In this document: piece by piece, positions 1-64,000 of the stretch
How positions within the stretch are numbered: the stretch's first letter is position 1
How the letters are laid out: each line of letters begins with the position of its first letter
NCBI GenBank assembly: GCA_028293625.1
Contig: JAQGOL010000035.1
Coordinates: 434,001 to 498,000 of the forward strand
DNA: 64,000 nt
DNA from: Chthoniobacteraceae bacterium
GTDB taxonomy: Bacteria; Verrucomicrobiota; Verrucomicrobiia; Chthoniobacterales; Chthoniobacteraceae
Direction: 5' to 3'
Notes under the pieces: model-generated
Told to the model about the DNA's origin: nothing
The model's database searches: none
Seen by the model: the letters and a program-made list of their open reading frames with translations, nothing else
Translations under genes and position numbers: made by a program

Positions 1-2296
1 CGCGCCAGTTGGAGTTGCCGCCAAAGAGATTGGAACGCGACTCAGCCGGCTCATAACAGATCCCGTAATCGTCGCCATCGAGCCGGAGGGTATATGGATT
101 TTTTTCGTAAATCCGCGACAGGGAACGGATGCCGAAAGGGGAGAGGAACTCTTTTTCGTCGAGCACATAATGGAGCACGCGCACGAGCCGCTCTTTTGAA
201 GGAATGGAAAGCATGCGCAAGGCCTCTTCATCCGTGCATTCGTTGCGTTGCATGCAGGAGATATGCCGGGAAAGATCGGGCCGGTTATTGATAAACCAGC
301 GCATCCGTTTGCGGAAGCCGGGCAGCTTTTCCACAATCTTCTGGTCGAGCACTTCGCACGCGAGCAGCGGGATGATTCCAACCAAGGAACGCACCCGGAG
401 CGGGATAGTCTGCGCGCCTTCAATAAGAAGCTGATCGTAATAGAAGCCGTCCTGTTCATCCCAAAGACCGCCGCCACCGATCGCATTCATGGCGTCCACG
501 ATTTCAATAAAGTGCTCGAAGAACTTGGAGGCGATATCTTCGTAGGCGGGCCGGGTAAGAGCCAGTTCAAGCGCCATCGAGAGCATGGTGCCGCAGTAAA
601 ACGCCATCCACGCCGTCCCATCGGCCTGGGCAAGCGACTGGCCGCTTGGCATCGGTTTGGAGCGGTCAAACAGGCCGATGTTATCGAGGCCAAGGAAGCC
701 GCCGGAGAAAATATGGCGGCCCTGCACGTCCTTGCGGTTGACCCACCAGGTGAAGTTGACGAGCAGTTTTTGAAAACAGCGCTCCAGGAAAAGCGTGTCG
801 CGCTCGCCGCGTTTGGAGCTGATCTTATAAACCCGCCAGCAGGCCCAGGCATGCACCGGCGGGTTCACATCGCCAAAGTTCCATTCGTAAGCGGGAATCT
901 GCCCGCTGGGATGCATATACCATTCCCTTAAAAGAAGCTGAAGCTGGTCCTTGGCAAAGTCCGGATCGACCCGCGCCATCGGGATCATGTGAAAGGCCAG
1001 ATCCCACGCCGCATACCACGGATATTCCCATTTATCGGGCATCGAGAGGATGTCGTTGGCGTAAAGATGGGTCCAATCGAAGTTGCGGCTCTTGTCGTGC
1101 CCGGCCGGCGGCGCCGGTGTGGCCGGGTCGCCAACAAGCCATTCTTTCACCACGTAATTGTAGAACTGCTTTGTCCAGAGCAAACCGGCATAGGCCTGGC
1201 GCACGACGTTTTGCTGGTCGAGGCTGAGCTTCTGGGAAATCCGGTTTTTGAAAAATTCGTCCGCCTCCCGCTTTCGATCGGCAAAGATGGTGTCGAAGGA
1301 TTCAAACGCCGGCGTCGTGGATAAGGCATCGGGCCGCAGCCGGAGTCTTAGTTCAACATGGCCATGCGCGGGAATAGTCAGCTTGTAATGGGGCGCCACT
1401 TTGGTCCCATGCGTATCGCGAACCGCGTTTGCCGCCTGATGCACAACCTTCTCGTGGAAGCCGTCCTTGACTACTTCCGACGTGTTTGGCGCGTTGAAGA
1501 GCCGCTGGTTATTGGTTTCATTCTCGGTAAAAAGAAGGGGCGCCTCCGAGTCGATTTCAAACCGGAACTCACCCAAGGTCGGATGGCTTGCCGCAACCGT
1601 GCGGCCATCCAGCTTGCGCATGGACGGTTTCGCCGTTGAGCTCTGGGTTTCGCCCCAGCTCCAGGTGTTGCGAAACCAAAGTGTCGGCAGGACATGGATA
1701 GTCGCCGAAGCATCGCCCCGATTCTCAATGCGGAGCCGGATTAGAATGTCGTCCGGGCCGGCCTTGGCGTATTCGACAAAAAGATCGAAGTAACGTTGCT
1801 GGTCAAAGATGCCCGTTTCATGGATCTCAAATTCCCGATCCTGCTTTCCGCGGCGTCCATTTTCTTCAATCAACCACTGATACGGATACTCACCCTGGGG
1901 ATATTTATAAAGGCCGCGCAGATAGGAATGCGTGGGAGTGGAATCCAAATAATAATAAGCCTCTTTGACATCCTCCCCATGGTTGCCCTGTGGATTGGAA
2001 AGTCCGAAGAGCCGTTCCTTTAAAAAGGGATCTTTTTCATTCCACAGTGCGACGGCAAAACAAAGCCGGCATTCGCGGTCGCAAATCCCAAGCAACCCGT
2101 CCTCGCCCCAGCGATAGGTCCGGCTGCGGGCATGATCGTGCGGCAGATAGTTCCACGCATCCCCATTGGAGGAGTAATCTTCGCGCACGGTGCCCCATTG
2201 CCGCTCCGAAACATAAGGCCCCCAGCGTTTCCAATTTTTTTCGCGGCGGTTCTCCTCTGCTAAGCGCAGATGTTCGGCAGTGGGATTGGAAGCCAT
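1..2296 (-). CDS. GH63-family (MGH1-like) glucosidase, C-terminus beyond window edge
   Basis: This frame is open from the ATG at 2296 to the left edge, so about 765 codons are visible and the C-terminus is missing. The N-terminus (MASNPTAEHLRLAEEN) leads into blocks typical of the bacterial MGH1-like/GH63 glycosidases: RTYRWGEDGLLGICD, then KERLFGLSNPQGNHGEDVK and YYYLDSTPTHSY. Further on come WEYPWYAAWDLAFHMIPM (about residue 432, probably carrying a catalytic Asp) and, near the edge, VLDEKEFLSPFGIRSLSR and NLFGGNSNWR. Relatives act on alpha-linked glucosides or mannosyl-glucosides. No signal peptide is seen, so a cytoplasmic enzyme is likely. It is divergent from leuA and has no operon partner in view. 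The family call is firm, the substrate unknown. Confidence 0.88.
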   Translation of the reverse strand, partial: MASNPTAEHLRLAEENRREKNWKRWGPYVSERQWGTVREDYSSNGDAWNYLPHDHARSRTYRWGEDGLLGICDRECRLCFAVALWNEKDPFLKERLFGLSNPQGNHGEDVKEAYYYLDSTPTHSYLRGLYKYPQGEYPYQWLIEENGRRGKQDREFEIHETGIFDQQRYFDLFVEYAKAGPDDILIRLRIENRGDASATIHVLPTLWFRNTWSWGETQSSTAKPSMRKLDGRTVAASHPTLGEFRFEIDSEAPLLFTENETNNQRLFNAPNTSEVVKDGFHEKVVHQAANAVRDTHGTKVAPHYKLTIPAHGHVELRLRLRPDALSTTPAFESFDTIFADRKREADEFFKNRISQKLSLDQQNVVRQAYAGLLWTKQFYNYVVKEWLVGDPATPAPPAGHDKSRNFDWTHLYANDILSMPDKWEYPWYAAWDLAFHMIPMARVDPDFAKDQLQLLLREWYMHPSGQIPAYEWNFGDVNPPVHAWACWRVYKISSKRGERDTLFLERCFQKLLVNFTWWVNRKDVQGRHIFSGGFLGLDNIGLFDRSKPMPSGQSLAQADGTAWMAFYCGTMLSMALELALTRPAYEDIASKFFEHFIEIVDAMNAIGGGGLWDEQDGFYYDQLLIEGAQTIPLRVRSLVGIIPLLACEVLDQKIVEKLPGFRKRMRWFINNRPDLSRHISCMQRNECTDEEALRMLSIPSKERLVRVLHYVLDEKEFLSPFGIRSLSRIYEKNPYTLRLDGDDYGICYEPAESRSNLFGGNSNWR

Positions 2297-2600
2297 GGGG
2301 TGAAAAAAAGTATGACGAAACGAGTTCGCTTGGACAAGAAGTGATGCGGCTCTGCAACGCTCTTTCACATTCCGCTCAATCCGGCTTCGCTCATTCCCGT
2401 TTCAGGCGCTGAGTTAAAGCGAATTAGCTTCGGGACATTGCCGGAATAAATTTCAACGACAGCGCCTGCCTGGTAAGTAACAAGGCCCGTAACCCTAGGC
2501 GGATAAAATTGTCAGACAATCCAGTCGGGTGCGGGCCTATTTGAGCGGTTGCATTCCCAAAGGTTGCATCCCGGCGCGAGGCTGTTACCGTGGCCACCTC
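2297..2600. other. Intergenic region between divergent GH63 gene and leu leader
   Basis: About 300 bases separate the GH63 start from the putative leucine leader ORF. It must hold the promoters of both divergent genes, but I could not assign a confident -35/-10 pair. The short frames it contains on the minus strand show no recognisable protein features. Confidence 0.5.
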
Positions 2601-2687
2601 ATGCGTCACTTGCTGACCAGCCGACTACCGTTGCTCCTCGGGCCTTCCGAGCGCGCCATTGTGCGTGCCGCCCTGGGAGCTTTCTAA
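2601..2687 (+). CDS. Putative leucine leader peptide of leuA (28 aa)
   Basis: An ATG at 2601 opens a 28-codon frame ending TAA at 2685-2687, in a different frame from leuA, 83 bases before the leuA start. The peptide begins MRHLLTSRLPLLLG. Seven of its 28 codons are leucine, six of them within the first 13 (TTG CTG, CTA, then TTG CTC CTC), using four different leucine codons. Leu-rich short ORFs directly before leuA are the hallmark of ribosome-mediated attenuation in other phyla. The leucine codons overlap or follow one arm of an inverted repeat (2617-2626). A GAGG lies about 20 bases upstream, which is too far to be a good Shine-Dalgarno site, so translation is inferred. A chance ORF cannot be excluded. 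Confidence 0.6.
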   Translation: MRHLLTSRLPLLLGPSERAIVRAALGAF

Positions 2688-2731
2688 TTCAGTCGGCTGG
2701 CGCTGTTCCCGGTGGAGGCGGCTGCCCAGCC
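2617..2731 (+). promoter_or_regulatory. Putative leuA attenuator: mutually exclusive RNA pairings
   Basis: CCAGCCGACT at 2617-2626, inside the leader peptide, is perfectly complementary to AGTCGGCTGG at 2691-2700, just after the leader stop codon. Part of that second arm (GGCTGG, 2695-2700) can instead pair with CCAGCC at 2726-2731, so the two helices exclude each other. A ribosome stalled on the leucine codons at 2625-2639 would cover the first arm and free the second. A small hairpin CTCGG/CCGAG (2637-2651) also lies inside. There is no U-tract after the last helix, so the output may be translational or Rho-dependent rather than intrinsic termination. The pairings are seen in the sequence; the mechanism is inferred. 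Confidence 0.5.
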
Positions 2732-2770
2732 ATTCAATTCCGCAGTTCCGCCGTATACCCATCTTTTGTC

Positions 2771-4441
2771 ATGATTTCTGATCCCAGCAGCAAGTATCGT
2801 CCGTTTCCCCCGATCCATTTGCCTGACCGTCAATGGCCCGGCCGCACGCTGAGCAAGGCGCCAATTTGGTGCAGTGTTGATCTGCGCGATGGCAACCAGG
2901 CGCTGGCCGTGCCGATGAATGTTTCGCAAAAACTCGAGCTTTTTGAAGAGTTGGTGCGATGCGGCTTTAAACAGATCGAAGTCGGTTTTCCGGCCGCTTC
3001 AAACACCGAGTTTGAGTTCATGCGCCGCCTGATTGAAAGCGGCCGGATTCCTGACGATGTGACCATTCAAGTGCTCGTGCAGGCGCGAGAGGATTTGATT
3101 GAGCGCACCGTCGAATCGTTGATCGGCGCCAAAAGCGCCATCATCCATCTCTACAACTCCACTTCGCCAGCCCAGCGCCGGGTCGTTTTCGGACTCGAAA
3201 AATCCGATATCGTAAAGATGGCGGTGCGCGGCACCCAATGGATCAAGGATCGCTTGCCGCGTCTGGTCGGCACCGATGTCGGATTCGAATATTCGCCCGA
3301 AAGCTTCTCGGCCACTGAAATTGAGTTTTCTTTGGAAATCTGCGAGGCCGTTGTCGATGTCTGGGGACCGACCCCGGAGCGTCCGATTATTTTGAATCTC
3401 CCCGACACGGTCGAAGTGGCAATGCCGAATGTTTATGCCGATCAGATTGAATGGTTCTGCCGCAACTTGCGCCGGCGCGATTGTGCGATCATCAGTCTGC
3501 ACACTCACAACGACCGCGGCACCGGCGTCGCAGCCACTGAGCTTGGGTTGCTGGCCGGCGCGCAACGCGTCGAAGGGACTCTCTTTGGGAATGGCGAACG
3601 GACCGGGAACCTCGATGTGGTGACGGTGGCGCTCAATCTCTATATGCACGGCATTGCGCCCGGACTCGATTTTTCCAACCTGAACGCCGTGGAGGAAATC
3701 TATGAGCGTTGCACGGGCATGACGATTCCAGCCCGGCAACCGTATGCGGGCGAGCTGGTCTTTACCGCCTTTAGCGGCTCGCACCAGGATGCAATTAAAA
3801 AGGGACTGGCTGAAGTGGAAAGCGGCGTGGGCAACCACTGGGATGTGCCGTATCTGACCATCGATCCGGCCGATCTGGGACGCAAGTATCGCGAGGTGAT
3901 CCGGGTTAACAGCCAGTCGGGCAAAGGCGGTGTCGCTTATCTGTTGGAGAGCGAGTTCGGCATTGAATTGCCCAAAGAGATGCAGCGCGAGTTCGGACCG
4001 CTGGCTAACGATGAAGTCGACCGGCTCGGACGCGAGGTAACCGCTTCTGAATTAAGAACAATCTTCTGGCGCGAATACATCGAGCGCACGGAACCGTGGT
4101 CGCTGGAAGGAATCGACACGGTTGTCCAGCACGGCGTCAGCAGCTGCCACGCGCGCATTTACGATGCCGAGGAGGCGCGCGAGTATCCGCTTGAAGGGGT
4201 GGGCAACGGGCCGATAGCCGCCTTTGTCCATGCAATGAATACGATGGCGGCGGTGCCGAAGTTCGAGGTTGGCTATTACAGCGAACACGCCATGGCCAGC
4301 GGCGCGGAAGCGAGCGCCATCGCCTATATTCAAATCAAACTCGCTGACGGACGCTCAAAATGGGGGGCTGGAATCGATACTAATATCGAGCTCGCTTCCA
4401 TCAAGGCCGTGCTTAGCGCCGTCAATCGCTCCCTGGTTTGA
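2771..4441 (+). CDS. leuA: 2-isopropylmalate synthase
   Basis: LeuA condenses acetyl-CoA with 2-oxoisovalerate, the first committed step of leucine synthesis. The 556-residue product matches the long LeuA class (about 550-600 aa, as in actinobacteria): N-terminal KYRPFPPIHLPDRQWP, the substrate motif DLRDGNQAL (about residues 37-45), the metal-binding HTHNDRG (His244 and His246), and a C-terminal allosteric domain from about residue 430. I chose ATG 2771 because the conserved N-terminus begins there; the frame stays open upstream to about 2549 but that part is unconserved. No clear ribosome-binding site precedes it. It stands alone, followed by a terminator-like hairpin, and the leucine-rich leader upstream suggests control by leucine supply. 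Confidence 0.95.
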   Translation: MISDPSSKYRPFPPIHLPDRQWPGRTLSKAPIWCSVDLRDGNQALAVPMNVSQKLELFEELVRCGFKQIEVGFPAASNTEFEFMRRLIESGRIPDDVTIQVLVQAREDLIERTVESLIGAKSAIIHLYNSTSPAQRRVVFGLEKSDIVKMAVRGTQWIKDRLPRLVGTDVGFEYSPESFSATEIEFSLEICEAVVDVWGPTPERPIILNLPDTVEVAMPNVYADQIEWFCRNLRRRDCAIISLHTHNDRGTGVAATELGLLAGAQRVEGTLFGNGERTGNLDVVTVALNLYMHGIAPGLDFSNLNAVEEIYERCTGMTIPARQPYAGELVFTAFSGSHQDAIKKGLAEVESGVGNHWDVPYLTIDPADLGRKYREVIRVNSQSGKGGVAYLLESEFGIELPKEMQREFGPLANDEVDRLGREVTASELRTIFWREYIERTEPWSLEGIDTVVQHGVSSCHARIYDAEEAREYPLEGVGNGPIAAFVHAMNTMAAVPKFEVGYYSEHAMASGAEASAIAYIQIKLADGRSKWGAGIDTNIELASIKAVLSAVNRSLV

Positions 4442-4521
4442 CGAAGCTTGGTTTTATAAAAAAAGATTGATACCGCGCCCTCCACGCGGAGCGCCGGCAA
4501 CTCCTTGGCCGGCATCCATTT

Positions 4522-4565
4522 GAAGGACTCCGGGCGTCCTGTCCAATCCTCGCCCGGAGTCCTTC
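4522..4565 (+). terminator. Terminator-like hairpin after leuA
   Basis: A perfect 15-bp inverted repeat, GAAGGACTCCGGGCG (4522-4536) and CGCCCGGAGTCCTTC (4551-4565), encloses a 14-base loop. It lies 80 bases after the leuA stop and 20 before the next start. Only a weak T-rich stretch follows, so it could be a terminator or a structured 5' region of the U32 gene. Confidence 0.6.
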
Positions 4566-4584
4566 ATTCCTTGATGAATTTGTT

Positions 4585-7050
4585 ATGACCACCCCGCTTT
4601 TACGCCCCGCTCCTGAACTTCTTGCCCCGGCAGGAGACTGGGAATGCGTGCGTGCCGCCGTGGCCAACGGCGCTGATGCCATTTATTTCGGATTGCCGCG
4701 GTTTAACGCCCGGCTGCGCGCCAATAATTTCACCGAGGAGGAGCTGCCCGAGCTCGTCGCATTTTGCCATCGCTTTGGAGTCAAAGCGTATGTCGCGTTC
4801 AATACACTGGTTTTTACCGGCGAACTCGACGCGGCGGCCGATTATTTACGGCTCCTGAATCGGGCCGGTGTCGACGCATTGATTGTCCAGGATGTCGGGC
4901 TGATCCGGCTCGCGGCTCACATCACGCCTGAATTGCCGATCCACGCGTCAACCCAGATGACGATTACTTCTCCGGAAGGGGTGACGTTTGCCCGCGAGCT
5001 CGGGATCGAACGGGTGGTTTTGGCCCGGGAACTTTCATTGAGGGAGCTGAAGAAGTTTGCGGTCGAAGATCCCGATTCCACGGTGCCGCGTCCGGCGTTG
5101 CCGCTGGAGGTGTTTGTCCATGGAGCACTTTGCGTTGCCTACTCGGGCCAATGTCTTACGAGTGAATCGCTTGGCCAGCGCAGCGCCAACCGCGGCGAAT
5201 GCGCGCAGGCCTGCCGGATGCCGTACGAACTGGTTGTCGACGGCGCGATTCGGGATCTGGGCGACCGGCGTTATCTTCTTTCTCCGCAGGATCTTGCGGC
5301 GGTCAACGAAATCCCGCGTCTGCTTGAGCTCGGCGTTGTCAGTTTTAAAATTGAGGGCCGTCTCAAGGCGCCTGAATACGTGGCCGCCGTCTGCCAGGTT
5401 TATCGTAAAGCAATCGACGCGGCGCTTGAGCAGCGCGCCCACGAGGCAACGGCGGCGGACCGGTATCAGTTGGAGATGACCTTTTCCCGCGGCCTTTACA
5501 GCGGCTGGATGCATGGCGTCAACCACCAGGAACTCGTGTCGGCGCGTTTTGGCAAAAAGCGCGGCCCGTTTGCCGGGCGCATCGCGATGGTGGGACGCGA
5601 CTTCATTGAATTAAACGCCGAGGTGCCGCTGAACCTGGGCGACGGAATCGTTTTTGACACGGGCGGCGATACCAATAACGAGCAAGGCGGCCGGATCTAT
5701 CAGATCAAAGGCAACCGGTTCTTCTTTCAGCATCGCCACCTCGATTTTGACCGGCTTAAACCGGGCGACCGGGTTTGGAAGACGGACGATCCGGCGCTTG
5801 AGAAACGGCTGCAGCAATCTTTTTCGGGCAAGATCGAACCGCGCAGGCGGCAACCGATCGCGTTGCGTGTCAGCGGCCGGGCAGGCGAACCGATGCGCGT
5901 GGAAGCCATCGTGCCGGGCACCGCGGATGTGCCGGGTGTGAGCTCCACCATTCCATTGCAGGTTGCCCGGACCGCGCCATTGACCACAGAAAAGCTGCGC
6001 GAACATCTCGGCCGGTTTGGAGATACTCTTTACGAATTGGGCGAGCTGACCCAGACCCTTGAGGGCGAACTCATCCTGCCCATCGGCGAACTCAACCGGC
6101 TCCGCCGCGAGCTTGTTTTTAAAATCGACGCCGCCCGCCAATCACATCGTCCGGAATCGCCAAAAGGGTGGCGTGAAATCTTTGCCCCGCCTCGAAACGA
6201 GGCGGCGGCCGGCACGGAGCTCACGTTGCTTTGCAGGACCATGGAGCAGGTCGATGCAGCGCTCAGCCGCGGTGTGAAAACCATTTATACGGATTTTGAA
6301 GATATCCGGCGTTACAAGGATGCCGTGGCGCTCGTACGCGGGCATGCAACGGGCGCCTCGATCTTCCTTGCCACGCCGCGCATCCAGAAGGCAGGCGAGG
6401 AAGGGTTCTTTAAACTCATTGAAAAAGCCGCGCCCGATGGCGTGTTGATTCGCAACCTCGGTGCGATCGACTATTTTTCCAACAACGGCGCATTGCGCAG
6501 GCACGGCGACTTTTCACTCAACGTGGCCAACCCGATCAGCGCTGGGCATTTTATCGGTAAAGGGCTCGATCGCGTGACTATCAGCTATGATCTGAATATC
6601 GAACAGGTGCTCGACCTGCTCGCTGCCGCGCCGCCACCGTGGTTTGAACTCACCTTGCATCAGCATATGCCGATGTTTCACATGGAGCACTGCGTGTTCG
6701 CGGCTTTCCTTTCCAAAGGCACCAGCGCGCTCGATTGCGGACGGCCTTGCGAAAAGCACCGCGTCTCCCTGCGCGATCGAGTCGGTATGGAACATCCGTT
6801 GCGGGCCGATGTCGGCTGCCGCAACACGCTCTTTAATGCCGTGCCCCAGACCGGCGCGCGCTTTTTCAGCATGCTGGAGAACGCCGGGTTGCGGTATTTC
6901 CGAGTTGAGTTGCTGGAGGAATCGGCGGCGCAGGCAGGCGAGGTGATCGAGGCGTATCAGGCGCTCCTGGCCGGAACCCAGGGCGGCGAGGAGTTATGGC
7001 GCAAACTCCGAGTCCAATCGCAGTTGGGCGTGACTCGCGGCACACTCTAA
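4585..7050 (+). CDS. U32 family peptidase (collagenase-like / RlhA-like), 821 aa
   Basis: The N-terminal half matches the peptidase U32 family: ELLAPAGDWECVRAAVANGA at about residues 12-31 and the family signature EVFVHGALCVAYSGQCLTSE at about 175-194, followed by GECAQACRMPYE, whose cysteines are of the kind that bind an iron-sulfur cluster in this family. The rest fits the DUF3656-type extension, ending with a further Cys-containing block (DCGRPCEKHR). Some members are tRNA or 23S rRNA hydroxylases (TrhP, RlhA) rather than proteases, and the length here (821 aa against about 650 for RlhA) places it with the longer bacterial homologues. RNA modification is therefore at least as likely as proteolysis. 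It appears monocistronic. Confidence 0.88.
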   Translation: MTTPLLRPAPELLAPAGDWECVRAAVANGADAIYFGLPRFNARLRANNFTEEELPELVAFCHRFGVKAYVAFNTLVFTGELDAAADYLRLLNRAGVDALIVQDVGLIRLAAHITPELPIHASTQMTITSPEGVTFARELGIERVVLARELSLRELKKFAVEDPDSTVPRPALPLEVFVHGALCVAYSGQCLTSESLGQRSANRGECAQACRMPYELVVDGAIRDLGDRRYLLSPQDLAAVNEIPRLLELGVVSFKIEGRLKAPEYVAAVCQVYRKAIDAALEQRAHEATAADRYQLEMTFSRGLYSGWMHGVNHQELVSARFGKKRGPFAGRIAMVGRDFIELNAEVPLNLGDGIVFDTGGDTNNEQGGRIYQIKGNRFFFQHRHLDFDRLKPGDRVWKTDDPALEKRLQQSFSGKIEPRRRQPIALRVSGRAGEPMRVEAIVPGTADVPGVSSTIPLQVARTAPLTTEKLREHLGRFGDTLYELGELTQTLEGELILPIGELNRLRRELVFKIDAARQSHRPESPKGWREIFAPPRNEAAAGTELTLLCRTMEQVDAALSRGVKTIYTDFEDIRRYKDAVALVRGHATGASIFLATPRIQKAGEEGFFKLIEKAAPDGVLIRNLGAIDYFSNNGALRRHGDFSLNVANPISAGHFIGKGLDRVTISYDLNIEQVLDLLAAAPPPWFELTLHQHMPMFHMEHCVFAAFLSKGTSALDCGRPCEKHRVSLRDRVGMEHPLRADVGCRNTLFNAVPQTGARFFSMLENAGLRYFRVELLEESAAQAGEVIEAYQALLAGTQGGEELWRKLRVQSQLGVTRGTL

Positions 7051-7073
7051 TTTTCCCTGGCTGTCCGCGTTTT

Positions 7074-7346
7074 TTAATTTGGGTCGTCCAGCAGCCGTAT
7101 CCTTAGCTCAGCCGGTTCAACCCCTTCAATGGCAACGATTTTGTCCCGCGATTTCTCCCCTGAAATCAGCGTGATGGCGCGTCCCGGGAGATCAAGCCTC
7201 CTGGCGAGAAATTCGCGGAGCGCTTCGTTGGCTTTTCCATCAAGGGCCGGGGCGGCGATTTTGATCCTGACGGCTTCCCCGTAAACACCGGCCACTTCGC
7301 TGCGTTTCGCGTTTGGAACGACTCGAATCCGCAGCGTCGATTTCAC
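7074..7346 (-). CDS. DUF167 (YggU) family protein
   Basis: This 90-residue protein has the DUF167/YggU pattern: LRIRVVPNAKRSEVAG at the N-terminus, then the core DGKANEALREFLARRL and ISGEKSRDKIV. Length and order match the whole family domain. The biochemical function is unknown. Its ATG at 7346 overlaps the stop region of the upstream secreted protein by four bases, indicating translational coupling. It converges on the U32 gene with a gap of about 23 bases. Confidence 0.9.
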   Translation of the reverse strand: MKSTLRIRVVPNAKRSEVAGVYGEAVRIKIAAPALDGKANEALREFLARRLDLPGRAITLISGEKSRDKIVAIEGVEPAELRIRLLDDPN

Positions 7347-7852
7347 GCCCGCGGCTTGATATAAACGCCGATCAACGGACGAATCGAAGGTTTAAATGAT
7401 CGGAAATCGCTCACAAAACCATACTTGGTCCGGATTTCCACATGCCCGGCGCCGCGCCCGCCATAAACCAACACCGAGCCGAGAGGCGCCCGATACGGGT
7501 CTTTCACATTGATTTTTTTGAACCCGTAGCTTTTTTGGAGTTCACCGCCGGCTTCCTTTGCGTTGGCGGTTTTCGGATATGTGTCGATGGTATTTGATGC
7601 GAGTAACGCATTTTTTACGTAGCGCCAGCAACGGCTAACAGAATGACTGCGGGCGCGCTCCTGGGCGATTTCGGCAGCGCGCAGCATCCGTTTGTCGTAA
7701 CGGAACTTGGAAGATTGCGGACCGAAGATCGAGAGCTTGCTCAAATCGAGCTTCTGCGCCGTCTTTTTGTCGTAGAGGGAGTCGTTCGCACCGCAATCGA
7801 GAGAAGTGAGCCCTATAAGGAGCAAAAAGAAGGGGAGAACCCGAAAATGCAT
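7343..7852 (-). CDS. Small exported protein, possible CHAP/NlpC-like cysteine peptidase
   Basis: I place the start at ATG 7852 because MHFRVLPFFLLLIGLTSL is a convincing signal peptide; a longer frame to 7903 adds only unconserved residues. The mature part is about 145 residues. A cysteine in SRCWRYVKNAL followed by GSVLVYGGRGAGHVEIRT resembles the Cys...His arrangement of CHAP or NlpC/P60 cell-wall amidases, with GHVEI in the position of the catalytic His. This is a tentative fold-level inference, and an inert relative is possible. The gene is divergent from recG and coupled to the DUF167 gene by a 4-base overlap. Confidence 0.6.
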   Translation of the reverse strand: MHFRVLPFFLLLIGLTSLDCGANDSLYDKKTAQKLDLSKLSIFGPQSSKFRYDKRMLRAAEIAQERARSHSVSRCWRYVKNALLASNTIDTYPKTANAKEAGGELQKSYGFKKINVKDPYRAPLGSVLVYGGRGAGHVEIRTKYGFVSDFRSFKPSIRPLIGVYIKPRA

Positions 7853-8001
7853 GGTTTTTGGTGATGCGCTGGCGGACAGTAGCGAGCAAACCGGGTCGGT
7901 CAAACGCGCATTTAGCTGGACATTATTTTTGCCAGCAGCAGGGCGGCAACGGTGCGCGTGAGAATCCCTTCATTTTGTTGAACCCGACAGACCTTTCCAA
8001 C

Positions 8002-10107
8002 GTGAATTTTCAAGCGCCGTTGCATGATTTGGAGTGGATAACGCCGCAGCGCCGGCGGCAACTCAACCGGTTCGGACTCACCACCGTGGAGGCGTTGCTC
8101 ACCCACTTTCCGCATCGCTACGAAGACCGCTCAAAGTTCGACCGGTTTCCCACCGCTGAGACCGAGCAGCCGGTTTGTCTCTGCGGGATCGTGAAAAAGG
8201 CCGGTGTCCGGCATTTGCGCAACAACCAGAGAATGTTTGATGCCGTGCTTGAGGAGGAGAACGCGCATGCGCTGAGTACGCCTTTGGTTTGTCGCTGGTT
8301 TAACGCGCATTGGGTGGAAAAAGCGATCGCCACGGGACAGCGGCTCGTCGTTTACGGCAAGCCGAAAAAGAGCGGCGCGAACATCGTCATTGCGCACCCG
8401 GAATTTGAAGTGGTGGACGAAGAATCGGAAGGCTCGATTCATCTCCAGCGCATCGTGCCCATTCATCGCGCCACCGAGGGGCTTTCCACAAGGGTCCTTC
8501 GGCAGATGATCTGGGATGCGCTCGAGCGGGTCGACCCGGGGAGCGTCACAGCGCTTCTTCCCGCTGGCTTTGATCCGGTCCCGCGCGTCGAGGCGCTAAG
8601 GCAGATTCATTTTCCTGATTCAGCCGGATTGCTTGAAAGCGCGCGCCGGCATCTGGTGCTGATTGAGTTTTTCGGACTCCAGCTTTGCGTGGCGGCCAAG
8701 CGCGCCGAGCAGATCGCGCAACCGGGTGAAGCGCATTGCGGTCCGGGCAGGCTGATGGAGCAACTCCACGCCGCGCTTCCGTTTGCCCTGACAAACGCCC
8801 AAAACCGCGCCATCGCGGAGATCCGGGCCGATTTGGGTTCGCGACGCTCGATGAACCGTCTGCTGCATGGCGATGTTGGTTCAGGCAAAACGCTCGTGGC
8901 CCTGAGCGCCATGCTTCTCACCGTGGAAGCCGGTTATCAGGCCGCGCTGATGGCCCCTACCCAGATCCTGGCCGAGCAACATTACCTGACCTTCAAACGT
9001 CTGCTCGATCCGCTTGGCATCGGCGTTGCGTTGCGGACCGGATCGCGCAAGGAAGAGACCACGGCGCTCCCGCTCTTCGCCCATGCCGGGGTGCAAGACG
9101 GCGTCGTCGGATTGAATGCATCCGCATCGGCCGAGCCGCAGATTTTTATCGGCACGCATGCTCTCCTTTATGAAGGCGCGGGGATCAGCCGCCTGGGACT
9201 GGCCGTTATTGATGAGCAGCACAAGTTTGGCGTCATGCAACGCGCCCGGCTTCGGGATCAGGGGATCGCGCCCGATGTCCTCGTCATGACGGCCACGCCG
9301 ATCCCGCGCACTTTGACGATGACCGTCTATGGCGACCTCGATGTCAGCACACTCGATGAATTGCCTGCCAACCGGGGGAAAATCATCACCGGCGCGCGTC
9401 CCGACAGCAAATTGCCGGATGCCGTTAAGTTTATCCGGGAACATCTCGAAGCGGGCCGCCAGGCTTACGTGGTTTATCCGCTTATCGACGGGTCCGAAAA
9501 ACTCGAAGCGAAGGCGGCTGCCGCTGAGTTTGAAAAATGGCGGCAATTTCTTGCCCCGATGCAATGCGAACTGCTGCATGGCCGCATTCCGCCTGAAGAA
9601 AAGGAAGCGATCATGGAACGATTTCGCCGGGGCGAATCGAAAGCGCTCATTGCCACGACAGTCATCGAGGTCGGTATCGATGTGCCCAATGCTACCATCA
9701 TGCTCATTGAAAATGCGGAGCGTTTTGGCCTTGCCCAGCTTCATCAGCTTCGCGGCCGGATTGGGCGCGGCGTTCATAAAAGTTATTGCATCCTTCTCAG
9801 TTCTAAGACGGAAGATCCCGAGGCGCAGGAAAAACTGCGGATCCTTGCGGAGACGCGCGACGGTTTTGAAATCGCGGAAGCCGATTTGCGTCTGCGCGGT
9901 CCCGGCGACCTCCTTGGAACGGCCCAGAGCGGACTTCCGCCGCTGAAACTTGGCAACCTCTTTGCCGATGCGCCGCTCATGCGGCTGGCCCGCCAGCGAG
10001 CGATTGACATTTTTGACGCCGACCCGGCGCTCGCCCTTCCCGAGAATGGCTGGTTGAGCGCGCTCTTGGCTGGGAACAAAAAAATCTCCCTCTCCCAAGT
10101 CAGCTGA
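8002..10107 (+). CDS. recG: ATP-dependent DNA helicase RecG
   Basis: RecG remodels stalled replication forks and branch-migrates Holliday junctions. The product has the N-terminal wedge region (RRRQLNRFGLTTVEALLTHF, HRYEDRS), the Walker A motif GDVGSGKT (about residue 290), the DEQH box in VIDEQHKFGV (about 403), TATPIPRT, and the C-terminal helicase half with TTVIEVGIDVPNAT and QLRGRIGRG. I chose GTG 8002 (protein starting V/M-NFQAPLHDLEW), giving about 701 residues, close to the usual 690. The frame stays open to a TTG at 7858, but that would overlap the divergent promoter region. A GATTAN-type repeat follows the stop. Confidence 0.93.
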   Translation: MNFQAPLHDLEWITPQRRRQLNRFGLTTVEALLTHFPHRYEDRSKFDRFPTAETEQPVCLCGIVKKAGVRHLRNNQRMFDAVLEEENAHALSTPLVCRWFNAHWVEKAIATGQRLVVYGKPKKSGANIVIAHPEFEVVDEESEGSIHLQRIVPIHRATEGLSTRVLRQMIWDALERVDPGSVTALLPAGFDPVPRVEALRQIHFPDSAGLLESARRHLVLIEFFGLQLCVAAKRAEQIAQPGEAHCGPGRLMEQLHAALPFALTNAQNRAIAEIRADLGSRRSMNRLLHGDVGSGKTLVALSAMLLTVEAGYQAALMAPTQILAEQHYLTFKRLLDPLGIGVALRTGSRKEETTALPLFAHAGVQDGVVGLNASASAEPQIFIGTHALLYEGAGISRLGLAVIDEQHKFGVMQRARLRDQGIAPDVLVMTATPIPRTLTMTVYGDLDVSTLDELPANRGKIITGARPDSKLPDAVKFIREHLEAGRQAYVVYPLIDGSEKLEAKAAAAEFEKWRQFLAPMQCELLHGRIPPEEKEAIMERFRRGESKALIATTVIEVGIDVPNATIMLIENAERFGLAQLHQLRGRIGRGVHKSYCILLSSKTEDPEAQEKLRILAETRDGFEIAEADLRLRGPGDLLGTAQSGLPPLKLGNLFADAPLMRLARQRAIDIFDADPALALPENGWLSALLAGNKKISLSQVS

Positions 10108-10126
10108 GGCAAAGCCTCTCCTCTCC

Positions 10127-10149
10127 CTTCTTACTCGTAATCGTAATCC
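10127..10149. repeat. GATTAN-type dispersed repeat, single arm
   Basis: CTTCTTACTCGTAATCGTAATCC lies 20 bases after the recG stop. Read on the other strand it is GATTAC-GATTAC-GAGTAAG, the same hexamer series seen at 17588, 19217, 24263 and 58588. No matching second arm is present here. Confidence 0.7.
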
Positions 10150-10376
10150 TCCAAGCCGGCCGGAATCAGACGTTTCAAAAACGGAGCCGAGCACCCGTCA
10201 CTTTTCCTCCGTGACTATCCGTTGCTTTCTCTGGCCTGATCGGCGCCATGGTTTTCGGCAGATTCGTTAAAACGCCCCTTCCTGACACACAAAAACATTC
10301 ACAGCCCCGTAGTTTAAAGAAACGCGGTGTTTGGGGGATATTTCACGTTTTGCTCACCGCGGCCTGACTTCATTCA

Positions 10377-11852
10377 ATGAGACGCTTTTTTTTCATCCTC
10401 CTGCTCGCTGCCCTGGTCGCGTTTGGTTATCACCGTTGGACTGTATTGAATGGGCCCGGCGCGGGCAGGCGGGCCGTTGAGCAATTCACGCCGGCGGAAC
10501 ATCCCCGGCTTGATTTAAAAGATGTCCAGGTGCTGGCGGCCATTGATGCGGAATATAGCCGGCTTATCAGCACGGTGACTCCCGCCGTTGTCGCGATTCG
10601 TTCCCGCGGAGTGGCACCATCGGACCCTTTTGAGATGCTTTTTCGACGCCAACTCGGCGCGGCGGCTCCGGTTAAAAAATCGCTTGGTTCAGGGGTTATT
10701 GTTTCCAAGGAAGGCCATGTCCTTACCAATGCCCATGTCATTGAAGGGATGAGTGAGATCATGGTGCAGCTCACCGATGGACGCAGTGTGCCGGCGCGCT
10801 TGATTGGCGAGGATAAACAGACCGACATCGCCGTGCTTCGTATCGATGCCCCGCGGATTGAAGCGCTGCCGATGGGCAACAGTGATGAACTGCGCGTGGG
10901 CCAGATGGTCTTCGCCATCGGCAATCCGTTCGGTCTCCAGGAAACCGTCACGCAAGGCATCATCAGCGCCAAAGGCCGTTCGATTAGCGACAGCGGCGTG
11001 GAGTTCATCCAGACCGATGCGGCCGTCAACCAGGGCAATTCGGGCGGCCCGTTGCTCAATCTGCGCGGCGAGATCATCGGGATCAACAGTGCGATTCTTT
11101 CCGAAAGCGGCGGCTGGCTGGGAATCAGTTTTGCGATTCCTTCCAATACAGCCCGGCGCGCATTGGAAAGCATCATCAAGGTGGGGCGGATTGTCCGTCC
11201 GTATCTTGGGGTGCTGATGGCGGATGTGACCGAGGATCTTGCCCAGGAGTTCAAGGCGCCCGATACCCAGGGCGCTTTTATTCACGACGTAGTCCCGACT
11301 TCACCGGCGGCCAAAGCCGGATTGAAACCGGGCGACATTATTCGCCGGCTAAACGGCACGGTCATCCGAAACAGCGCGGCGTTGCGCGAGCAGGTTGCCG
11401 CGTCGGCCGTCGGGGCAAAGTTAAGCCTCGATTACTTGCGCGAGGGTGTTGAAAAGAACGTGGAGGTGGAGGTTGTGGAAGCGCCAACGGCCGGCGCCGC
11501 CATTCAACGGCCCGCTGCGCCACAGTCGTTGCGACCGGGCACGCGCATGCCAAGGCGTCAGTTGGTGACCAACGTGCTTGATGGCATCCAGGTAAGTGAG
11601 ATCCCGGCCCGATTGCGCGATCAGCTCCCGGAAAATGCACGGGGTGTTTTTGTCACAGGCCTTGAGGAAAATGCCGCGGCGGCCCGGACATTGCGCGATG
11701 GCGATGTGATCGAGGAGATCAATCAGCAACCGGTTTCCTCCGTGGATGATTTCGAAAAACTCGTCAACGCGCTTCCTCCCGGGCAGCGGGCCTTGCTTCA
11801 TGTCGCCCGGGGCGATTCCAGGCTTTTTGTGGTAGTCAGTCCGCCAAAGTAG
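10377..11852 (+). CDS. DegQ/HtrA-type periplasmic serine protease, membrane-anchored
   Basis: This 491-residue protein starts with a hydrophobic anchor or uncleaved signal (MRRFFFILLLAALVAFGY). A trypsin-like domain follows with the full catalytic triad: His120 in TNAHVI, Asp150 in TDIAVLRID and Ser222 in GNSGGP. Two PDZ domains follow, one at about 260-350 (YLGVLMADVTEDLAQEF, AAKAGLKPGDIIRRLNG) and a second at about 390-485 (DGIQVSEI, LRDGDVIEEIN). This is the Deg family architecture used for envelope protein quality control. The spacer between the PDZ domains is Pro/Ala-rich. It has its own upstream region of about 270 bases and converges on tspO. Confidence 0.93.
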   Translation: MRRFFFILLLAALVAFGYHRWTVLNGPGAGRRAVEQFTPAEHPRLDLKDVQVLAAIDAEYSRLISTVTPAVVAIRSRGVAPSDPFEMLFRRQLGAAAPVKKSLGSGVIVSKEGHVLTNAHVIEGMSEIMVQLTDGRSVPARLIGEDKQTDIAVLRIDAPRIEALPMGNSDELRVGQMVFAIGNPFGLQETVTQGIISAKGRSISDSGVEFIQTDAAVNQGNSGGPLLNLRGEIIGINSAILSESGGWLGISFAIPSNTARRALESIIKVGRIVRPYLGVLMADVTEDLAQEFKAPDTQGAFIHDVVPTSPAAKAGLKPGDIIRRLNGTVIRNSAALREQVAASAVGAKLSLDYLREGVEKNVEVEVVEAPTAGAAIQRPAAPQSLRPGTRMPRRQLVTNVLDGIQVSEIPARLRDQLPENARGVFVTGLEENAAAARTLRDGDVIEEINQQPVSSVDDFEKLVNALPPGQRALLHVARGDSRLFVVVSPPK

Positions 11853-11877
11853 CCACTCAAACACCATCACTTTTTTC

Positions 11878-12363
11878 CTACAACGGCGGGTTGAGCCGCC
11901 AAATGGAGAGGTTCAAAACCGCGGCAAAGCTTACCCACGCCAGGTATGGCACCAAAAGCCAGGTGGCCGGACGTTCCACTTTACTGAAGGCCACGAGCGT
12001 TATGACGATCGCCACCCATAAAAGGATGATCTCGCCAAAGGCAACGCCCGGCAGATGCCACCCGAAAAAGAGCGGGGTCCAGAAGGCGTTGAGGGCAAGT
12101 TGAATAAGGTAAAATGTCAGCGGACGGCGTTGCGTGCGCCAGCCGCCCTGGCGCCATACCCGCCACGCGGCCACGGCCATCAGGATATAAAGCAACGTCC
12201 AGACCGGGCCAAAAAGCGCGGAAGGCGGATTCCACGAAGGTTTGTTTAATCCCGCGAACCATTCCCCAGGCAGACTTCCGGCTCCGATCGTCGGAGCCAG
12301 AAATGTCAGCAGAATCCACCCGGCAAGCACCAATGAAGAGTTGTGTTTGGTTTGATGATTCAC
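11878..12363 (-). CDS. TspO/MBR family tryptophan-rich sensory protein
   Basis: The 161-residue protein is an integral membrane protein with five predicted helices, the TspO topology. Recognisable family blocks are GLNKPSWNPPSALFGPVWT, LLYILMAVAAWRVWR, and LNAFWTPLFFGWHLPGVAF. TspO proteins bind porphyrins or related ligands and are linked to oxidative stress and tetrapyrrole regulation. It is the last gene of a minus-strand run after alaS and the 306-residue secreted protein, 43 bases behind the latter, so co-transcription is possible. Confidence 0.93.
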   Translation of the reverse strand: MNHQTKHNSSLVLAGWILLTFLAPTIGAGSLPGEWFAGLNKPSWNPPSALFGPVWTLLYILMAVAAWRVWRQGGWRTQRRPLTFYLIQLALNAFWTPLFFGWHLPGVAFGEIILLWVAIVITLVAFSKVERPATWLLVPYLAWVSFAAVLNLSIWRLNPPL

Positions 12364-12406
12364 TCTCTAATGAATCGGGCGAGCAGCCCTCGCGAAATCC
12401 GGTTTT

Positions 12407-13327
12407 TTAGTGGGAACCAAATTCGCGATGCAATGTGCGCAACGAGCCCGTCACCGTCGCCAGATCGCCCACAATGACGAACATCCGGAATGGATAATCG
12501 CCCGGCGCAATCCCATCCTTTTCCCGGATTCGAAAGACGCAGTTCCATTTCACCACTTTGGCCGAATCAAAATTGAACCGTCCGTACGTGGGGCCGCTTG
12601 TTGCAGGAGAATTCTGAGGCGGCGAATAAATTCCCATCGCATGGCTGCCGCCCGGAACTGAGAGAACCACCGGACGGCCAATCTCGCCCGGCCCCTCGGA
12701 GAGCGGCTCAAGTTCGCCCGATTGCGCGTTGAATTGGAGAAAGCGCGAAAACTCCGTCGGCATGTAACCGGTCAGCGCCTCAAACACCGCCTCGTTGTGC
12801 CGCTCGCCAATCGGGAGTCCAAACGTGACGTCGTATGAAATGACGCCGGGCATCTCTTTATATCCAATCCTCACCCGCTTGGTCAGGAGATGATTGGATA
12901 AAACGGTATTGTTTTTGGCCAATTGTCCACCCGATTTTCCACCCGGCCGCAGCCAGAACGCCATCTGGCTCGTGGTTTGAAGCGCGTTGCCTGTGGCTAC
13001 GAGATGAAGCAGGCGGCTTGAGGAAACCGGTCCCGCGCCGTCGCGTTCGCAGCCCGCTTCGGTCGGATTATAGGTCTCGTTGAGAATGGGGGTTCCACTA
13101 TCGAGGTTCGACGCGCTCTGAAGCTGGCGGCCGTGGTCGGTCGAGTTGATGAACTCCCTGCCGTTCCAGCTCAGCGAATCGATGGCACCCGCCAGCCGCG
13201 CCGTCGTGCTGATCACAATCTCCGAGCCGCCAGCTGCCGCCCGAATCACGGAGTCACCCGAGGGCGCTTCCGCACAAAACCCCGTCACCGAGGCGAATGC
13301 GCAGAGCCATAGCGAAACCCGCAGCAT
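12407..13327 (-). CDS. Exported protein of unknown function, 306 aa
   Basis: A signal peptide (MLRVSLWLCAFASVTGFCAEA) precedes a mature domain with no motif I can name with confidence. The order of beta-strand-like segments, with AGAIDSLSWNGREFINSTDH near the start and RFLQFNAQSGEL and GGSHAMGIYSPPQ later, is reminiscent of galactose-mutarotase-like or carbohydrate-binding sandwich domains that recognise sugars. It lacks clear catalytic residues. It starts 6 bases after the alaS stop, so it probably shares the alaS transcript, though the link looks incidental. Confidence 0.75.
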   Translation of the reverse strand: MLRVSLWLCAFASVTGFCAEAPSGDSVIRAAAGGSEIVISTTARLAGAIDSLSWNGREFINSTDHGRQLQSASNLDSGTPILNETYNPTEAGCERDGAGPVSSSRLLHLVATGNALQTTSQMAFWLRPGGKSGGQLAKNNTVLSNHLLTKRVRIGYKEMPGVISYDVTFGLPIGERHNEAVFEALTGYMPTEFSRFLQFNAQSGELEPLSEGPGEIGRPVVLSVPGGSHAMGIYSPPQNSPATSGPTYGRFNFDSAKVVKWNCVFRIREKDGIAPGDYPFRMFVIVGDLATVTGSLRTLHREFGSH

Positions 13328-13333
13328 GCGAAT

Positions 13334-16027
13334 TTATCCCAGCAAGGTTTTTGCGTGGACCAGCGCTTCGCCGAGTTTGGAGGGATCTTTTCCTCCTCCT
13401 CGCGCCGCATCGGGTTTGCCGCCGCCTTTTCCCCCCACAATCGGCGCGATCCCCTGGATGAGTTTGCCCGCCTGGACTTTGGAGGTGAACTCGGAGGAAA
13501 CCGCGGTCACGAGCGCGACCGCTCCGTTGGCGCTTCCGCCGAGTACAATTACTCCGGCGAACTGCCCTTTGAGCGCATCGGCCACGGTCTGGAGTGTATC
13601 GCCGTCAACCGCGCCCAGATTGGCGATGATGGCCGGGATGCCATTGATGGTTTCCGCTTTGGAAATGAGTTCTTTGGCGCGACCGGATGCCTCGCGTTGC
13701 TGGGCTGCCTTGAGCGCGCGTTCGAGCTCCTTTTGATCGGCGATCATTGAATCGATCCGTTTTTCAATCTCGCCGAGCGGACTGCCGAGCTTGGCGGCGA
13801 GCAGTTTGAGGCGTTCCCCGTCAGCTTGGGCAAAGTCGTAGGCATTAAGCCCGGCAACCGCTTCGATCCGGCGCACACCGGCCGCGATGGCAGCTTCGCC
13901 CACGATCCGGAACAATCCGATCTCGCCGGTCGCGCGCGTGTGCGTGCCGCCGCAGAGCTCCATCGAATAGCCATTCAACGCGCCCGGTTCCCCGCCGATC
14001 TGCACGACTCGCACGATGTCGCCGTATTTATCGCCGAAAAACTGCATGATCCCGGGCCGGCCTTTGATCTCGGCGTGTGGTACTTCTTTCCAGGAAACCG
14101 AGGCATTCTCCACGATGCGCTGGTTTACGAGCCGCTCGACATCGCGCACCTGCTGCGGGGTGAGCGCCTGATGATTAAAATCAAAGGTTAGTTTTTCCGC
14201 GCCGACAAAGGAGCCTTTCTGCGTGGCCTCCTTGCTCACCACCTCATGCAAAGCCCAGTGCAACAGATGCGTCACGCTGTGATGCCGCTGGATGGCTGCC
14301 CGCCGCGCCGGATCGACACTGATGTTAATGGTCGAGCCGACCGCTGGCACGTCGTCGGAAGCGGCATCGATGAAATGCAGCCAGGTGTTGCCGCTCTTTT
14401 GCGTGTTGCCGATCCGCCAGAACTGGCCGCTGCCGCTCAGCTCGCCGGTGTCGCCAACCTGGCCGCCCATTTCCGCGTAACAAACACTCGCATCGAGAAT
14501 GACCGCGGTCTTTTCCTTGAGCGCAACGACTTCGACCACCTGGGCATCGGTCGTCAGCGAATCAAATCCGATAAAGCGCGTCGGGGTCGTCGTCTCGATC
14601 TGGGAGAGTTCGATGATCTGCTTTTTCTGCGCGGCCCGGGCCCGGTCGCGCTGCTCTTTCATGAGGATTTCGAAACCGGCGGTATCAACCGTCAGCCCGC
14701 GTTCACGCGCCATCAACTCGGTAAGATCGAGCGGGAACCCGTAGGTGTCGTAGAGTTTGAAAGCAGTATTGCCTGACACCTGCTGGTTTCCGGGCAGTTC
14801 GCTCAGGAAAATCTCAATCCCGCGATCGAGCGTGCGATTAAACGATTCCTCCTCCACGCGGAGCACTTCCTCGATGTGCTTTTGTTTTACCCGCAGCTCG
14901 GGGAATACACCGCCCATTGATTGGGCCAGGACGTCGACCAGCTTGTAGAAAAACGGCTGGTGGAATCCGAGCGTGCGTCCGTACCGGACCGCCCGGCGCA
15001 AAATCCGCCGCAGCACATAGTTGCGATCGGTGTTGCCGGGCTGGATGCCGTCCGCGATGGCAAAGCTCAGGGTCCGGATGTGATCGGCGATCACGCGGAA
15101 AGCGACATCGGCTTTTTCCAATTCCGTATCGCCGGTGCTGCCGCTGGCCGGGAGCGTGGAGCCGTATTGTTTGCCGCTCAGCTTGCCGATTTCATCAAAG
15201 ATCGGACGAAAAATATCGGTCTCGTAATTTGAGATCTTGGCGTTGGCGAAATCGGTGAAGTTTTTCGTGCCCTGAATGATCGAGGCGACGCGTTCAAAGC
15301 CCATGCCGGTGTCGACATGCTTGGCCGGGAGCGGCGAGAAGCTGCCATCGGGGTTTGCGTTGAACTGGATGAAAACCAGGTTCCAGATCTCGATGCATTC
15401 GGCGCTGCCTTGGTTAACGAGCGCGCCGTGGGTATCGCCGGCCGGGGTGAGATCGACATGGAGCTCGCTGCACGGCCCGCACGGACCCGTGTCGCCCATC
15501 ATCCAGAAATTGTCTTTTTTGTTCCCGTTGACGATGTGTTTGGCCGGATCGAGTCCAACGGAGCGGTATTTTGCGGCCCACAAATCCCACGCTTCCTGAT
15601 CGAAATCGGCGGGATCGCCCTTTGATTTGTCGGGGCTGTAGACCGTGGCGTAAAGACGGTTGGCCGGGAACCCCCAGCGTTCAATAATCAGCTCCCAGGC
15701 CCACTCGATGGCTTCTTTTTTAAAATAATCGCCAAAGCTCCAGTTGCCGAGCATCTCGAAAAACGTGTGGTGATACGTGTCGAGGCCGACATCATCGAGA
15801 TCGTTATGCTTGCCGCCGGCCCGAATGCATTTCTGGGTGTCAGCGGCGCGGCCCGGAGAATAAGGGCATTGGATCTGGCCAAGGAAGATCGGCACAAACT
15901 GGTTCATCCCTGCGTTGGTGAAAAGCAGGTTGGGCGAGTCGGGCATCAGACTCGAGGATGGGACGATGGTGTGCTGTTTCTCGCGGAAGAAATCGAGGAA
16001 GGATTGGCGGATCTGTGCGGCGGTCAT
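13334..16027 (-). CDS. alaS: Alanyl-tRNA synthetase
   Basis: AlaS charges tRNA-Ala. The 897-residue product (usual about 875) begins MTAAQIRQSFLDFFREKQH, the canonical N-terminus, and has the class II core (LLFTNAGMNQFVPIFLGQ, KCIRAGGKHNDLDDVG, HHTFFEMLGNWSFGDYFK). It also has the editing domain with the zinc-binding pairs THLLHWALH and ELCGGTHTRATGEIG, and a C-terminal DHHA1 domain with a Gly-rich tail (GGKGGGKPDAARGGG). I chose ATG 16027; the frame runs on to 16189, but those 54 residues are unconserved and overlap the divergent aldehyde dehydrogenase start. Confidence 0.96.
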   Translation of the reverse strand: MTAAQIRQSFLDFFREKQHTIVPSSSLMPDSPNLLFTNAGMNQFVPIFLGQIQCPYSPGRAADTQKCIRAGGKHNDLDDVGLDTYHHTFFEMLGNWSFGDYFKKEAIEWAWELIIERWGFPANRLYATVYSPDKSKGDPADFDQEAWDLWAAKYRSVGLDPAKHIVNGNKKDNFWMMGDTGPCGPCSELHVDLTPAGDTHGALVNQGSAECIEIWNLVFIQFNANPDGSFSPLPAKHVDTGMGFERVASIIQGTKNFTDFANAKISNYETDIFRPIFDEIGKLSGKQYGSTLPASGSTGDTELEKADVAFRVIADHIRTLSFAIADGIQPGNTDRNYVLRRILRRAVRYGRTLGFHQPFFYKLVDVLAQSMGGVFPELRVKQKHIEEVLRVEEESFNRTLDRGIEIFLSELPGNQQVSGNTAFKLYDTYGFPLDLTELMARERGLTVDTAGFEILMKEQRDRARAAQKKQIIELSQIETTTPTRFIGFDSLTTDAQVVEVVALKEKTAVILDASVCYAEMGGQVGDTGELSGSGQFWRIGNTQKSGNTWLHFIDAASDDVPAVGSTINISVDPARRAAIQRHHSVTHLLHWALHEVVSKEATQKGSFVGAEKLTFDFNHQALTPQQVRDVERLVNQRIVENASVSWKEVPHAEIKGRPGIMQFFGDKYGDIVRVVQIGGEPGALNGYSMELCGGTHTRATGEIGLFRIVGEAAIAAGVRRIEAVAGLNAYDFAQADGERLKLLAAKLGSPLGEIEKRIDSMIADQKELERALKAAQQREASGRAKELISKAETINGIPAIIANLGAVDGDTLQTVADALKGQFAGVIVLGGSANGAVALVTAVSSEFTSKVQAGKLIQGIAPIVGGKGGGKPDAARGGGKDPSKLGEALVHAKTLLG

Positions 16028-16151
16028 GGGCAAAGGGTCGCGAACGTAGCCAATCCCGGCAAAAGGTAAACACTGACGTCTTACGGCCTGTCGGTGGCGC
16101 TTGGAATTGGTCGTTACTTGCGCGGGGAAGGCGTGACCGGCAGATTGAGCC

Positions 16152-17585
16152 ATGAGTATCACTGCCCCGCGCGGACTTCTTGTTGGCAATCAATGGCGGA
16201 CTTGCACGGAGACGCTGCCGGTCATTGATCCTTTTACCGGAAACGAAATCGCCCGTGCCCCGCTTGGCGATGAAGCGCTTTTGGAGGAAGCAATCGGCGT
16301 GGCGCAGGCAGCGTTTAAAAAGACCAGGGCGATTCCGGCGCATGCGCGGGCTGGATTGCTTGAGAAGGTGGCAATCGGGATTGAAAAAAGAAGCGCCGAG
16401 CTGGCGGAAACGATCATGGCTGAATCGGGTAAACCGATCATTTTCGCCGAGGCGGAAGTAGGCCGTGCCGTCATGACCTTCAACACCGCGGCGGGTGAAG
16501 CGCGCCAATCGCAAGGCGCGTTGCTTCCCCTGGATGGCCTCCCGCCCGGCGCGGGTCACTTTGGCATGGTCAGACGTTTTCCGATCGGTGTCATCGGCGC
16601 GATCACGCCCTTCAATTTCCCGCTGAATCTGGTGGCTCACAAGGTGGCGCCTTGTCTGGCAACGGGTAACACGATGGTGCTTAAGCCGGCTATGAAGACG
16701 CCGTTAACCGCGCTCTTGCTGGCGGAGATCCTGGTCGAAGCGGGAATGCCGGAGGGACAGATTAACTTTGTGACCTGCACAAATGAAGTGGCGGCTCAGC
16801 TCGTGCAGGATGAGCGGGTGAAAAAAATCACGTTCACGGGCAGTCCGGAAGTCGGCTGGCGGCTTAAAGAGCAGTGCGGAAAAAAGCGGATCACGCTTGA
16901 GCTCGGCGGCAACGCGGGCGTGATCGTGCATTCCGATGCGGAGCTGGACATGGCAATTCCAGCGATCGCAATGGGCGGGTTCGGCCAGGCGGGGCAATCG
17001 TGTATCAGCGTACAGCGAATCGTTATCCACGAGAGCCGGTATGAGGAGTTCCGTGAGCGCTTTCTTGCCCATATTCTAGCGAAGATAAAAACCGGGGATC
17101 CGCGCGATCGGGCAACGATCGTTGGACCGATGATCAATGCCGAAGCGCTGGAGCGGGTTCGCAAACAGATATCCGATGCCGTGGCCGCCGGGGCGAGTGT
17201 GGCGCTGGGCGGTACCATTACAGGCCGATGCCTGGAAGCGACTGTGCTTGAAAACCTCGATCCGCGGTGCGACCTGGTGGCGGGGGAAGCGTTTGCACCG
17301 CTTGTCACGCTGCATCAGTACCGGGAGTTTAAGGAAGCGCTGGAGTTTATCAACGCGTCCGTCTTTGGCCTTCAGGCCGGTGTTTACACCCGCGATTTGA
17401 ACCTGGCGATGCAGGCCTTTGAAGCGCTCGATGTCGGAGGTGTCCTAATCAATCAGGTCCCGACATGGCGTGTGGATAACATGCCGTATGGCGGGATAAA
17501 AGAGAGCGGGTTCGGAAGGGAAGGCGTCCGGTACGCCATGGAGGAGATGACTGAACTCAAGTCGCTTGTGATGAAGTTAGACTGA
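16152..17585 (+). CDS. Aldehyde dehydrogenase family protein (477 aa)
   Basis: An NAD(P)-dependent aldehyde dehydrogenase. Seen are the NAD-binding PFNFPLNLVAHKVAPCLA region, the FTGSPEVGW turn, the general base Glu250 in LELGGNAG and the catalytic Cys284 in GQAGQSCISVQR. The NFPLNLVAHK and QSCISVQR signatures resemble the lactaldehyde/glycolaldehyde or non-phosphorylating GAPDH-like branch rather than BetB. Physiological substrate cannot be read from the sequence. It is divergent from alaS and separated from a second aldehyde dehydrogenase by a palindromic repeat, so the two may be independently transcribed. Confidence 0.9.
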   Translation: MSITAPRGLLVGNQWRTCTETLPVIDPFTGNEIARAPLGDEALLEEAIGVAQAAFKKTRAIPAHARAGLLEKVAIGIEKRSAELAETIMAESGKPIIFAEAEVGRAVMTFNTAAGEARQSQGALLPLDGLPPGAGHFGMVRRFPIGVIGAITPFNFPLNLVAHKVAPCLATGNTMVLKPAMKTPLTALLLAEILVEAGMPEGQINFVTCTNEVAAQLVQDERVKKITFTGSPEVGWRLKEQCGKKRITLELGGNAGVIVHSDAELDMAIPAIAMGGFGQAGQSCISVQRIVIHESRYEEFRERFLAHILAKIKTGDPRDRATIVGPMINAEALERVRKQISDAVAAGASVALGGTITGRCLEATVLENLDPRCDLVAGEAFAPLVTLHQYREFKEALEFINASVFGLQAGVYTRDLNLAMQAFEALDVGGVLINQVPTWRVDNMPYGGIKESGFGREGVRYAMEEMTELKSLVMKLD

Positions 17586-17587
17586 TT

Positions 17588-17686
17588 CCCTTCTTACTCT
17601 TAATCGTAATCCTTTCTCCTCTTCTGATTGGGTGACGCCCGGAAAGCAGAAGAGAGATTATGATTACGATTATGAAGAGGAGGGGA
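17588..17686. repeat. GATTAN-type palindromic repeat after the first aldehyde dehydrogenase
   Basis: Two arms face each other immediately after the stop at 17585. TAATCGTAATC (17601-17611) pairs perfectly with GATTACGATTA (17662-17672), and CTCTTCTG (17619-17626) pairs with CAGAAGAG (17647-17654). The whole element is purine-rich on one side of the loop. It can form a long stem-loop, so it may act as a terminator, but no T-run follows. Confidence 0.8.
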
Positions 17687-17727
17687 AAGTCGCCTTGCAG
17701 CCGCTTCGGAGCGCGGCAGATTAGGCC

Positions 17728-19206
17728 ATGAAAATCGGTCGCTTTTTTGTCGGCGGAGAATGGGTGGAGGCCATTGCCGGGGCCACCCGCGAAATTCTAA
17801 ATCCGGTGGATAACAAGGTCATTGCGGTTGTTGCCGATGGGAGCGAGCACGATGCGCGGCTGGCCATTGAATGCGCGCGAAAAGCTTTCGATGAAGGCCC
17901 ATGGCCGCAAATGCGGGCACAGGAACGAGCCTCCTATCTATTTAAGCTTGCGGACCTAATCGAGGCGCACGCGGCTGAGCTTGCTGAACTTGAAACGCGC
18001 AACAATGGAAAACCGCTTCGCGAAGCTCAATTTGACGTGGCGGATGCGGCCGGCTGCTTTCGTTATTACGCGGGGCTGATCACCAAACCGCTTGGGCAGA
18101 CGTTTGAAGTTTCTGATCCGGCAATCCAATGCATGGTGGTGCGCGAACCGATCGGAGTTTGTGCACAGATTATCCCGTGGAATTATCCGCTGCTCATGGC
18201 CTCCTGGAAACTGGCTCCGGGACTGGCCGCCGGGAATTGTTGTATTCTAAAAGTGGCCGAAGCGACGCCCCTGACTGCCATCCGCTTGTTTGAGCTGATT
18301 GCAGAAGCCGGGTTCCCGCCAGGATCGGCGCAGCTCCTAACGGGACCTGGCCCAACAGTCGGACACGCTTTGGCTGCAAGTTTGCTTGTCGATAAAATCG
18401 CTTTTACCGGCGGGACCGCGACCGGCCGCAAGATCATGCAGGACGCCACCGGGAACCTGAAAAAGGTGACGCTCGAACTGGGCGGCAAATCGCCCAACAT
18501 CGTGTTTGCCGACAGTGATTTTGAACTAGCGCTGGAGTATGCGTTGTTTGCTATCTATGCGGGCCAGGGAGAGGTTTGCAGCGCCGGCTCACGGCTGATT
18601 TTGGATAAAAGGATCGCTGACAAGTTCCTGCCGCGATTAGGGGAAGCCGCCGCACGGATCATTCTCGGAGATGGCCTCGACCCACAAACCGAGATGGGAC
18701 CACTTATCACACGCGCTCATATGACGCGGGTCCTTGGTTATATTGAAGCCGGCAAAGCGGAAGGCGCTGAGTTGCTTGCCGGCGGCCAACAGCTTACCGG
18801 CGGTGGATTGGCGGAAGGCAATTTTGTCAACCCGACTGTGTTTGTAAATACGCGGTCTGACATGAAGATTGTGCGGGAGGAAATCTTTGGGCCAGTCCTC
18901 GCGGTGCAGCTTTTTGATACTGAAGAGGAAGCCGTCCATTTGGCCAACGACACTGTGTATGGTTTGGCAGGCGCGGTTTTCACGACGGACATAGGCAAAG
19001 GGCTTCGCGTTTTAAAACGTCTGCGGGCCGGGATTACCTGGTGCAACACGTATCATCCGACCTTTAATGAGGCACCTTGGGGCGGTTATAAACAGAGCGG
19101 CATTGGACGCGAGCTCGGCACCTTCGGCTTGGATGCCTATCTTGAGACCAAGCAAATTAACATCAATATGGCGCCTCAGAAACTTGGCTGGTTCCGCGGC
19201 GTGTAA
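17728..19206 (+). CDS. Betaine-aldehyde-type aldehyde dehydrogenase (492 aa)
   Basis: The product follows the BetB/ALDH2-like pattern: FFVGGEWVEA at the N-terminus, IIPWNYPLLMASWKLAPGLA in the coenzyme fold, FTGGTATGRKIM, Glu250 in LELGGKSPNIV and catalytic Cys284 in GQGEVCSAGSR. The C-terminus has PWGGYKQSGIGRELG. Such enzymes oxidise betaine aldehyde or related amino- or hydroxyaldehydes with NAD. It differs clearly from the preceding dehydrogenase, so the pair is not a recent tandem duplication. No choline dehydrogenase or transporter is nearby to support a betaine role. Confidence 0.92.
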   Translation: MKIGRFFVGGEWVEAIAGATREILNPVDNKVIAVVADGSEHDARLAIECARKAFDEGPWPQMRAQERASYLFKLADLIEAHAAELAELETRNNGKPLREAQFDVADAAGCFRYYAGLITKPLGQTFEVSDPAIQCMVVREPIGVCAQIIPWNYPLLMASWKLAPGLAAGNCCILKVAEATPLTAIRLFELIAEAGFPPGSAQLLTGPGPTVGHALAASLLVDKIAFTGGTATGRKIMQDATGNLKKVTLELGGKSPNIVFADSDFELALEYALFAIYAGQGEVCSAGSRLILDKRIADKFLPRLGEAAARIILGDGLDPQTEMGPLITRAHMTRVLGYIEAGKAEGAELLAGGQQLTGGGLAEGNFVNPTVFVNTRSDMKIVREEIFGPVLAVQLFDTEEEAVHLANDTVYGLAGAVFTTDIGKGLRVLKRLRAGITWCNTYHPTFNEAPWGGYKQSGIGRELGTFGLDAYLETKQININMAPQKLGWFRGV

Positions 19207-19216
19207 CTCTTCCCGG

Positions 19217-19283
19217 CTCTTACTCTTAATCGTCCCCTGCCTTTGTTACCCCGGGCAGCAGAGCGATTAAGATTAAGTAAGAG
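19217..19283. repeat. GATTAN-type palindromic repeat between convergent genes
   Basis: CTCTTACTCTTAATCG (19217-19232) pairs with CGATTAAG (19264-19271) and AGTAAGAG (19276-19283), a 16-bp stem interrupted by a 4-base bulge (ATTA). CTGCC/GGCAG can pair inside the loop. It sits 10 bases after the aldehyde dehydrogenase stop and 14 bases before the convergent tonB-like stop, the position of a bidirectional terminator. Confidence 0.8.
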
Positions 19284-19296
19284 AAAAGGCGGGGAG

Positions 19297-20451
19297 TTAC
19301 TGGCCCTGGTCGAGTTTGAAGTTGATGTTCACATCGTAAAACTCGCCGCCCAGCCCGGAGGGAAGCGGCTCCACGGATGTCACTTTTTGCGCGGCTTTGA
19401 GGACCGATTCATCCATGAGCGCGTTGCCCGAAGTATGGGAGATTTCACGGCTAAGCACCGCGCCATCCTTGCCGATCCGGATCTTCAGGGTCGTGACGAA
19501 ATCCTGACTTGAGCGGACGATGGACGTCGGTTGCACCCATTGGCTGTCAAAGCGGGTTTGAAGCATCTCGTGATACCATCCAAATTGCGATGCGGTTGAG
19601 CCGCTCCCGTTTCCGGCGGTCCCTGTTCCTTTCCCGGTGCCAGTCCCTGTACCCGCTCCCGGGCTTCCCGTTTTTGTTCCGCCTGCGGTGCCCTCGCCAG
19701 GAGTGCCCGCTTTCCCGGTCGCCCCTTTGGTTTGAGCTGTTTGCTTCGATCCGCCAGGGGCGGGGGAAGCGTCACTCGCGGTGGTGCCTGGCTTTGAAGT
19801 GGCAGACACTTTCGGAGTGGCTTTCGGTGCGGCGGGCTTGGGCGTCGCAGGCTTTGGAGTGCCGGGCTTGGGCGTTGCAGGCTTTGGAGTAGCTGGTTTA
19901 GGGGTCGCGGGCTTTGGAGTAGCTGGTTTCGGAGTCGCGGGCTTTGGAGTGGCCGGTTTAGGCGTCGCAGGCTTTGGAGTAGCCGGTTTAGGTGTCGCAG
20001 GCTTTGGAGTAGCCGGTTTAGGAGTCGCGGGCTTTGGAGTAGCCGGTTTCGGAGTCGCAGGTTCTGGTGTCGCTTTGGGCAAAACGATGTCGCTTTGTGC
20101 AGGCGGGGCAGGCGGTTCGGGAATCTCAGGGGCGGGTTCCGGAGGAAGCTCCGGCTCGGACGGTTCAGCCGCGGGTTCGGGAGTAGGCTCGGGCTCCGGC
20201 TCCTCGGATTCTAGCGGGGGAGTAACCGCTTCCTCCGAGCTGCTTGCTTCGGCCGCATCGCCTCCGGCGTTTTGACCCGGCATTCCGCTCTCCAGCCAGA
20301 CGACCTGTTCAAGCGGCGGTTTTGAGGGCGTCAGCTTGCCGAGGAAAAAAAAGAGCGCGACACCGAGCAGATGGATGGCGCAGATGATGAAGAAGTTTCG
20401 CCGGAAAATTCGCGCCTCATCCATGGCGTCGGGCTCCTCGCCGTGCCGCAT
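19297..20451 (-). CDS. TonB-family energy transducer with KPATP-repeat linker
   Basis: The protein has a short cytoplasmic N-terminus, one membrane helix (NFFIICAIHLLGVALFFFLG, about residues 19-38), an acidic Pro/Glu segment and a KPATP-repeat rod of roughly 80 residues. A Gly/Thr-rich stretch and a C-terminal TonB-like domain (about 290-384, TLKIRIGKDGAVLSREI, MDESVLKAAQKV) follow. It would transmit proton-motive force from ExbB/ExbD to outer-membrane receptors, or act as TolA-like protein. An in-frame ATG at 20424 with GAGGAG upstream is an equally good start. It is the last gene of the exbB-exbD-tonB run, 3 bases after exbD. Confidence 0.85.
   Translation of the reverse strand: MRHGEEPDAMDEARIFRRNFFIICAIHLLGVALFFFLGKLTPSKPPLEQVVWLESGMPGQNAGGDAAEASSSEEAVTPPLESEEPEPEPTPEPAAEPSEPELPPEPAPEIPEPPAPPAQSDIVLPKATPEPATPKPATPKPATPKPATPKPATPKPATPKPATPKPATPKPATPKPATPKPATPKPATPKPATPKPGTPKPATPKPAAPKATPKVSATSKPGTTASDASPAPGGSKQTAQTKGATGKAGTPGEGTAGGTKTGSPGAGTGTGTGKGTGTAGNGSGSTASQFGWYHEMLQTRFDSQWVQPTSIVRSSQDFVTTLKIRIGKDGAVLSREISHTSGNALMDESVLKAAQKVTSVEPLPSGLGGEFYDVNINFKLDQGQ
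19831..20071. repeat. Tandem 15/30-bp repeat inside the TonB-like gene
   Basis: About 16 copies of a 15-bp unit encode the pentapeptide KPATP on the minus strand. Neighbouring units alternate in third-position bases, giving a 30-bp higher-order period. Such arrays change copy number by slippage, which here would alter the length of the periplasmic rod without breaking the frame. Confidence 0.9.
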
Positions 20452-20454
20452 CGG

Positions 20455-20868
20455 TTAATTCTCCGGATTGGTGATCACGCCGATCTTGTTGATCTTGGCT
20501 TTTTGCACCACGTCCATGAGATCGATGAGCTTTTGAACAGGCAACTCTTTATGGGAACGGATGGCCACCGCGATTTCAGGGCGCTGCTGCTTGAGTGCAA
20601 GCAGTTCATTCTCCAATTGATCGAGCGCCACCGGCGTCCCGTTCAAGGTGATCAATTCCTCGCGATTGATTGAAATATTCTGCACCGTGGCCGGATCGGG
20701 CGCCTTGGGGGAAGCTTCGCTTGAAGGAACCACCAGCTCGACGCTGTTTTCCATAAGCGGCGTGGTGATCATGAAAATGATCAGCAGAACAAAAGCCAGG
20801 TCTAGCAATGGGGTGACGTTGAGTTCGCTGATCGTTTGAAGACCGTGGCGTTCAGAATAGCGGCGCAT
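20455..20868 (-). CDS. exbD: ExbD/TolR biopolymer transport protein
   Basis: The 137-residue protein has the ExbD layout: a short cytoplasmic N-terminus, one membrane helix with the conserved Asp (INVTPLLDLAFVLLIIFMIT pattern; here SELNVTPLLDLAFVLLIIFM) and a periplasmic domain. That Asp is the proton-carrying residue of the ExbBD/TolQR motor. It follows the ExbB/TolQ gene by 35 bases and precedes the TonB-like gene by 3, consistent with one operon. ExbD and TolR cannot be separated reliably from sequence alone. Confidence 0.92.
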   Translation of the reverse strand: MRRYSERHGLQTISELNVTPLLDLAFVLLIIFMITTPLMENSVELVVPSSEASPKAPDPATVQNISINREELITLNGTPVALDQLENELLALKQQRPEIAVAIRSHKELPVQKLIDLMDVVQKAKINKIGVITNPEN

Positions 20869-20903
20869 TTTTAAGAGAGTTGCCGGAATCGATCAGTTCC
20901 GAG

Positions 20904-21668
20904 TCATGGCCGGCGCGAGCGATCGGTATGCTCGACGAACTTGTGTTCAAACTCGCTGGCCAGTTCGGCCGCGAAGTTATCCAGCTCGACGATCATGGCG
21001 CGCAGGGTGGTGATCAAAAAATTGTAGCCGAACATGGCGGGAATGGCGACGAGCAGCCCGGTGACCGTCGTAATGAGCGCCGCGGAAACACCCGGCGCCA
21101 TTGCCGCGAGGTTGGCCGATCCGGCTGCGGCGACATCGCTGAAAGTGTCCATGACGCCCCATACCGTGCCGAGCAATCCCAGAAAAGGCGCGCCGCTGAC
21201 GGCTGTGGAAAGTACGATCATTTGGGATTCAAGCCGGAGCGCGGTTTCCCCGACGGCACGTTCCATGGCCGTCACGACAACCCGCATCTGGGCGGGTGAA
21301 ATCTTCGGCGCCGTATCGAGGCGTCCGCGGAAGGTCTCATCGACTTCAGCCGAGCCGAGCAGTTGAAACGTCAACTCGCGGCATCCTGCCTTGTAAACCG
21401 AAAAGACGGGGGCTCCATCGTAGCGGGCGCGTTGGGTATAAAGATGGAGCGGCTGGCGGTCGCTGCGGAAAAGGTCGAGGAAATGGCGGCGCTGTTTGCG
21501 AGCCACCCGCAGGACTCGGAATTTGGTCGCCATGACCGTCCAGCTGAATACGGACGCGGCAAAGAGCAGGAAAATGATGATTTTTCCTGGGAGAGTCGAG
21601 TTCTCGAGGGCGAAGATAAGGCCGCCGCCCGAGGCAAGAGAAGTGATCGGGAAAAGCGTGGCCGCCAT
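20904..21668 (-). CDS. exbB: ExbB/TolQ/MotA proton-channel family protein
   Basis: The 254-residue protein has three predicted membrane segments: KIIIFLLFAASVFSWTVMAT (about 29-48), then a cytoplasmic loop, then the family core GAPFLGLLGTVWGVMDTF (about 160-178) and AALITTVTGLLVAIPAMFGY (about 195-215). It forms the pentameric stator of the ExbB-ExbD motor that energises TonB or TolA. It is the promoter-proximal gene of the trio and is divergent from the LolA-like gene, with about 50 bases between the starts. The TVWGVMDTF form is slightly closer to TolQ, so a Tol-Pal role is possible. Confidence 0.92.
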   Translation of the reverse strand: MAATLFPITSLASGGGLIFALENSTLPGKIIIFLLFAASVFSWTVMATKFRVLRVARKQRRHFLDLFRSDRQPLHLYTQRARYDGAPVFSVYKAGCRELTFQLLGSAEVDETFRGRLDTAPKISPAQMRVVVTAMERAVGETALRLESQMIVLSTAVSGAPFLGLLGTVWGVMDTFSDVAAAGSANLAAMAPGVSAALITTVTGLLVAIPAMFGYNFLITTLRAMIVELDNFAAELASEFEHKFVEHTDRSRRP

Positions 21669-21719
21669 GTGAACGACATTGATTTAGTCAAATCCGAGGG
21701 TCTCTTCAAAGGCAAAGCT

Positions 21720-22514
21720 TTGAAAACTCTCTATCCCTTTCTCCTGGCCCTCCTTCTCCTGGCTGCAATTCCGGAATTTTCGCACGCGGCCGAGCCTGGA
21801 AAATACGATGTGCTGGCGAAAACGGTGATGCCTTTTGCCAACGTATTCGCAAGGAAAACCAAAGATCCAAACCGCGCGCTTTCCATCGCATTGCGGATCG
21901 AGGAGATGACCGGGTTGCCGCCTTCCATGATTGGGATGCGTGGTTCGCTCGACGTGGAGTTTCCCGATAAAGTCCGGCTGCGTGCCCCGGTCATGGGTCA
22001 GGATTTGACGATCTGCCGCAACGGCCAGCAGGTCTGGGTTTATCCCGGCTCGAAGGTGGCGCCGCTTTTGGAAGCCGCCAACGCGAGTGGAAAACTGCCG
22101 CCGCCTGATCCCAAATATCAGCTCACGCCGTTTCATCTGCCCGTGTCGGAAAAGGAACTCGTTTTTTTACCGGCCCTTTTCCAAGTGCGTGACGCCGGCA
22201 AGCAGCTTGTCGATGAAACGCCGTGCCGTGTGCTCAATCTTCAACTGATGTCTCAGCTCGGCCGCGCCCTCGGAGTCCGCGAGTGGAGCGCGCAGGCTTG
22301 GATAACGGCAAATAATCTGCCGGCCCGGCTCGTTTTACTGCACCCGGGCTGGGAAGTGTCGATTCGGTGCGATTCGGTCAAATTCGCGCCGTCGCTGCCG
22401 GCGTCGACCTGGACTCCGACCGTCGAGCAAGCCAAAGACGTGATCAACGTGCCGGCATCGCAGTATCAACAATTGCTCAAGCTGCTCGCGAACGTGAAGG
22501 GGAAGGAAGGTTGA
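21720..22514 (+). CDS. Exported LolA-like protein of unknown function
   Basis: I chose TTG 21720 because it opens a clean signal peptide ((M)KTLYPFLLALLLLAAIPEF, then SHA) with AAAGG seven bases upstream; an in-frame GTG at 21669 is an alternative. The mature part of about 240 residues contains GSLDVEFPDKVRLRAPVMGQ followed by ICRNGQQVWVYPGSK. That is the strand pattern of LolA-like or outer-membrane lipoprotein-sorting proteins (a curved sheet that binds acyl chains). This is an inference from pattern only. It converges on the lysyl oxidase gene with a gap of 4 bases. Confidence 0.65.
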   Translation: MKTLYPFLLALLLLAAIPEFSHAAEPGKYDVLAKTVMPFANVFARKTKDPNRALSIALRIEEMTGLPPSMIGMRGSLDVEFPDKVRLRAPVMGQDLTICRNGQQVWVYPGSKVAPLLEAANASGKLPPPDPKYQLTPFHLPVSEKELVFLPALFQVRDAGKQLVDETPCRVLNLQLMSQLGRALGVREWSAQAWITANNLPARLVLLHPGWEVSIRCDSVKFAPSLPASTWTPTVEQAKDVINVPASQYQQLLKLLANVKGKEG

Positions 22515-22518
22515 TTTT

Positions 22519-24066
22519 TCACGGGGCAACGATTTGCACGGGGATGGTGACGGTGTTGTTGAGATAATCTTCTTCGTCGATGATCGCCTCGGGGTTGACG
22601 GTGACTTCGAGGGTGTAGTTGCCCAAAGGGACCTTCGTGACGTCGATCCATTGGCCCGGCAGGCCGGCATCGTACACGTCCGACCAGCCCGTCTGGATTC
22701 CCTGCCTGTCGCAGTCGTATTTGACGCCCGGAGATGCCCGGAGACTCCATGGTTGCACGTCTTCAAGGCAGAAGCTCACTTTGCGGCCCGTGGCCACGGG
22801 CTGGTTTTGGGCGTCCAGCAAGCGGTAACTCGCGAAACTAAGAAAATGATAATGGTCGTGGCAGGCGTGGTATTCGTAGATCGGATTCACGCTTCCATCG
22901 GGATTGAGAATGAGCGGCATGACCAGGTCTGAACCGCCGATATTACGGCTTTCGGTGGTGAACCGTAGCAAGGTATGCGTGCCGGCGGAAATCATCCCTT
23001 CCTCCACCTCGCAATCATCGGGCCGGAACGTTTCGACACTCAGGTAAGGCTCCAGCGCGTTTCTCCAAACGACAAGATCGGGTTTGACTCCCGTGTAGCT
23101 GGCCATCAGCGCGCATCGGGCAAAACTGGTGCGCGCACGCAGCAGAATAAACCAATCGCCGGCCTCCGGGTTCATCACAGTGACCTCCTTCTGGCCGCGG
23201 CTGCCCTTGCCGGGGTAATCGAACAGCCTGGCCGTCGGCAGAGCGCCGTGGCGCACGTAAAAATCGCTGTTGCCGGAGCCCCCTTGTGAAAGGAAATCGA
23301 GCCGGAGCTGCCCGGGCGGGACATTGATTTTAAAAAGCTGGGTGCGCCCCTGGGTGCCGGCCAGATGGGTGAAAGCCAGTCCGCTTAACAAAGTGTGCAT
23401 ACTGCCAGCAGGACGGATAAAATAACTCGCCTCCACGACCGGGCCGGGCGGTTTGCCCGGAAGATTGGCCCGGACACGCAGGCCGGTATCAACGGTCAGG
23501 ATCAGCGGGCGGCTATAAATGGGGGAAGCCTCATCCGGATCGGATCCATCGGTTGTATAATGGAGAACAGAACGCGGGACGTTACACCGCAGTTTAACCG
23601 TCACCTGCTCCGGATAGCTGCCTGGCGCCGGGATGAGCCGCGGAACCGGCTTGCTGTTTGAGCCCCGCTTATAGCGCGCCGTGAGGGTGACATTCCTGAA
23701 AGCGCTTGTGCCTGAGGCAAGCAGATACCAGTTGCCTGGCTCCGGTTCGTTGATGACGATGGTCTCGCGGCTCCCGAAAAGGTCGCTGACATCATCAAAA
23801 TTGTCGGAGGTCGGATGCGTGCCATGCCGCACATAGAGATCGCAATCGCCTTTGCCGCCGTTGGTGTGAAACGTCAGTTCACTGGCGTCCTCGGGAACCA
23901 CGATACGGAATACAATCCCTTCTCCGGCGGCCGCGCTGATCCCACGAAGCGGCAACCCTTCCTGCAGCAGTTTTGGCAGCTCCGTGACAGCGTTTGCCTC
24001 AGGACCAAGCACAATGGCGGCCAAAACGAGGATGCGGCGGAGAAAAAACGATATAATAAATTGCAT
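22519..24066 (-). CDS. Secreted lysyl oxidase with PPC and chitobiase C-terminal-type domains
   Basis: From ATG 24066 the 515-residue protein has a signal peptide (MQFIISFFLRRILVLAAIVL...), then a PPC-like domain (about 35-130, CDLYVRHGTHP), a CHB_HEX_C-type domain (about 140-205, HYTTDGSDPDEASPIYSRP), a second PPC-like domain (about 222-315, DFYVRHGALP) and a lysyl oxidase domain (about 325-515). The copper ligands His403, His405 and His407 in CHDHYH are present. So are both residues that form the lysine tyrosylquinone cofactor in animal LOX: Lys429 in GRKVSFCLED and Tyr465 in DVYDAGLPGQWID. It should oxidise peptidyl lysine or other amines extracellularly. The substrate is unknown. Confidence 0.9.
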   Translation of the reverse strand: MQFIISFFLRRILVLAAIVLGPEANAVTELPKLLQEGLPLRGISAAAGEGIVFRIVVPEDASELTFHTNGGKGDCDLYVRHGTHPTSDNFDDVSDLFGSRETIVINEPEPGNWYLLASGTSAFRNVTLTARYKRGSNSKPVPRLIPAPGSYPEQVTVKLRCNVPRSVLHYTTDGSDPDEASPIYSRPLILTVDTGLRVRANLPGKPPGPVVEASYFIRPAGSMHTLLSGLAFTHLAGTQGRTQLFKINVPPGQLRLDFLSQGGSGNSDFYVRHGALPTARLFDYPGKGSRGQKEVTVMNPEAGDWFILLRARTSFARCALMASYTGVKPDLVVWRNALEPYLSVETFRPDDCEVEEGMISAGTHTLLRFTTESRNIGGSDLVMPLILNPDGSVNPIYEYHACHDHYHFLSFASYRLLDAQNQPVATGRKVSFCLEDVQPWSLRASPGVKYDCDRQGIQTGWSDVYDAGLPGQWIDVTKVPLGNYTLEVTVNPEAIIDEEDYLNNTVTIPVQIVAP

Positions 24067-24369
24067 GCCTTGAACGGTGCGGGCAGGTGAGGAAACCCCG
24101 CGTGGATGGTTGCGGTTAATGAAAAAATTTTCAAGCCGGCCGCCATGCTCTTTTGGCCGGACCCGGAGCAGTCCCGGCGGCCGGGACTGATAACAGACAA
24201 TGATCACTCGTGCGACATGGCTTCACGCTTTCCATGCGCGGGAACGAGGAAATGCGCATTGGGATCACGATTAAGATTGAGAGATGGCCGCTCTCCCATT
24301 GCGGGAGCCGTTTGGGCCTGATAGACACATCGCACTTTTGCCCCGGGCGCCTGCCCGGCCTTTGTTGCC
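24067..24369. other. Divergent intergenic region before carB, with a perfect palindrome
   Basis: This 303-base stretch separates the lysyl oxidase gene from carB. It holds a perfect hairpin, CAGTCCCGG (24169-24177), CGG loop, CCGGGACTG (24181-24189), and a partial GATTAN repeat (24263-24287). No T-run follows the hairpin on either strand, so an operator or RNA structure is more likely than a terminator. No promoter could be fixed. Confidence 0.6.
24263..24287. repeat. GATTAN-type repeat, degenerate single arm
   Basis: GATCAC-GATTAA-GATTGA-GAGATGG follows the same hexamer pattern as the repeats at 17588 and 19217, but with substitutions and only one arm. It lies about 80 bases upstream of carB rather than behind a stop codon. 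Confidence 0.5.
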
Positions 24370-27300
24370 ATGCCTAAAGACACCACCCTTCATAAAATTC
24401 TTCTCATCGGCTCCGGCCCCATTGTCATCGGACAAGGGTGCGAATTCGATTACTCAGGCGTCCAGGCCTGCAAAGCACTTCGCGAGGAGGGTTACTCGGT
24501 TATTCTGGTCAATTCCAACCCGGCCACCATCATGACCGATCCGGAGTTTGCCGATCGCACTTACATTGAGCCGATCACCCCCGAGGTGGTGGAGAAAATC
24601 ATCGAGCGCGAGAAACCCGACGCCCTCCTGCCTACGCTGGGCGGCCAGACCGCGCTCAACTGCGCGATGAAACTTTTTGAAAGCGGCGTGCTCGCCAAGC
24701 ACAACGTCAAGATGATCGGCGCCAACGCGGCCGCCATTCACAAAGGCGAAGATCGCCAGGCGTTCAAGGATGCCATGATCAAAATCGGGCTTGATATGCC
24801 ACGCTCAGGCACCGCCCACACCATGGAGGAAGGACGCAAGGTCGCCGCGGAGATCGGCACGATGCCGCTCATTATCCGGCCCGCGTTCACCTTGGGCGGC
24901 TCGGGTGGCGGCATCGCTTATAACCGCGAGGAATTTGAGACGATCGTCGCACGCGGCCTCGATCTTTCACCCGTGAGCGAGGTGCTGATCGAGGAATCGC
25001 TCCTTGGATGGAAGGAATACGAGATGGAAGTGATGCGCGATCACGCGGATAACTGCGTGATCATCTGCTCGATCGAAAACTTCGATCCTATGGGCGTCCA
25101 TACCGGCGATTCGATCACCGTTGCCCCGGCGCAGACCCTTTCCGATAAGGAATTTCAGCTCATGCGCGATGCTTCTTTTGCGATTATCCGCGAAATCGGC
25201 GTCGAGACAGGCGGCTCGAACATCCAGTTTGCGGTCAATCCCGCCAATGGCCGGATGATCGTCATTGAAATGAATCCGCGTGTGTCGCGCAGTTCGGCGC
25301 TTGCCTCCAAGGCGACCGGCTTCCCGATCGCCAAGATTGCCGCCAAGCTGGCCGTCGGATTCACGCTCGATGAGGTCCGCAACGACATCACTCGTGAAAC
25401 CCCGGCGAGCTTTGAACCGACCATTGACTATGTCGTGGTCAAAGTGCCGAGGTTTACGTTCGAAAAATTCCCGCAGGCCGACGCCACTCTTACCACGCAA
25501 ATGAAAAGCGTCGGCGAAGCAATGGCCATCGGGCGCACCTTTAAGGAAGCCCTCCAAAAAGCGCTTCGTTCGCTTGAAATCAAACGCTTCGGCCTGGGCG
25601 GCGATGGCCGCGAACTCCCTTCCTGGATCGGCAACGGGAAAGTGGAAGCCGTCGATCACAAAAGCCCCGGCACCCCGGCCGATTATTTCGATCTCGAACT
25701 CATTCAGCGCAAACTCACCGTCCCGAACGCTGAACGGATTTTCTATCTTCGCGATGCGTTCCTGGCCGGGTTCGACGTGGAAGGGGTGTTTGAATTAACC
25801 AAAATCGACCGCTGGTTCCTGCATCACGTCCAGCAGATCGTAATTGAAGAATGCCGTCTCCAGATTGCCGGCGAAAAACAAACGATCACCCGCTCCATGC
25901 TCACCCCGTGGAAAGCCACTTGCGTGGTCGATTTGCTTGAAAATCAGCCCGCGCTGCTTCGGGCGAAAAAACTCGGCTTCTCCGACGTCCAGCTTGCCGT
26001 GGCAACGGGCACGACGCCCGAAGTCGTCCGCGTTGCGCGCAAAAAACACGGCGTCATTCCGACTTACCGTCTTGTTGATACCTGCGCGGCCGAGTTTGAA
26101 GCTTACACGCCTTATTATTACTCCACGTACGGAGATGAAAATGAGCGGCGCGACTCAGGTAAACGCAAAATCATCATCCTGGGCGGCGGTCCGAACCGGA
26201 TCGGGCAGGGGATCGAGTTTGATTATTGCTGCGTGCACGCGGCGTTCGCGCTCAAGGAGGAAGGGTTTGAAACCATCATGGTGAACTCAAACCCGGAGAC
26301 TGTTTCCACCGATTACGACACAAGCGACAAACTCTATTTTGAGCCGCTGACACTCGAAGACGTGCTGAACATCTGCGAGCAGGAGAGCGACAATCTGCAC
26401 GGTGTCATTGTCCAGTTTGGTGGCCAGACGCCGCTCAATTTGGCGAATGGATTGGCCGAGGCCGGCGTCCCGATCATCGGCACTTCGCCGCACAGCATTG
26501 AGATCGCCGAGGACCGGAAACTCTTCGGGGCGATGCTCGACAAGCTCGGCATTCGCCAGACCTCGGGCGGCACAGCAACCAATGAAGTCGACGCGCTCGC
26601 CGTGGCGGCCCGTGTCGGTTACCCGGTGCTCGTGCGGCCTTCCTTCGTGCTCGGCGGCCGCGCCATGGAACTTGTTCATAACGAAACGGATCTGCGCCGT
26701 TACATCCGCACCGCCGTCGAGGCGAGCCCCGAGCGGCCGGTCCTGGTCGACCATTTCCTCGAAGACGCCACCGAGGTCGACGTCGATTGCATCGCCGATG
26801 GCGAGACTTTCGTGCTCGGCGCGATCATGGAGCACATCGAGCAGGCCGGCATCCATTCCGGCGACAGCGCCTGCGTGATCCCTTCCTTCAGCCTGAGCGA
26901 ACCGGTCCGGGAAGAAATCAGCCGTGCCACCAAGGCGATGGCCAGGGAGCTCAATGTGCGCGGTCTCATGAATGTGCAGTTCGCCGTCAAGGACGAGCAG
27001 GTTTACGTGATTGAAGTCAATCCGCGCGCCAGCCGCACCGTGCCGTTTGTGAGCAAGGCAATTGGCGTCCCGCTTGCCAAGCTTGCCGCGAAAGTGATGG
27101 CCGGCAAAACGCTGAAGGAACTCGGATTTACCACCGAAATCACCCCGGTGCATTTCTCGGTCAAGGAAGCCGTCTTTCCGTTTGTCCGCTTCCCTGGGAT
27201 CGACATTGTCCTTGGACCTGAAATGAAGAGCACTGGCGAAGTCATGGGAATCGGTGAAAATATCGGCCTTGCTTATGCCAAGGCGCAGATGGCCGCCCAG

Positions 27301-27711
27301 CCGCCGCTCCCCGACAAAGGCAACCTCTTCATCAGCGTCAAGGACAGCGATAAACCGCATATTGTCGCCATTGCCGCTCAATACGCCGAACTCGGCTTTA
27401 CCCTTTACGCCACGAGCGGCACCGCTGCCGCGATCAAGGCCGCCGGGATCAAGGTTACCAAGCTCTTCAAGCTCAGTGAAGGGCGCCCCAACGCCCTTGA
27501 CATGATCAAGAACGGCGAGCTGGCCCTTATCATCAACACACCGGCTGGCAAAAGCCCGCGCGAGGACGAGGTCAAGATCCGCAGCACCGCCGCCGCCAAT
27601 CGTCTCCCGATCATGACCACGCTCCGGGCGGCGAAGGCGAGTGCCGAAGGGATCCGTGCCCTTCGCGATCATGGCCTGAGCGTGAAAACCATCCAGGAAT
27701 ACCACGCATAA
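24370..27711 (+). CDS. carB: Carbamoyl-phosphate synthase large subunit
   Basis: CarB makes carbamoyl phosphate from bicarbonate, ammonia from CarA and two ATP, for arginine and pyrimidines. The 1,113-residue protein has the duplicated structure: [20 protein letters not shown] at the N-terminus and the second-half counterpart [20 protein letters not shown] at about residue 600. Each half has an ATP-grasp domain ([32 protein letters not shown]), and an MGS-like allosteric domain sits at the C-terminus (about 980-1113). All domains are complete. carA is not adjacent, so the subunits are encoded apart in this genome. A hairpin follows the stop. Confidence 0.97.
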
Positions 27712-27768
27712 TAAGCGAGGGTCGGCTTCGGTCCGCTCACTGAAAGCCGGGGCGGCAGCCGCTTTAAA

Positions 27769-27811
27769 CCTTTTCCGGACGCGCCACCGCCGTGGCGTCT
27801 CCTGGAAAAGG
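27769..27811 (+). terminator. Hairpin after carB
   Basis: CCTTTTCC (27769-27776) pairs with GGAAAAGG (27804-27811), enclosing a second helix GACG/CCAC with GTGG/CGTC around a CGCC loop. It lies about 60 bases after the carB stop. The following T-content is modest, so this is a probable but imperfect terminator. Confidence 0.55.
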
Positions 27812-27896
27812 GTTCGGTTTGGAGCACTCCAAAAGAGTCGGAATCGGTGTTTGCACCTTGTTAATCCGCCGCTAGAACTTTGGACGCTTCCCCGGC

Positions 27897-30800
27897 ATGA
27901 ATCCCTCCACCCTTTTACGCGCGCTTTTTCCTCGGTCGCGTCAGCCTGTCACCTGGCAGGCGGTGGTGCCGTTGGGGATCTTTCTGCTCGTATTCGTCAC
28001 GGTTTCTTTCGGGCTCGAATGGCGGGGAGTCGTGCGGTTCAACTATCGGCCCGCGTTTTTCCTGCTTCTTGTCACGCCCTGGATCTGGTGGATGCAGCAT
28101 GCCGGCGGAAGCGGCCTCGGCAAGGGACGTTCCATTGCCGCCGTATTGATCCGGCTGGTGCTTGTCGGGGCGTTTATCCTCGCCTTGGCGGAGCCGCGCG
28201 CGGTCCGGCGCAGTGACAAACTCTCGGTGGTTTACGCGCTCGATGTCTCCGATTCGATGGGGGAAAAGGTCAGCGATCAGGCGCTCGGCTGGGTGATGTC
28301 GACCGTGGCGAAAAAGCCTGAGAAAGATGAGGCGGGCCTCGTGGTCTTTGGACGCGATGCCGCGGTGGAATTGCCTCCCCGGCAGACTTTTCCATTTGAG
28401 GCGATGAACTCGCGGGTGGGCCGCGACGGCAGCAATCTCTCCAAAGCACTTGGCTTGGCCGCCGCGGTTTTGCCTGAAGCCAACCAGGGCCGCATTGTGC
28501 TGATTACCGATGGAAACGAAACCGACGGGGCCGTTTCCACACAGCTCGATGCGCTCAAATCGCGCGGGATCGCGGTCGATGTATTGCCGATCGCCTTTGA
28601 TTACACCAAGGAAGTCTGGCTTGAACGGGTCGATCTGCCGCGCGTGGTCAAGGCAGGCGAAACCTATGAGGCGAGTATCCTGCTCAATGCGCTTCAGCCC
28701 GGGTCCGGCAAACTCATTTTACAGGAGAACGGCAAGGTGATTTCAGAGAAGGAAGTCACGTTCCCGGCGGGAAAAAGCCGGTTTGCGCTGCCGCTTTATA
28801 TGCGGGAGCCGGGGTTCTATCAGTATGTGGCCACGGTCGAACCGAAGCCGGGCGAGGATGGCTGGAAAGAAAACAACGTGGCCATGGGCGAGCTTTACCT
28901 GCGGGGTGAAGGCAAGGTGCTCATTGTCACTGATGCCAAAAGCGATACGCGCGATTGGGAGACGTTTTCGGAGGCGCTGAAAGCTTCCGAACGGATCGTC
29001 CAGGTCCGCATGGCATACGAGTTTCCGCGCGATGCGATCTCGCTGCTTCCTTACGATTTGATCGTTTTCCCGAATGTGCCCGCCGACGCGTTTGACCCGG
29101 TCCAGCTCCAGGCATTGCGCGACGCCATCTATAATCAGGGTACCGGGTTTCTGATGCTTGGCGGAACTCAAAGCTTCGGGCCGGGCGGCTATCATCACAG
29201 CGTGGTGGAGGAAGCGTTGCCGGTCACGATGGATGTGACTCAGAAAAAAGTGCTGCCAAAGGGAGCGCTCGCCGTCGTGCTGCATACGTGCGAATTCGCC
29301 GAGGGCAACACCTGGGCCAAGCGGATTGCAAAGGAAGCGATCCGCGTTCTTGGGGCGCAGGATGAAGTCGGGTTGCTTGCTTATACTTATGGCGCCGGCA
29401 CCGGCGACCAATGGGTTTTCCCGCTGACCCCCGCCAGGGAATACGACAAGCTCGCCGTGCTCATTAACAAGTTGGAGCCGGGCGATATGCCGAGTTTCCA
29501 GAACATCATGCAGATGGCGCTGACCGGCTTGCAGGGAAGCGACGCGGCCAGCAAACATTGCATCGTGGTAAGCGATGGGGATCCGTCGCCGCCCACGCCG
29601 GCGCTCATCCAGGGGTTTATTGCCGCCAAAGTGAGCGTCTCGATGGTGGCAATCAATCCGCACGGCGGCCAGGACATCTCGATCATGCAGACCATCGCGC
29701 AGGCGACTGGCGGACGGTATTATTTCCCACAGGATCCCGCCGAACTCCCGAGCATCTTCATTAAGGAAGCCAAAACCCTGAAGCGGTCGATGGTGCAGAA
29801 CCGCAATTTTACTCCGACCGTGGAGTTTCCTTCTCCTATTTTAAAAGGCATCGAATCCGTGCCGCCGCTGCATGGCCTGGTGCTGACGACAGCAAAACCG
29901 CGTGCCAATATTGTGCTTCGCGCTCCACCGGCCGAAGGCGAAGAGGCCGGCGACATTGATCCACTGCTGGCGACCTGGCGTTTCGGACTGGGTACAACGG
30001 CCGCGTGGACCAGCGATCTGGCGCCGAACTGGGCCTCGGATTGGGTTGGCTGGGAAAAGTATCAGCCCTTTGTAAAGCAGCTCGTCACGGAACTCTCGCG
30101 CGTGGAGCAAAAGCACGATCTGCATATGGAATCATTCGCCAGCAATGGCCAGGGAATGATCAATGTGGAGGATTTCGCCGCTGCCGAGACGTTCCTTGAA
30201 CTCGCCGCAAAGGTCACCGGTCCGCGCGGGGAAAGTATTTCCATTCCGTTGCGCCAGGTTGCCCCGCGCCGTTACACCGCCACCTTCCCCCTCTGGGGCA
30301 AAGGCCGCTACCAAGTGATGGTCGCCGGTTCTGGGGCGGCTGGTTCTGGGGGGATGGGGGGAGGCGGACAGGCGGATGCAAAAGGTGGTTCGGCACCGGC
30401 GCCCATCGAGCGACAGGAACAGATCACCGGCGGATTCGCGCTGCCGTATTCGCCCGAATATCTGCGGTTTAGAAGTGACAGCCTTTTATTAAAGGAGATC
30501 GCCCAGCGCACCGGGGGGCGTGTGCTCAGCGCGACTGATCTCGATGTTTTTTCCCCGGTCCGCGCGCCACGGGAAAGCAGCCGCCCCGTCTTTGACTGGT
30601 TTCTTTTGGCGCTCGCGCTGCTGCTTCCTGCCGATGTCGCAGTTCGCCGGGTGCAGCTCGATTGGAGCGTGATCGGCGGCTGGTTCAAACGCAAAACCGC
30701 CGCCGCGCCCAGTGGAGAAACGATGAGCGCGTTGCTGGGGCGGAAACAACAGGTCAAAACCACGCTCGGCGCATTGCGCGAGGAACAACGTCCGCCGCCG

Positions 30801-30959
30801 CTCACCAATTTTCCTCGTCCGACAACGGTTCCCACGCCGCCTTCGGCTCCGAGTGCCGAGTCTCCCAAAGCGCCGCCTGTTACGGAAAAACTCCCCGAAT
30901 CAACCACCGGCCGGCTTCTCGCCCGCAAACGCAAACGCGCCGATGAAGGTGAAAAATAA
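27897..30959 (+). CDS. Large membrane protein with VWA domain and GATase1-like region
   Basis: This 1,020-residue protein begins with three hydrophobic segments (about 21-42, 52-66, 76-98). A von Willebrand factor A domain follows with the MIDAS motif DVSDSMG (about 116-122) and VLITDGNETDG. A glutamine-amidotransferase-like section (about 335-440, DLIVFPNVPADAF, GTGFLMLGGTQSFGPGGYHH) and a second, degenerate VWA-like domain (HCIVVSDGDPSPPTP) come next. Another membrane helix lies near 900 and a Pro-rich cytoplasmic tail ends the protein. Similar proteins are common in Planctomycetes and Verrucomicrobia beside MoxR and DUF58 genes. Function is unknown; a scaffold in the envelope is plausible. 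Confidence 0.82.
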   Translation: MNPSTLLRALFPRSRQPVTWQAVVPLGIFLLVFVTVSFGLEWRGVVRFNYRPAFFLLLVTPWIWWMQHAGGSGLGKGRSIAAVLIRLVLVGAFILALAEPRAVRRSDKLSVVYALDVSDSMGEKVSDQALGWVMSTVAKKPEKDEAGLVVFGRDAAVELPPRQTFPFEAMNSRVGRDGSNLSKALGLAAAVLPEANQGRIVLITDGNETDGAVSTQLDALKSRGIAVDVLPIAFDYTKEVWLERVDLPRVVKAGETYEASILLNALQPGSGKLILQENGKVISEKEVTFPAGKSRFALPLYMREPGFYQYVATVEPKPGEDGWKENNVAMGELYLRGEGKVLIVTDAKSDTRDWETFSEALKASERIVQVRMAYEFPRDAISLLPYDLIVFPNVPADAFDPVQLQALRDAIYNQGTGFLMLGGTQSFGPGGYHHSVVEEALPVTMDVTQKKVLPKGALAVVLHTCEFAEGNTWAKRIAKEAIRVLGAQDEVGLLAYTYGAGTGDQWVFPLTPAREYDKLAVLINKLEPGDMPSFQNIMQMALTGLQGSDAASKHCIVVSDGDPSPPTPALIQGFIAAKVSVSMVAINPHGGQDISIMQTIAQATGGRYYFPQDPAELPSIFIKEAKTLKRSMVQNRNFTPTVEFPSPILKGIESVPPLHGLVLTTAKPRANIVLRAPPAEGEEAGDIDPLLATWRFGLGTTAAWTSDLAPNWASDWVGWEKYQPFVKQLVTELSRVEQKHDLHMESFASNGQGMINVEDFAAAETFLELAAKVTGPRGESISIPLRQVAPRRYTATFPLWGKGRYQVMVAGSGAAGSGGMGGGGQADAKGGSAPAPIERQEQITGGFALPYSPEYLRFRSDSLLLKEIAQRTGGRVLSATDLDVFSPVRAPRESSRPVFDWFLLALALLLPADVAVRRVQLDWSVIGGWFKRKTAAAPSGETMSALLGRKQQVKTTLGALREEQRPPPLTNFPRPTTVPTPPSAPSAESPKAPPVTEKLPESTTGRLLARKRKRADEGEK

Positions 30960-30993
30960 GAACTCCGGCGTTTGCTTTGGAATCGGTTGCACG

Positions 30994-31608
30994 ATGCGCG
31001 CCCTGCTTGCCTGCCTGATTCTTATGGCGTTCTTTGGCACGGCATACGCCGGCTGGGAGTTTCGCGAACACGAGGAGTCGCGCATTGCTTTTACAAAGGT
31101 AAAAGGGACCGATTCCTCGGGCAAAGCAATGACCGCTACGCTCCTTCTGAATTATTCAAAGGAACATCGGTCCAAGGCGAGGGGAAAAACGCTGACCTCA
31201 ATCGACCTTTGCGTTCATCATCCTTCCGCCAAAGCGTTTAACTTTGAAGACTTCAATGGACCTGATGCCGCGGCGTCGTCCAAAAAGCTGCTCCGCATTG
31301 AGATCGTGAGCGGCAAACAAAAGGTTACCGAACGGTTCAGCCCCAGCGGCTGGGAGAATCAGCTCGAATGGATGCTTGATGGGGCCCCTGCTCCGGATAA
31401 GAAGACAAAATCCGAAGCCCTCGACTTTACGTTCGGCCTTGAGGACCCGGTTGGAAGCCGGGAAAGCTTCAGGCGGATCGCCGCGGGACTCCGAAACGGA
31501 GCGAAAATGACAATCCTTATCCAGGAAAACGCCGTCCCTGGGCGCACCTTGCAATTTGACGTTCCCCAGGAGGGCACGGCGCAGGCAATTGAAAAGCTTT
31601 TGCGTTAA
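30994..31608 (+). CDS. Small exported protein of unknown function
   Basis: The frame opens upstream, but ATG 30994 gives a clear signal peptide (MRALLACLILMAFFGTAYA); ATG 30943, overlapping the previous gene by 17 bases, is the alternative. The mature part of about 185 residues has no family I recognise. It is rich in beta-type segments such as MTATLLLNYSKEH and LDFTFGLEDPVGSRESF. It lies inside the VWA/MoxR cluster, so it is probably exported as part of the same envelope module. It is followed by the MoxR gene after 32 bases. Confidence 0.65.
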   Translation: MRALLACLILMAFFGTAYAGWEFREHEESRIAFTKVKGTDSSGKAMTATLLLNYSKEHRSKARGKTLTSIDLCVHHPSAKAFNFEDFNGPDAAASSKKLLRIEIVSGKQKVTERFSPSGWENQLEWMLDGAPAPDKKTKSEALDFTFGLEDPVGSRESFRRIAAGLRNGAKMTILIQENAVPGRTLQFDVPQEGTAQAIEKLLR

Positions 31609-31640
31609 TCCCGACACTTTACCTCAAACCTTTATTACCC

Positions 31641-32681
31641 ATGACCGATCCGGCCCAACTCCAATCCGAAGCGAAGCAATTCCGCGAAGATTTCCAGCAC
31701 CTGCAGGAGGCGATCGGGCAGGTGATCGTCGGCCAGCAGCGCGTGGTGGAAGGGGTGCTGACCGCGATCATTGCCGGCGGCAACGTGTTGCTTGAAGGGG
31801 TGCCGGGCCTGGGCAAAACCGAGCTGGTCAAGACGCTGGCACGCGCGCTCGAACTCGATTTTCGCCGGATCCAATTCACACCCGACCTGATGCCGGCCGA
31901 CATCATCGGCACCAACATCATGACCGTTGGTCCCGATGGCCGGTATGCCTTTGAGTTCCGGCGCGGCCCGATCTTCACGCAGTTGCTGCTGGCCGATGAA
32001 ATCAATCGCGCCACGCCCAAAACGCAGGCTGCCCTATTGGAAACGATGCAGGAAGGAAGTGTCACCGCCGGCGGAATGACACAGCAGCTGGTCAAGCCGT
32101 TCTTTGTTCTGGCGACTCAAAACCCGATCGAACAGGAGGGGACTTATCCGTTGCCCGAGGCGCAGCTCGATCGTTTTATGTTCAAGCTCACGGTGCCGTT
32201 CCTAAATCGGGCGGAACTGAATGAAGTGGTTCGCCGGACCACCCTGACTCAAACAACCGAAGTGCCCAAGATCATCGACGGGCCGCGGATTCTAGAGCTG
32301 CGGCAGATTCTCGAAAAGGTGGTGGTGGCCGATCCGTTGCGGGATTACGCCGTGCGGCTGGTTTTGGCGACGCATCCCAGTGCCACGGAATCGGGTGCCA
32401 GTGTAAAGCGCTTCGTAAAATGGGGCGCCAGTCCGCGGGCCGTGCAGGCGCTTATTCGCGCTGCCCGGGTTCGTGCATTGGCGAAAGGCCGGGCTCACGT
32501 GGCTTTTGATGATGTCCGCCATTTTGCGCCTGAAGTGCTCGGGCATCGGGTGCTGCTCAATTACGATGGAATGGCGGAAAATCTCAGTGTCCCGGGGTTG
32601 ATCGAGGAAATCGCGCGCAATGTGCCGGAGGAAGCGGATGACGGAGCGCCTTCCAACGGATTTAATAAAACGCTAAACTGA
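31641..32681 (+). CDS. MoxR-family AAA+ ATPase
   Basis: The 346-residue protein has the Walker A motif LLEGVPGLGKTELVKTLAR (about residues 52-70), the Walker B and following motif LLADEINRATPKTQAALLE, sensor residues in VLATQNPIEQEGTYPLPEAQ, and the C-terminal lid of MoxR. Members act as chaperone-like ATPases that insert cofactors or remodel VWA-containing partners. The DUF58 gene starts within its stop codon (a one-base overlap), and VWA proteins lie on both sides, the standard MoxR-Bat arrangement. Confidence 0.95.
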   Translation: MTDPAQLQSEAKQFREDFQHLQEAIGQVIVGQQRVVEGVLTAIIAGGNVLLEGVPGLGKTELVKTLARALELDFRRIQFTPDLMPADIIGTNIMTVGPDGRYAFEFRRGPIFTQLLLADEINRATPKTQAALLETMQEGSVTAGGMTQQLVKPFFVLATQNPIEQEGTYPLPEAQLDRFMFKLTVPFLNRAELNEVVRRTTLTQTTEVPKIIDGPRILELRQILEKVVVADPLRDYAVRLVLATHPSATESGASVKRFVKWGASPRAVQALIRAARVRALAKGRAHVAFDDVRHFAPEVLGHRVLLNYDGMAENLSVPGLIEEIARNVPEEADDGAPSNGFNKTLN

Positions 32682-33565
32682 TGGCCTCGCAGATCACCAC
32701 CTTGCTGGCAAATCGCGACCTCGATCGGTTGGCGCGGTTGCGGCTCAATGCGTCCCGGCGTTTCACCAACCGCAGCCGGGGCGAGCATCTGGCTGCCAAG
32801 GGCGGCACGAGCACCGAATTCTGCGATTACCGCGATTACACGCCAGGCGATGATGTGCGCTTTGTTGATTGGAACATCTTCGCCCGGACTGAGCGTCCGT
32901 ATTTGAAGCAGTTCCATCAGGAAGAAGAACTCCAGGTTGCGCTTCTGGTGGACGGTTCTAACTCAATGCTCTTTGAAGGAAAACTCGATCTCGCCCGGCA
33001 GGTCGCGGCGGCAATCGGGGCGGTCGCGTTGCGGGGAAGCGAAAAGGTGAGCGCCACATTTCTCGGCGGTGGCGAACCCGCGCGTCTGGCCCCATGCCGG
33101 GGACGGGTAAGCATGGGCAAGTTCCTCACTTTTTTGGAACGATGCGAGGGTGGGGGAGAAACAGCGATCGAGGCGGGGGTGGAAATGTTCCTGCGCCGGC
33201 ATTCCGGCCGCGGCGTGGTGGTGTTGATCAGCGATTTTTTGACCGGTGGCGATTTGCGGCGCGCGTTTAATCTGCTTAACAGCGCGGGCCTTGAGATTTT
33301 CGCCTTGCAGATTTTGGCTCCAAGCGAGCTGGCTCCTGAGCTCAATGGCGATCTGCGTTTTGTCGACAGCGAATCGGGCGCCAACCTCGACATCAGTTCA
33401 GCCGGCGATCTCCTGGCGCTTTACCACGAATACCGCGAAGCGCATGCGGCGCTCATTGCCGACCTTTGCCGCCAGCGCCAGGGCCGTTTTCTCTCAGTCA
33501 GCGCGGGCGACTTGTTTGAAACCGTCGTGTTCGATCTGATGCGCCGGAAAGGATGGGTTGTGTGA
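32681..33565 (+). CDS. DUF58 domain-containing protein
   Basis: The 294-residue protein has the DUF58 signature YTPGDDVRFVDWNIFARTE (about residues 50-68) and LVDGSNSMLFEG (about 88-99), the beginning of a VWA-like fold with a partial MIDAS (D-x-S-N-S). It ends with DLFETVVFDLMRRKGWVV. DUF58 proteins are paired with MoxR ATPases as probable substrates or adaptors. The start overlaps the moxR stop (TGATG) and its own stop overlaps the next start (GTGA), so all three are translationally coupled. Confidence 0.93.
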   Translation: MASQITTLLANRDLDRLARLRLNASRRFTNRSRGEHLAAKGGTSTEFCDYRDYTPGDDVRFVDWNIFARTERPYLKQFHQEEELQVALLVDGSNSMLFEGKLDLARQVAAAIGAVALRGSEKVSATFLGGGEPARLAPCRGRVSMGKFLTFLERCEGGGETAIEAGVEMFLRRHSGRGVVVLISDFLTGGDLRRAFNLLNSAGLEIFALQILAPSELAPELNGDLRFVDSESGANLDISSAGDLLALYHEYREAHAALIADLCRQRQGRFLSVSAGDLFETVVFDLMRRKGWVV

Positions 33566-35439
33566 GTTTCCTGTCGCTCTCCAGCGCGTGGCTTTTCCTG
33601 CTGCTCGGGCCGCTGATTGCCTTTTATTTCCTTAAACTAAAACGCCCGCGCCAGGTCATCCCATCGCTGGTCCTCTGGAGGCAGGTGCTCAACGATCAGC
33701 GGGTCAACTCGCCGTTTCAGCGCTTTAAACGTAATCTGTTGCTCATCCTGCAGATCCTGCTTTTGACGCTGCTCGTGCTCGCTGCCATGCAGCCCCTGAT
33801 CCGGCGTCAATCGGTGCGAACGGGCCGTTTGCCGGTGCTCATTGATTGTTCGGCGAGCATGGCGGCACTGGATAAACCGGGCGGCATCACACGGTTGGAA
33901 GCGGCAAAACGCCGGGTGCGCGCCATGCTCAAAGGGTTGCCCGGCGATCAGGAGCTCAGCCTGATCGCATTCAGCAAAGGGGCGCGCCGGCTGACCGGAT
34001 TCACCAATAATACGCGGGAACTGGAAGAGGCGCTTGAGAGCTTGCAGGTGGAGGAGGTGCCGGGCGACCTGGAGGAAGTCCTGCGGCTGGCCCAGGCGCT
34101 TTCGCGCTCCGCGGTTTTTGACCATGTGCTTCTGCTTTCGGATGGCAACTTCCCGGCACACGCCAACTTCGAGCTGCCATTTAAGATTGAATACCAACGG
34201 CTTGAACCGGCCGGAACCAATGCCGGGATCACGGCGTGCTCGGCCCGGCGCGCCCTTGGCGGCCAATGGGAGCTTTTTGTGCAATTAAGCGGATCGGCCA
34301 TCGCGGAAACCTCCATGGGCGGCAGTGTCGATTTCGTGCAGGATGGCGAGGTGGTGGCAACCGAAGCGGTGACACTCGTGGCCGGAAGTTCTCCCCGGCT
34401 TGCCTTTAAGGTAGTGACCGACAAGGCCGCGGCCATCGAGGTGCGGTTTAATCCGAGCGGCTTTGATTCGCTCAGTTTCGACAATACCGCCTGGCTTAAG
34501 CTGCCCGAGCCGCGTCCGCTCGACATCCTTGTGCCGGTGGAGATGAAAGCATTCCGGCATGCTTTGGAAGCGCTCGATGGGCTGCGGCTCTTTCCCAAAG
34601 AAAACGAGACGCCGCCCGCCACCTATGACCTGGCGTTTATCGATAAAGCGGCGGACCTGGCGACACCCGCGCGCGTGCTTTGCACTGTTGGACTTGTCCC
34701 GCCCGAGCTTGAGAAACTCGTCGCGCTGGAAAGCCGCAACAGCGTGGCGGTCGATTGGCGGCGCGATTCGCCTTTGCTTCAGCATGTGGTGCTCGATGAG
34801 GTCGTTTTTATGGATGAACCGTTCACGGCGCCGGAAACCAGCGAGACCGATTTTGCCAATGCAGGCTTCACGGTGGTCGCCCAGGGCGGCAAAGGTCCGC
34901 TCATTGTCGAGAAGCGCGAACGCGACAATGTCCGCATCCATCTGCTTTTTGCTCCGGAGCGTTCGACTCTGCCCTACCGGGTCGGATTCCCGATCCTCGT
35001 TTCCAACCTGGTCCAACTCGCGCAGAGCGGACTTGCCGAGGCGGCCGCGAGTCAGACCGGTGTGCTGCCGGCCGCAACCTTTGAACCAAACAGCACTTAT
35101 CGGGTGGAAGGTCCCGGCAATTTGCGAGCCGAGGGGCGCACGGATGAAAACGGTCAATTGACGGGAATCGCCGCGCCGCGTGCGGGCGAATACATGATCA
35201 GCGGACCGGGTCTGGCGGATCCGGTTCGGATGGGGGCGAGTCTGGTATCCGCGGCGGAGAGTTCACTGGCAGGCATTGATCAGATAGAATTTGCCGATCA
35301 ACTCACAGTGCGCGCGGCCGATGCGTCGGTGCTAAAGAGCGATCGAACGCTTTGGTGGCCGCTGCTTTGCACAGCGTTTGGCTTATTGCTGTTGGAATGG
35401 TGGTTCTTCCAAAAGCGCCCCTCGACAATGGCTCGTTAA
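33562..35439 (+). CDS. BatA-like VWA membrane protein
   Basis: The protein starts with the BatA-type N-terminal membrane segment (FLLLGPLIAFYFLKLKRPRQ) and a second helix (LLLILQILLLTLLVLAA, about 57-77), then a VWA domain with VLIDCSASMAAL (about 93-104; the MIDAS D-x-S-A-S). A long extracytoplasmic region and a C-terminal helix near 605-622 follow. I prefer GTG 33562, which overlaps the DUF58 stop as GTGA and has AAGGA at a proper distance; ATG 33553 lacks such a site. It is part of the MoxR-DUF58 operon. Such proteins act in envelope stress tolerance or complex assembly. Confidence 0.88.
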   Translation: MSFLSLSSAWLFLLLGPLIAFYFLKLKRPRQVIPSLVLWRQVLNDQRVNSPFQRFKRNLLLILQILLLTLLVLAAMQPLIRRQSVRTGRLPVLIDCSASMAALDKPGGITRLEAAKRRVRAMLKGLPGDQELSLIAFSKGARRLTGFTNNTRELEEALESLQVEEVPGDLEEVLRLAQALSRSAVFDHVLLLSDGNFPAHANFELPFKIEYQRLEPAGTNAGITACSARRALGGQWELFVQLSGSAIAETSMGGSVDFVQDGEVVATEAVTLVAGSSPRLAFKVVTDKAAAIEVRFNPSGFDSLSFDNTAWLKLPEPRPLDILVPVEMKAFRHALEALDGLRLFPKENETPPATYDLAFIDKAADLATPARVLCTVGLVPPELEKLVALESRNSVAVDWRRDSPLLQHVVLDEVVFMDEPFTAPETSETDFANAGFTVVAQGGKGPLIVEKRERDNVRIHLLFAPERSTLPYRVGFPILVSNLVQLAQSGLAEAAASQTGVLPAATFEPNSTYRVEGPGNLRAEGRTDENGQLTGIAAPRAGEYMISGPGLADPVRMGASLVSAAESSLAGIDQIEFADQLTVRAADASVLKSDRTLWWPLLCTAFGLLLLEWWFFQKRPSTMAR

Positions 35440-35453
35440 CCTTTCCAAATCGA

Positions 35454-37280
35454 ATGCACAGGTGGTTAGTTCTATTGAGTTTTATCGCGGCTTCCGCGTT
35501 TGCGGCCGGCCCGATCACCGCCGATGTGAAGCCTGTGGCAGGCCGGGCGCGCACCCGCGCCCCGCAATCCTTGGACATCACTTTAACCGTTCAAGGCGCG
35601 AGTTTGCTTGAAGGGGTGCTCGAAGTGGAATGGAGCACGGATGTGGTCGCCGGCTACCGGTACCGCAGCCAGGAGCTCGCACTCTCAGCCGGGCCTCGCA
35701 GCCTGCGAGTCATGCTGCCGGCGATCCTCAACGGCGCCGGGGACGAATCGTCTGTGCAACTCCGCTTTGTCACCAAGGAACGTCTGCTCGATCTGGGCCG
35801 TTTCCAGATCGGGCTCTCTTCACGCGCTTCGAATACCGTCACCATTTGCATAGGCAAACCGGTAACCGGATCCGGCGCGCAACCCGAGCTTTGGCAAGCG
35901 CTGCGTTTTGAGCCGATCATGACCGAAACGGCGGCAAGCACCAGCCGGTGGGTTGCTTCATTTATCACGACGCCGGTCTATCGGTTTACGGAGGATCTGG
36001 GCACCGACCCGCTTGCATATTGTGGATATGACATGCTGTGGCTCGATGGGGCGAGCTTGGCTGAGCTAAAGGTCAAACAACTTGCGGCAATCGAGAGCTG
36101 GCTGCGCGCGGGCGGGAGCCTTTGCGTGAGGCCAGGCAGCGGATTGAAGCTGGAACACGTTGAGTTCCTCAATCGGATTGACAGCGGCCACTCCTTTGCT
36201 CCCGGCGAGAATGGCAGCCTCGTCTGGACCGATCCATCGGAGCCGCGCCTGGTCTCCAGCGGCTTGGGACGGCTCGTTGTCTTGCCTCCGGGAAAATCTG
36301 ACACGCTTGAAACCGCTGGCTGGAATCAGGTGCTCGCTTTTCTCTGGAAAAAACAGACCGCACTTCCGGACAAGAAGAGGTTCTACTCCAATATTGAAAG
36401 TTCCTTGATGGAATCGTTGATGTCCAAATCCGTGCATCTTATTCCACGCGGAGTACTCTTTTGCCTGGCCGGTGGATTCCTTCTCGCAATCGGCCCGCTC
36501 GATTATTTCATCCTCGGGAAACTGCGCCGGCGCCGCCTGACATGGATTCTCTTTCCCATGGTGGCCGTGGCTTTCACCGGGCTGACGATCTGGCTGGCGG
36601 GCAGGGCGCTGGGTGGCAATAGCCAGCGCGCTTCTCTGATCATCACCGACATCGCGCCCGATGGAAAGGTGGTGCGCGAGAGCCGCTTTGAAATGATATT
36701 TGCCGCGGCAGTCCAGGAAATTGCCAGTGAGGAACGCAACGCGCTTTTTGCGCCGATGCGCGGCAGCGGCATGTATCGCGAGCAGGACCGATCGGCGCAC
36801 GGGCCTCTTATTGAAGGACAATTTCCCGCGCATTATACTTTCCGTCGCACGCTTCAGCAGTGGTCGCCCGAAATGACCCGGTACACTTCCATCGGCCCGG
36901 CGGACGATTCTTCGGGGCTTCCGTGGGATCAGATCGCTGCGGCGTTGGAGCTGCCATTGAAGGAAAAAGCCGCCGCGCTGGCGCAATGGGATGCGCCGGG
37001 GGGGCATTGGGAACTCAACAGCTTTGCCGGCTCGCAACCCGATTCGTTCGATCAGGAGGCCGGTGGTAAATGGATCGTGTCGCCTTTCGTTCTCCGGCAA
37101 CTTTGCATCCCTTATCCACAAGGTATCATGGCCCAGATTTTCCAGGCATCGCCCAGCGGATCAGGATCGTATGAGGACTGCGCGTTGATTGACGCCAATG
37201 ATAGCGCGTTAAAGGTAATAACCGCCACCCGGCGCGAGGGAGATAACATTCATCTCTTTCGCCGTGTTTATCACCGATAG
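35454..37280 (+). CDS. Exported membrane protein of the MoxR/VWA cluster, unknown function
   Basis: ATG 35454, 14 bases after the previous stop, opens a signal peptide (MHRWLVLLSFIAASAFA). A 300-residue extracytoplasmic part with beta-strand character follows, including a DUF4159/GATase-like stretch (AIESWLRAGGSLCVRPGSG). Two membrane helices lie near residues 333-353 and 363-385 (FCLAGGFLLAIGPLDYFILG; FPMVAVAFTGLTIWLAGRAL) with a basic LRRRR loop between, then a C-terminal domain. The GPLDYFILG motif is typical of the last gene in MoxR-Bat-like clusters of these phyla. No enzymatic motif is visible. Confidence 0.75.
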   Translation: MHRWLVLLSFIAASAFAAGPITADVKPVAGRARTRAPQSLDITLTVQGASLLEGVLEVEWSTDVVAGYRYRSQELALSAGPRSLRVMLPAILNGAGDESSVQLRFVTKERLLDLGRFQIGLSSRASNTVTICIGKPVTGSGAQPELWQALRFEPIMTETAASTSRWVASFITTPVYRFTEDLGTDPLAYCGYDMLWLDGASLAELKVKQLAAIESWLRAGGSLCVRPGSGLKLEHVEFLNRIDSGHSFAPGENGSLVWTDPSEPRLVSSGLGRLVVLPPGKSDTLETAGWNQVLAFLWKKQTALPDKKRFYSNIESSLMESLMSKSVHLIPRGVLFCLAGGFLLAIGPLDYFILGKLRRRRLTWILFPMVAVAFTGLTIWLAGRALGGNSQRASLIITDIAPDGKVVRESRFEMIFAAAVQEIASEERNALFAPMRGSGMYREQDRSAHGPLIEGQFPAHYTFRRTLQQWSPEMTRYTSIGPADDSSGLPWDQIAAALELPLKEKAAALAQWDAPGGHWELNSFAGSQPDSFDQEAGGKWIVSPFVLRQLCIPYPQGIMAQIFQASPSGSGSYEDCALIDANDSALKVITATRREGDNIHLFRRVYHR

Positions 37281-37493
37281 GAGCTTGCAGGTTTGCCGGC
37301 CGCAGTCACCGGATAAAGCCGAAGCTCAAATGCGTGCAAGGATCACTTTCCAATGCAGCGCGTTTCTTTAGTAAAATTCCCCGGACGCAAGTAATCGCTT
37401 TATTAACGCGGCTCCCTCTGTGTAATCTGCCGACCCGTGAAGCTTGGAGCGTGCTTCGGGCTTTTCAATGCCTGTCCCGCTTCCCCCCCTTAT

Positions 37494-40400
37494 ATGCATC
37501 ACTCACGGATTCCCCTCTCTTCCTCCTCGCGCGTTGTTGCCGGATCTTGCGCCGTCCGGCGTTCGATATTGGTGAAATCAATAGCTCCGCTTGGAGTATT
37601 CCTGGTCTCGCTCGGCGGCTCGACTGCGTTTGGCGATTCTATCTTCGCGCCGGGCGACCAGATTTTAGGCGGCAAAGAAAATCCGGGCGTTAGTTTTGAT
37701 ATCGGTGTCACCGGTACGGCGGCTACCGTCAACAATTGGCCTGGCGGCGAAACACCCGATCACGCAATTGACGGTGTGGGGCAGAAATACCTCAATTTCG
37801 GAATCACCTTCACTGGCATCCTGGTGAATCCTTCCATCAACGGAGGGAATGGTTCAGTCGCCTCCAGCATGCAGTTATGGACGGCAAACGATGCGGAGGC
37901 TCGCGATCCCAAAAGCTATGAAATCTGGGGGACAAATGAAGTGCTCGATTTTACTCAGACGAGTTTCTCCCTGAGCTCATTTACTCAGATCTCCGCGGGC
38001 AGTCTTTCCCTGCCGGCCGGGCGCGGGCCCGGGGGCGCCGCCGCCCTCAATAATGCTAACTCGCAAACGGTCACCTTCGCCAATACCACCGGTTATAAGG
38101 AATACCTGATTGTCTTTCCGACCGTGAAAGATGGAACTACAAACAGCATGCAGATTGGCGAGATCCAGCTTTTTGGAGTAGCTGCTTTCACCAACCTCAA
38201 ATGGACAGGCAATGTCAGCAATGTCTGGGGCGCCAACGGCGTTCTCAACTGGGACGTGGCAGGAAATCCTTCCGCCTATAATGATGGCAATGGCGTCAAT
38301 TTTGATGACAGCGTGACCGCGGCAAAGAGCAACATCACCATCTCAAATGGCGGCGTTGCCATCAAGCCGGCCGTCGTCTCCTTCAAGAACAATACGCTAA
38401 ACTATACAATCAGCGGGGAAGCGATCAACAGCCCCGGCTCGCTGACCCTTGGCGGCACCGGGTCGGTGACCCTGAATAACGTCAACAACTATACCAGCGG
38501 AACGATCGTCACCGCCGGCACTCTGAATGTGGGCCTGACCGGCACCCTTGGCGCGGGCCAGTTGATTGTAAGCAACCCGAATACTCAGGTGGGCTCGGAT
38601 GTGAAAGTAAATTTCGCTTCCCCTCAATCGATCGGCTCGCTGTCCGGAGCAGTCGCCACGCCCGCATCCGGAACGAACTCCGCGGTGATCACCCTTACTG
38701 GTGATCTTCAGATTAATCAGACCGCCGATGGGACTTACTCGGGAACAATCGCGGGCACCGGCGCGTTGATCAAGGAAGGCAACGCGGTGCTGACGCTCAC
38801 CGGCGGCAATACATTTTCCGGCACGATTACAATCAATACCGGAACACTGCGGAGCAGCGCGCCGGGGGATAATCCTCAAGGCGCATTGCCTGCCGGACGG
38901 GCGGTGGTTGTGAACATTGGCGCTACTCTGGCTTTTGGTACTGATGACGGGGTTGGCTACTATGAAGGGAGTGTTGCGAGTATCACCGTCAACAGCGGCA
39001 CGGTCGTTGGCGGAGCTAATACGCATTCCACGCTTCCAACATTGATTCTAAATGGAGGAACTGTGACGGCGGTCGGTGCCGGCAACACGTCCAACGGCAT
39101 GGAGTTAAACTATATTCTCGACGGGAATGTCTCGACGATCGCCAGCGCCACGCCTTCAACTATCAGCGCCTCAACGATCCTGCTTCGCAAGAATCCGCTC
39201 AATAACGGCACGACCAGCCCGGTTACTTTTGATGTTGCGCGCGGAACGGCTCCGGTCGATCTCGCCATCTCTTCCTCCATCGCCGACAAAGGCGCGGGAT
39301 TAATCAAAACCGGCGCGGGCATTCTCGCCCTCCTGACTAAGAATAGTTACACCGGTCCAACCGTGCTGAATGGCGGCACGGTTCGCATCAGTAATTCATT
39401 GGCGCTTGGCCTCGGCGATGTGACGCTGAACACAGGCGCTGTTTTGTCGCTGGGCGCTTCCGCGACTTATGACGGGTTCTCAAACTTTGCGCTCAATGGC
39501 GGCGCCTCCGCGGACGCGGCCAATTCAACCGTCACGCTGACTGACAACAACGGGAGCGAGGCGCGCAGTGTCTTTTCACCTGAAACGGTTTCAATTGAGA
39601 GAGGTTTTAAGACGAGCTTTGTCTATACAGCCTCGGGCAATCGCGCCGCCGATGGGTTTACCTTTACCATTCAGAATACTTCTCCCAACGCCCTGGGCGG
39701 CGGCGGTGGGCAGCTAGGTTATCAGGGGATCGGAAGCAGCGCGGCGGTGGAGTTTAATATCTATACCGGGGGAGGACAGCCGATCGGCACCAACTACGCG
39801 GTGGGAACCACCGGCGCTTATGTGGCAAGCACGCCGGTTAACCTGGGGAGCGGCAACCCGATTACCATCGACCTTGCTTACGATCCCGTTGCTCAGACTT
39901 TGACGGAAAACCTCTTCGATCCCGTCGCCAATACAAGCTACACCAATGTCTTCCCCGGAGTCGATCTTGCCTCTGTCCTTGGCGGCACCTCCGGATATGT
40001 CGGATTTACCGGAGCAACCGGCGGAGCCGTTGCCGCCCAGACGATCGGCAGCTTTACCTTTAATAACTTCTCCCAGGGTGTCCTGCTTGCCAATAACATC
40101 GTGGTTCCAGCGGGCGCTGCTGCCGGATTGGAAGTGGTTCCGTTTGCCGATGGCGGCGCCGGCAAAGCCACCTTGCAGGGAAACCTGAGCCTGGGTGCCG
40201 GTTCTACTCTCAATGTGACCGGTGGCGCGACGGCGACCGATTCTCCTTACTCGCTCACCGGCGCGGGCGCGACGATTGCCGGAAGCGTGACGATCAACGT
40301 CGCCAACAATGGAACCGGCATTGGTTCATTCAGCCTTGGCAACGTGGCTGGCCAGGCAGCCGGCGCCGCGTTGGTCAAGGCCGGCAACGGAATCCTTACG

Positions 40401-41000
40401 ATCACCGGCGCCGCCACTTATACCGGATCCACCACGGTCAATGCCGGTACGCTGATTGTGAATGGCTCCATTGCCGGCCCGGCCACAGTCAATAGCGGCG
40501 CTATTCTGGCCGGGACCGGCTCCCTGGCAGGCGTCACGGTGGCAGGCGGCGGCACCATTGCCCCCGGGGGCGATGTGATCGGGGCTTTGAATACCGGAGC
40601 GATTTCACTCCAGGGAGGCTCTACCTTCAGCCTTCAGATTGGCGGGACCAGTTCCGACCAGCTTAAGGTGGCGGGTGCGGCCACCCTCGCCGGTGCCATC
40701 AATCTCACACTCTCGCTTCTGGCCGATCCCGTCGAGGGGACCACCTTTACCATCCTTGATGGAAGTGCCGCGTTGGTTGGTTACTCGGGCGGCGCACGGT
40801 TAAGTTATCTCGGGGTGCCGCTTGCCCAGGACCAGATATTCACAGTCGTCAACGGAGGGTTTACGCAGGCTTTCGCGCTTAGCTACACGGCCGACAACAG
40901 CCACGATATCGTGCTGATGGCAGTACCCGAACCGGCCTCCGCCGCCTCCCTGCTGGCCGGCCTGGGTGTCCTTGCCGGACTGCGCCGCCGCCGCCGTTAG
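37494..41000 (+). CDS. Autotransporter-associated beta-strand repeat protein with PEP-CTERM signal
   Basis: From ATG 37494 the 1,168-residue protein has a long signal region (about 1-50, ending near STAFG). An F5/8-type-C-like domain (about 75-235, DHAIDGVGQKYLNFG, YLIVFPTVKDG) and many Gly/Thr/Asn-rich PATR-type repeats (NTFSGTITINTGTLR, KNSYTGPTVLNGGTVR, ATYTGSTTVNAGTLIVNGS) follow. The end is VPEPASAASLLAGLGVLAGL plus an Arg run, a complete PEP-CTERM sorting signal (VPEP, helix, basic tail). It is therefore exported and processed by an exosortase, probably for the surface or exopolysaccharide layer. The parallel beta-helix architecture is inferred. ATG 37437 is an alternative start. Confidence 0.9.
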   Translation: MHHSRIPLSSSSRVVAGSCAVRRSILVKSIAPLGVFLVSLGGSTAFGDSIFAPGDQILGGKENPGVSFDIGVTGTAATVNNWPGGETPDHAIDGVGQKYLNFGITFTGILVNPSINGGNGSVASSMQLWTANDAEARDPKSYEIWGTNEVLDFTQTSFSLSSFTQISAGSLSLPAGRGPGGAAALNNANSQTVTFANTTGYKEYLIVFPTVKDGTTNSMQIGEIQLFGVAAFTNLKWTGNVSNVWGANGVLNWDVAGNPSAYNDGNGVNFDDSVTAAKSNITISNGGVAIKPAVVSFKNNTLNYTISGEAINSPGSLTLGGTGSVTLNNVNNYTSGTIVTAGTLNVGLTGTLGAGQLIVSNPNTQVGSDVKVNFASPQSIGSLSGAVATPASGTNSAVITLTGDLQINQTADGTYSGTIAGTGALIKEGNAVLTLTGGNTFSGTITINTGTLRSSAPGDNPQGALPAGRAVVVNIGATLAFGTDDGVGYYEGSVASITVNSGTVVGGANTHSTLPTLILNGGTVTAVGAGNTSNGMELNYILDGNVSTIASATPSTISASTILLRKNPLNNGTTSPVTFDVARGTAPVDLAISSSIADKGAGLIKTGAGILALLTKNSYTGPTVLNGGTVRISNSLALGLGDVTLNTGAVLSLGASATYDGFSNFALNGGASADAANSTVTLTDNNGSEARSVFSPETVSIERGFKTSFVYTASGNRAADGFTFTIQNTSPNALGGGGGQLGYQGIGSSAAVEFNIYTGGGQPIGTNYAVGTTGAYVASTPVNLGSGNPITIDLAYDPVAQTLTENLFDPVANTSYTNVFPGVDLASVLGGTSGYVGFTGATGGAVAAQTIGSFTFNNFSQGVLLANNIVVPAGAAAGLEVVPFADGGAGKATLQGNLSLGAGSTLNVTGGATATDSPYSLTGAGATIAGSVTINVANNGTGIGSFSLGNVAGQAAGAALVKAGNGILTITGAATYTGSTTVNAGTLIVNGSIAGPATVNSGAILAGTGSLAGVTVAGGGTIAPGGDVIGALNTGAISLQGGSTFSLQIGGTSSDQLKVAGAATLAGAINLTLSLLADPVEGTTFTILDGSAALVGYSGGARLSYLGVPLAQDQIFTVVNGGFTQAFALSYTADNSHDIVLMAVPEPASAASLLAGLGVLAGLRRRRR

Positions 41001-41290
41001 GACTGGCCGCCAATTACCCGGCCGCTGCAGCAGGACCGCCATTTGAGAGCTCCGGCAACCCAATGACGGCGCGGCGTTCGAGCCAGGACGAGAAGTTTGA
41101 ATAAATCGATCAGTTGGTCCGGCTCCTCGATACTTGTTTGGATCTGACGAGCCGCCACCATCTGTCAACGCAACCAATGCTTTTCTTGACACGCGGCCGA
41201 AAAGCGCTTGGAAGCCGTTACTTTTACGAGCCCGTTGAAAGTGAAAGATTTCCGGAATGCCTGGCTGAAGTGATGCTATAGTAAATTATT

Positions 41291-43426
41291 ATGATCAGCT
41301 GGCGGAAGTTAATGACGCCTAAGCCAAAGGCCGATGCTGCCCCGCAAAGGGGTTCGCCCCTCGCGTCTCCTGCGGATCTGCTTCCCGCACTTTCTCCGCT
41401 TCCCATTGATGCTGAAGCACTTCGCCCGCATCCGATTCTTTCTCTCATTCCACCGCGGCTTCTTGATCGTTTCCTGGCCGGCCCCGCCTTTGCCGAGTAT
41501 CCCAAGGGGACCGTGGTCTTCAAGGCAGGCGCTCCGTGCGATGCCATTTATTTAATTATCAGCGGCCGCTGCGAGTCGCTCGTACGCGGCGATAACGGAG
41601 TGAGCGTCGTGGAGGAGGTCTTCGGCCCGGGAGATACTTTGGGAGAACGTTCCCTTCTCAATCATGAGCCGCACCGGAGCACGGTGACGGTGGCCACCCA
41701 TAGTGTTTTGCTCCGTTTGCCGGCGGCGGAAATGCGCGAGCTTTTTGCCGGGGATGCGTCGATTGCCGGGCGTTTTGCCCAGACGGTGACCGAGCGGGTG
41801 CGGCGGGCACGCGAGAATGAGTTTGAGCGCGGCGCGGTAGTGCGCCGGATTGTGTCGCTGCTGCCATTGGCCTCCCGCATCAACGCGCCGGCCGTGACGC
41901 GGATGCTGGCAAAGGCGGTTCACGGGTTGGGGCCGCATAGCACGCTGCTTCTGCACATCACGTCGGGGGCGCAGAGGGCGGCGCTTGGCGACTGGCCTGA
42001 TCTGGAGCGGACAATCCGCAGCGAATTTCGTTTTCAAAAAGAGCTGCGCGAAAACGAGTCGGGCTTTTTTGAGCTGGCACTCTCGGCCGGGAACGAACCG
42101 CGCAATGCCGGCTTCATCGCGCCGTTGCTCAGCCATTGCGGCCATTATTTTGATTTTGTGCTGCTGCATGTCGACCCGGATATCCCTGTGCCGATCTGCA
42201 TTGAGTCGATGATTCAGTCGGATCTCTCCTTTGTGCTGATGCAGCCGAGCATGCAGAACCTGTATGATTTCCAGCTCCTGATCCGGGAGCTTTCTGATCG
42301 CAATCGGGGCGATTGTTTGCACGTAAAACCGATTCTTTTTGCCGAAGAGCACGTGGCGGCGTCCGAGATGCACGCGACCCTTAAACAGTTGGGTCACCCG
42401 GTCCATTCATTCGCGCGCGGTTTTCCACTTGATGAAAGCCGGGGTGACCATCGGTTTGTGCTCCATATCAACCGGCTCGCCCGCGAAATCGCCCGGTGCC
42501 GGGTGGGGCTGGCATTCTCCTCCGGCGGCGCGAAGGGGCTGGCGCATATTGGCGTTATTCAGGTGCTCGAAGAAAACGGGATTGAAATTGACTGCATTTC
42601 CGGGGCGAGCATGGGCGCTTACATCGGCGCAATCTGGGCGTACGGGCTCGATGGCGTGGTGCTTGAAAAGCTCGCGCATGAACATCAGGGGCGCTGGGGT
42701 ATCTGGTCGTTGATTGATCCGGTGCTGCCGCCGCGCCAGGGCTTTATGCAAACCGGCCGGATCGTGCGCCGGCTGCGGCGTTCGATTGGAGAAGCGCATT
42801 TTTCGGATCTGATCCGTCCATTGCGGATCGTGGCCACGCATCTTGACACGCTGGAACGGGTGGTCTTTTCAAGCGGCGACGTGGCGGAAAGCGTGGCGGC
42901 GAGCATCGCGATTCCCGGGGTCTGCGTGCCGGTGACCCTGGATGGGGAAACCTATATTGATGGGGGGATTGCCGATCCGCTGCCGGTTGATGTGCTTGAA
43001 GAGGCGGGGATTGAACGGATCATCGCGGTGAATGTGATCCCGCCCCCCGAGCGGCTGCGGTGCTGGCTGGAAATGGAACGGGAACAAAACGGGCATGCCA
43101 TTTCGAGAAGTGACAAGCTGCGCCGGACTTTCGGCCAGCAGATCAATTATTTTGCCCACGGCAACATCCTCGACACGATGTTGCAGGCTGTGAACGGCGC
43201 CCAGACCCGGGTCGCGGAAGGCGCCGCGTTGCATGCCGATGTGCTGCTGAGGCCCCTGGCGTGCGACGCCTCGTGGCATGACTTTACCAACCCCGGGAAA
43301 TACATCGCCCTTGGTCGCAAAGCCGCGGAGGAACAGCTGGGCGTGTTAAAATCCCTGGTGCATTCTTATGAAGGCAAACTCCCCAACCCCCATCTGGCCG
43401 ATGCGCCGGGTATCCGCGCTGCGTAG
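41291..43426 (+). CDS. Cyclic-nucleotide-binding-domain patatin-like phospholipase (NTE family)
   Basis: The 711-residue protein joins a cNMP-binding domain (about 55-165, YPKGTVVFKAGAPCDAIYLI, FGPGDTLGERSLL) to a patatin domain. The catalytic nucleophile is Ser440 in GASMG, after the oxyanion loop SSGGAKGLAHIGV, and the dyad Asp is Asp557 in DGGIADPLP. The order cNMP domain then patatin is that of the neuropathy target esterase family. It would hydrolyse phospholipids or lysophospholipids, perhaps gated by a nucleotide or other ligand. ATG 41312 with GGCGGA upstream is an alternative start. It heads the beta-oxidation operon and overlaps the next gene. Confidence 0.9.
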   Translation: MISWRKLMTPKPKADAAPQRGSPLASPADLLPALSPLPIDAEALRPHPILSLIPPRLLDRFLAGPAFAEYPKGTVVFKAGAPCDAIYLIISGRCESLVRGDNGVSVVEEVFGPGDTLGERSLLNHEPHRSTVTVATHSVLLRLPAAEMRELFAGDASIAGRFAQTVTERVRRARENEFERGAVVRRIVSLLPLASRINAPAVTRMLAKAVHGLGPHSTLLLHITSGAQRAALGDWPDLERTIRSEFRFQKELRENESGFFELALSAGNEPRNAGFIAPLLSHCGHYFDFVLLHVDPDIPVPICIESMIQSDLSFVLMQPSMQNLYDFQLLIRELSDRNRGDCLHVKPILFAEEHVAASEMHATLKQLGHPVHSFARGFPLDESRGDHRFVLHINRLAREIARCRVGLAFSSGGAKGLAHIGVIQVLEENGIEIDCISGASMGAYIGAIWAYGLDGVVLEKLAHEHQGRWGIWSLIDPVLPPRQGFMQTGRIVRRLRRSIGEAHFSDLIRPLRIVATHLDTLERVVFSSGDVAESVAASIAIPGVCVPVTLDGETYIDGGIADPLPVDVLEEAGIERIIAVNVIPPPERLRCWLEMEREQNGHAISRSDKLRRTFGQQINYFAHGNILDTMLQAVNGAQTRVAEGAALHADVLLRPLACDASWHDFTNPGKYIALGRKAAEEQLGVLKSLVHSYEGKLPNPHLADAPGIRAA

Positions 43427-44888
43427 TTGGCAGCTCTCCCGGTTGCGCCGTTATCTGAACGAGACGGTGCTTCCGTTTTCCGCGCATTATGGCGCGCTTT
43501 TCCGCCGGGAAAAACTCGATCCCGCCGCGTTGACCTCCCTTGATTCGCTCCGCCGGATCCCTTTCACAACGAAGCTCGATTTTATGCCGGATCGCGAGCA
43601 CTCCGACCCGGTCCGGGACTTTATCCTCGTGCCCGATAAAGCGATCCTTTCACGGCGGTTTTCCTCCATCGCGCGGGCGCTTTTGCAGGGACGCTCCGCG
43701 GTGGCGCAACGGTTTGAACGGGAGTTTCGTCCGCTGCTGTTAACGAGCACCACGGGCCGGTCGGCTGATCCGGTTCCCTTTGTTTACACCGCCCACGATA
43801 TTGAAAATCTCAAGCTCGCCGGCGAGCGCGTCATGCAGGTGTGCGACACGAGCCGGGAGATGCGGATGCTTAACATGTTCCCCTTTGCGCCGCATCTCGC
43901 TTTCTGGATCACGCATTATGCCGGGACTGAATTCGGCGTGTTTGTGGTGAGCACCGGCGGCGGCAAAGTGATGGGGACCGAGGGCAATCTGCGTTTGAGC
44001 CGGAAGATCAAACCCGACGTGATCATCGGCATGCCGACCTTTCTCTATCACGTTTTGAATGAGGCGGTGCGCGATGGGCTCGAGTTTCCCAACTTGAAAA
44101 AAATCGTGCTCGGCGGCGAGAAAGCGCCGACGGGCATGCGGCGAAAATTGCGTGCGCTGGCGGCCCAACTTGGCGCCCCCAAGGTTGATGTGCTACGCAC
44201 CTATGGATTTACCGAGGCGAAGCTGGCGTGGGCGGAATGCCCGTTCGAAGAGGACGCGGGCTCGGCCGGATATCATGTGCATCCCGACCTGGCGCTGGTG
44301 GAAATTGTCGATCCGCAAACAGGCGAGCCGCGCGGTGAAGGCGAGCCGGGAGAGATTGTTTTTACGCCGCTCAACGCGCGCGGCAGCGTGGTGTTGCGGT
44401 ATCGGACCGGCGACTGCATTGATGGCGGCCTGTTCCATGAGCCGTGTCCGTTTTGCGGCCGGATGGTGCCGCGCCTGGTGGGCGAAATTTCGCGGCGTTC
44501 CGACGTGCGCGAGCTGCGGATCGACAAACTAAAAGGGACGCTGGTCGATTTTAATCATCTCGAGCACGTGCTCGACAATGCCGAGCACATCGGCACCTGG
44601 CAGGTTGAATTGCGCAAACGCAACGATGACCCGCTTGAGTGCGACGAGCTCGTCCTGCATGTCGAGAAAGTCGATGCGTTTGATGAAACCCAGCTTGCCG
44701 GGCTTCTCAGTGAGCGCTTCGTGCGCGAGCTGGAGATCCATCCCAACCGGATCCTGTTTCACACCGTCGAAGAACTCCGCATCAAGCAGGGAGTCGGCAC
44801 CCAGCTAAAGGAACAACGTGTCATTGACCATCGGCCAAGTGCGGCCGGTGGCAATGCAATCACCAGCTCAAATTCTCTGCGCGCATAA
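43401..44888 (+). CDS. PaaK-like AMP-forming acyl/aryl-CoA ligase
   Basis: The product resembles phenylacetate-CoA ligase and related adenylating enzymes: an AMP-binding-like LLTSTTGRSADPVPF (about 115-129), GMPTFLYHVLNEAV, LRTYGFTEAKLAWAEC and the C-terminal YRTGDCIDGG followed by a small-domain region with RRSDVRELRIDKLKG. It probably activates a fatty or aromatic acid as its CoA thioester, which suits its place between a lipase and thiolase. The start is uncertain: ATG 43401 or 43368, both overlapping the patatin gene. The C-terminus contains a Cys pair (CPFCGR). Substrate specificity is not readable from the sequence. Confidence 0.85.
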   Translation: MRRVSALRSWQLSRLRRYLNETVLPFSAHYGALFRREKLDPAALTSLDSLRRIPFTTKLDFMPDREHSDPVRDFILVPDKAILSRRFSSIARALLQGRSAVAQRFEREFRPLLLTSTTGRSADPVPFVYTAHDIENLKLAGERVMQVCDTSREMRMLNMFPFAPHLAFWITHYAGTEFGVFVVSTGGGKVMGTEGNLRLSRKIKPDVIIGMPTFLYHVLNEAVRDGLEFPNLKKIVLGGEKAPTGMRRKLRALAAQLGAPKVDVLRTYGFTEAKLAWAECPFEEDAGSAGYHVHPDLALVEIVDPQTGEPRGEGEPGEIVFTPLNARGSVVLRYRTGDCIDGGLFHEPCPFCGRMVPRLVGEISRRSDVRELRIDKLKGTLVDFNHLEHVLDNAEHIGTWQVELRKRNDDPLECDELVLHVEKVDAFDETQLAGLLSERFVRELEIHPNRILFHTVEELRIKQGVGTQLKEQRVIDHRPSAAGGNAITSSNSLRA

Positions 44889-44911
44889 CAGAAAGATCAC
44901 GGATACGCTTT

Positions 44912-44949
44912 GGAGTCTTCTTCGGGTAGCGTGTTTTGAGGAGGACTCC
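44912..44949 (+). promoter_or_regulatory. Hairpin enclosing the thiolase Shine-Dalgarno region
   Basis: GGAGTCTTCTTC (44912-44923) can pair with GAGGAGGACTCC (44938-44949) over 12 bp including two G-U pairs, with a 14-base loop. The second arm contains GAGGAGG (44938-44944), the only Shine-Dalgarno-like sequence before the thiolase ATG at 44958, though 13 bases away. It could therefore tune translation of the operon's second half. Confidence 0.5.
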
Positions 44950-44957
44950 CCCATTTT

Positions 44958-46187
44958 ATGAATAATCGTTTAGTCATCGTTGATGGCGTACGAACGCCCT
45001 TCTGCCGAGCGGGCAGTGAGCTGGCAGCCTTGGCCGCCGACGAACTCGGCCGCATCGCGGTCAATGCGCTGCTGACTCGCACCGGGCTTGATCCGGCATT
45101 GATCGATGAGGTGATCTTCGGGTGCGTCGCCCAGCCGATGGAGTCCGCCAATATTGCCCGCGTCATTGCCTTGCGCGCGGGAATCCCGGAGTCGGTCCCG
45201 GCCGTGACGGTGCATCGCAATTGCGCCTCGGGTTTTGAAGCGATCACCACCGCTTATGAACGGCTTGCCACCGATCGCGGATCGGTTTTTGTCGTGGGCG
45301 GCACCGAAAGCATGTCGCAGATTCCGATGCTGTTTAAGGCGGCGACCGCGCAGAAATTTGCGGCATTGGCGAAATCCAAATCAACCCGTGCGAAACTCAG
45401 CGCGCTTGCCGCGTTTCGGCCGGCTGATTTTGAACCGCGCATCGGTCTTAAGCTCGGACTCGCGGATCCTGTCTCGGGATTGAATATGGGCGAAACCGCG
45501 GAGCTTTTGGCGCGGGAATTTGCCATCTCGCGCCAGGAACAGGATGCGTTTGCGCTTCGATCCCATCAGCGCGCGCTGGCGGGACATAAAAAACTGGAGG
45601 AGGAAATCTGCGCGGTTTACGCGGCCAAAACGATCAGCCGCGACAACGGTCCGCGCAGTGAGCAAACGCTTTCGATCCTCGCCGGGTTGCGGCCTGTCTT
45701 TGATAAGCACGGGACGGTGACGGCGGGCAACTCCTCCCAGATTACCGACGGAGCGGCCGCGTTGCTGGTCATGGGTGAATCGCGCGCCCATGAACTCGGG
45801 TTCAAACCGCTCGGTGTGCTGATTGATTACGCTTACGCGGGTTGTGATCCCGCCCGGATGGGACTCGGCCCGGTGTTCGCGATCAACAAGCTTGAGAATC
45901 GGAGTGGCCTGAGCGTCGGGCAGGCGGATATTGTGGAGATTAATGAAGCATTTGCCGCGCAGGTGCTTGCCGTGCAGCAGCGTTTGCCGGAACCGATTCC
46001 GGACGAAAAGCTGAATGTCAACGGAGGGGCCATCGCGCTGGGGCATCCGGTGGGAACCACGGGCGCGCGGCTTGTTTTAAGCGCTCTAAAAGAGCTTCAA
46101 CGCCGGGATGGCCGGCGGGCGCTCGTCTCGGCTTGTGTCGGTGGCGGGCAGGGTGCCGCGCTCTGGCTTGAAAGGGCTCAATCATGA
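44958..46187 (+). CDS. fadA: Acetyl-CoA acyltransferase (thiolase)
   Basis: The 409-residue thiolase has the acyl-binding Cys89 in NCASGFEAI, the His363 in GHPVGTTG and the second catalytic Cys393 in CVGGGQG, all in the standard order. It cleaves 3-ketoacyl-CoA to acetyl-CoA and a shortened acyl-CoA, the last step of beta-oxidation, and may also run in the synthetic direction. The following FadB-type gene begins 4 bases before its stop (ATGA overlap). The symbol is assigned by pathway context; an AtoB-like role is not excluded. Confidence 0.93.
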   Translation: MNNRLVIVDGVRTPFCRAGSELAALAADELGRIAVNALLTRTGLDPALIDEVIFGCVAQPMESANIARVIALRAGIPESVPAVTVHRNCASGFEAITTAYERLATDRGSVFVVGGTESMSQIPMLFKAATAQKFAALAKSKSTRAKLSALAAFRPADFEPRIGLKLGLADPVSGLNMGETAELLAREFAISRQEQDAFALRSHQRALAGHKKLEEEICAVYAAKTISRDNGPRSEQTLSILAGLRPVFDKHGTVTAGNSSQITDGAAALLVMGESRAHELGFKPLGVLIDYAYAGCDPARMGLGPVFAINKLENRSGLSVGQADIVEINEAFAAQVLAVQQRLPEPIPDEKLNVNGGAIALGHPVGTTGARLVLSALKELQRRDGRRALVSACVGGGQGAALWLERAQS

Positions 46188-48310
46188 ACAACATCCGACG
46201 CGACATTACCGAAGATGGCATTTGCGTGCTGACTTTCGATCGGCCCGGTTCTTCGGCCAATATATTTGACCGCGCTACCCTTCAGGAGCTCGGCGCGCAT
46301 ATCGATCAGATCGGCACGGCGCGCGGCCTTGTGGTGACCAGCGCCAAGGATTCGATCTTTGTCGCAGGCGCCGATTTGCATTCCATCAAAACGATGAGTC
46401 CGGCCGACCTGGGCGATTTCATCCGGCTTGGTCAGGATGTTTTTAATAAGATTGCCGCCCTGCGGATTCCATCGGTGGCGGCGATACATGGGGCGGCGGT
46501 GGGCGGCGGTTTTGAAATCGGGCTGGCATGCGACTACCGGATCGCGACACCGGATCGGGCGACAAAACTCGGGTTGCCCGAAACGCAGCTTGGGATTATT
46601 CCGGCATGGGGCGGTTCAACCCGGTTGCCGCGGTTGATCGGAGTGCCCAAGGCGCTTGAAATGATTTTGGGCGGCAAAACAGTTGGCGCCAGGCATGCGC
46701 TTAAACTTGGGATGATCAATGAGGTCGTTTCCCGCGAGTACCTGCTTTCGGCTGCATTTGAATGGATAGGCAAAGGCAAACATCGCAACCGGTTATCCCA
46801 TTCCGCGCCGGTCAACGCCGTCCTGGACAAACTGGTCGCGCCCAAGGCGCGGGCCGATGTAATGAAAAGAACGCAGGGCCATTACCCGGCGGTTTTGAAA
46901 GCGCTCGAGGTGGTGATCAAAGGGGCTTCGGATTGGCGTGAATCCGAATCGCTCGCACGGGAGCGGGCCGCTGTCAGCGAGTTGATCGGCCTCGATTCGA
47001 CCAGGAACCTGCTGCGGCTTTTTTTCCTGCAGGAGCGGGCCAAAAAGCTGAGGTTTACTCCGCGCCCGATTTCCGAAATCCCAGCGTTGGAGGGCGCCGC
47101 CCCCGCTGTTTTGCCAGGAGACGAAATCGGCCGTGCCGCGGTGATTGGCGCCGGGGTGATGGGCTCGGGAATTGCACAATGGCTCAGCGCCCGGGGTGTG
47201 CGCACCATTGTGCGCGATATCGACGCCACCCGGGTAGGCGCCGGCATGGCCAATATTTCAAAGCTCTATGCCGACTCGGTCAAACACCGTGTATTTACTT
47301 CGAACGAAGCGCGCGCCGGGTTTGAACGCGTTTATCCGGCGCCGGGTGAAGTCTCCCTGCGGCAAAGCGGCCTGGTGATCGAGGCGGCGGTGGAAAAGAT
47401 GGCGATCAAGAAAACAATTTTCCAGCGGCTCGACGAGCTGACCGACGAACAGGCGATCCTGGCGACAAACACCTCGGCGCTTTCCATTACTGAGCTCGCC
47501 TCGGCGACGCGGCATCCGGAGCGTGTGATCGGGATCCATTTTTTTAATCCCGTGCACAAGATGCAGCTTGTGGAGGTCGTGCGAGGACGGCAAACCGCGC
47601 CGGCTGTCATTCAGCAAACGCTGCGGTTTGTGCAAAAAATCGGCAAGCTGCCTGTGCTGGTCAAAGATAGCCCGGGGTTTCTGGTGAACCGGATCTTGCT
47701 CCCGTATATGCTCGAGGCGGGTGTGTTGTTTGAAGCAGGCGCAAGTATTGAAGAAATCGACGCGGCGATGGTCGCTTTCGGGATGCCAATGGGACCGCTC
47801 CGTCTCATTGACGAAGTGGGAGTCGACATTGCCGAAGACGTCGCGGCCACGCTTAGCATGGCGTTCCCGGAGCGGATGCGGGTGCCGCAGGTTTTATCCA
47901 AACTGATCGCGGCGGGCTGGCTTGGAAAGAAATCGGGCAAAGGATTTTATCTTCATGAGAAAGGGAGCAAATCGGAGCCTCGCGTGAATCCTGAAGTGGA
48001 GGTATTTCGCAGTGGGAAAGCGCGTTTTACCCCCGAAGAATTGCAACGGCGCATGGTGCTCCTCATGGTCAATGAATCGGCGCGCTGTCTTGAAGAGGAG
48101 ATCGTTGAGGAGCCCGCCGATATCGATTTCGCAATGGTAATGGGAACCGGGTTCGCGCCGTTTCGGGGCGGGCCATTGCGATATGCCGATCAGCTTGGAG
48201 CGCCCCAGGTGGCGTCGCAATTAAGCCTGCTGGCTGAAAAAATCGGACCGTATTTCGAACCGTGCGCACTGCTGAAAGCAATCAACAGAAGACCCTTTTA
48301 TGAAGACTGA
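46184..48310 (+). CDS. fadB: FadB-type enoyl-CoA hydratase / 3-hydroxyacyl-CoA dehydrogenase
   Basis: This 708-residue bifunctional enzyme carries an N-terminal crotonase domain with both catalytic glutamates, Glu111 in GGFEIGLACD and Glu133 in LPETQLG. An NAD-binding domain (VIGAGVMGSGIAQWL, about 319-333) and the catalytic His452 in HFFNPVHKMQLVEV follow, then the C-terminal helical domains. It hydrates enoyl-CoA and oxidises the 3-hydroxyacyl-CoA. Length and order fit the FadB/FadJ family (about 715 aa). It is coupled to the thiolase by a 4-base overlap and to the next gene by 11 bases. Confidence 0.95.
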   Translation: MNNIRRDITEDGICVLTFDRPGSSANIFDRATLQELGAHIDQIGTARGLVVTSAKDSIFVAGADLHSIKTMSPADLGDFIRLGQDVFNKIAALRIPSVAAIHGAAVGGGFEIGLACDYRIATPDRATKLGLPETQLGIIPAWGGSTRLPRLIGVPKALEMILGGKTVGARHALKLGMINEVVSREYLLSAAFEWIGKGKHRNRLSHSAPVNAVLDKLVAPKARADVMKRTQGHYPAVLKALEVVIKGASDWRESESLARERAAVSELIGLDSTRNLLRLFFLQERAKKLRFTPRPISEIPALEGAAPAVLPGDEIGRAAVIGAGVMGSGIAQWLSARGVRTIVRDIDATRVGAGMANISKLYADSVKHRVFTSNEARAGFERVYPAPGEVSLRQSGLVIEAAVEKMAIKKTIFQRLDELTDEQAILATNTSALSITELASATRHPERVIGIHFFNPVHKMQLVEVVRGRQTAPAVIQQTLRFVQKIGKLPVLVKDSPGFLVNRILLPYMLEAGVLFEAGASIEEIDAAMVAFGMPMGPLRLIDEVGVDIAEDVAATLSMAFPERMRVPQVLSKLIAAGWLGKKSGKGFYLHEKGSKSEPRVNPEVEVFRSGKARFTPEELQRRMVLLMVNESARCLEEEIVEEPADIDFAMVMGTGFAPFRGGPLRYADQLGAPQVASQLSLLAEKIGPYFEPCALLKAINRRPFYED

Positions 48311-50264
48311 ATCCTCCCCGCAAACAGGCCGCCCAGCGGGCACCATGGGTAGCGACGAAGCCGACGCCAAAGTTCCTTCGGCTGATCCGCAATCGAATCC
48401 GGGAGCGCCGGAGCCGCAAAGCGCCATTGATACTTCCAGGATGTCCCCGGAACAGCGGGCCGCCCTGGAACTGACGGAAGCGGCGCGAGAAGGCGCCCAT
48501 GCCGAGCGCGGCCTGTGCGGGGGATTGTTCATGGGCCAATTTCACTTGGAAGCGATCCAGCCGTTCCCGATGGAGACAGCTCAAAGCCGGGCTCGCGGGG
48601 AGGAGTTTCTTAAGAAGCTTCGCGACTATTTGGAGGCGCACGTTGATCCCGATGAGATCGATCGCACGGGCGAGATTCCCCAGGAAGTGTTTGAAGGACT
48701 CACACAACTGGGTGCGTTTGGAATCAAGATCGCGCCCGAGTACGGCGGACTCGGTCTTTCGCAAACGACCTATTGCCGCGCGGCAATGTTGCTTGGGAGT
48801 TATTGCGCCAATCTTACCGCCCTTATCTCGGCGCATCAGTCGATCGGGGTTCCGCAACCATTGATCCTATTCGGCACCGACGAACAGAAACGCCGATTCC
48901 TGCCGCGGGTGGCCGCCGGGGAGATCTCCGCGTTTGCATTGACTGAACCAAAGGTCGGCAGCGATCCGGCCCGGATGGAAACCCACGCCGAGCCAACGGC
49001 TGATGGCAGGCATTTTGTCATCAACGGGGAAAAGCTCTGGTGCACGAACGGGATAAAAGCAGGGGTGATTGCCGTGATGGCGCGGACTGCTTCGAAGAAT
49101 GGCCGCAACCAGATCACGGCGTTTTTGGTGGAGATGAACACGCCCGGAGTCGAGGTAGTGCGCCGGTGTCATTTCATGGGGCTGAGAGCGCTTTACAACG
49201 CGGTGGTCCGGTTTACGGATGTCAAAGTGCCGGTGGAAAATATCCTCCTGGCTGAGGGAAAGGGGTTGCGGGTGGCGTTGACGACATTGAATACAGGCCG
49301 GCTGACGCTGCCGGCGGCTTGCACCGGTATGTCCAAACGCTGCCTCCGGATCGCGCGAAAATGGGCCGCGGAACGGATCCAATGGGGCGCTCCGATTGGT
49401 CAACACGCCGCGGTGGCCGACAAGATCGCGCGCATGGCTTCTGAAACATTCGCCATGGAGGCGATGACGCTTTTCGCAGCGAGCATTGTTGATCGCGATA
49501 AACATGCCGACGTCCGGCTCGAGGCGGCAATGTGCAAGCTCTGGGCCACCGAACGGTCATGGGAGCATGTGAACGAAGCGATGCAAATTCGCGGCGGACG
49601 CGGTTACGAGACCGCCCAATCGCTTGCCGCCCGCGGCGAGGAACCGGTGCCCGTGGAACGGTTTTTCCGCGATTCGCGGATCAACACGATCTTTGAAGGC
49701 TCAAGTGAGATCATGCGTTTGTTTATTGCCCGCGAGGTGCTTGATCCGCATTTGAAAATCGGCGCGCCAGTGCTCAATACACAGCTTCCAAAGGATGTCC
49801 GTTTCAAGGCCGCGCTGCGATCGGCGACGTTCTATGGCACCTGGTATCCGAAACAGTGGCTTGGCGCTCTCACCGGCAGCGGTGTGCGCAATTGTGAATG
49901 GGACCGGCGTCTGGCCACGCATCTTCGATACGCCTCGCGCACTTCGCATCGCCTGGCCCGGACTCTCTTTCATTCGATGGCTCGATACGGTCCGAAACTG
50001 GAACGCCAGCAGCTGCTTTTGGGGCGCTTTGTCGACATCGGCACGGAACTCTTTGCGATCATCGCCACCTGTTCCCGGGCCGAAAGTATGGGCAATGCGG
50101 ATGCCATTGATGTGGCCTCGCTCTTTTGCCGGCGCGCCCGGTTGCGGATCGAGCAGCTTTTTGAGGGGATCGCGCATAACGCCGACCGGCCTGGATACAA
50201 AGTCGCCCGGCAGGTTCTCAATGGCGATTGTCTCTGGCTTGAAGAGGGAACCGTGAATGGTTGA
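48300..50264 (+). CDS. Acyl-CoA dehydrogenase
   Basis: The 654-residue flavoprotein has an N-terminal extension of about 75 residues, then the dehydrogenase core: EYGGLGLSQTTYC, FALTEPKVGSDPARM, and WCTNGIKAGVIAVM in the FAD/substrate pocket. The catalytic base is Glu466 in the FEGSSEIMRL loop, placed as in very-long-chain enzymes. A C-terminal extension of about 170 residues also recalls VLCAD-type enzymes, which favour long substrates. It catalyses the first oxidative step of beta-oxidation and completes the set encoded upstream. ATG 48300 overlaps fadB by 11 bases. Confidence 0.92.
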   Translation: MKTESSPQTGRPAGTMGSDEADAKVPSADPQSNPGAPEPQSAIDTSRMSPEQRAALELTEAAREGAHAERGLCGGLFMGQFHLEAIQPFPMETAQSRARGEEFLKKLRDYLEAHVDPDEIDRTGEIPQEVFEGLTQLGAFGIKIAPEYGGLGLSQTTYCRAAMLLGSYCANLTALISAHQSIGVPQPLILFGTDEQKRRFLPRVAAGEISAFALTEPKVGSDPARMETHAEPTADGRHFVINGEKLWCTNGIKAGVIAVMARTASKNGRNQITAFLVEMNTPGVEVVRRCHFMGLRALYNAVVRFTDVKVPVENILLAEGKGLRVALTTLNTGRLTLPAACTGMSKRCLRIARKWAAERIQWGAPIGQHAAVADKIARMASETFAMEAMTLFAASIVDRDKHADVRLEAAMCKLWATERSWEHVNEAMQIRGGRGYETAQSLAARGEEPVPVERFFRDSRINTIFEGSSEIMRLFIAREVLDPHLKIGAPVLNTQLPKDVRFKAALRSATFYGTWYPKQWLGALTGSGVRNCEWDRRLATHLRYASRTSHRLARTLFHSMARYGPKLERQQLLLGRFVDIGTELFAIIATCSRAESMGNADAIDVASLFCRRARLRIEQLFEGIAHNADRPGYKVARQVLNGDCLWLEEGTVNG

Positions 50265-50278
50265 GGAGTTTCGACGTC

Positions 50279-52432
50279 TTAAACTGCCGAGTATTCATTG
50301 GCGGCCACAGCAAAGGAAGGCGTCGTCTTTCTATTTAATTTGAAGCGCGCAACGCCGCTGCCCAACCCGCTTGCGACCTGCTTAAGGTCGTTGATTGCCT
50401 GGTTTGATTGGGTCAATGATTCAACTGTTTGTTGTGCCGCCTCGGTGAGTTGTCCGAGCGCCTCGCTGATCTGTTGCGCACCGGTCGACTGCGCCTGCAT
50501 TCCTTCATTCACAAATTCCACGCGCGGCGCGAGCGCCTGCACCTGATGAATGATCTGGGAGAGCTGCCCGCCAACCTGCTGGACTTCCTGCATGCCGCCG
50601 CGGACTTCCTCAGAAAACTTGTCCATACCCATGACTCCGGCCGCGATGGCCGACTGGATTTGCTTCACCATCTCCTCAATGTCGTACGTAGCCACGGCAG
50701 TCTGATCCGCCAATCGGCGAATTTCAGTGGCTACCACCGCAAAGCCGCGTCCCGCTTCCCCTGCCTTTTCGGCTTCGATCGCCGCATTAAGCGAGAGCAT
50801 ATTGGTCTGATCGGCCACCTTGGTAATGGCCGTCACAACCTGCCCTATGTTGCTCGCCTTCTCACTCAGCACGGCAAGCTTGCCACTGATGGAGCCGGCC
50901 GCCTCCACGACCCGGCGCATCGTCGTTTCCATGCGGGTTAGTCCAACCTGCCCGCTGCCCGCTAGAGTGGCGGCTTCTTCAGCGACTTCGGAGACTTCAT
51001 GCATGGTTCTAACCAGCTCCATGGAAGTGGAGGAGATCTCTTTGGAAGTCGCCCCGATCTCAGTGGTTGTGGCCGCGATCTGACTGGCCGTGGCTTGTTG
51101 CTCCCTGGATGTTGCGGCGATGTCTACGACCGCGCTCCCAATCTGGAGGCTCGATTCATGCACCCGGCCCACGAGCGCCGACAAGTTTGAAACCATGTTT
51201 AAGAGCGCGTTTCCCATCACGTCGTGCTGCGATTGCGGTTTGATGGTTACCGCCAGATCGCCTGCTGCGATCCGTTCCGCCACGCCGGCACTCTCTTTTA
51301 ATGAGGAGACCATTTGTTCAAATGCCCGCGCCAAAATGCCGATCTCATCGTGATGCGCGCCCAGATCGGTCTGCACGGCAAGATCGCCGGTTGCGATTTG
51401 ATTGGCGGTTTTAACGATCTGACTGAGTGAACGAGTGATGCCGCGGATGATGAAAAATCCAATGGCCCAAACTACCAGAAGTCCTAGCACAGCCCAGAAT
51501 AGCGTCTGGAATACTTCCCGTTGGAACTTCGCGGCCCGTGTTTCGAGCAGGTTTTGCAGCACGGAGGCGCAGCGGTGTTCAAGATCGGAAATGAGCTGGC
51601 TGCTTTGGTTGGCCGCCGAAATGGAATCGCCCGATTCCGCCGCGCGATTGGATGCCAGATTGCGAATGGAACGAATTGCCCCCTGGACCGAGTTGGCGCT
51701 CGCGCTTGCGGGCGCCTCCAGTTGCGAGGTGATTGCGCTATTAAAGCCGAGGGCTTTTCCCAATGATTGATGCAGCTTGGCTTGCAGGAATTCCGTCAGT
51801 GTCAGGAGCCGGTCGACTGCCGCAAGTTGTTCGGCGGTTCCGGTTTTTCCGGAAGAAATGGAGCTGCCTGCAAGATAAGCCTGGCTTAATAGTTCACTGA
51901 GCTCGGGCGCCTGATTGATCAGGATGTTCATCAGGTAATAGCTGTCGATGTCGGGATCGAGTGTGAGATTGGAGGCATCGCTTGCCTGGGCAATCAAGGC
52001 GATCGTCTCAGCGATCGCTTTGCCATATGCCTCTTGCGGAGGCGATTGGCCGGGCGGTCTCTTCAAAAGTTCGCGGCACTCAGCGCTTAAGGCGATCCAC
52101 TTCGATCTCAGGTGCAATGAGGCTTCAAGCCGCTTATCTACTTCCTCAAGCTTCTGGATATCGGCCTCAATCTCCGCACTCTTGGAATAAAACGGCTCTT
52201 TGAGCGATTCGACGCCATTGATCAAACCAGTTGCGAAAGCGCGATGCTGTTGAAGATCTGTAAGCAACGCCGAGGCGGCCGTGTAATACTCCAGCCCGCG
52301 AATTTCCTGCCGGGCAAATTCAACGCCGAGTATGTTGATCGACGAGGCCATCTTATAAGTGACCGCCGCAAATGGAATCATGAGGATCAACCCGGTAAGG
52401 GTGAGCTTTTGCCAGATCTTAAGGTTTTTCAT
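50279..52432 (-). CDS. WspA-like methyl-accepting chemotaxis protein
   Basis: The 717-residue receptor has a first membrane helix (about 8-28), a periplasmic domain of about 280 residues with [17 protein letters not shown], and a second helix (about 308-330, [20 protein letters not shown]). A HAMP domain with a repeated HAMP-like segment and a signalling region whose tip is [19 protein letters not shown] (about 557-575) follow. The stretch [20 protein letters not shown] and the following [11 protein letters not shown] closely recall WspA, the surface-sensing receptor that controls cyclic-di-GMP synthesis. No wspB-F or che genes are in the window, so its partners lie elsewhere. Confidence 0.9.
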
Positions 52433-52757
52433 TGGCAGAGTTTTTAAAATTTAGTCATTAAAAATAAGATCCGCTGGATTGTGGCCGGGCGCGGCCGTGC
52501 CGTTTCAGTTGAGGAGACGGCCGGAAGTATTGAATCACCATACTTGGCGGCTTTTTCCATCGCCGTCGAGACAAGTGGCGGGCCTGAAAATGCGATTTGA
52601 GGAAGGCGTTTTGCGTGGAAAATCGCGTCGATGGATCTGTTTGGAGGACGTCGCGCCATACACCAATTGATGTATGGCGTCGCTTATCCAAATCAGATGC
52701 AATGCGTGTTCTGAAGAGTGCTTACCAGCACCTATCTTTACATTAACGAACGTCAAT
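52433..52757. other. Divergent intergenic region with a perfect hairpin
   Basis: This 325-base region separates the WspA-like gene from the beta-propeller gene. CGCCATACA (52654-52662) and TGTATGGCG (52671-52679) form a 9-bp hairpin with loop CCAATTGA, about 80 bases upstream of the beta-propeller gene start. No T-run follows, so an operator or RNA structure is plausible. The adjacent short frames show no protein features. Confidence 0.6.
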
Positions 52758-55703
52758 ATGATCCCATACCGAACGAATAAAATAGCAGCGGTTCGCGCTA
52801 CGGCAGTTTTCCTTCTAGTTTCAACCCTTTGCGTGCGTGCTGAGCACTCATATGAAACATGGCGCACGACCTTCAATGAGACGCAGCAGGCTGGCCAGGT
52901 CGGAACCGCCACGGTGACAGACGGACGAGGCAATGTTTTCATTACCGGTTACGCTGCGGTACAAAGTGCTGCCAAAACTTTTTATACGGCTAAATACGAC
53001 GGGCTCGACGGCCATGTCGTCTGGGAGCGCACTTATACGACCGGCAATGGGGACTGCGTCGCCAACGCCATAGCCATTGATAGCGACGGCAACGTGATCG
53101 TCACCGGCCGGGAATCCGATGCAAACCACACCGCTGACTTTCACACCATTAAGTACAACGGGCTCACTGGTGTGCCGATCTGGCAAAAATCGTATGCCGG
53201 CCCGCAAGGCGGTTTGGATGAAGCGCTCAAGGTCATCGTCGATGGAGCCAACAATGTGATTGTCACCGGAAAATCGTCCGGATCGCAGTTTGATTTCTTT
53301 ACGATCAAATACTCGGCTGCCAACGGGACGCCGCTCTGGAACGCCCTGCTGGGCGGGATTCGCTATAATGGCGCGGCGAACAAGGACGATGTGCCCGCCG
53401 ATCTGGCGGTCGACAGCGCCAATAACGTGATTGTTACAGGGAAATCGTATCTGGCTTCTGCGAAATCGGTGGTTTACACCGCCAAATATGCCGCGGCCAC
53501 CGGCGCGCTTCTCTGGGGCGGCACGGCCCGGACCGTCTCCACTGATGGCGACGCCGAGGGGGTCGGTCTCGCGGTTGATCGCTTCGATAACGTGGTGATG
53601 CTAGGCATCGGACGCAACGCTAACAATACTCGGTTTTTTTATACTACCGAGTATGAGAAAACGAACGGCAACACGATTTTTATAAAAACCCACCAGAGTC
53701 TTGGTGATGACTTTAATGGTGGAGCTGCCGACGTCGCAGTAGACAGCGCAGGCAACGTGATCGTCACCGGCACAACCGTTGATAACACCAATTTTTCCAA
53801 AAACTCCTATTACACGGCAAAATACGCCGCCGCGACCGCAACGGTTCCCGGCGCCCTTCTCTGGGAGACGTTTTCAGGCAGCCGCGATGGAACCGACCGC
53901 GCAAAACGGGTTGTCGTCGATGGCGCCGGCAATGTCGTGGTGACCGGTTTTTCCAATGATAAAACCAACCATTCAGCCGATTACTACACGGTTAAATACT
54001 CGGGAGAGACCGGCGCGCTGCTCTGGGAACAACTTTATGATGGCGTTGGCAATGACGATCTGCCCGCGGACCTCGCGGTCGATGATGGAGGCAACGTCGT
54101 TGTGATCGGAACCGCAAAGCTTCCTTTTCAAAATATCGGCATCCGGTACGACCGGATTGTCACCATCAAATATAATCGCTTGCTTCTTACCACCGGCGAA
54201 GACGCTCCGGTGACAGCCGGCGTGGCTGATGCGGCAAAAATCCTGGCGATTTCAACGCCTGCGATTGGCGATAACGGGGCCATAGCGGCCAATGTGACGG
54301 TTGGTGCTGGCAAGAAAAAAGTCGATGCGATCCTGGTACAGGGTTCGGAAGGCGGTTCGAAGCTTGTCGCTGTGCAAGGAGGCGCCGCACCTGGCGTAAC
54401 CGGGGGCACTTACAAGTCGTTTTATGAGCCGCTTATTTCAGATAAAGCAACCGGTAGCGATCGCGTGGCGTTCGTGGCGAAAATGGCGGGCGTTCCCGGC
54501 AATAAGAGCACGGGTGTCTGGGTAAGCGCCGTGAACGGCGATCTGACACTCGCGCTTCAGCAAGGGGTTGCCATTACGGCCACCGGGTTGAATGGGGAAC
54601 TGCTCAAGTCAGTGAACAGCCTTTCCTGGCGCCGCGGCCAGCTTGTGGCGTTGATCACGGTGAGTGGTTCGGGGGTGAAGGGGCCAAACTCGACCGTCCT
54701 GCTCGGATACAATGTCACAACGGGCGGCGCCAAACTGCTGCGAACGGGCGACAAGCTCACCGTCAACGGGACTGAGGCGGCGATTAAAACCATCAGTGTG
54801 CTCAGTCCTGCAGCTGGTTCAGCCGGCCAGGGACGTTCGCAATCCAATCTGTCGGTTGTGGCAAAAGTTACCCTTGATGATAAACGCACGGCTCTTGTCA
54901 GTGTTAATACGGGCGGCGCGGTGGTCGTCAAATCGTTCCTTGCAAGCGATCAGGCCCTCAACGTGACCGATAATCCGCTCTACAAAGGCTTTGGCCTCCC
55001 AATGGTCGGTTCCTCGGGAAGCAACTTCGCGGCCCTTGGCATGCTTACCACAGGAAAATCAGTTAATTCCGGGAATGACACAGCGCTGCTCTTTAGCACC
55101 AATGGCACCTCGTTTGCTCCATTCGCCCGGGAAGGCGACACCGCGCCCGATGCCGGAGAAGCCAAATACCAGTCGTTTTTCGATCCGCTCGTCAACTCCC
55201 TTGGCGATGTCGCCTTTGTTGGCACACTTGCCGGAAAAGCGGTGACGTCAAAGAACAGGACTGCCCTCTGGTGGGGCAATCCATCGACTCCGCTCGAAAT
55301 CGTAGCCCGCACAGGCGCGGCTGCGACTGAAACCAGCGGGGCAACGGGCGCTGCGGTCTATACCAGCATTAACTCAACGGCTCTGCCCGGAGGTGTCAAA
55401 GCCGGACCGATCTTCCTGGCAACCCTCGCCGGCGAGGACGTGAACAAAGGCAACAATCTCGGCCTCTGGGCGGTCGATACCACCGGCGCCATCCGCCGGC
55501 TGCTGAGAACCGGTGACATCTTGAAAACGGATGAAATTGTCGATGACGAGCAAGTATCTAAAACCGTTGCCGGAATGGCGCTCCTTCAGTCGCTTCCCGG
55601 CGCGTTTGGAGCCACCCGCAGCTTCAATGAAACCGGAGCCGTCGCCGTGCTGGTTAATTTCACCGACAAAACCCAGGCGCTGATCCACGTCGGAATCCCC
55701 TAG
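52758..55703 (+). CDS. Exported SBBP beta-propeller repeat protein
   Basis: From ATG 52758 the 981-residue protein has a signal peptide (TAVFLLVSTLCVRAEH). It then has at least seven repeats of about 60 residues of the form DxxGNVIVTGxS...DFxTIKY...GxxxW (DGRGNVFITGYAA, DSDGNVIVTGRES, DGANNVIVTGKSS, DSANNVIVTGKSY), the SBBP/beta-propeller pattern, to about residue 500. The C-terminal half has a different duplicated unit (GTYKSFYEPLISDKATG and AKYQSFFDPLVNSLGD). It is probably a surface or secreted scaffold. No anchor or PEP-CTERM tail is visible, so its final location is open. An upstream start at 52674 lacks a signal peptide. Confidence 0.85.
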   Translation: MIPYRTNKIAAVRATAVFLLVSTLCVRAEHSYETWRTTFNETQQAGQVGTATVTDGRGNVFITGYAAVQSAAKTFYTAKYDGLDGHVVWERTYTTGNGDCVANAIAIDSDGNVIVTGRESDANHTADFHTIKYNGLTGVPIWQKSYAGPQGGLDEALKVIVDGANNVIVTGKSSGSQFDFFTIKYSAANGTPLWNALLGGIRYNGAANKDDVPADLAVDSANNVIVTGKSYLASAKSVVYTAKYAAATGALLWGGTARTVSTDGDAEGVGLAVDRFDNVVMLGIGRNANNTRFFYTTEYEKTNGNTIFIKTHQSLGDDFNGGAADVAVDSAGNVIVTGTTVDNTNFSKNSYYTAKYAAATATVPGALLWETFSGSRDGTDRAKRVVVDGAGNVVVTGFSNDKTNHSADYYTVKYSGETGALLWEQLYDGVGNDDLPADLAVDDGGNVVVIGTAKLPFQNIGIRYDRIVTIKYNRLLLTTGEDAPVTAGVADAAKILAISTPAIGDNGAIAANVTVGAGKKKVDAILVQGSEGGSKLVAVQGGAAPGVTGGTYKSFYEPLISDKATGSDRVAFVAKMAGVPGNKSTGVWVSAVNGDLTLALQQGVAITATGLNGELLKSVNSLSWRRGQLVALITVSGSGVKGPNSTVLLGYNVTTGGAKLLRTGDKLTVNGTEAAIKTISVLSPAAGSAGQGRSQSNLSVVAKVTLDDKRTALVSVNTGGAVVVKSFLASDQALNVTDNPLYKGFGLPMVGSSGSNFAALGMLTTGKSVNSGNDTALLFSTNGTSFAPFAREGDTAPDAGEAKYQSFFDPLVNSLGDVAFVGTLAGKAVTSKNRTALWWGNPSTPLEIVARTGAAATETSGATGAAVYTSINSTALPGGVKAGPIFLATLAGEDVNKGNNLGLWAVDTTGAIRRLLRTGDILKTDEIVDDEQVSKTVAGMALLQSLPGAFGATRSFNETGAVAVLVNFTDKTQALIHVGIP

Positions 55704-55794
55704 CCGCGCAATGGCGTCGGCAATTGAAAAAAGATCGCGAAAGCGAATTGAGGGTTGATGCCCGGGATGTTTCAAAATACGGACTGACGCTTCA

Positions 55795-56214
55795 ATGAAC
55801 TGGCTGCCATGGGCCTTGCTCTCCGCGCTGTTTGCCGGCCTGACCGCGGTCCTGGCAAAGGTTGGGGTTGGCAGGATTGACTCCAATCTTGCCACCGCCA
55901 TTCGCACCGCAGTCATCCTGGTTTTTACCTGGGTGATTGCGGCGTGGACAATGAAAGAAGGCGCCCTGGCCGCGATCAGCCGCAAGACATGGCTGTTCCT
56001 TGTGCTATCCGCCGTGGCGACCGGACTTTCGTGGCTCTGTTACTTTCGAGCACTGCAGCTTGGCGAAGTCTCCAAAGTCGCGCCAATCGACAAGCTCAGC
56101 GTGGTGATCGCTATTCTCATCTCCATCTGTTGCTTCGGGGAACGGCTCAATTTGCGGGAAAGCTGCGGTGCGGGGCTGATCGTGCTTGGCGCCCTGCTTC
56201 TTGCCTGGAAGTAA
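55795..56214 (+). CDS. Single-unit EamA (DMT superfamily) membrane protein
   Basis: The 139-residue protein is almost entirely hydrophobic with four or five predicted helices. It matches one EamA repeat: ALLSALFAGLTAVLAKVGV near the start, SWLCYFRALQLGEVSKVAPI in the middle and GAGLIVLGALLLAWK at the end. Classical DMT exporters contain two such units in about 300 residues; single-unit members of this size are a known subgroup that probably dimerise. The substrate is not predictable. It has no clear ribosome-binding site and converges on the coiled-coil protein gene with a two-base gap. Confidence 0.88.
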   Translation: MNWLPWALLSALFAGLTAVLAKVGVGRIDSNLATAIRTAVILVFTWVIAAWTMKEGALAAISRKTWLFLVLSAVATGLSWLCYFRALQLGEVSKVAPIDKLSVVIAILISICCFGERLNLRESCGAGLIVLGALLLAWK

Positions 56215-56216
56215 GC

Positions 56217-56861
56217 TTATTGGCTCGGAGGGCTTTCAACCACAAATCGTGCGATGGCATCCTCGGAAGCCGATACCAGGCTCTGCGTGTAGCCCGCGGA
56301 GATTCTGGCGGCAAAGTAAGCGCGATAACGTTGATAGCGCGGGTCGTTGAGGGCCTCGTGCGGCGGAAGCTTTGTTAGCATTTCAGGAACACCTAAGGCG
56401 ATTGAAAGCCGCCGTGCTTCTTCGTTCTCGGATTGCAGCCGGTCGCGCACTCTCATCAGCGTTTCAGTTGCGGAGAGAAGCTCCGCCTCGTGTTCTGCGC
56501 GAGTGAACGGGATGAGCCTTGCCTGTTTCAGATGCCTTTCCAATTGCGCCATGCGCTCCTCCATGCGCTGGATCATCGTTTCCAATCGTTGTTGCGCCGC
56601 GGCAATTCCGACATCTGGCGCAACCGTGCTATTGATATCAACCTCCTGCCTGCCAGCCGGATTCTCACGCGGAAAAGCCGCTGCGTTATACGCTTGCCGG
56701 TCGCGCAATTCTGCGATGACGCGCTCGCGTTCCGCCAACTGCATTTTTAAAAAATGCACCTCTTGCTCGCTCCCTGAACTGTCATGCAAAAGGTAAAGCG
56801 ATGTGATGGCAATCGCGCAAATGCAAAGCGCGGCAACCGTGATGGGGCGGATCGGGTTCAT
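56217..56861 (-). CDS. Membrane-anchored coiled-coil protein of unknown function
   Basis: From ATG 56861 the 214-residue protein has one N-terminal membrane helix (ITVAALCICAIAITSLYLL, about 7-25). Charged heptad-like segments follow at about 30-55 (FLKMQLAERERVIAELRDRQ) and 80-150 (RLETMIQRMEERMAQLERHL, ATETLMRVRDRLQ), which predict coiled coils facing the periplasm. The C-terminal part (GYTQSLVSASEDAIARFVV) may be a short helical domain. I recognise no family. An upstream start at 56942 adds a Cys-rich stretch without conservation. It is a lone gene. Confidence 0.6.
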   Translation of the reverse strand: MNPIRPITVAALCICAIAITSLYLLHDSSGSEQEVHFLKMQLAERERVIAELRDRQAYNAAAFPRENPAGRQEVDINSTVAPDVGIAAAQQRLETMIQRMEERMAQLERHLKQARLIPFTRAEHEAELLSATETLMRVRDRLQSENEEARRLSIALGVPEMLTKLPPHEALNDPRYQRYRAYFAARISAGYTQSLVSASEDAIARFVVESPPSQ

Positions 56862-57067
56862 GACAAGATGGAGATCGCTTTTGAATGCACAGCAAGGCTG
56901 CCGTGCGCAGATCCGGAATGAAACAGCAAGTATTGCAAACAAAGCAATAAATAGATGACTTGTAATTTACGGACTGTAGTAACATAAATTACAGGTACCT
57001 ATTAATTGGAAATTTATCCTATTTTTCGGGTTAAACGATCGTAATCAACAAACAGTTGCCACAATCC

Positions 57068-58180
57068 ATGCCCTTTATGAGAGCCGCACTTTACTCGTAT
57101 CCTCAAGGTAAGCAGGAAATGACCGCGGAGGATTTGCAACCCTCCACCTATGCGGAAATTCAGGCAGCGCTCTTTGATCCCAAAGTCAGCGGGCAATACT
57201 ACAAAGTATGGGGTGCGCCCGGTGAAGCGCCGCTGCCACTCTACCAACAAACCTTTGCAAGCATCGCAAGGGGATTGATTTTTTTTTGGCGCGATTTTGC
57301 GATTCTGCGGGCGGCACGGCGGACGCTTAAATCGCAGGCGGACTTGCGCTGGGGCCGGGATGGCAACGGTTTCAGGCGGCTGGTGCACCCGATTGGGATC
57401 TGCCTGGAGGGCCGGTGGAGCATCGATACCGACACATCCGGGAACGATTACACCGGCTACTTCGCGCCGGGCAAGAGCGGCCGGGTGATCGCCCGTTATT
57501 CGCTTGGCGGCAACGACCCGCGCAATGGCCGCAATCGGTCGATGGGGTTGATTGGCAAACTTTTTCCGTTGGAAGATGAGGAAGGCAAACCAACACCCCG
57601 CGCCCATTTTGTAACCCAGGAAGATCTTGGCGGCGCTTTTACACGCTCCATCACGGAAGTTGAGCTTACTAACTCGCCTCCTGTCACACTCCTAAAGCGC
57701 GGCTCGGGGCTCTTTGCCTTCCTGATTGTGATCCTTGGCTTGAGCCGGGCGGACAACCAACCTTCAGAGCGCCAGCTTTATCAGGTGGCTGAACTTGGAA
57801 AACAGCCGGGCACGGCTACGAACGCTCCGCGCTTTATGCGGCTCAGGATCGCCGGCGCGCCGCCGGTCATCGACGGGAATGAGGCTGATTTTCGTGACGA
57901 AATTCTCGGACTTATCTATGACCCGGGCGACGAGGTGCCAAAGCGTCCGCTTCTATTCGACATCGAGGTTTCAAAGGAAGGTGAACGGACCCGCTTCCAA
58001 AAGGTTAAAGGCCAAAAATGGACAAGGATTGGAAGTATTCTATTCAACAAGGCTGCCGCTTCGCATAACGGCGATTTTGTCGTGCACTTTCAGCATCCGG
58101 TCTGGCGCAACGATCGCAACGACCCAAAGAGCATGGCCCGCGCTGAGTTGTCCCGGCTAGGTCCGGAAGCGCCGGCTTAG
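57068..58180 (+). CDS. Catalase-fold-like protein of unknown activity
   Basis: From ATG 57068 the 370-residue protein has the pattern HPIGICLEGRWSI...YTGYFAPGKSGRVIARYSL followed by RSMGLIGKLFPLEDEEG and RAHFVTQEDLGG. This resembles the core of catalase-related proteins (the RxxARFS and GLALKxFP blocks). I could not identify a proximal heme Tyr or the distal His with confidence, so catalase activity is unproven. A hydrophobic stretch (GLFAFLIVILGLSRA, about 220-235) interrupts the second half. Alternative starts lie at 57077 and 57119. It is convergent with the phosphatase remnant. Confidence 0.5.
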   Translation: MPFMRAALYSYPQGKQEMTAEDLQPSTYAEIQAALFDPKVSGQYYKVWGAPGEAPLPLYQQTFASIARGLIFFWRDFAILRAARRTLKSQADLRWGRDGNGFRRLVHPIGICLEGRWSIDTDTSGNDYTGYFAPGKSGRVIARYSLGGNDPRNGRNRSMGLIGKLFPLEDEEGKPTPRAHFVTQEDLGGAFTRSITEVELTNSPPVTLLKRGSGLFAFLIVILGLSRADNQPSERQLYQVAELGKQPGTATNAPRFMRLRIAGAPPVIDGNEADFRDEILGLIYDPGDEVPKRPLLFDIEVSKEGERTRFQKVKGQKWTRIGSILFNKAAASHNGDFVVHFQHPVWRNDRNDPKSMARAELSRLGPEAPA

Positions 58181-58221
58181 TCCGAAGACTTCATTGGATG
58201 CCGCGTCGCTGTTTTGCCCGG

Positions 58222-58536
58222 TTATTTTAATAACTCCTTGATTACACGTCCGTCGGGGTTGGGTAGTTTGATGCCAAGTAGTTCGGTAATCGTTGGGGCG
58301 ACATCAAGATTGGTGATCCGCGGGATAGTAACGCCGGGTTTGATTCCGTAGCCGGATGGGATGAATGCGCCGTCGAGTTGCGGATCGGTGTTGGGATAAC
58401 CATGGGTGCCGAGGTAGTTGGTGGAGACAATCACCGCTTCTTCACTGTCGAACTTTGATTGGAACGGATAGCCTGCCTTGGGAAAGAGAACCAGATCGCC
58501 CATGCCCTGGTTTTCTGACGGTAGCGGCATTCCCAT
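58222..58536 (-). pseudogene. C-terminal remnant of an alkaline-phosphatase-superfamily phosphodiesterase
   Basis: Only about 104 codons remain. They match the C-terminal end of type I phosphodiesterase/nucleotide-pyrophosphatase proteins: GMGDLVLFPKAGYPF, then GTHGYPNTDPQLDGAFIPSG (which carries a metal-binding His) and NLDVAPTITELLGIKLP. The catalytic nucleophile and most metal ligands lie in the missing roughly 300-400 residues. Sequence upstream on the same strand is a GATTAN repeat and then modB, with no trace of the rest, so this is a truncated relic rather than a small gene. The break point lies beside the repeat at 58588. Confidence 0.8.
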
Positions 58537-58587
58537 CGTTGGCCCTTCGGTCCTAATTGATGACGCGCTCGACTCCGAAGTAACATG

Positions 58588-58617
58588 GATTACAATTATG
58601 ATTAAGGAGGGGGGGAA
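58588..58617. repeat. GATTAN-type repeat overlapping the modB stop codon
   Basis: GATTAC-AATTAT-GATTAA-GGAGGGGGG continues the hexamer series seen elsewhere. The modB stop codon (58602-58604) lies inside it, so the last residues of ModB (SPPP) are encoded by the repeat. It also marks the broken end of the phosphatase relic. Confidence 0.7.
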
Positions 58618-59258
58618 TGGTAGTGGGTCAGGCGGTTTAAAATGATGATCGCGCCAAGGGAAAGAAGAAGCAGCGCGAATGCTAATGCAATGGCTTCCCG
58701 TTGTTCGCCGGCATCCACGGCGAAGAAGATTGCAACGGGCGCGGTCTGCGTGCGGCCCGGAATGTTGCCGGCGATCATAAGAGTGGCGCCAAACTCGCCA
58801 AGCGCGCGGAGGAAACTTAAAATTGTGCCGGCGGCCAGACCCGGCCAGGCAAGCGGGAGTATGATGCGGCGGAAAGTGCGCCAGTCGGAGCGGCCAAAAA
58901 GTTTGGCAGCATCAAGCAGCGATGGATCAATCTGCTGAAAAGCGCCCCGTGCCGTTTGATACATAATCGGGAAGCTAACAACAAATGACGCGAGCACCGT
59001 GGCTGACCATGTAAAAATGATCGACCATCCCAAGTGTGCCAGCATCTGGCCGATGGGCGAGCTGCGTCCGAAAATCAGTAGCAATAACAAACCGACCACC
59101 GAGGGGGGAAGCGCGATGGGGAGCATGAATAGAGTATCAAGCAGATGGCTTAGTGCCCCTTCGCGTTTCATCCGCCAGCGCGCGCAAAGCACGCCGACGA
59201 TCATGGTCAGAAACGTCGCGACAAAGGCTGTTTGAAGCGAGAGCCAGAGCGGACTCAT
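58602..59258 (-). CDS. modB: Molybdate ABC transporter permease
   Basis: The 218-residue ModB has five predicted membrane helices and the permease EAA loop (SLLDAAKLFGRSDWRTFRRI, about 133-152), with the typical start MSPLWLSLQTAFVATFLTM. It forms the membrane channel for molybdate, energised by the ModC ATPase. It follows modA by 6 bases. No ATPase gene is within the window, so modC must be elsewhere or a shared ATPase is used. The C-terminus runs into a repeat element. Confidence 0.94.
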   Translation of the reverse strand: MSPLWLSLQTAFVATFLTMIVGVLCARWRMKREGALSHLLDTLFMLPIALPPSVVGLLLLLIFGRSSPIGQMLAHLGWSIIFTWSATVLASFVVSFPIMYQTARGAFQQIDPSLLDAAKLFGRSDWRTFRRIILPLAWPGLAAGTILSFLRALGEFGATLMIAGNIPGRTQTAPVAIFFAVDAGEQREAIALAFALLLLSLGAIIILNRLTHYHSPPP

Positions 59259-59264
59259 GCGGCG

Positions 59265-60041
59265 CTACTCGAGGATGCCAAACCCGCACCGGATAAAAAC
59301 CTGGCGTGCCGGTGTGCCGGTCAAAAAGCCGGCGAAGTCGAGCGCCTCTTCTCGATGTTTTGTTCCGTTGATAACGGCGATCGGATAAACTACTGGCGAA
59401 TGCGAGCCTTCCGGTGCGGCCGTTACAATGCGTACCTTGTTGGATAATTTGGCATCGGTAAGGTAGACCATTCCCGCTTCCGCATTGGATGTTTCGACCG
59501 CAGTCAGGACCTGGCGCACGTTCAGCATTCGAACAAGTTTCGGCTCAACGGATTCCCATATGTTTAAGTATGTGAAGACTTCCCTGGCATATGAACCGAC
59601 CGGCACGGATTTAGGGTCGCCGAGCGCTATATGAAGCACCTCCGCTTTGGTTAGATCCGTGATGACGTTTACGGTTCTGGAATCCTTCGAAACAATCAGG
59701 ACAAGCTTGTTGGTGAGCAAGTCGCGCCGTGTGCCCGCCAGCAGAAGCCCTTTCTTTTCGAGCGCGTCCATTTGCTTTGCCGCGGCGGAAAGAAAGATGT
59801 CGGCCGGCGCCCCATTTTCAATTTGCTGCTGCAGCGCGCCGGATCCGCCGAAGTTATAGCTAATAGTTGTCCCGGGATGCCCGGCGGAATAGAGCGCCTT
59901 TATTTCGTTTAAAGCATCTTTCAAGCTTGCAGCCGCCGATACGGTGATCTCGGCCGCATTCAGGCGGGCGGTCAGGCAGAATATCAGGGAACCTAAGAAG
60001 AACGTCGACGTTATGCGTCTTACGGGTGAATACAGATTCAT
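59265..60041 (-). CDS. modA: Molybdate ABC transporter substrate-binding protein
   Basis: The 258-residue ModA has a signal peptide (SPVRRITSTFFLGSLIFCLT, then ARLNA) and the family blocks ITVSAAASLKDALNEI, FGGSGALQQQIENGAPADIF and DPKSVPVGSYAREVF. These contain the residues that bind the molybdate or tungstate oxyanion. It is the first mod gene and is 105 bases downstream of xdhC on the same strand, so uptake of molybdate and assembly of molybdoenzymes appear linked. Confidence 0.95.
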   Translation of the reverse strand: MNLYSPVRRITSTFFLGSLIFCLTARLNAAEITVSAAASLKDALNEIKALYSAGHPGTTISYNFGGSGALQQQIENGAPADIFLSAAAKQMDALEKKGLLLAGTRRDLLTNKLVLIVSKDSRTVNVITDLTKAEVLHIALGDPKSVPVGSYAREVFTYLNIWESVEPKLVRMLNVRQVLTAVETSNAEAGMVYLTDAKLSNKVRIVTAAPEGSHSPVVYPIAVINGTKHREEALDFAGFLTGTPARQVFIRCGFGILE

Positions 60042-60146
60042 GAGGCTTAAAAGCCCGCGACCGTAACGAAGGAGGAGCCGCGAACGAACGCAAATAAACG
60101 CGAATGTGGCAGGCCGCCTGAAGTGCCCGATGTTTTGAAAATCTTA

Positions 60147-61085
60147 TCAGGCCACTTTCCTGCTGCAAACAACCGGATCGTGAATCGCGGTGGCGCGATC
60201 CCTCAGGAAACCACCGCGACGTTTTGCCAGGACGGCGGCAACTTCCGAGACGATGGATAACGCGATTTCCTCGGGCGATTCACTGCCGATATCCAGCCCC
60301 GCCGGTGCATGGAGATTCTCAAGCCAGGCGGGATTGACCTCGTGGAAATCGTGGAGCCTGGCGAGAAGTTCGGCATGACGCTTTCGCGGGCCAAGAAGTC
60401 CAATGTAAGGAAGGTCTAGTGGCAGAAGACGATCGAGGGCGGCAAGATCGCGCCCGAAGTTATGAGTCATTATAAGTGCCGCGGTCTGGGCATCGGGGCG
60501 GAAATTGATTGTAAGTGCAGAAGGATGCGCGGCTTGTTCAATCAGCCAGCCAAGAGACGATCCGAGCAGGCAAAGCGGCTCGATTTCAGGGCCTGCGCCG
60601 AAAAGAAGCAGACGCACCGGAAGAGGAATGGAATGAATAAGAGTGCCTTCGGTTTCGGTAACGAGCGCTTCAACTGGAAGCAAGTCCGAGCCGAGTATCG
60701 GCCCTTCATAACGGGTTCGGACACGAACGATTTCGCGGGAGGCAAGCCGATCGCCAATAGCGGTAAGCAGGTTGCCGTTCCCACCTGCGGCCGATATCGG
60801 TTCAACCAGGATTTCCACTTTTCCGTCGCAGCCATAAAGCCGGCGCGTATCAAATTCCAATAACCGGCACTGACCGTCTGCGATGATCTCCCCTGCCTGG
60901 CGGGCGATTTCTTCCTCCAGGCAGCCGCCGCTTAGCACTCCAATCGTTCTTCCCTGCTCGTCGGCTAACAATCGCGCACCCGGTTTGCGGTAAGTGGAAC
61001 CTTTGGTGCGAACCAGCGTGGCCAAGGCCCAGGCCGATGTCCGGTCGGCCGCGGCCAATCTCACGATCTGGAGAAGTGCTTTCAT
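60147..61085 (-). CDS. xdhC: XdhC/CoxI-family molybdoenzyme maturation protein
   Basis: The 312-residue protein shows the XdhC N-terminal domain (ALATLVRTKGSTYRKPGARL, GVLSGGCLEEEIA) and the C-terminal Rossmann-like domain (RLLLFGAGPEIEPL, THNFGRDLAALDRLL, YIGLLGPRKRHAEL, with AGLDIGSESPEEIALSI). XdhC proteins bind and sulfurate the molybdenum cofactor for xanthine-dehydrogenase-type enzymes. Its position before modA and modB fits that role. The target enzyme is not in the window. The start is ATG 61085. Confidence 0.92.
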   Translation of the reverse strand: MKALLQIVRLAAADRTSAWALATLVRTKGSTYRKPGARLLADEQGRTIGVLSGGCLEEEIARQAGEIIADGQCRLLEFDTRRLYGCDGKVEILVEPISAAGGNGNLLTAIGDRLASREIVRVRTRYEGPILGSDLLPVEALVTETEGTLIHSIPLPVRLLLFGAGPEIEPLCLLGSSLGWLIEQAAHPSALTINFRPDAQTAALIMTHNFGRDLAALDRLLPLDLPYIGLLGPRKRHAELLARLHDFHEVNPAWLENLHAPAGLDIGSESPEEIALSIVSEVAAVLAKRRGGFLRDRATAIHDPVVCSRKVA

Positions 61086-61330
61086 GCGGCCACCTTTCCT
61101 TGCAAATCAGGATCCTTGTTTGGGAATGCGGGGTAGTGGGAATGTTCAGGCATGCTCGCGGGAATGCGGGTTGTGCAAAACCACTTCGGGAGCAATCGAA
61201 CGGGTGGTTGTCATAAAGCGCCGGCAATGGCATTTCGAAGCAAAGAAAGGGCATGTTCGACAGTTGTGTTGGGACATCCTCCATGCCTTTCCATTCCTTT
61301 TTTATCCAGCGTCACAAAAAGAAAGGGTTG

Positions 61331-63508
61331 ATGTTCCTTCGAGCGTCGGCTTTTTCCGTATTTTTCATCACAAGCAGCCATGCCGTGGCAGGGGACCCTT
61401 ACGAGGAGTATGTGCTGAAGTCGGCGGATTTTTCGCCAGTCAAACAGGAAAAAGAATGGGCGTATAAGGCGTTCCCGAGCTGGACTTACATGCCGTGGAC
61501 CTACCAATGGCGGATAGGTTACAACGATGAGTCCGGTCAATGGAGTCTCAAGCATGGCTACAATGGCGCTTTTATGGACCGCGACGCCATGGAAGCCGAA
61601 GGGTCCAAGAGTGGACGGCTTGATTGGATTAATAAGTTCGGGCTCCGGTTTTATATGGATCACGCCGCGGATAAAGGGATTCTGCATCTCTGGGACGGCG
61701 ACCAGCTCAAACCGCATCTTAGCGAAGTGCATGGCACCGGGATCCGGCCGGTCCCGTTAAACGATGTTACCCGCACAAAGCTCCAGGGTTACCTTCGCAA
61801 GCACATTACTTCAGTGAAATCGTCCCCTTATCGGGCGGCTTACGCGCTGGACGATGAAGCTTCGTGGGGACACTTTGTTCATCCCACGATGTGGCGGATC
61901 ACCGATGATGCGGCAGCTTATCCAAAGTGGCTTGCTGAGGTTTATGGTCCCACGGCGCCCCGGCGCGATAAATGGATAAGCTACGAGGATATTCGTCCGA
62001 ATCTGTCGGCGTGGAGTATCAAGGATTTTGACGCAAGCCCTCTGATGGATCAGTGGACTTTTAATGATGCGCTCTGGGCGAATTATTTGGGTGGTCTTGT
62101 AGAATACGCAAACTCGATTGATCCGGCCACGCCGTGCGGCATTGTCGGCGGCCAGGCTCCAAGCGCTTTTGGCGGCTACGATTATGCCAGGCTGATGCGC
62201 AAGGTGCAATTCATTGAGTCGTACAATCTCGGATCCTCACAGGCCATCATTCGGTCCTTTAATCCACATAATGCGCTGCCGGCCGTGACGAGTTGTTTTC
62301 ATCAATCCGTTGACGATGACATCTGGCAGGCGTGGTATTATATAGCTCACGGCAACCGGGGACACATCGGCTGGGTGGAGAACTGGTTTGATGGGAAGAC
62401 TCCAAAGGATTGGCACGAGCAGGTTGCCCCGACTTATCTGGAGGTAGCCAATAAGATAAGTCCATTGATGAGCGGGGCGGAATGGCTTCACGATGGTGTG
62501 GCTGTTTATTATAGCCATCCATCGATCCAGCTTGGCTGGATACTGGACGCTGAAGCCCACGGCAAAACCTGGGTTAACCGCAACAATGACGAGAAACTCA
62601 GCAGCTCAAGCCATGTCCGGCATGCTTGGGAGAACATGCTGCGGGATTCCGGCTTTCAATATAACTATCTAAGTTATGTCGATGTAATTCAGAAAGGGAT
62701 TCCCGCAGAGTATAAAGTGCTCATTCTTCCAGCCTGCCTTTGCCTTTCCGATGCGGAGGCCCGCCAGATCAAGGCGTTTTGCCAGCGTGGCGGCACGGTG
62801 ATCGCAGATTATCTGCCTGGCGTATGGGATCAGCATGGAAAGGGACGTGCCGATGGCGGTGCGCTCGATGAAATGTTCGGAACACATCATGACTCAGCTC
62901 TTCATGCGAGCGATATCTTTGGCGGAAAGTTATGGGTCGAGGTCGATCAGGACGCTAACTTTTCGTGGAAGAGTTATGAGGAGTTTCTAACCAATAAGAA
63001 CACGTGCATCAAGGAGACGAGCGGTTTTTATAGAGCGGTGCGCGCGCTGCCCGTCGATAAGGTAAACCATTTCGGGCGCGGCACGGCAGTGCTCATGAAT
63101 CTTTCTCCCCAGTGGTACAATGCGTATCGCACAGCCGGGGCCGCTGCCTCCGCCAAACGCGGCGTGTTCATGCATCATCTTTCCGATGCGGGAATCACTC
63201 CCCGTGTTCGGCTTAAATCCGCCGATGAAAGCACGCACGGTTATGAGATGACTTACTGGGCCAAGGCGGCAGGCAGCTCGAAAAGAACGATTCTTTTTCT
63301 CTGTTTGAATCCTGAGATTAGCGGAACGGCACTTGGAGGCGGAAACTCGGTTGGCTTAAAATCGGCGCTCGTGCCTGTTACCTTGCAATTTGCAAAGGAA
63401 GTTCAATTGCGTGATGAGCGCACAGGCAAGGAGATGGGAAGCGGCAAAGAATTTTCCTTTGATTGGAAACAAAACGAAGCAGCTGTCGTTTCATTTGAAG
63501 GAAGTTAA
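61331..63508 (+). CDS. Exported GH42-like glycoside hydrolase
   Basis: From ATG 61331 (signal peptide MFLRASAFSVFFITSSHAVA) the 725-residue protein has a TIM-barrel-like first half with YALDDEASWGHFVHP and LMDQWTFNDALWANYLGGLV, which may carry the acidic catalytic residues. A second half resembles the beta-galactosidase trimerisation (A4) domain: KVLILPACLCLSDAEARQIK and FCQRGGTVIADYLPGVWD. Secreted GH42-like enzymes are common in Verrucomicrobia and act on beta-galactosides or other glycans. An alternative start at 61283 gives a longer, Lys-rich N-region. Substrate is unknown. Confidence 0.75.
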   Translation: MFLRASAFSVFFITSSHAVAGDPYEEYVLKSADFSPVKQEKEWAYKAFPSWTYMPWTYQWRIGYNDESGQWSLKHGYNGAFMDRDAMEAEGSKSGRLDWINKFGLRFYMDHAADKGILHLWDGDQLKPHLSEVHGTGIRPVPLNDVTRTKLQGYLRKHITSVKSSPYRAAYALDDEASWGHFVHPTMWRITDDAAAYPKWLAEVYGPTAPRRDKWISYEDIRPNLSAWSIKDFDASPLMDQWTFNDALWANYLGGLVEYANSIDPATPCGIVGGQAPSAFGGYDYARLMRKVQFIESYNLGSSQAIIRSFNPHNALPAVTSCFHQSVDDDIWQAWYYIAHGNRGHIGWVENWFDGKTPKDWHEQVAPTYLEVANKISPLMSGAEWLHDGVAVYYSHPSIQLGWILDAEAHGKTWVNRNNDEKLSSSSHVRHAWENMLRDSGFQYNYLSYVDVIQKGIPAEYKVLILPACLCLSDAEARQIKAFCQRGGTVIADYLPGVWDQHGKGRADGGALDEMFGTHHDSALHASDIFGGKLWVEVDQDANFSWKSYEEFLTNKNTCIKETSGFYRAVRALPVDKVNHFGRGTAVLMNLSPQWYNAYRTAGAAASAKRGVFMHHLSDAGITPRVRLKSADESTHGYEMTYWAKAAGSSKRTILFLCLNPEISGTALGGGNSVGLKSALVPVTLQFAKEVQLRDERTGKEMGSGKEFSFDWKQNEAAVVSFEGS

Positions 63509-64000
63509 GCTGAACCGATTTTTACCGGACGGCCCGTTTTAACTGATTCGTAGATGGCTGTGACAACACGCATATCGGCGAGGCCTTCTTCGCCGGGAGT
63601 CCTCGGCTCTTTGTTATTCAGAATGCACTGCGAGAAGTGATCAAACTCGGCAGTGAACTGATTAATCTCCTTGATTTCCAATTGCGATTTGCGCGGTCCG
63701 AAATCCTTGCCGCCGGATTCTTTAACCATCACCCGCTGCCCCTGATAAGAGAACGCCGGATCCATTTCAATAAAGCCTCTCGTGCAAACGACGCGGTAAA
63801 ACTCGCTACGCGCCGTGCCAAATGAACATTCGCACATGGCCAGGACGCCGGAAGGAAAACGCATGGTGAATGAAACGCTTTCGGGAACTTCGCGAAAACG
63901 CGGATCGCCCGCGGGCTGCTGGGCAAACGCGGTGACTTCAACGGGCTCCTCCCCGGTGCAATAGCGGGCGGCGTTGATGGAATAGACTCCTACATCGCCA
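63505..64000 (-). CDS. Gfo/Idh/MocA oxidoreductase, N-terminus beyond window edge
   Basis: The frame is open through the right edge, so only the C-terminal 164 codons are seen. GDVGVYSINAARYCTGEEPV followed by EVTAFAQQP is the block following the catalytic His region in Gfo/Idh/MocA dehydrogenases, and ESVSFTMRFPSGVLAMCECS matches the C-terminal sheet domain. They oxidise or epimerise sugars or inositols with NAD(P). Its stop shares TTAA with the GH42-like gene, a 4-base convergent overlap, suggesting a glycan-use neighbourhood. Confidence 0.88.
   Translation of the reverse strand, partial: GDVGVYSINAARYCTGEEPVEVTAFAQQPAGDPRFREVPESVSFTMRFPSGVLAMCECSFGTARSEFYRVVCTRGFIEMDPAFSYQGQRVMVKESGGKDFGPRKSQLEIKEINQFTAEFDHFSQCILNNKEPRTPGEEGLADMRVVTAIYESVKTGRPVKIGSA

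Follow-up and report, generated by a model that had tools for sequence, protein, structure and literature searches.

Does the DNA upstream of leuA in a verrucomicrobial genome carry a leucine-sensing switch and, if so, at which step would it act? The locus lies in a stretch of 64,000 nt (the window) from Chthoniobacteraceae bacterium (assembly GCA_028293625.1, contig JAQGOL010000035.1, positions 434,001-498,000, forward strand); positions below are counted within this window. The initial annotation had pointed to a leucine-rich short ORF before leuA and to exchangeable hairpins around it. We conclude that the region is very probably a leucine-responsive leader-peptide attenuator of leuA. The ORF, its fixed start, the promoter pattern, the pairings and the tie to leuA were all computed, and the following features are involved.

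2564-2569, forward strand: -35 box, TTGCAT.
2586-2591, forward strand: -10 box, TACCGT, with a spacer of 16; its end lies 9 nt upstream of the uORF start.
2601-2687, forward strand: leader ORF (uORF), MRHLLTSRLPLLLGPSERAIVRAALGAF and stop; ATG at 2601, 28 codons, stop codon at 2685-2687; probably leaderless.
2617-2626, forward strand: strand 1, the 5' arm of hairpin A, inside the uORF, pairing with 2691-2700.
2633-2680, forward strand: inner helix of hairpin A, 2633-2638 with 2675-2680, variable at the tip (covariation).
2691-2700, forward strand: strand 2, forming the 3' arm of hairpin A and beginning hairpin B on its 5' side (direct reading, folds).
2695-2731, forward strand: hairpin B (2:3), including 2695-2700 with 2726-2731 (folds, swap tests).
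2711-2759, forward strand: hairpin C (3:4), pairing 2711-2714 with 2756-2759, 2717-2721 with 2748-2752 and 2722-2725 with 2742-2745.
2771-4441, forward strand: leuA, 2-isopropylmalate synthase of the TIGR00970 (leuA_yeast) type, 719.1 bits against a cut-off of 697.4.

Direct reading of the window bore out the 28-codon ORF with seven Leu codons, at positions 4, 5, 9, 11, 12, 13 and 25, six of which fall within codons 4-13. The proposed 10-bp complement is also exact, 2617-2626 (CCAGCCGACT) matching 2691-2700 (AGTCGGCTGG), and GGCTGG at 2695-2700 complements CCAGCC at 2726-2731 as the proposed 6-bp pairing. The three arms of the earlier scheme are therefore real, but that scheme left out a fourth strand beside the leuA start. 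This strand 4 (2742-2759) can pair with strand 3, which gives a scheme of 1:2 plus 3:4 versus 2:3. Hairpin C has an alternative register (2710-2717 with 2746-2753), and its end lies 11 or 17 nt before leuA.

Within the window, at least six Leu among the first 13 residues were found in 1 of 529 ATG ORFs of 13-40 aa on both strands, a threshold that the uORF passes. Perfect inverted repeats of at least 10 bp, 20-120 nt apart, were present in 71 of 3000 random 200-nt stretches of the window. The fold of the whole region was ordinary when compared with dinucleotide shuffles (z -1.5; 18 of 200 shuffles equally good). Single-sequence energy alone is thus insufficient to reveal the element, which is revealed by conservation.

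To collect leuA loci, relatives were searched with the window LeuA; 120 of 147 had matches at E<=0.001, in many cases solely through a second type that is about 30% identical. Comparison of 26 upstream regions found the element in 22, with four lacking it (G003, G036, G012 and G041), and G005 was added by model search. The element thus stands before leuA in 23 of the 40 genomes of the window's family, 22 of them recognized by a covariance model (R1) and G002 by eye. R1, built from 19 sequences, gave 23 matches at E<=0.1 in 213 genomes of the order, one place each; 22 were in the family of 40, and each of these lies before a leuA by coordinates. Nineteen of the 22 are in the model by construction, while G005, G007 and G037 are outside it. 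The remaining match, G177 (E 0.09), has no leuA in its locus and was taken as chance. The element was not found in 17 of the 40 genomes, namely 12 of genus g4, G003, G009, G026, G031 and G035; the last four cannot be judged since their leuA was only in pieces or not found. Among 384 genomes of the class R1 gave 13 matches at E<=0.05, nine of them in the window's family. Matches like the four outside (E 0.005-0.03) can arise by chance when 384 genomes are searched, and the 3.2 kb around the strongest, G403, contain neither type of leuA.

The leuA behind the 23 elements is of the window type in 17 genomes and of the other type in six (G004, G005, G011, G015, G019 and G023), and the leader DNA recurs before the second type in genus g2. 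For G015 the other type was confirmed by a TIGR00973 score of 666.2 bits (cut-off 598.7) for a 460-aa piece. Two non-orthologous leuA types, about 30% identical, therefore share a common leader. No recurring branched-chain leader was seen by eye upstream of ilvB in 33 family loci (L176-L208, window genome included), so the element appears tied to leuA. The search of close relatives for a short Leu-rich ORF or covarying pairing upstream of leuA had been set beforehand as the test of the initial annotation, and it did not refute the proposal: 23 of the 40 family genomes retain the leader. The uORF, the repeats and their conservation before leuA are confirmed as a real observation beyond chance.

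An ATG or GTG lies exactly 21 nt before CGACT[TA] (codons CGA-CTT or CGA-CTA) in all 23 members while neighboring bases vary, and an in-frame stop follows 10-30 codons downstream, start and stop being present in 23 of 23. One further CGACTT in G004, farther upstream, has no start codon and is not the element. Counts of 21 refer to distinct members, G007 and G017 being near copies of G033. Leu accounts for 113 of 412 leader residues; over codons 2-13 it makes up 90 of 249 (36%) in the leader frame versus 29 of 252 (11.5%) and 10 of 252 (4%) in the other two frames. All 21 members have CGA at codon 8 and Leu at codon 9 (CTT in 20, CTA in one), and codon 12 is CTC (Leu) in 20 of 20, with the caveat that codons 9 and 12 sit in conserved RNA strands. 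Leu stands at codon 4 in 15 of 21 members and at codon 5 likewise in 15; both codons exchange CTG for TTG although they lie outside strand 1. At the peptide level S7-R8-L9-T10 is well kept. In 27 long ORFs of the window CGA encodes 5.4% of Arg and CTA 2.7% of Leu, whereas CTT, at 23% of Leu, is not rare. A conserved short ORF with several Leu codons, as in leader-peptide attenuators, is thus present.

A promoter pattern precedes this ORF at short distance. All 21 distinct members have a TTG at -46 to -30 relative to the uORF start, compared to 18% on average and 35% at most for shifted anchors, and TTG-N19-T[ATC] occurs in 20 of 21 compared to 2.8% at such anchors. The top-scoring -10 box ends 6-12 nt upstream of the start in the family, and a looser pattern with the -10 end 5-13 nt before the start fits 20 of 20 members (G005 left out). 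A generic sigma-70 scan listed no promoter at 2564-2591. In the same 20 members no Shine-Dalgarno-like 4-mer was found at -16 to -5 of the uORF. Because the conserved promoter lies only 6-12 nt upstream and no Shine-Dalgarno sequence was seen, the leader ORF of the window's family is probably leaderless. The available part of PMC10783764 places Akkermansia and another member of the Verrucomicrobia among organisms in which Shine-Dalgarno sequences are scarce. In G003 (L112), which belongs to the window's genus, the leader is absent and a TTGCAA-N16-TAGCCT promoter lies 10 nt before leuA itself. Genus g4 (L094-L104) also has no leader and, together with G003, provides a natural on/off series of the attenuator.

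The RNA strands were examined by folding, covariation and partner swapping. Of 22 members, 19 form the outer helix of hairpin A in their lowest-energy core fold; G013, G014 and G028 do not. In alignment A2, made without G002, G037, G007 and G005, standard pairing accounted for 90.1% over the 17 pairs of hairpin A. Changes on both sides were seen in 11 cells, compared to 4.6 for shuffles, none of 500 reaching the native value, and 0-3 for slid versions; further pair types were not unusual in number (248 of 500 shuffles). Hairpins B and C each fold in most members when taken alone. For 3:4, matched changes were seen by eye: GGTGGA/TCCACC (G010, G015 and G019), GGCAGAA/TTCTGCC (G005), GGGCGAA/TTCGCCC (G018) and GGCGGCGGAA/TTCCGCCGCC (G025). 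No clear 3:4 pairing was seen by eye in G001 and G002.

In swap tests, 3 to 28 of 20000 permutations matched the native partners for 2:3 and 1 to 9 of 20000 for 3:4 over four runs. With 18 members (G007, G017, G037, G028 and G023 left out; other runs had 21 and 16) the permutations as good as native numbered 149 of 20000 for 1:2, 14 for 2:3 and 9 for 3:4. Controls gave no native advantage, both for strand 3 with two stretches of leuA coding sequence and for 2:4, 1:4 and strand 4 with leuA. A supposedly neutral control, the ORF start region with strand 2, reached 231 of 20000 (z -2.36), which indicates that shared ancestry alone can yield such values; the outer 1:2 helix (z -2.58) is therefore unconvincing on the swap test. 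When partners were shuffled by dinucleotides, p was below 0.05 for 2:3 in 9 of 18 members and for 3:4 in 5 of 18, the window giving 0.03 and 0.08. Mutually exclusive structures that overlap the ORF are thus present, as in attenuators, with an equilibrium switch in only 8 of 21 members.

Translation of the uORF, ribosome stalling in it, the response to leucine and the level at which leuA output is controlled are inferred. Transcription would start at the ATG at 2601 or a few bases before it, and the uORF would be translated from this leaderless or nearly leaderless end. With ample charged tRNA-Leu the ribosome would clear the Leu codons and stop at 2685-2687, right before strand 2. Strand 2 would then be occupied by strand 1 or by the ribosome, 3:4 would form next to the leuA start and leuA expression would be low. 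When Leu-tRNA is scarce the ribosome would wait at the Leu codons at 4-13 and cover strand 1, upon which 2:3 would pair, strand 4 would be free and leuA would be expressed.

Ensemble calculations on the window RNA followed this logic. In the full free leader the predicted pairing was 0.99 for 1:2, 0.00 for 2:3 and 0.81 for 3:4 (plus 0.17 in the alternative register). When the RNA was masked as far as a ribosome holding codon 9 in its A site, 2:3 shifted to 0.78 and 3:4 to 0.05; at codon 5 the values were 0.49 and 0.25, and with the ribosome on the stop codon 0.00 and 0.78. The lowest-energy folds of the window's stalled RNA still contain 3:4, so what switches in the window is the ensemble as a whole. 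In 21 members the mean 1:2 pairing dropped from 7.2 to 0.3 bp at codon 5. The attenuation logic originally attributed to the exchangeable hairpins thus holds in silico for the window RNA, but a joint rise of 2:3 and fall of 3:4 in the stalled state was obtained at equilibrium in only 8 of the 21. In 7 of 21 members, window included, only 3-5 nt separate the leader stop codon from strand 2, and in those seven a terminating ribosome would cover strand 2. The predicted unpaired fraction of the leuA start region (2760-2773) went from 0.72 in the free leader to 0.60 at codon 9, with no clear opening, and that of 2740-2759 from 0.43 to 0.51.

The step at which hairpin C would act is the main point on which two forms of the attenuator differ. 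That it blocks initiation of leuA translation is a little more likely than that it ends transcription; the slight preference derives from the lack of a T-tract after hairpin C. The remark that the last helix has no U-tract was correct: the window positions 2400-2900 contain no terminator-like site, unlike classical trp/leu-type systems, in which the last helix is an intrinsic terminator with a U-tract. The guess of translational control made at that stage fits both the missing T-tract and the position of strand 4. The same attenuator could instead end transcription at hairpin C through a weak intrinsic or Rho-aided terminator, for which the chance, as far as this output step is concerned, is appreciable though short of even. 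T-rich stretches do follow strand 4 in some members, for instance TTTTTT in G011 and, directly behind the stem, TTTTTC in G021. In many members, however, the T-rich stretch begins several bases past the stem, and strand 4 ends about 6-29 nt before leuA across members (both by eye), which speaks against termination, as does the scan of 2400-2900. In favor of termination, cousins in other families, 31 of them aligned, have a canonical T-tract terminator before leuA.

These relatives were found by scanning leuA upstream regions for at least 5 Leu in 14 codons followed by a T-tract hairpin. With repeated upstream regions counted once, 32 of 112 distinct regions, nearly all from the class, have a Leu-rich ORF and then a strong hairpin with a T-tract, while the reverse complements of the 112 gave 0; L235, L248, L258, L261 and L269, whose leuA start was not found by BLAST, were skipped. 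The architecture consists of a leaderless Leu leader, an antiterminator, a T-tract terminator and leuA of either type. In alignment A3 (31 sequences, without L021) the leader peptide has the form MNRNLNLLLxxALLLxxAAVGF followed by a stop, with Leu as 204 of 667 residues. The promoter pattern is present in 30 of the 30 with enough sequence, compared to 5.8% (highest 21%) at shifted anchors, and Shine-Dalgarno-like 4-mers are found before 0 of 31 leaders. With regard to the test of the initial annotation, a terminator-bearing relative of the leader exists, beyond the close relatives, in other families of the class. Carriers noted are L003, L005, L006, L008 and L009, and others among L210-L245, L262 and L278-L296; L006 (Limisphaerales) and L008 (Verrucomicrobia subdivision 3) suggest the order to which the type belongs.

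In the alignment of this type (covariance model R2) pairing in the terminator reaches 93.5%, and 19 cells carry changes on both sides (0 of 500 shuffles; slid versions 2-5). The antiterminator, formed by the AAVGF-stop codons with the 5' arm of the terminator, shows 81.6% pairing, compared to no more than 51.8% in slid versions. Its covariation score of 0.196 was reached by 0 of 500 shuffles, the highest slid value being 0.110. It has 11 double-changed cells (3 of 500), although two slid versions give 16 and 11, and a mismatch affects one of the 13 pairs in 29 of 31 sequences. For the 1:2 helix pairing is 84.6%, compared to a slid maximum of 62.8%, with a score of 0.253 (3 of 500) and 10 double-changed cells (21 of 500; slid at most 12). 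As judged from the alignment, the R2 terminator is well supported by covariation, the antiterminator and 1:2 mainly by pairing percentage and score.

Searching 384 class genomes with R2 gave 211 matches at E<=0.01, many of them only terminators. At a best E<=1e-8 there were 82 genomes, or 80 after removal of G000 (rejected) and G004 (partial match), of which 26 are in the model by construction and 54 outside. The downstream gene was looked at for 26 of these 54. All 19 fetched loci lie before an ORF that begins like a type-1 LeuA (..FDTTLRDGEQ..), and the three checked with TIGR00973 were over the cut-off; in L291 and L295 the start codon differs from the model's first codon. Seven further matches adjoin a type-2 leuA by coordinates (G273, G278, G305, G309, G349, G381 and G478). 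The match in the window's own genome (L277, G000:C43:27875-28008, E 5.9e-12) was judged an ordinary terminator and rejected: there is no Leu run in its 5' part (MSTRSMCQRFAVW..), and the next long ORF starts unlike leuA. The E-value of R2 alone is thus not enough. Among 387 genomes of the phylum two reached E<=1e-8 (G218 and the rejected G000), which bounds the spread only loosely. R2 gave no match to the window's element. L003 and L005, which match R2 (9.5e-20 and 6e-21), have their start at -21 from CGACTT by eye, like the window's family, and CGA stands at codon 8 in 9 of 31 R2-type leaders. The two leader types are presumed here to be related.

Two readings other than attenuation by Leu-tRNA supply were weighed. 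The region might be a riboswitch or a protein-binding RNA in which the ORF is incidental, and the strong base conservation in CGACTTACG..GCTCC and GGAGC..TCGGCTGG could be read in this way; an actinobacterial counterpart, the LEU element, is argued to be protein-bound in the available part of PMC1262725. Such an RNA would not account for a start fixed at -21 in 23 of 23 amid variable neighbors, for Leu enrichment in the leader frame only, with synonymous Leu exchange at codons 4 and 5, or for the Leu-rich leaders of the cousins, and we regard it as very unlikely. The leader might also sense leucine through nascent-peptide arrest at TSRLT instead of through the supply of Leu-tRNA, given how well S7-R8-L9-T10 is kept. 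Codons 6-9 overlap strand 1 (ORF nt 17-26), however, so pairing explains their conservation, and the cousins retain Leu runs and not the TSRLT peptide, which makes arrest highly improbable. That a chance ORF adjoins a chance repeat, as the whole-region z of only -1.5 would allow, is next to negligible in view of the conservation and the position before leuA in 23 genomes. Reinitiation from the leader stop to leuA, 83 nt apart in the window, was dropped; reinitiation at leader genes is treated in the available part of PMC4833913.

With leader-peptide attenuation of leuA as the preferred reading, a history can be sketched tentatively, and we would not give it even odds. An old leaderless leucine attenuator in Verrucomicrobiota may have followed the function of leuA and not one leuA gene, as it stands before two non-orthologous LeuA types within the window's family and also outside it, in further families. 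It would act by termination in many families of the class and would have been rebuilt in the window's family as a translational switch, through loss of the T-tract and relocation of the last helix to the start of leuA. The usual accounts of leader-peptide attenuation concern Proteobacteria, Actinobacteria and some Firmicutes, and a family of switches in Verrucomicrobiota on probably leaderless transcripts suggests that its logic is older or has re-arisen. Loci with a terminator, with no terminator and with no leader form a natural series for the evolution of attenuator output.

That attenuation is little documented outside those phyla, as initially stated, agrees with the available part of PMC2965389, according to which leader peptide systems were in 2010 unknown outside Proteobacteria and Actinobacteria, and which adds Firmicutes; its main text makes no mention of Verrucomicrobi, Opitutus, Akkermansia or leuA. 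In the available part of PMC10272879 attenuation through uORFs is also proposed for ilvB motifs in further bacteria, among them Leptospira. In the open literature we found no published report of such an amino-acid switch in Verrucomicrobiota; Lopatovskaya 2010 and Vitreschak 2004 could hold relevant predictions. Rfam covariance models, leucine and ilv leaders included, gave only four weak unrelated matches below gathering scores on the window and ten loci. Leu-rich short ORFs were also seen upstream of leuA elsewhere. Seven Pseudomonas records (L044, L058, L063, L073, L074, L079 and L080) share an identical ORF, MKTFSTLILLRQHRSLCLVSARLPG, about -160 to -81 from leuA, with close variants in others; it is likely a Leu leader. 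Six records named as Desulfocapsaceae, Desulfobulbaceae, Spirochaetaceae, Thiotrichales and Steroidobacteraceae (L027, L049, L053, L048, L046 and L069) have such ORFs, as do L038 (Opitutales) with MTSIKQLHLLLSEKLLPLGSIR and L023 (a record named Bacteroidetes) with MQIAALSLRLTLLLPGLTGSVEAI, the scan showing no strong terminator in these last two.

The actinobacterial LEU element before leuA also combines a Leu-codon ORF with alternative RNA structures; in the available part of PMC1262725 its Leu run pairs with the leuA Shine-Dalgarno sequence and a pseudoknot is proposed. In the window, by contrast, strand 1 pairs with strand 2, and 1:4 is no better than swapped partners (z -0.18). The ilvB-II, ilvB-OMG and Leptospira ilvB motifs, as far as covered by the available part of PMC10272879, resemble the window element in a uORF rich in branched-chain residues and in the attenuation proposed for them, and differ from it in genes and lineages. 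The R2 type has in common with the window's family a leaderless Leu leader before either leuA type, and differs in its AAVGF-stop antiterminator and T-tract terminator. The ilvBNC leader of C. glutamicum, in work by Morbach from 2000, is reportedly formed without a ribosome binding site. Enterobacterial trp, leu and his attenuators have a short ORF of end-product codons and mutually exclusive 1:2, 2:3 and 3:4 strands. The window element is like these classical systems in both respects and in a stop codon just before strand 2; it differs in having no T-tract after 3:4, a leader ORF that is probably leaderless and no Rfam match. The comparison supports leader-peptide attenuation of a known kind, distinguished by a probably leaderless leader and by the absence of a terminator in the window.
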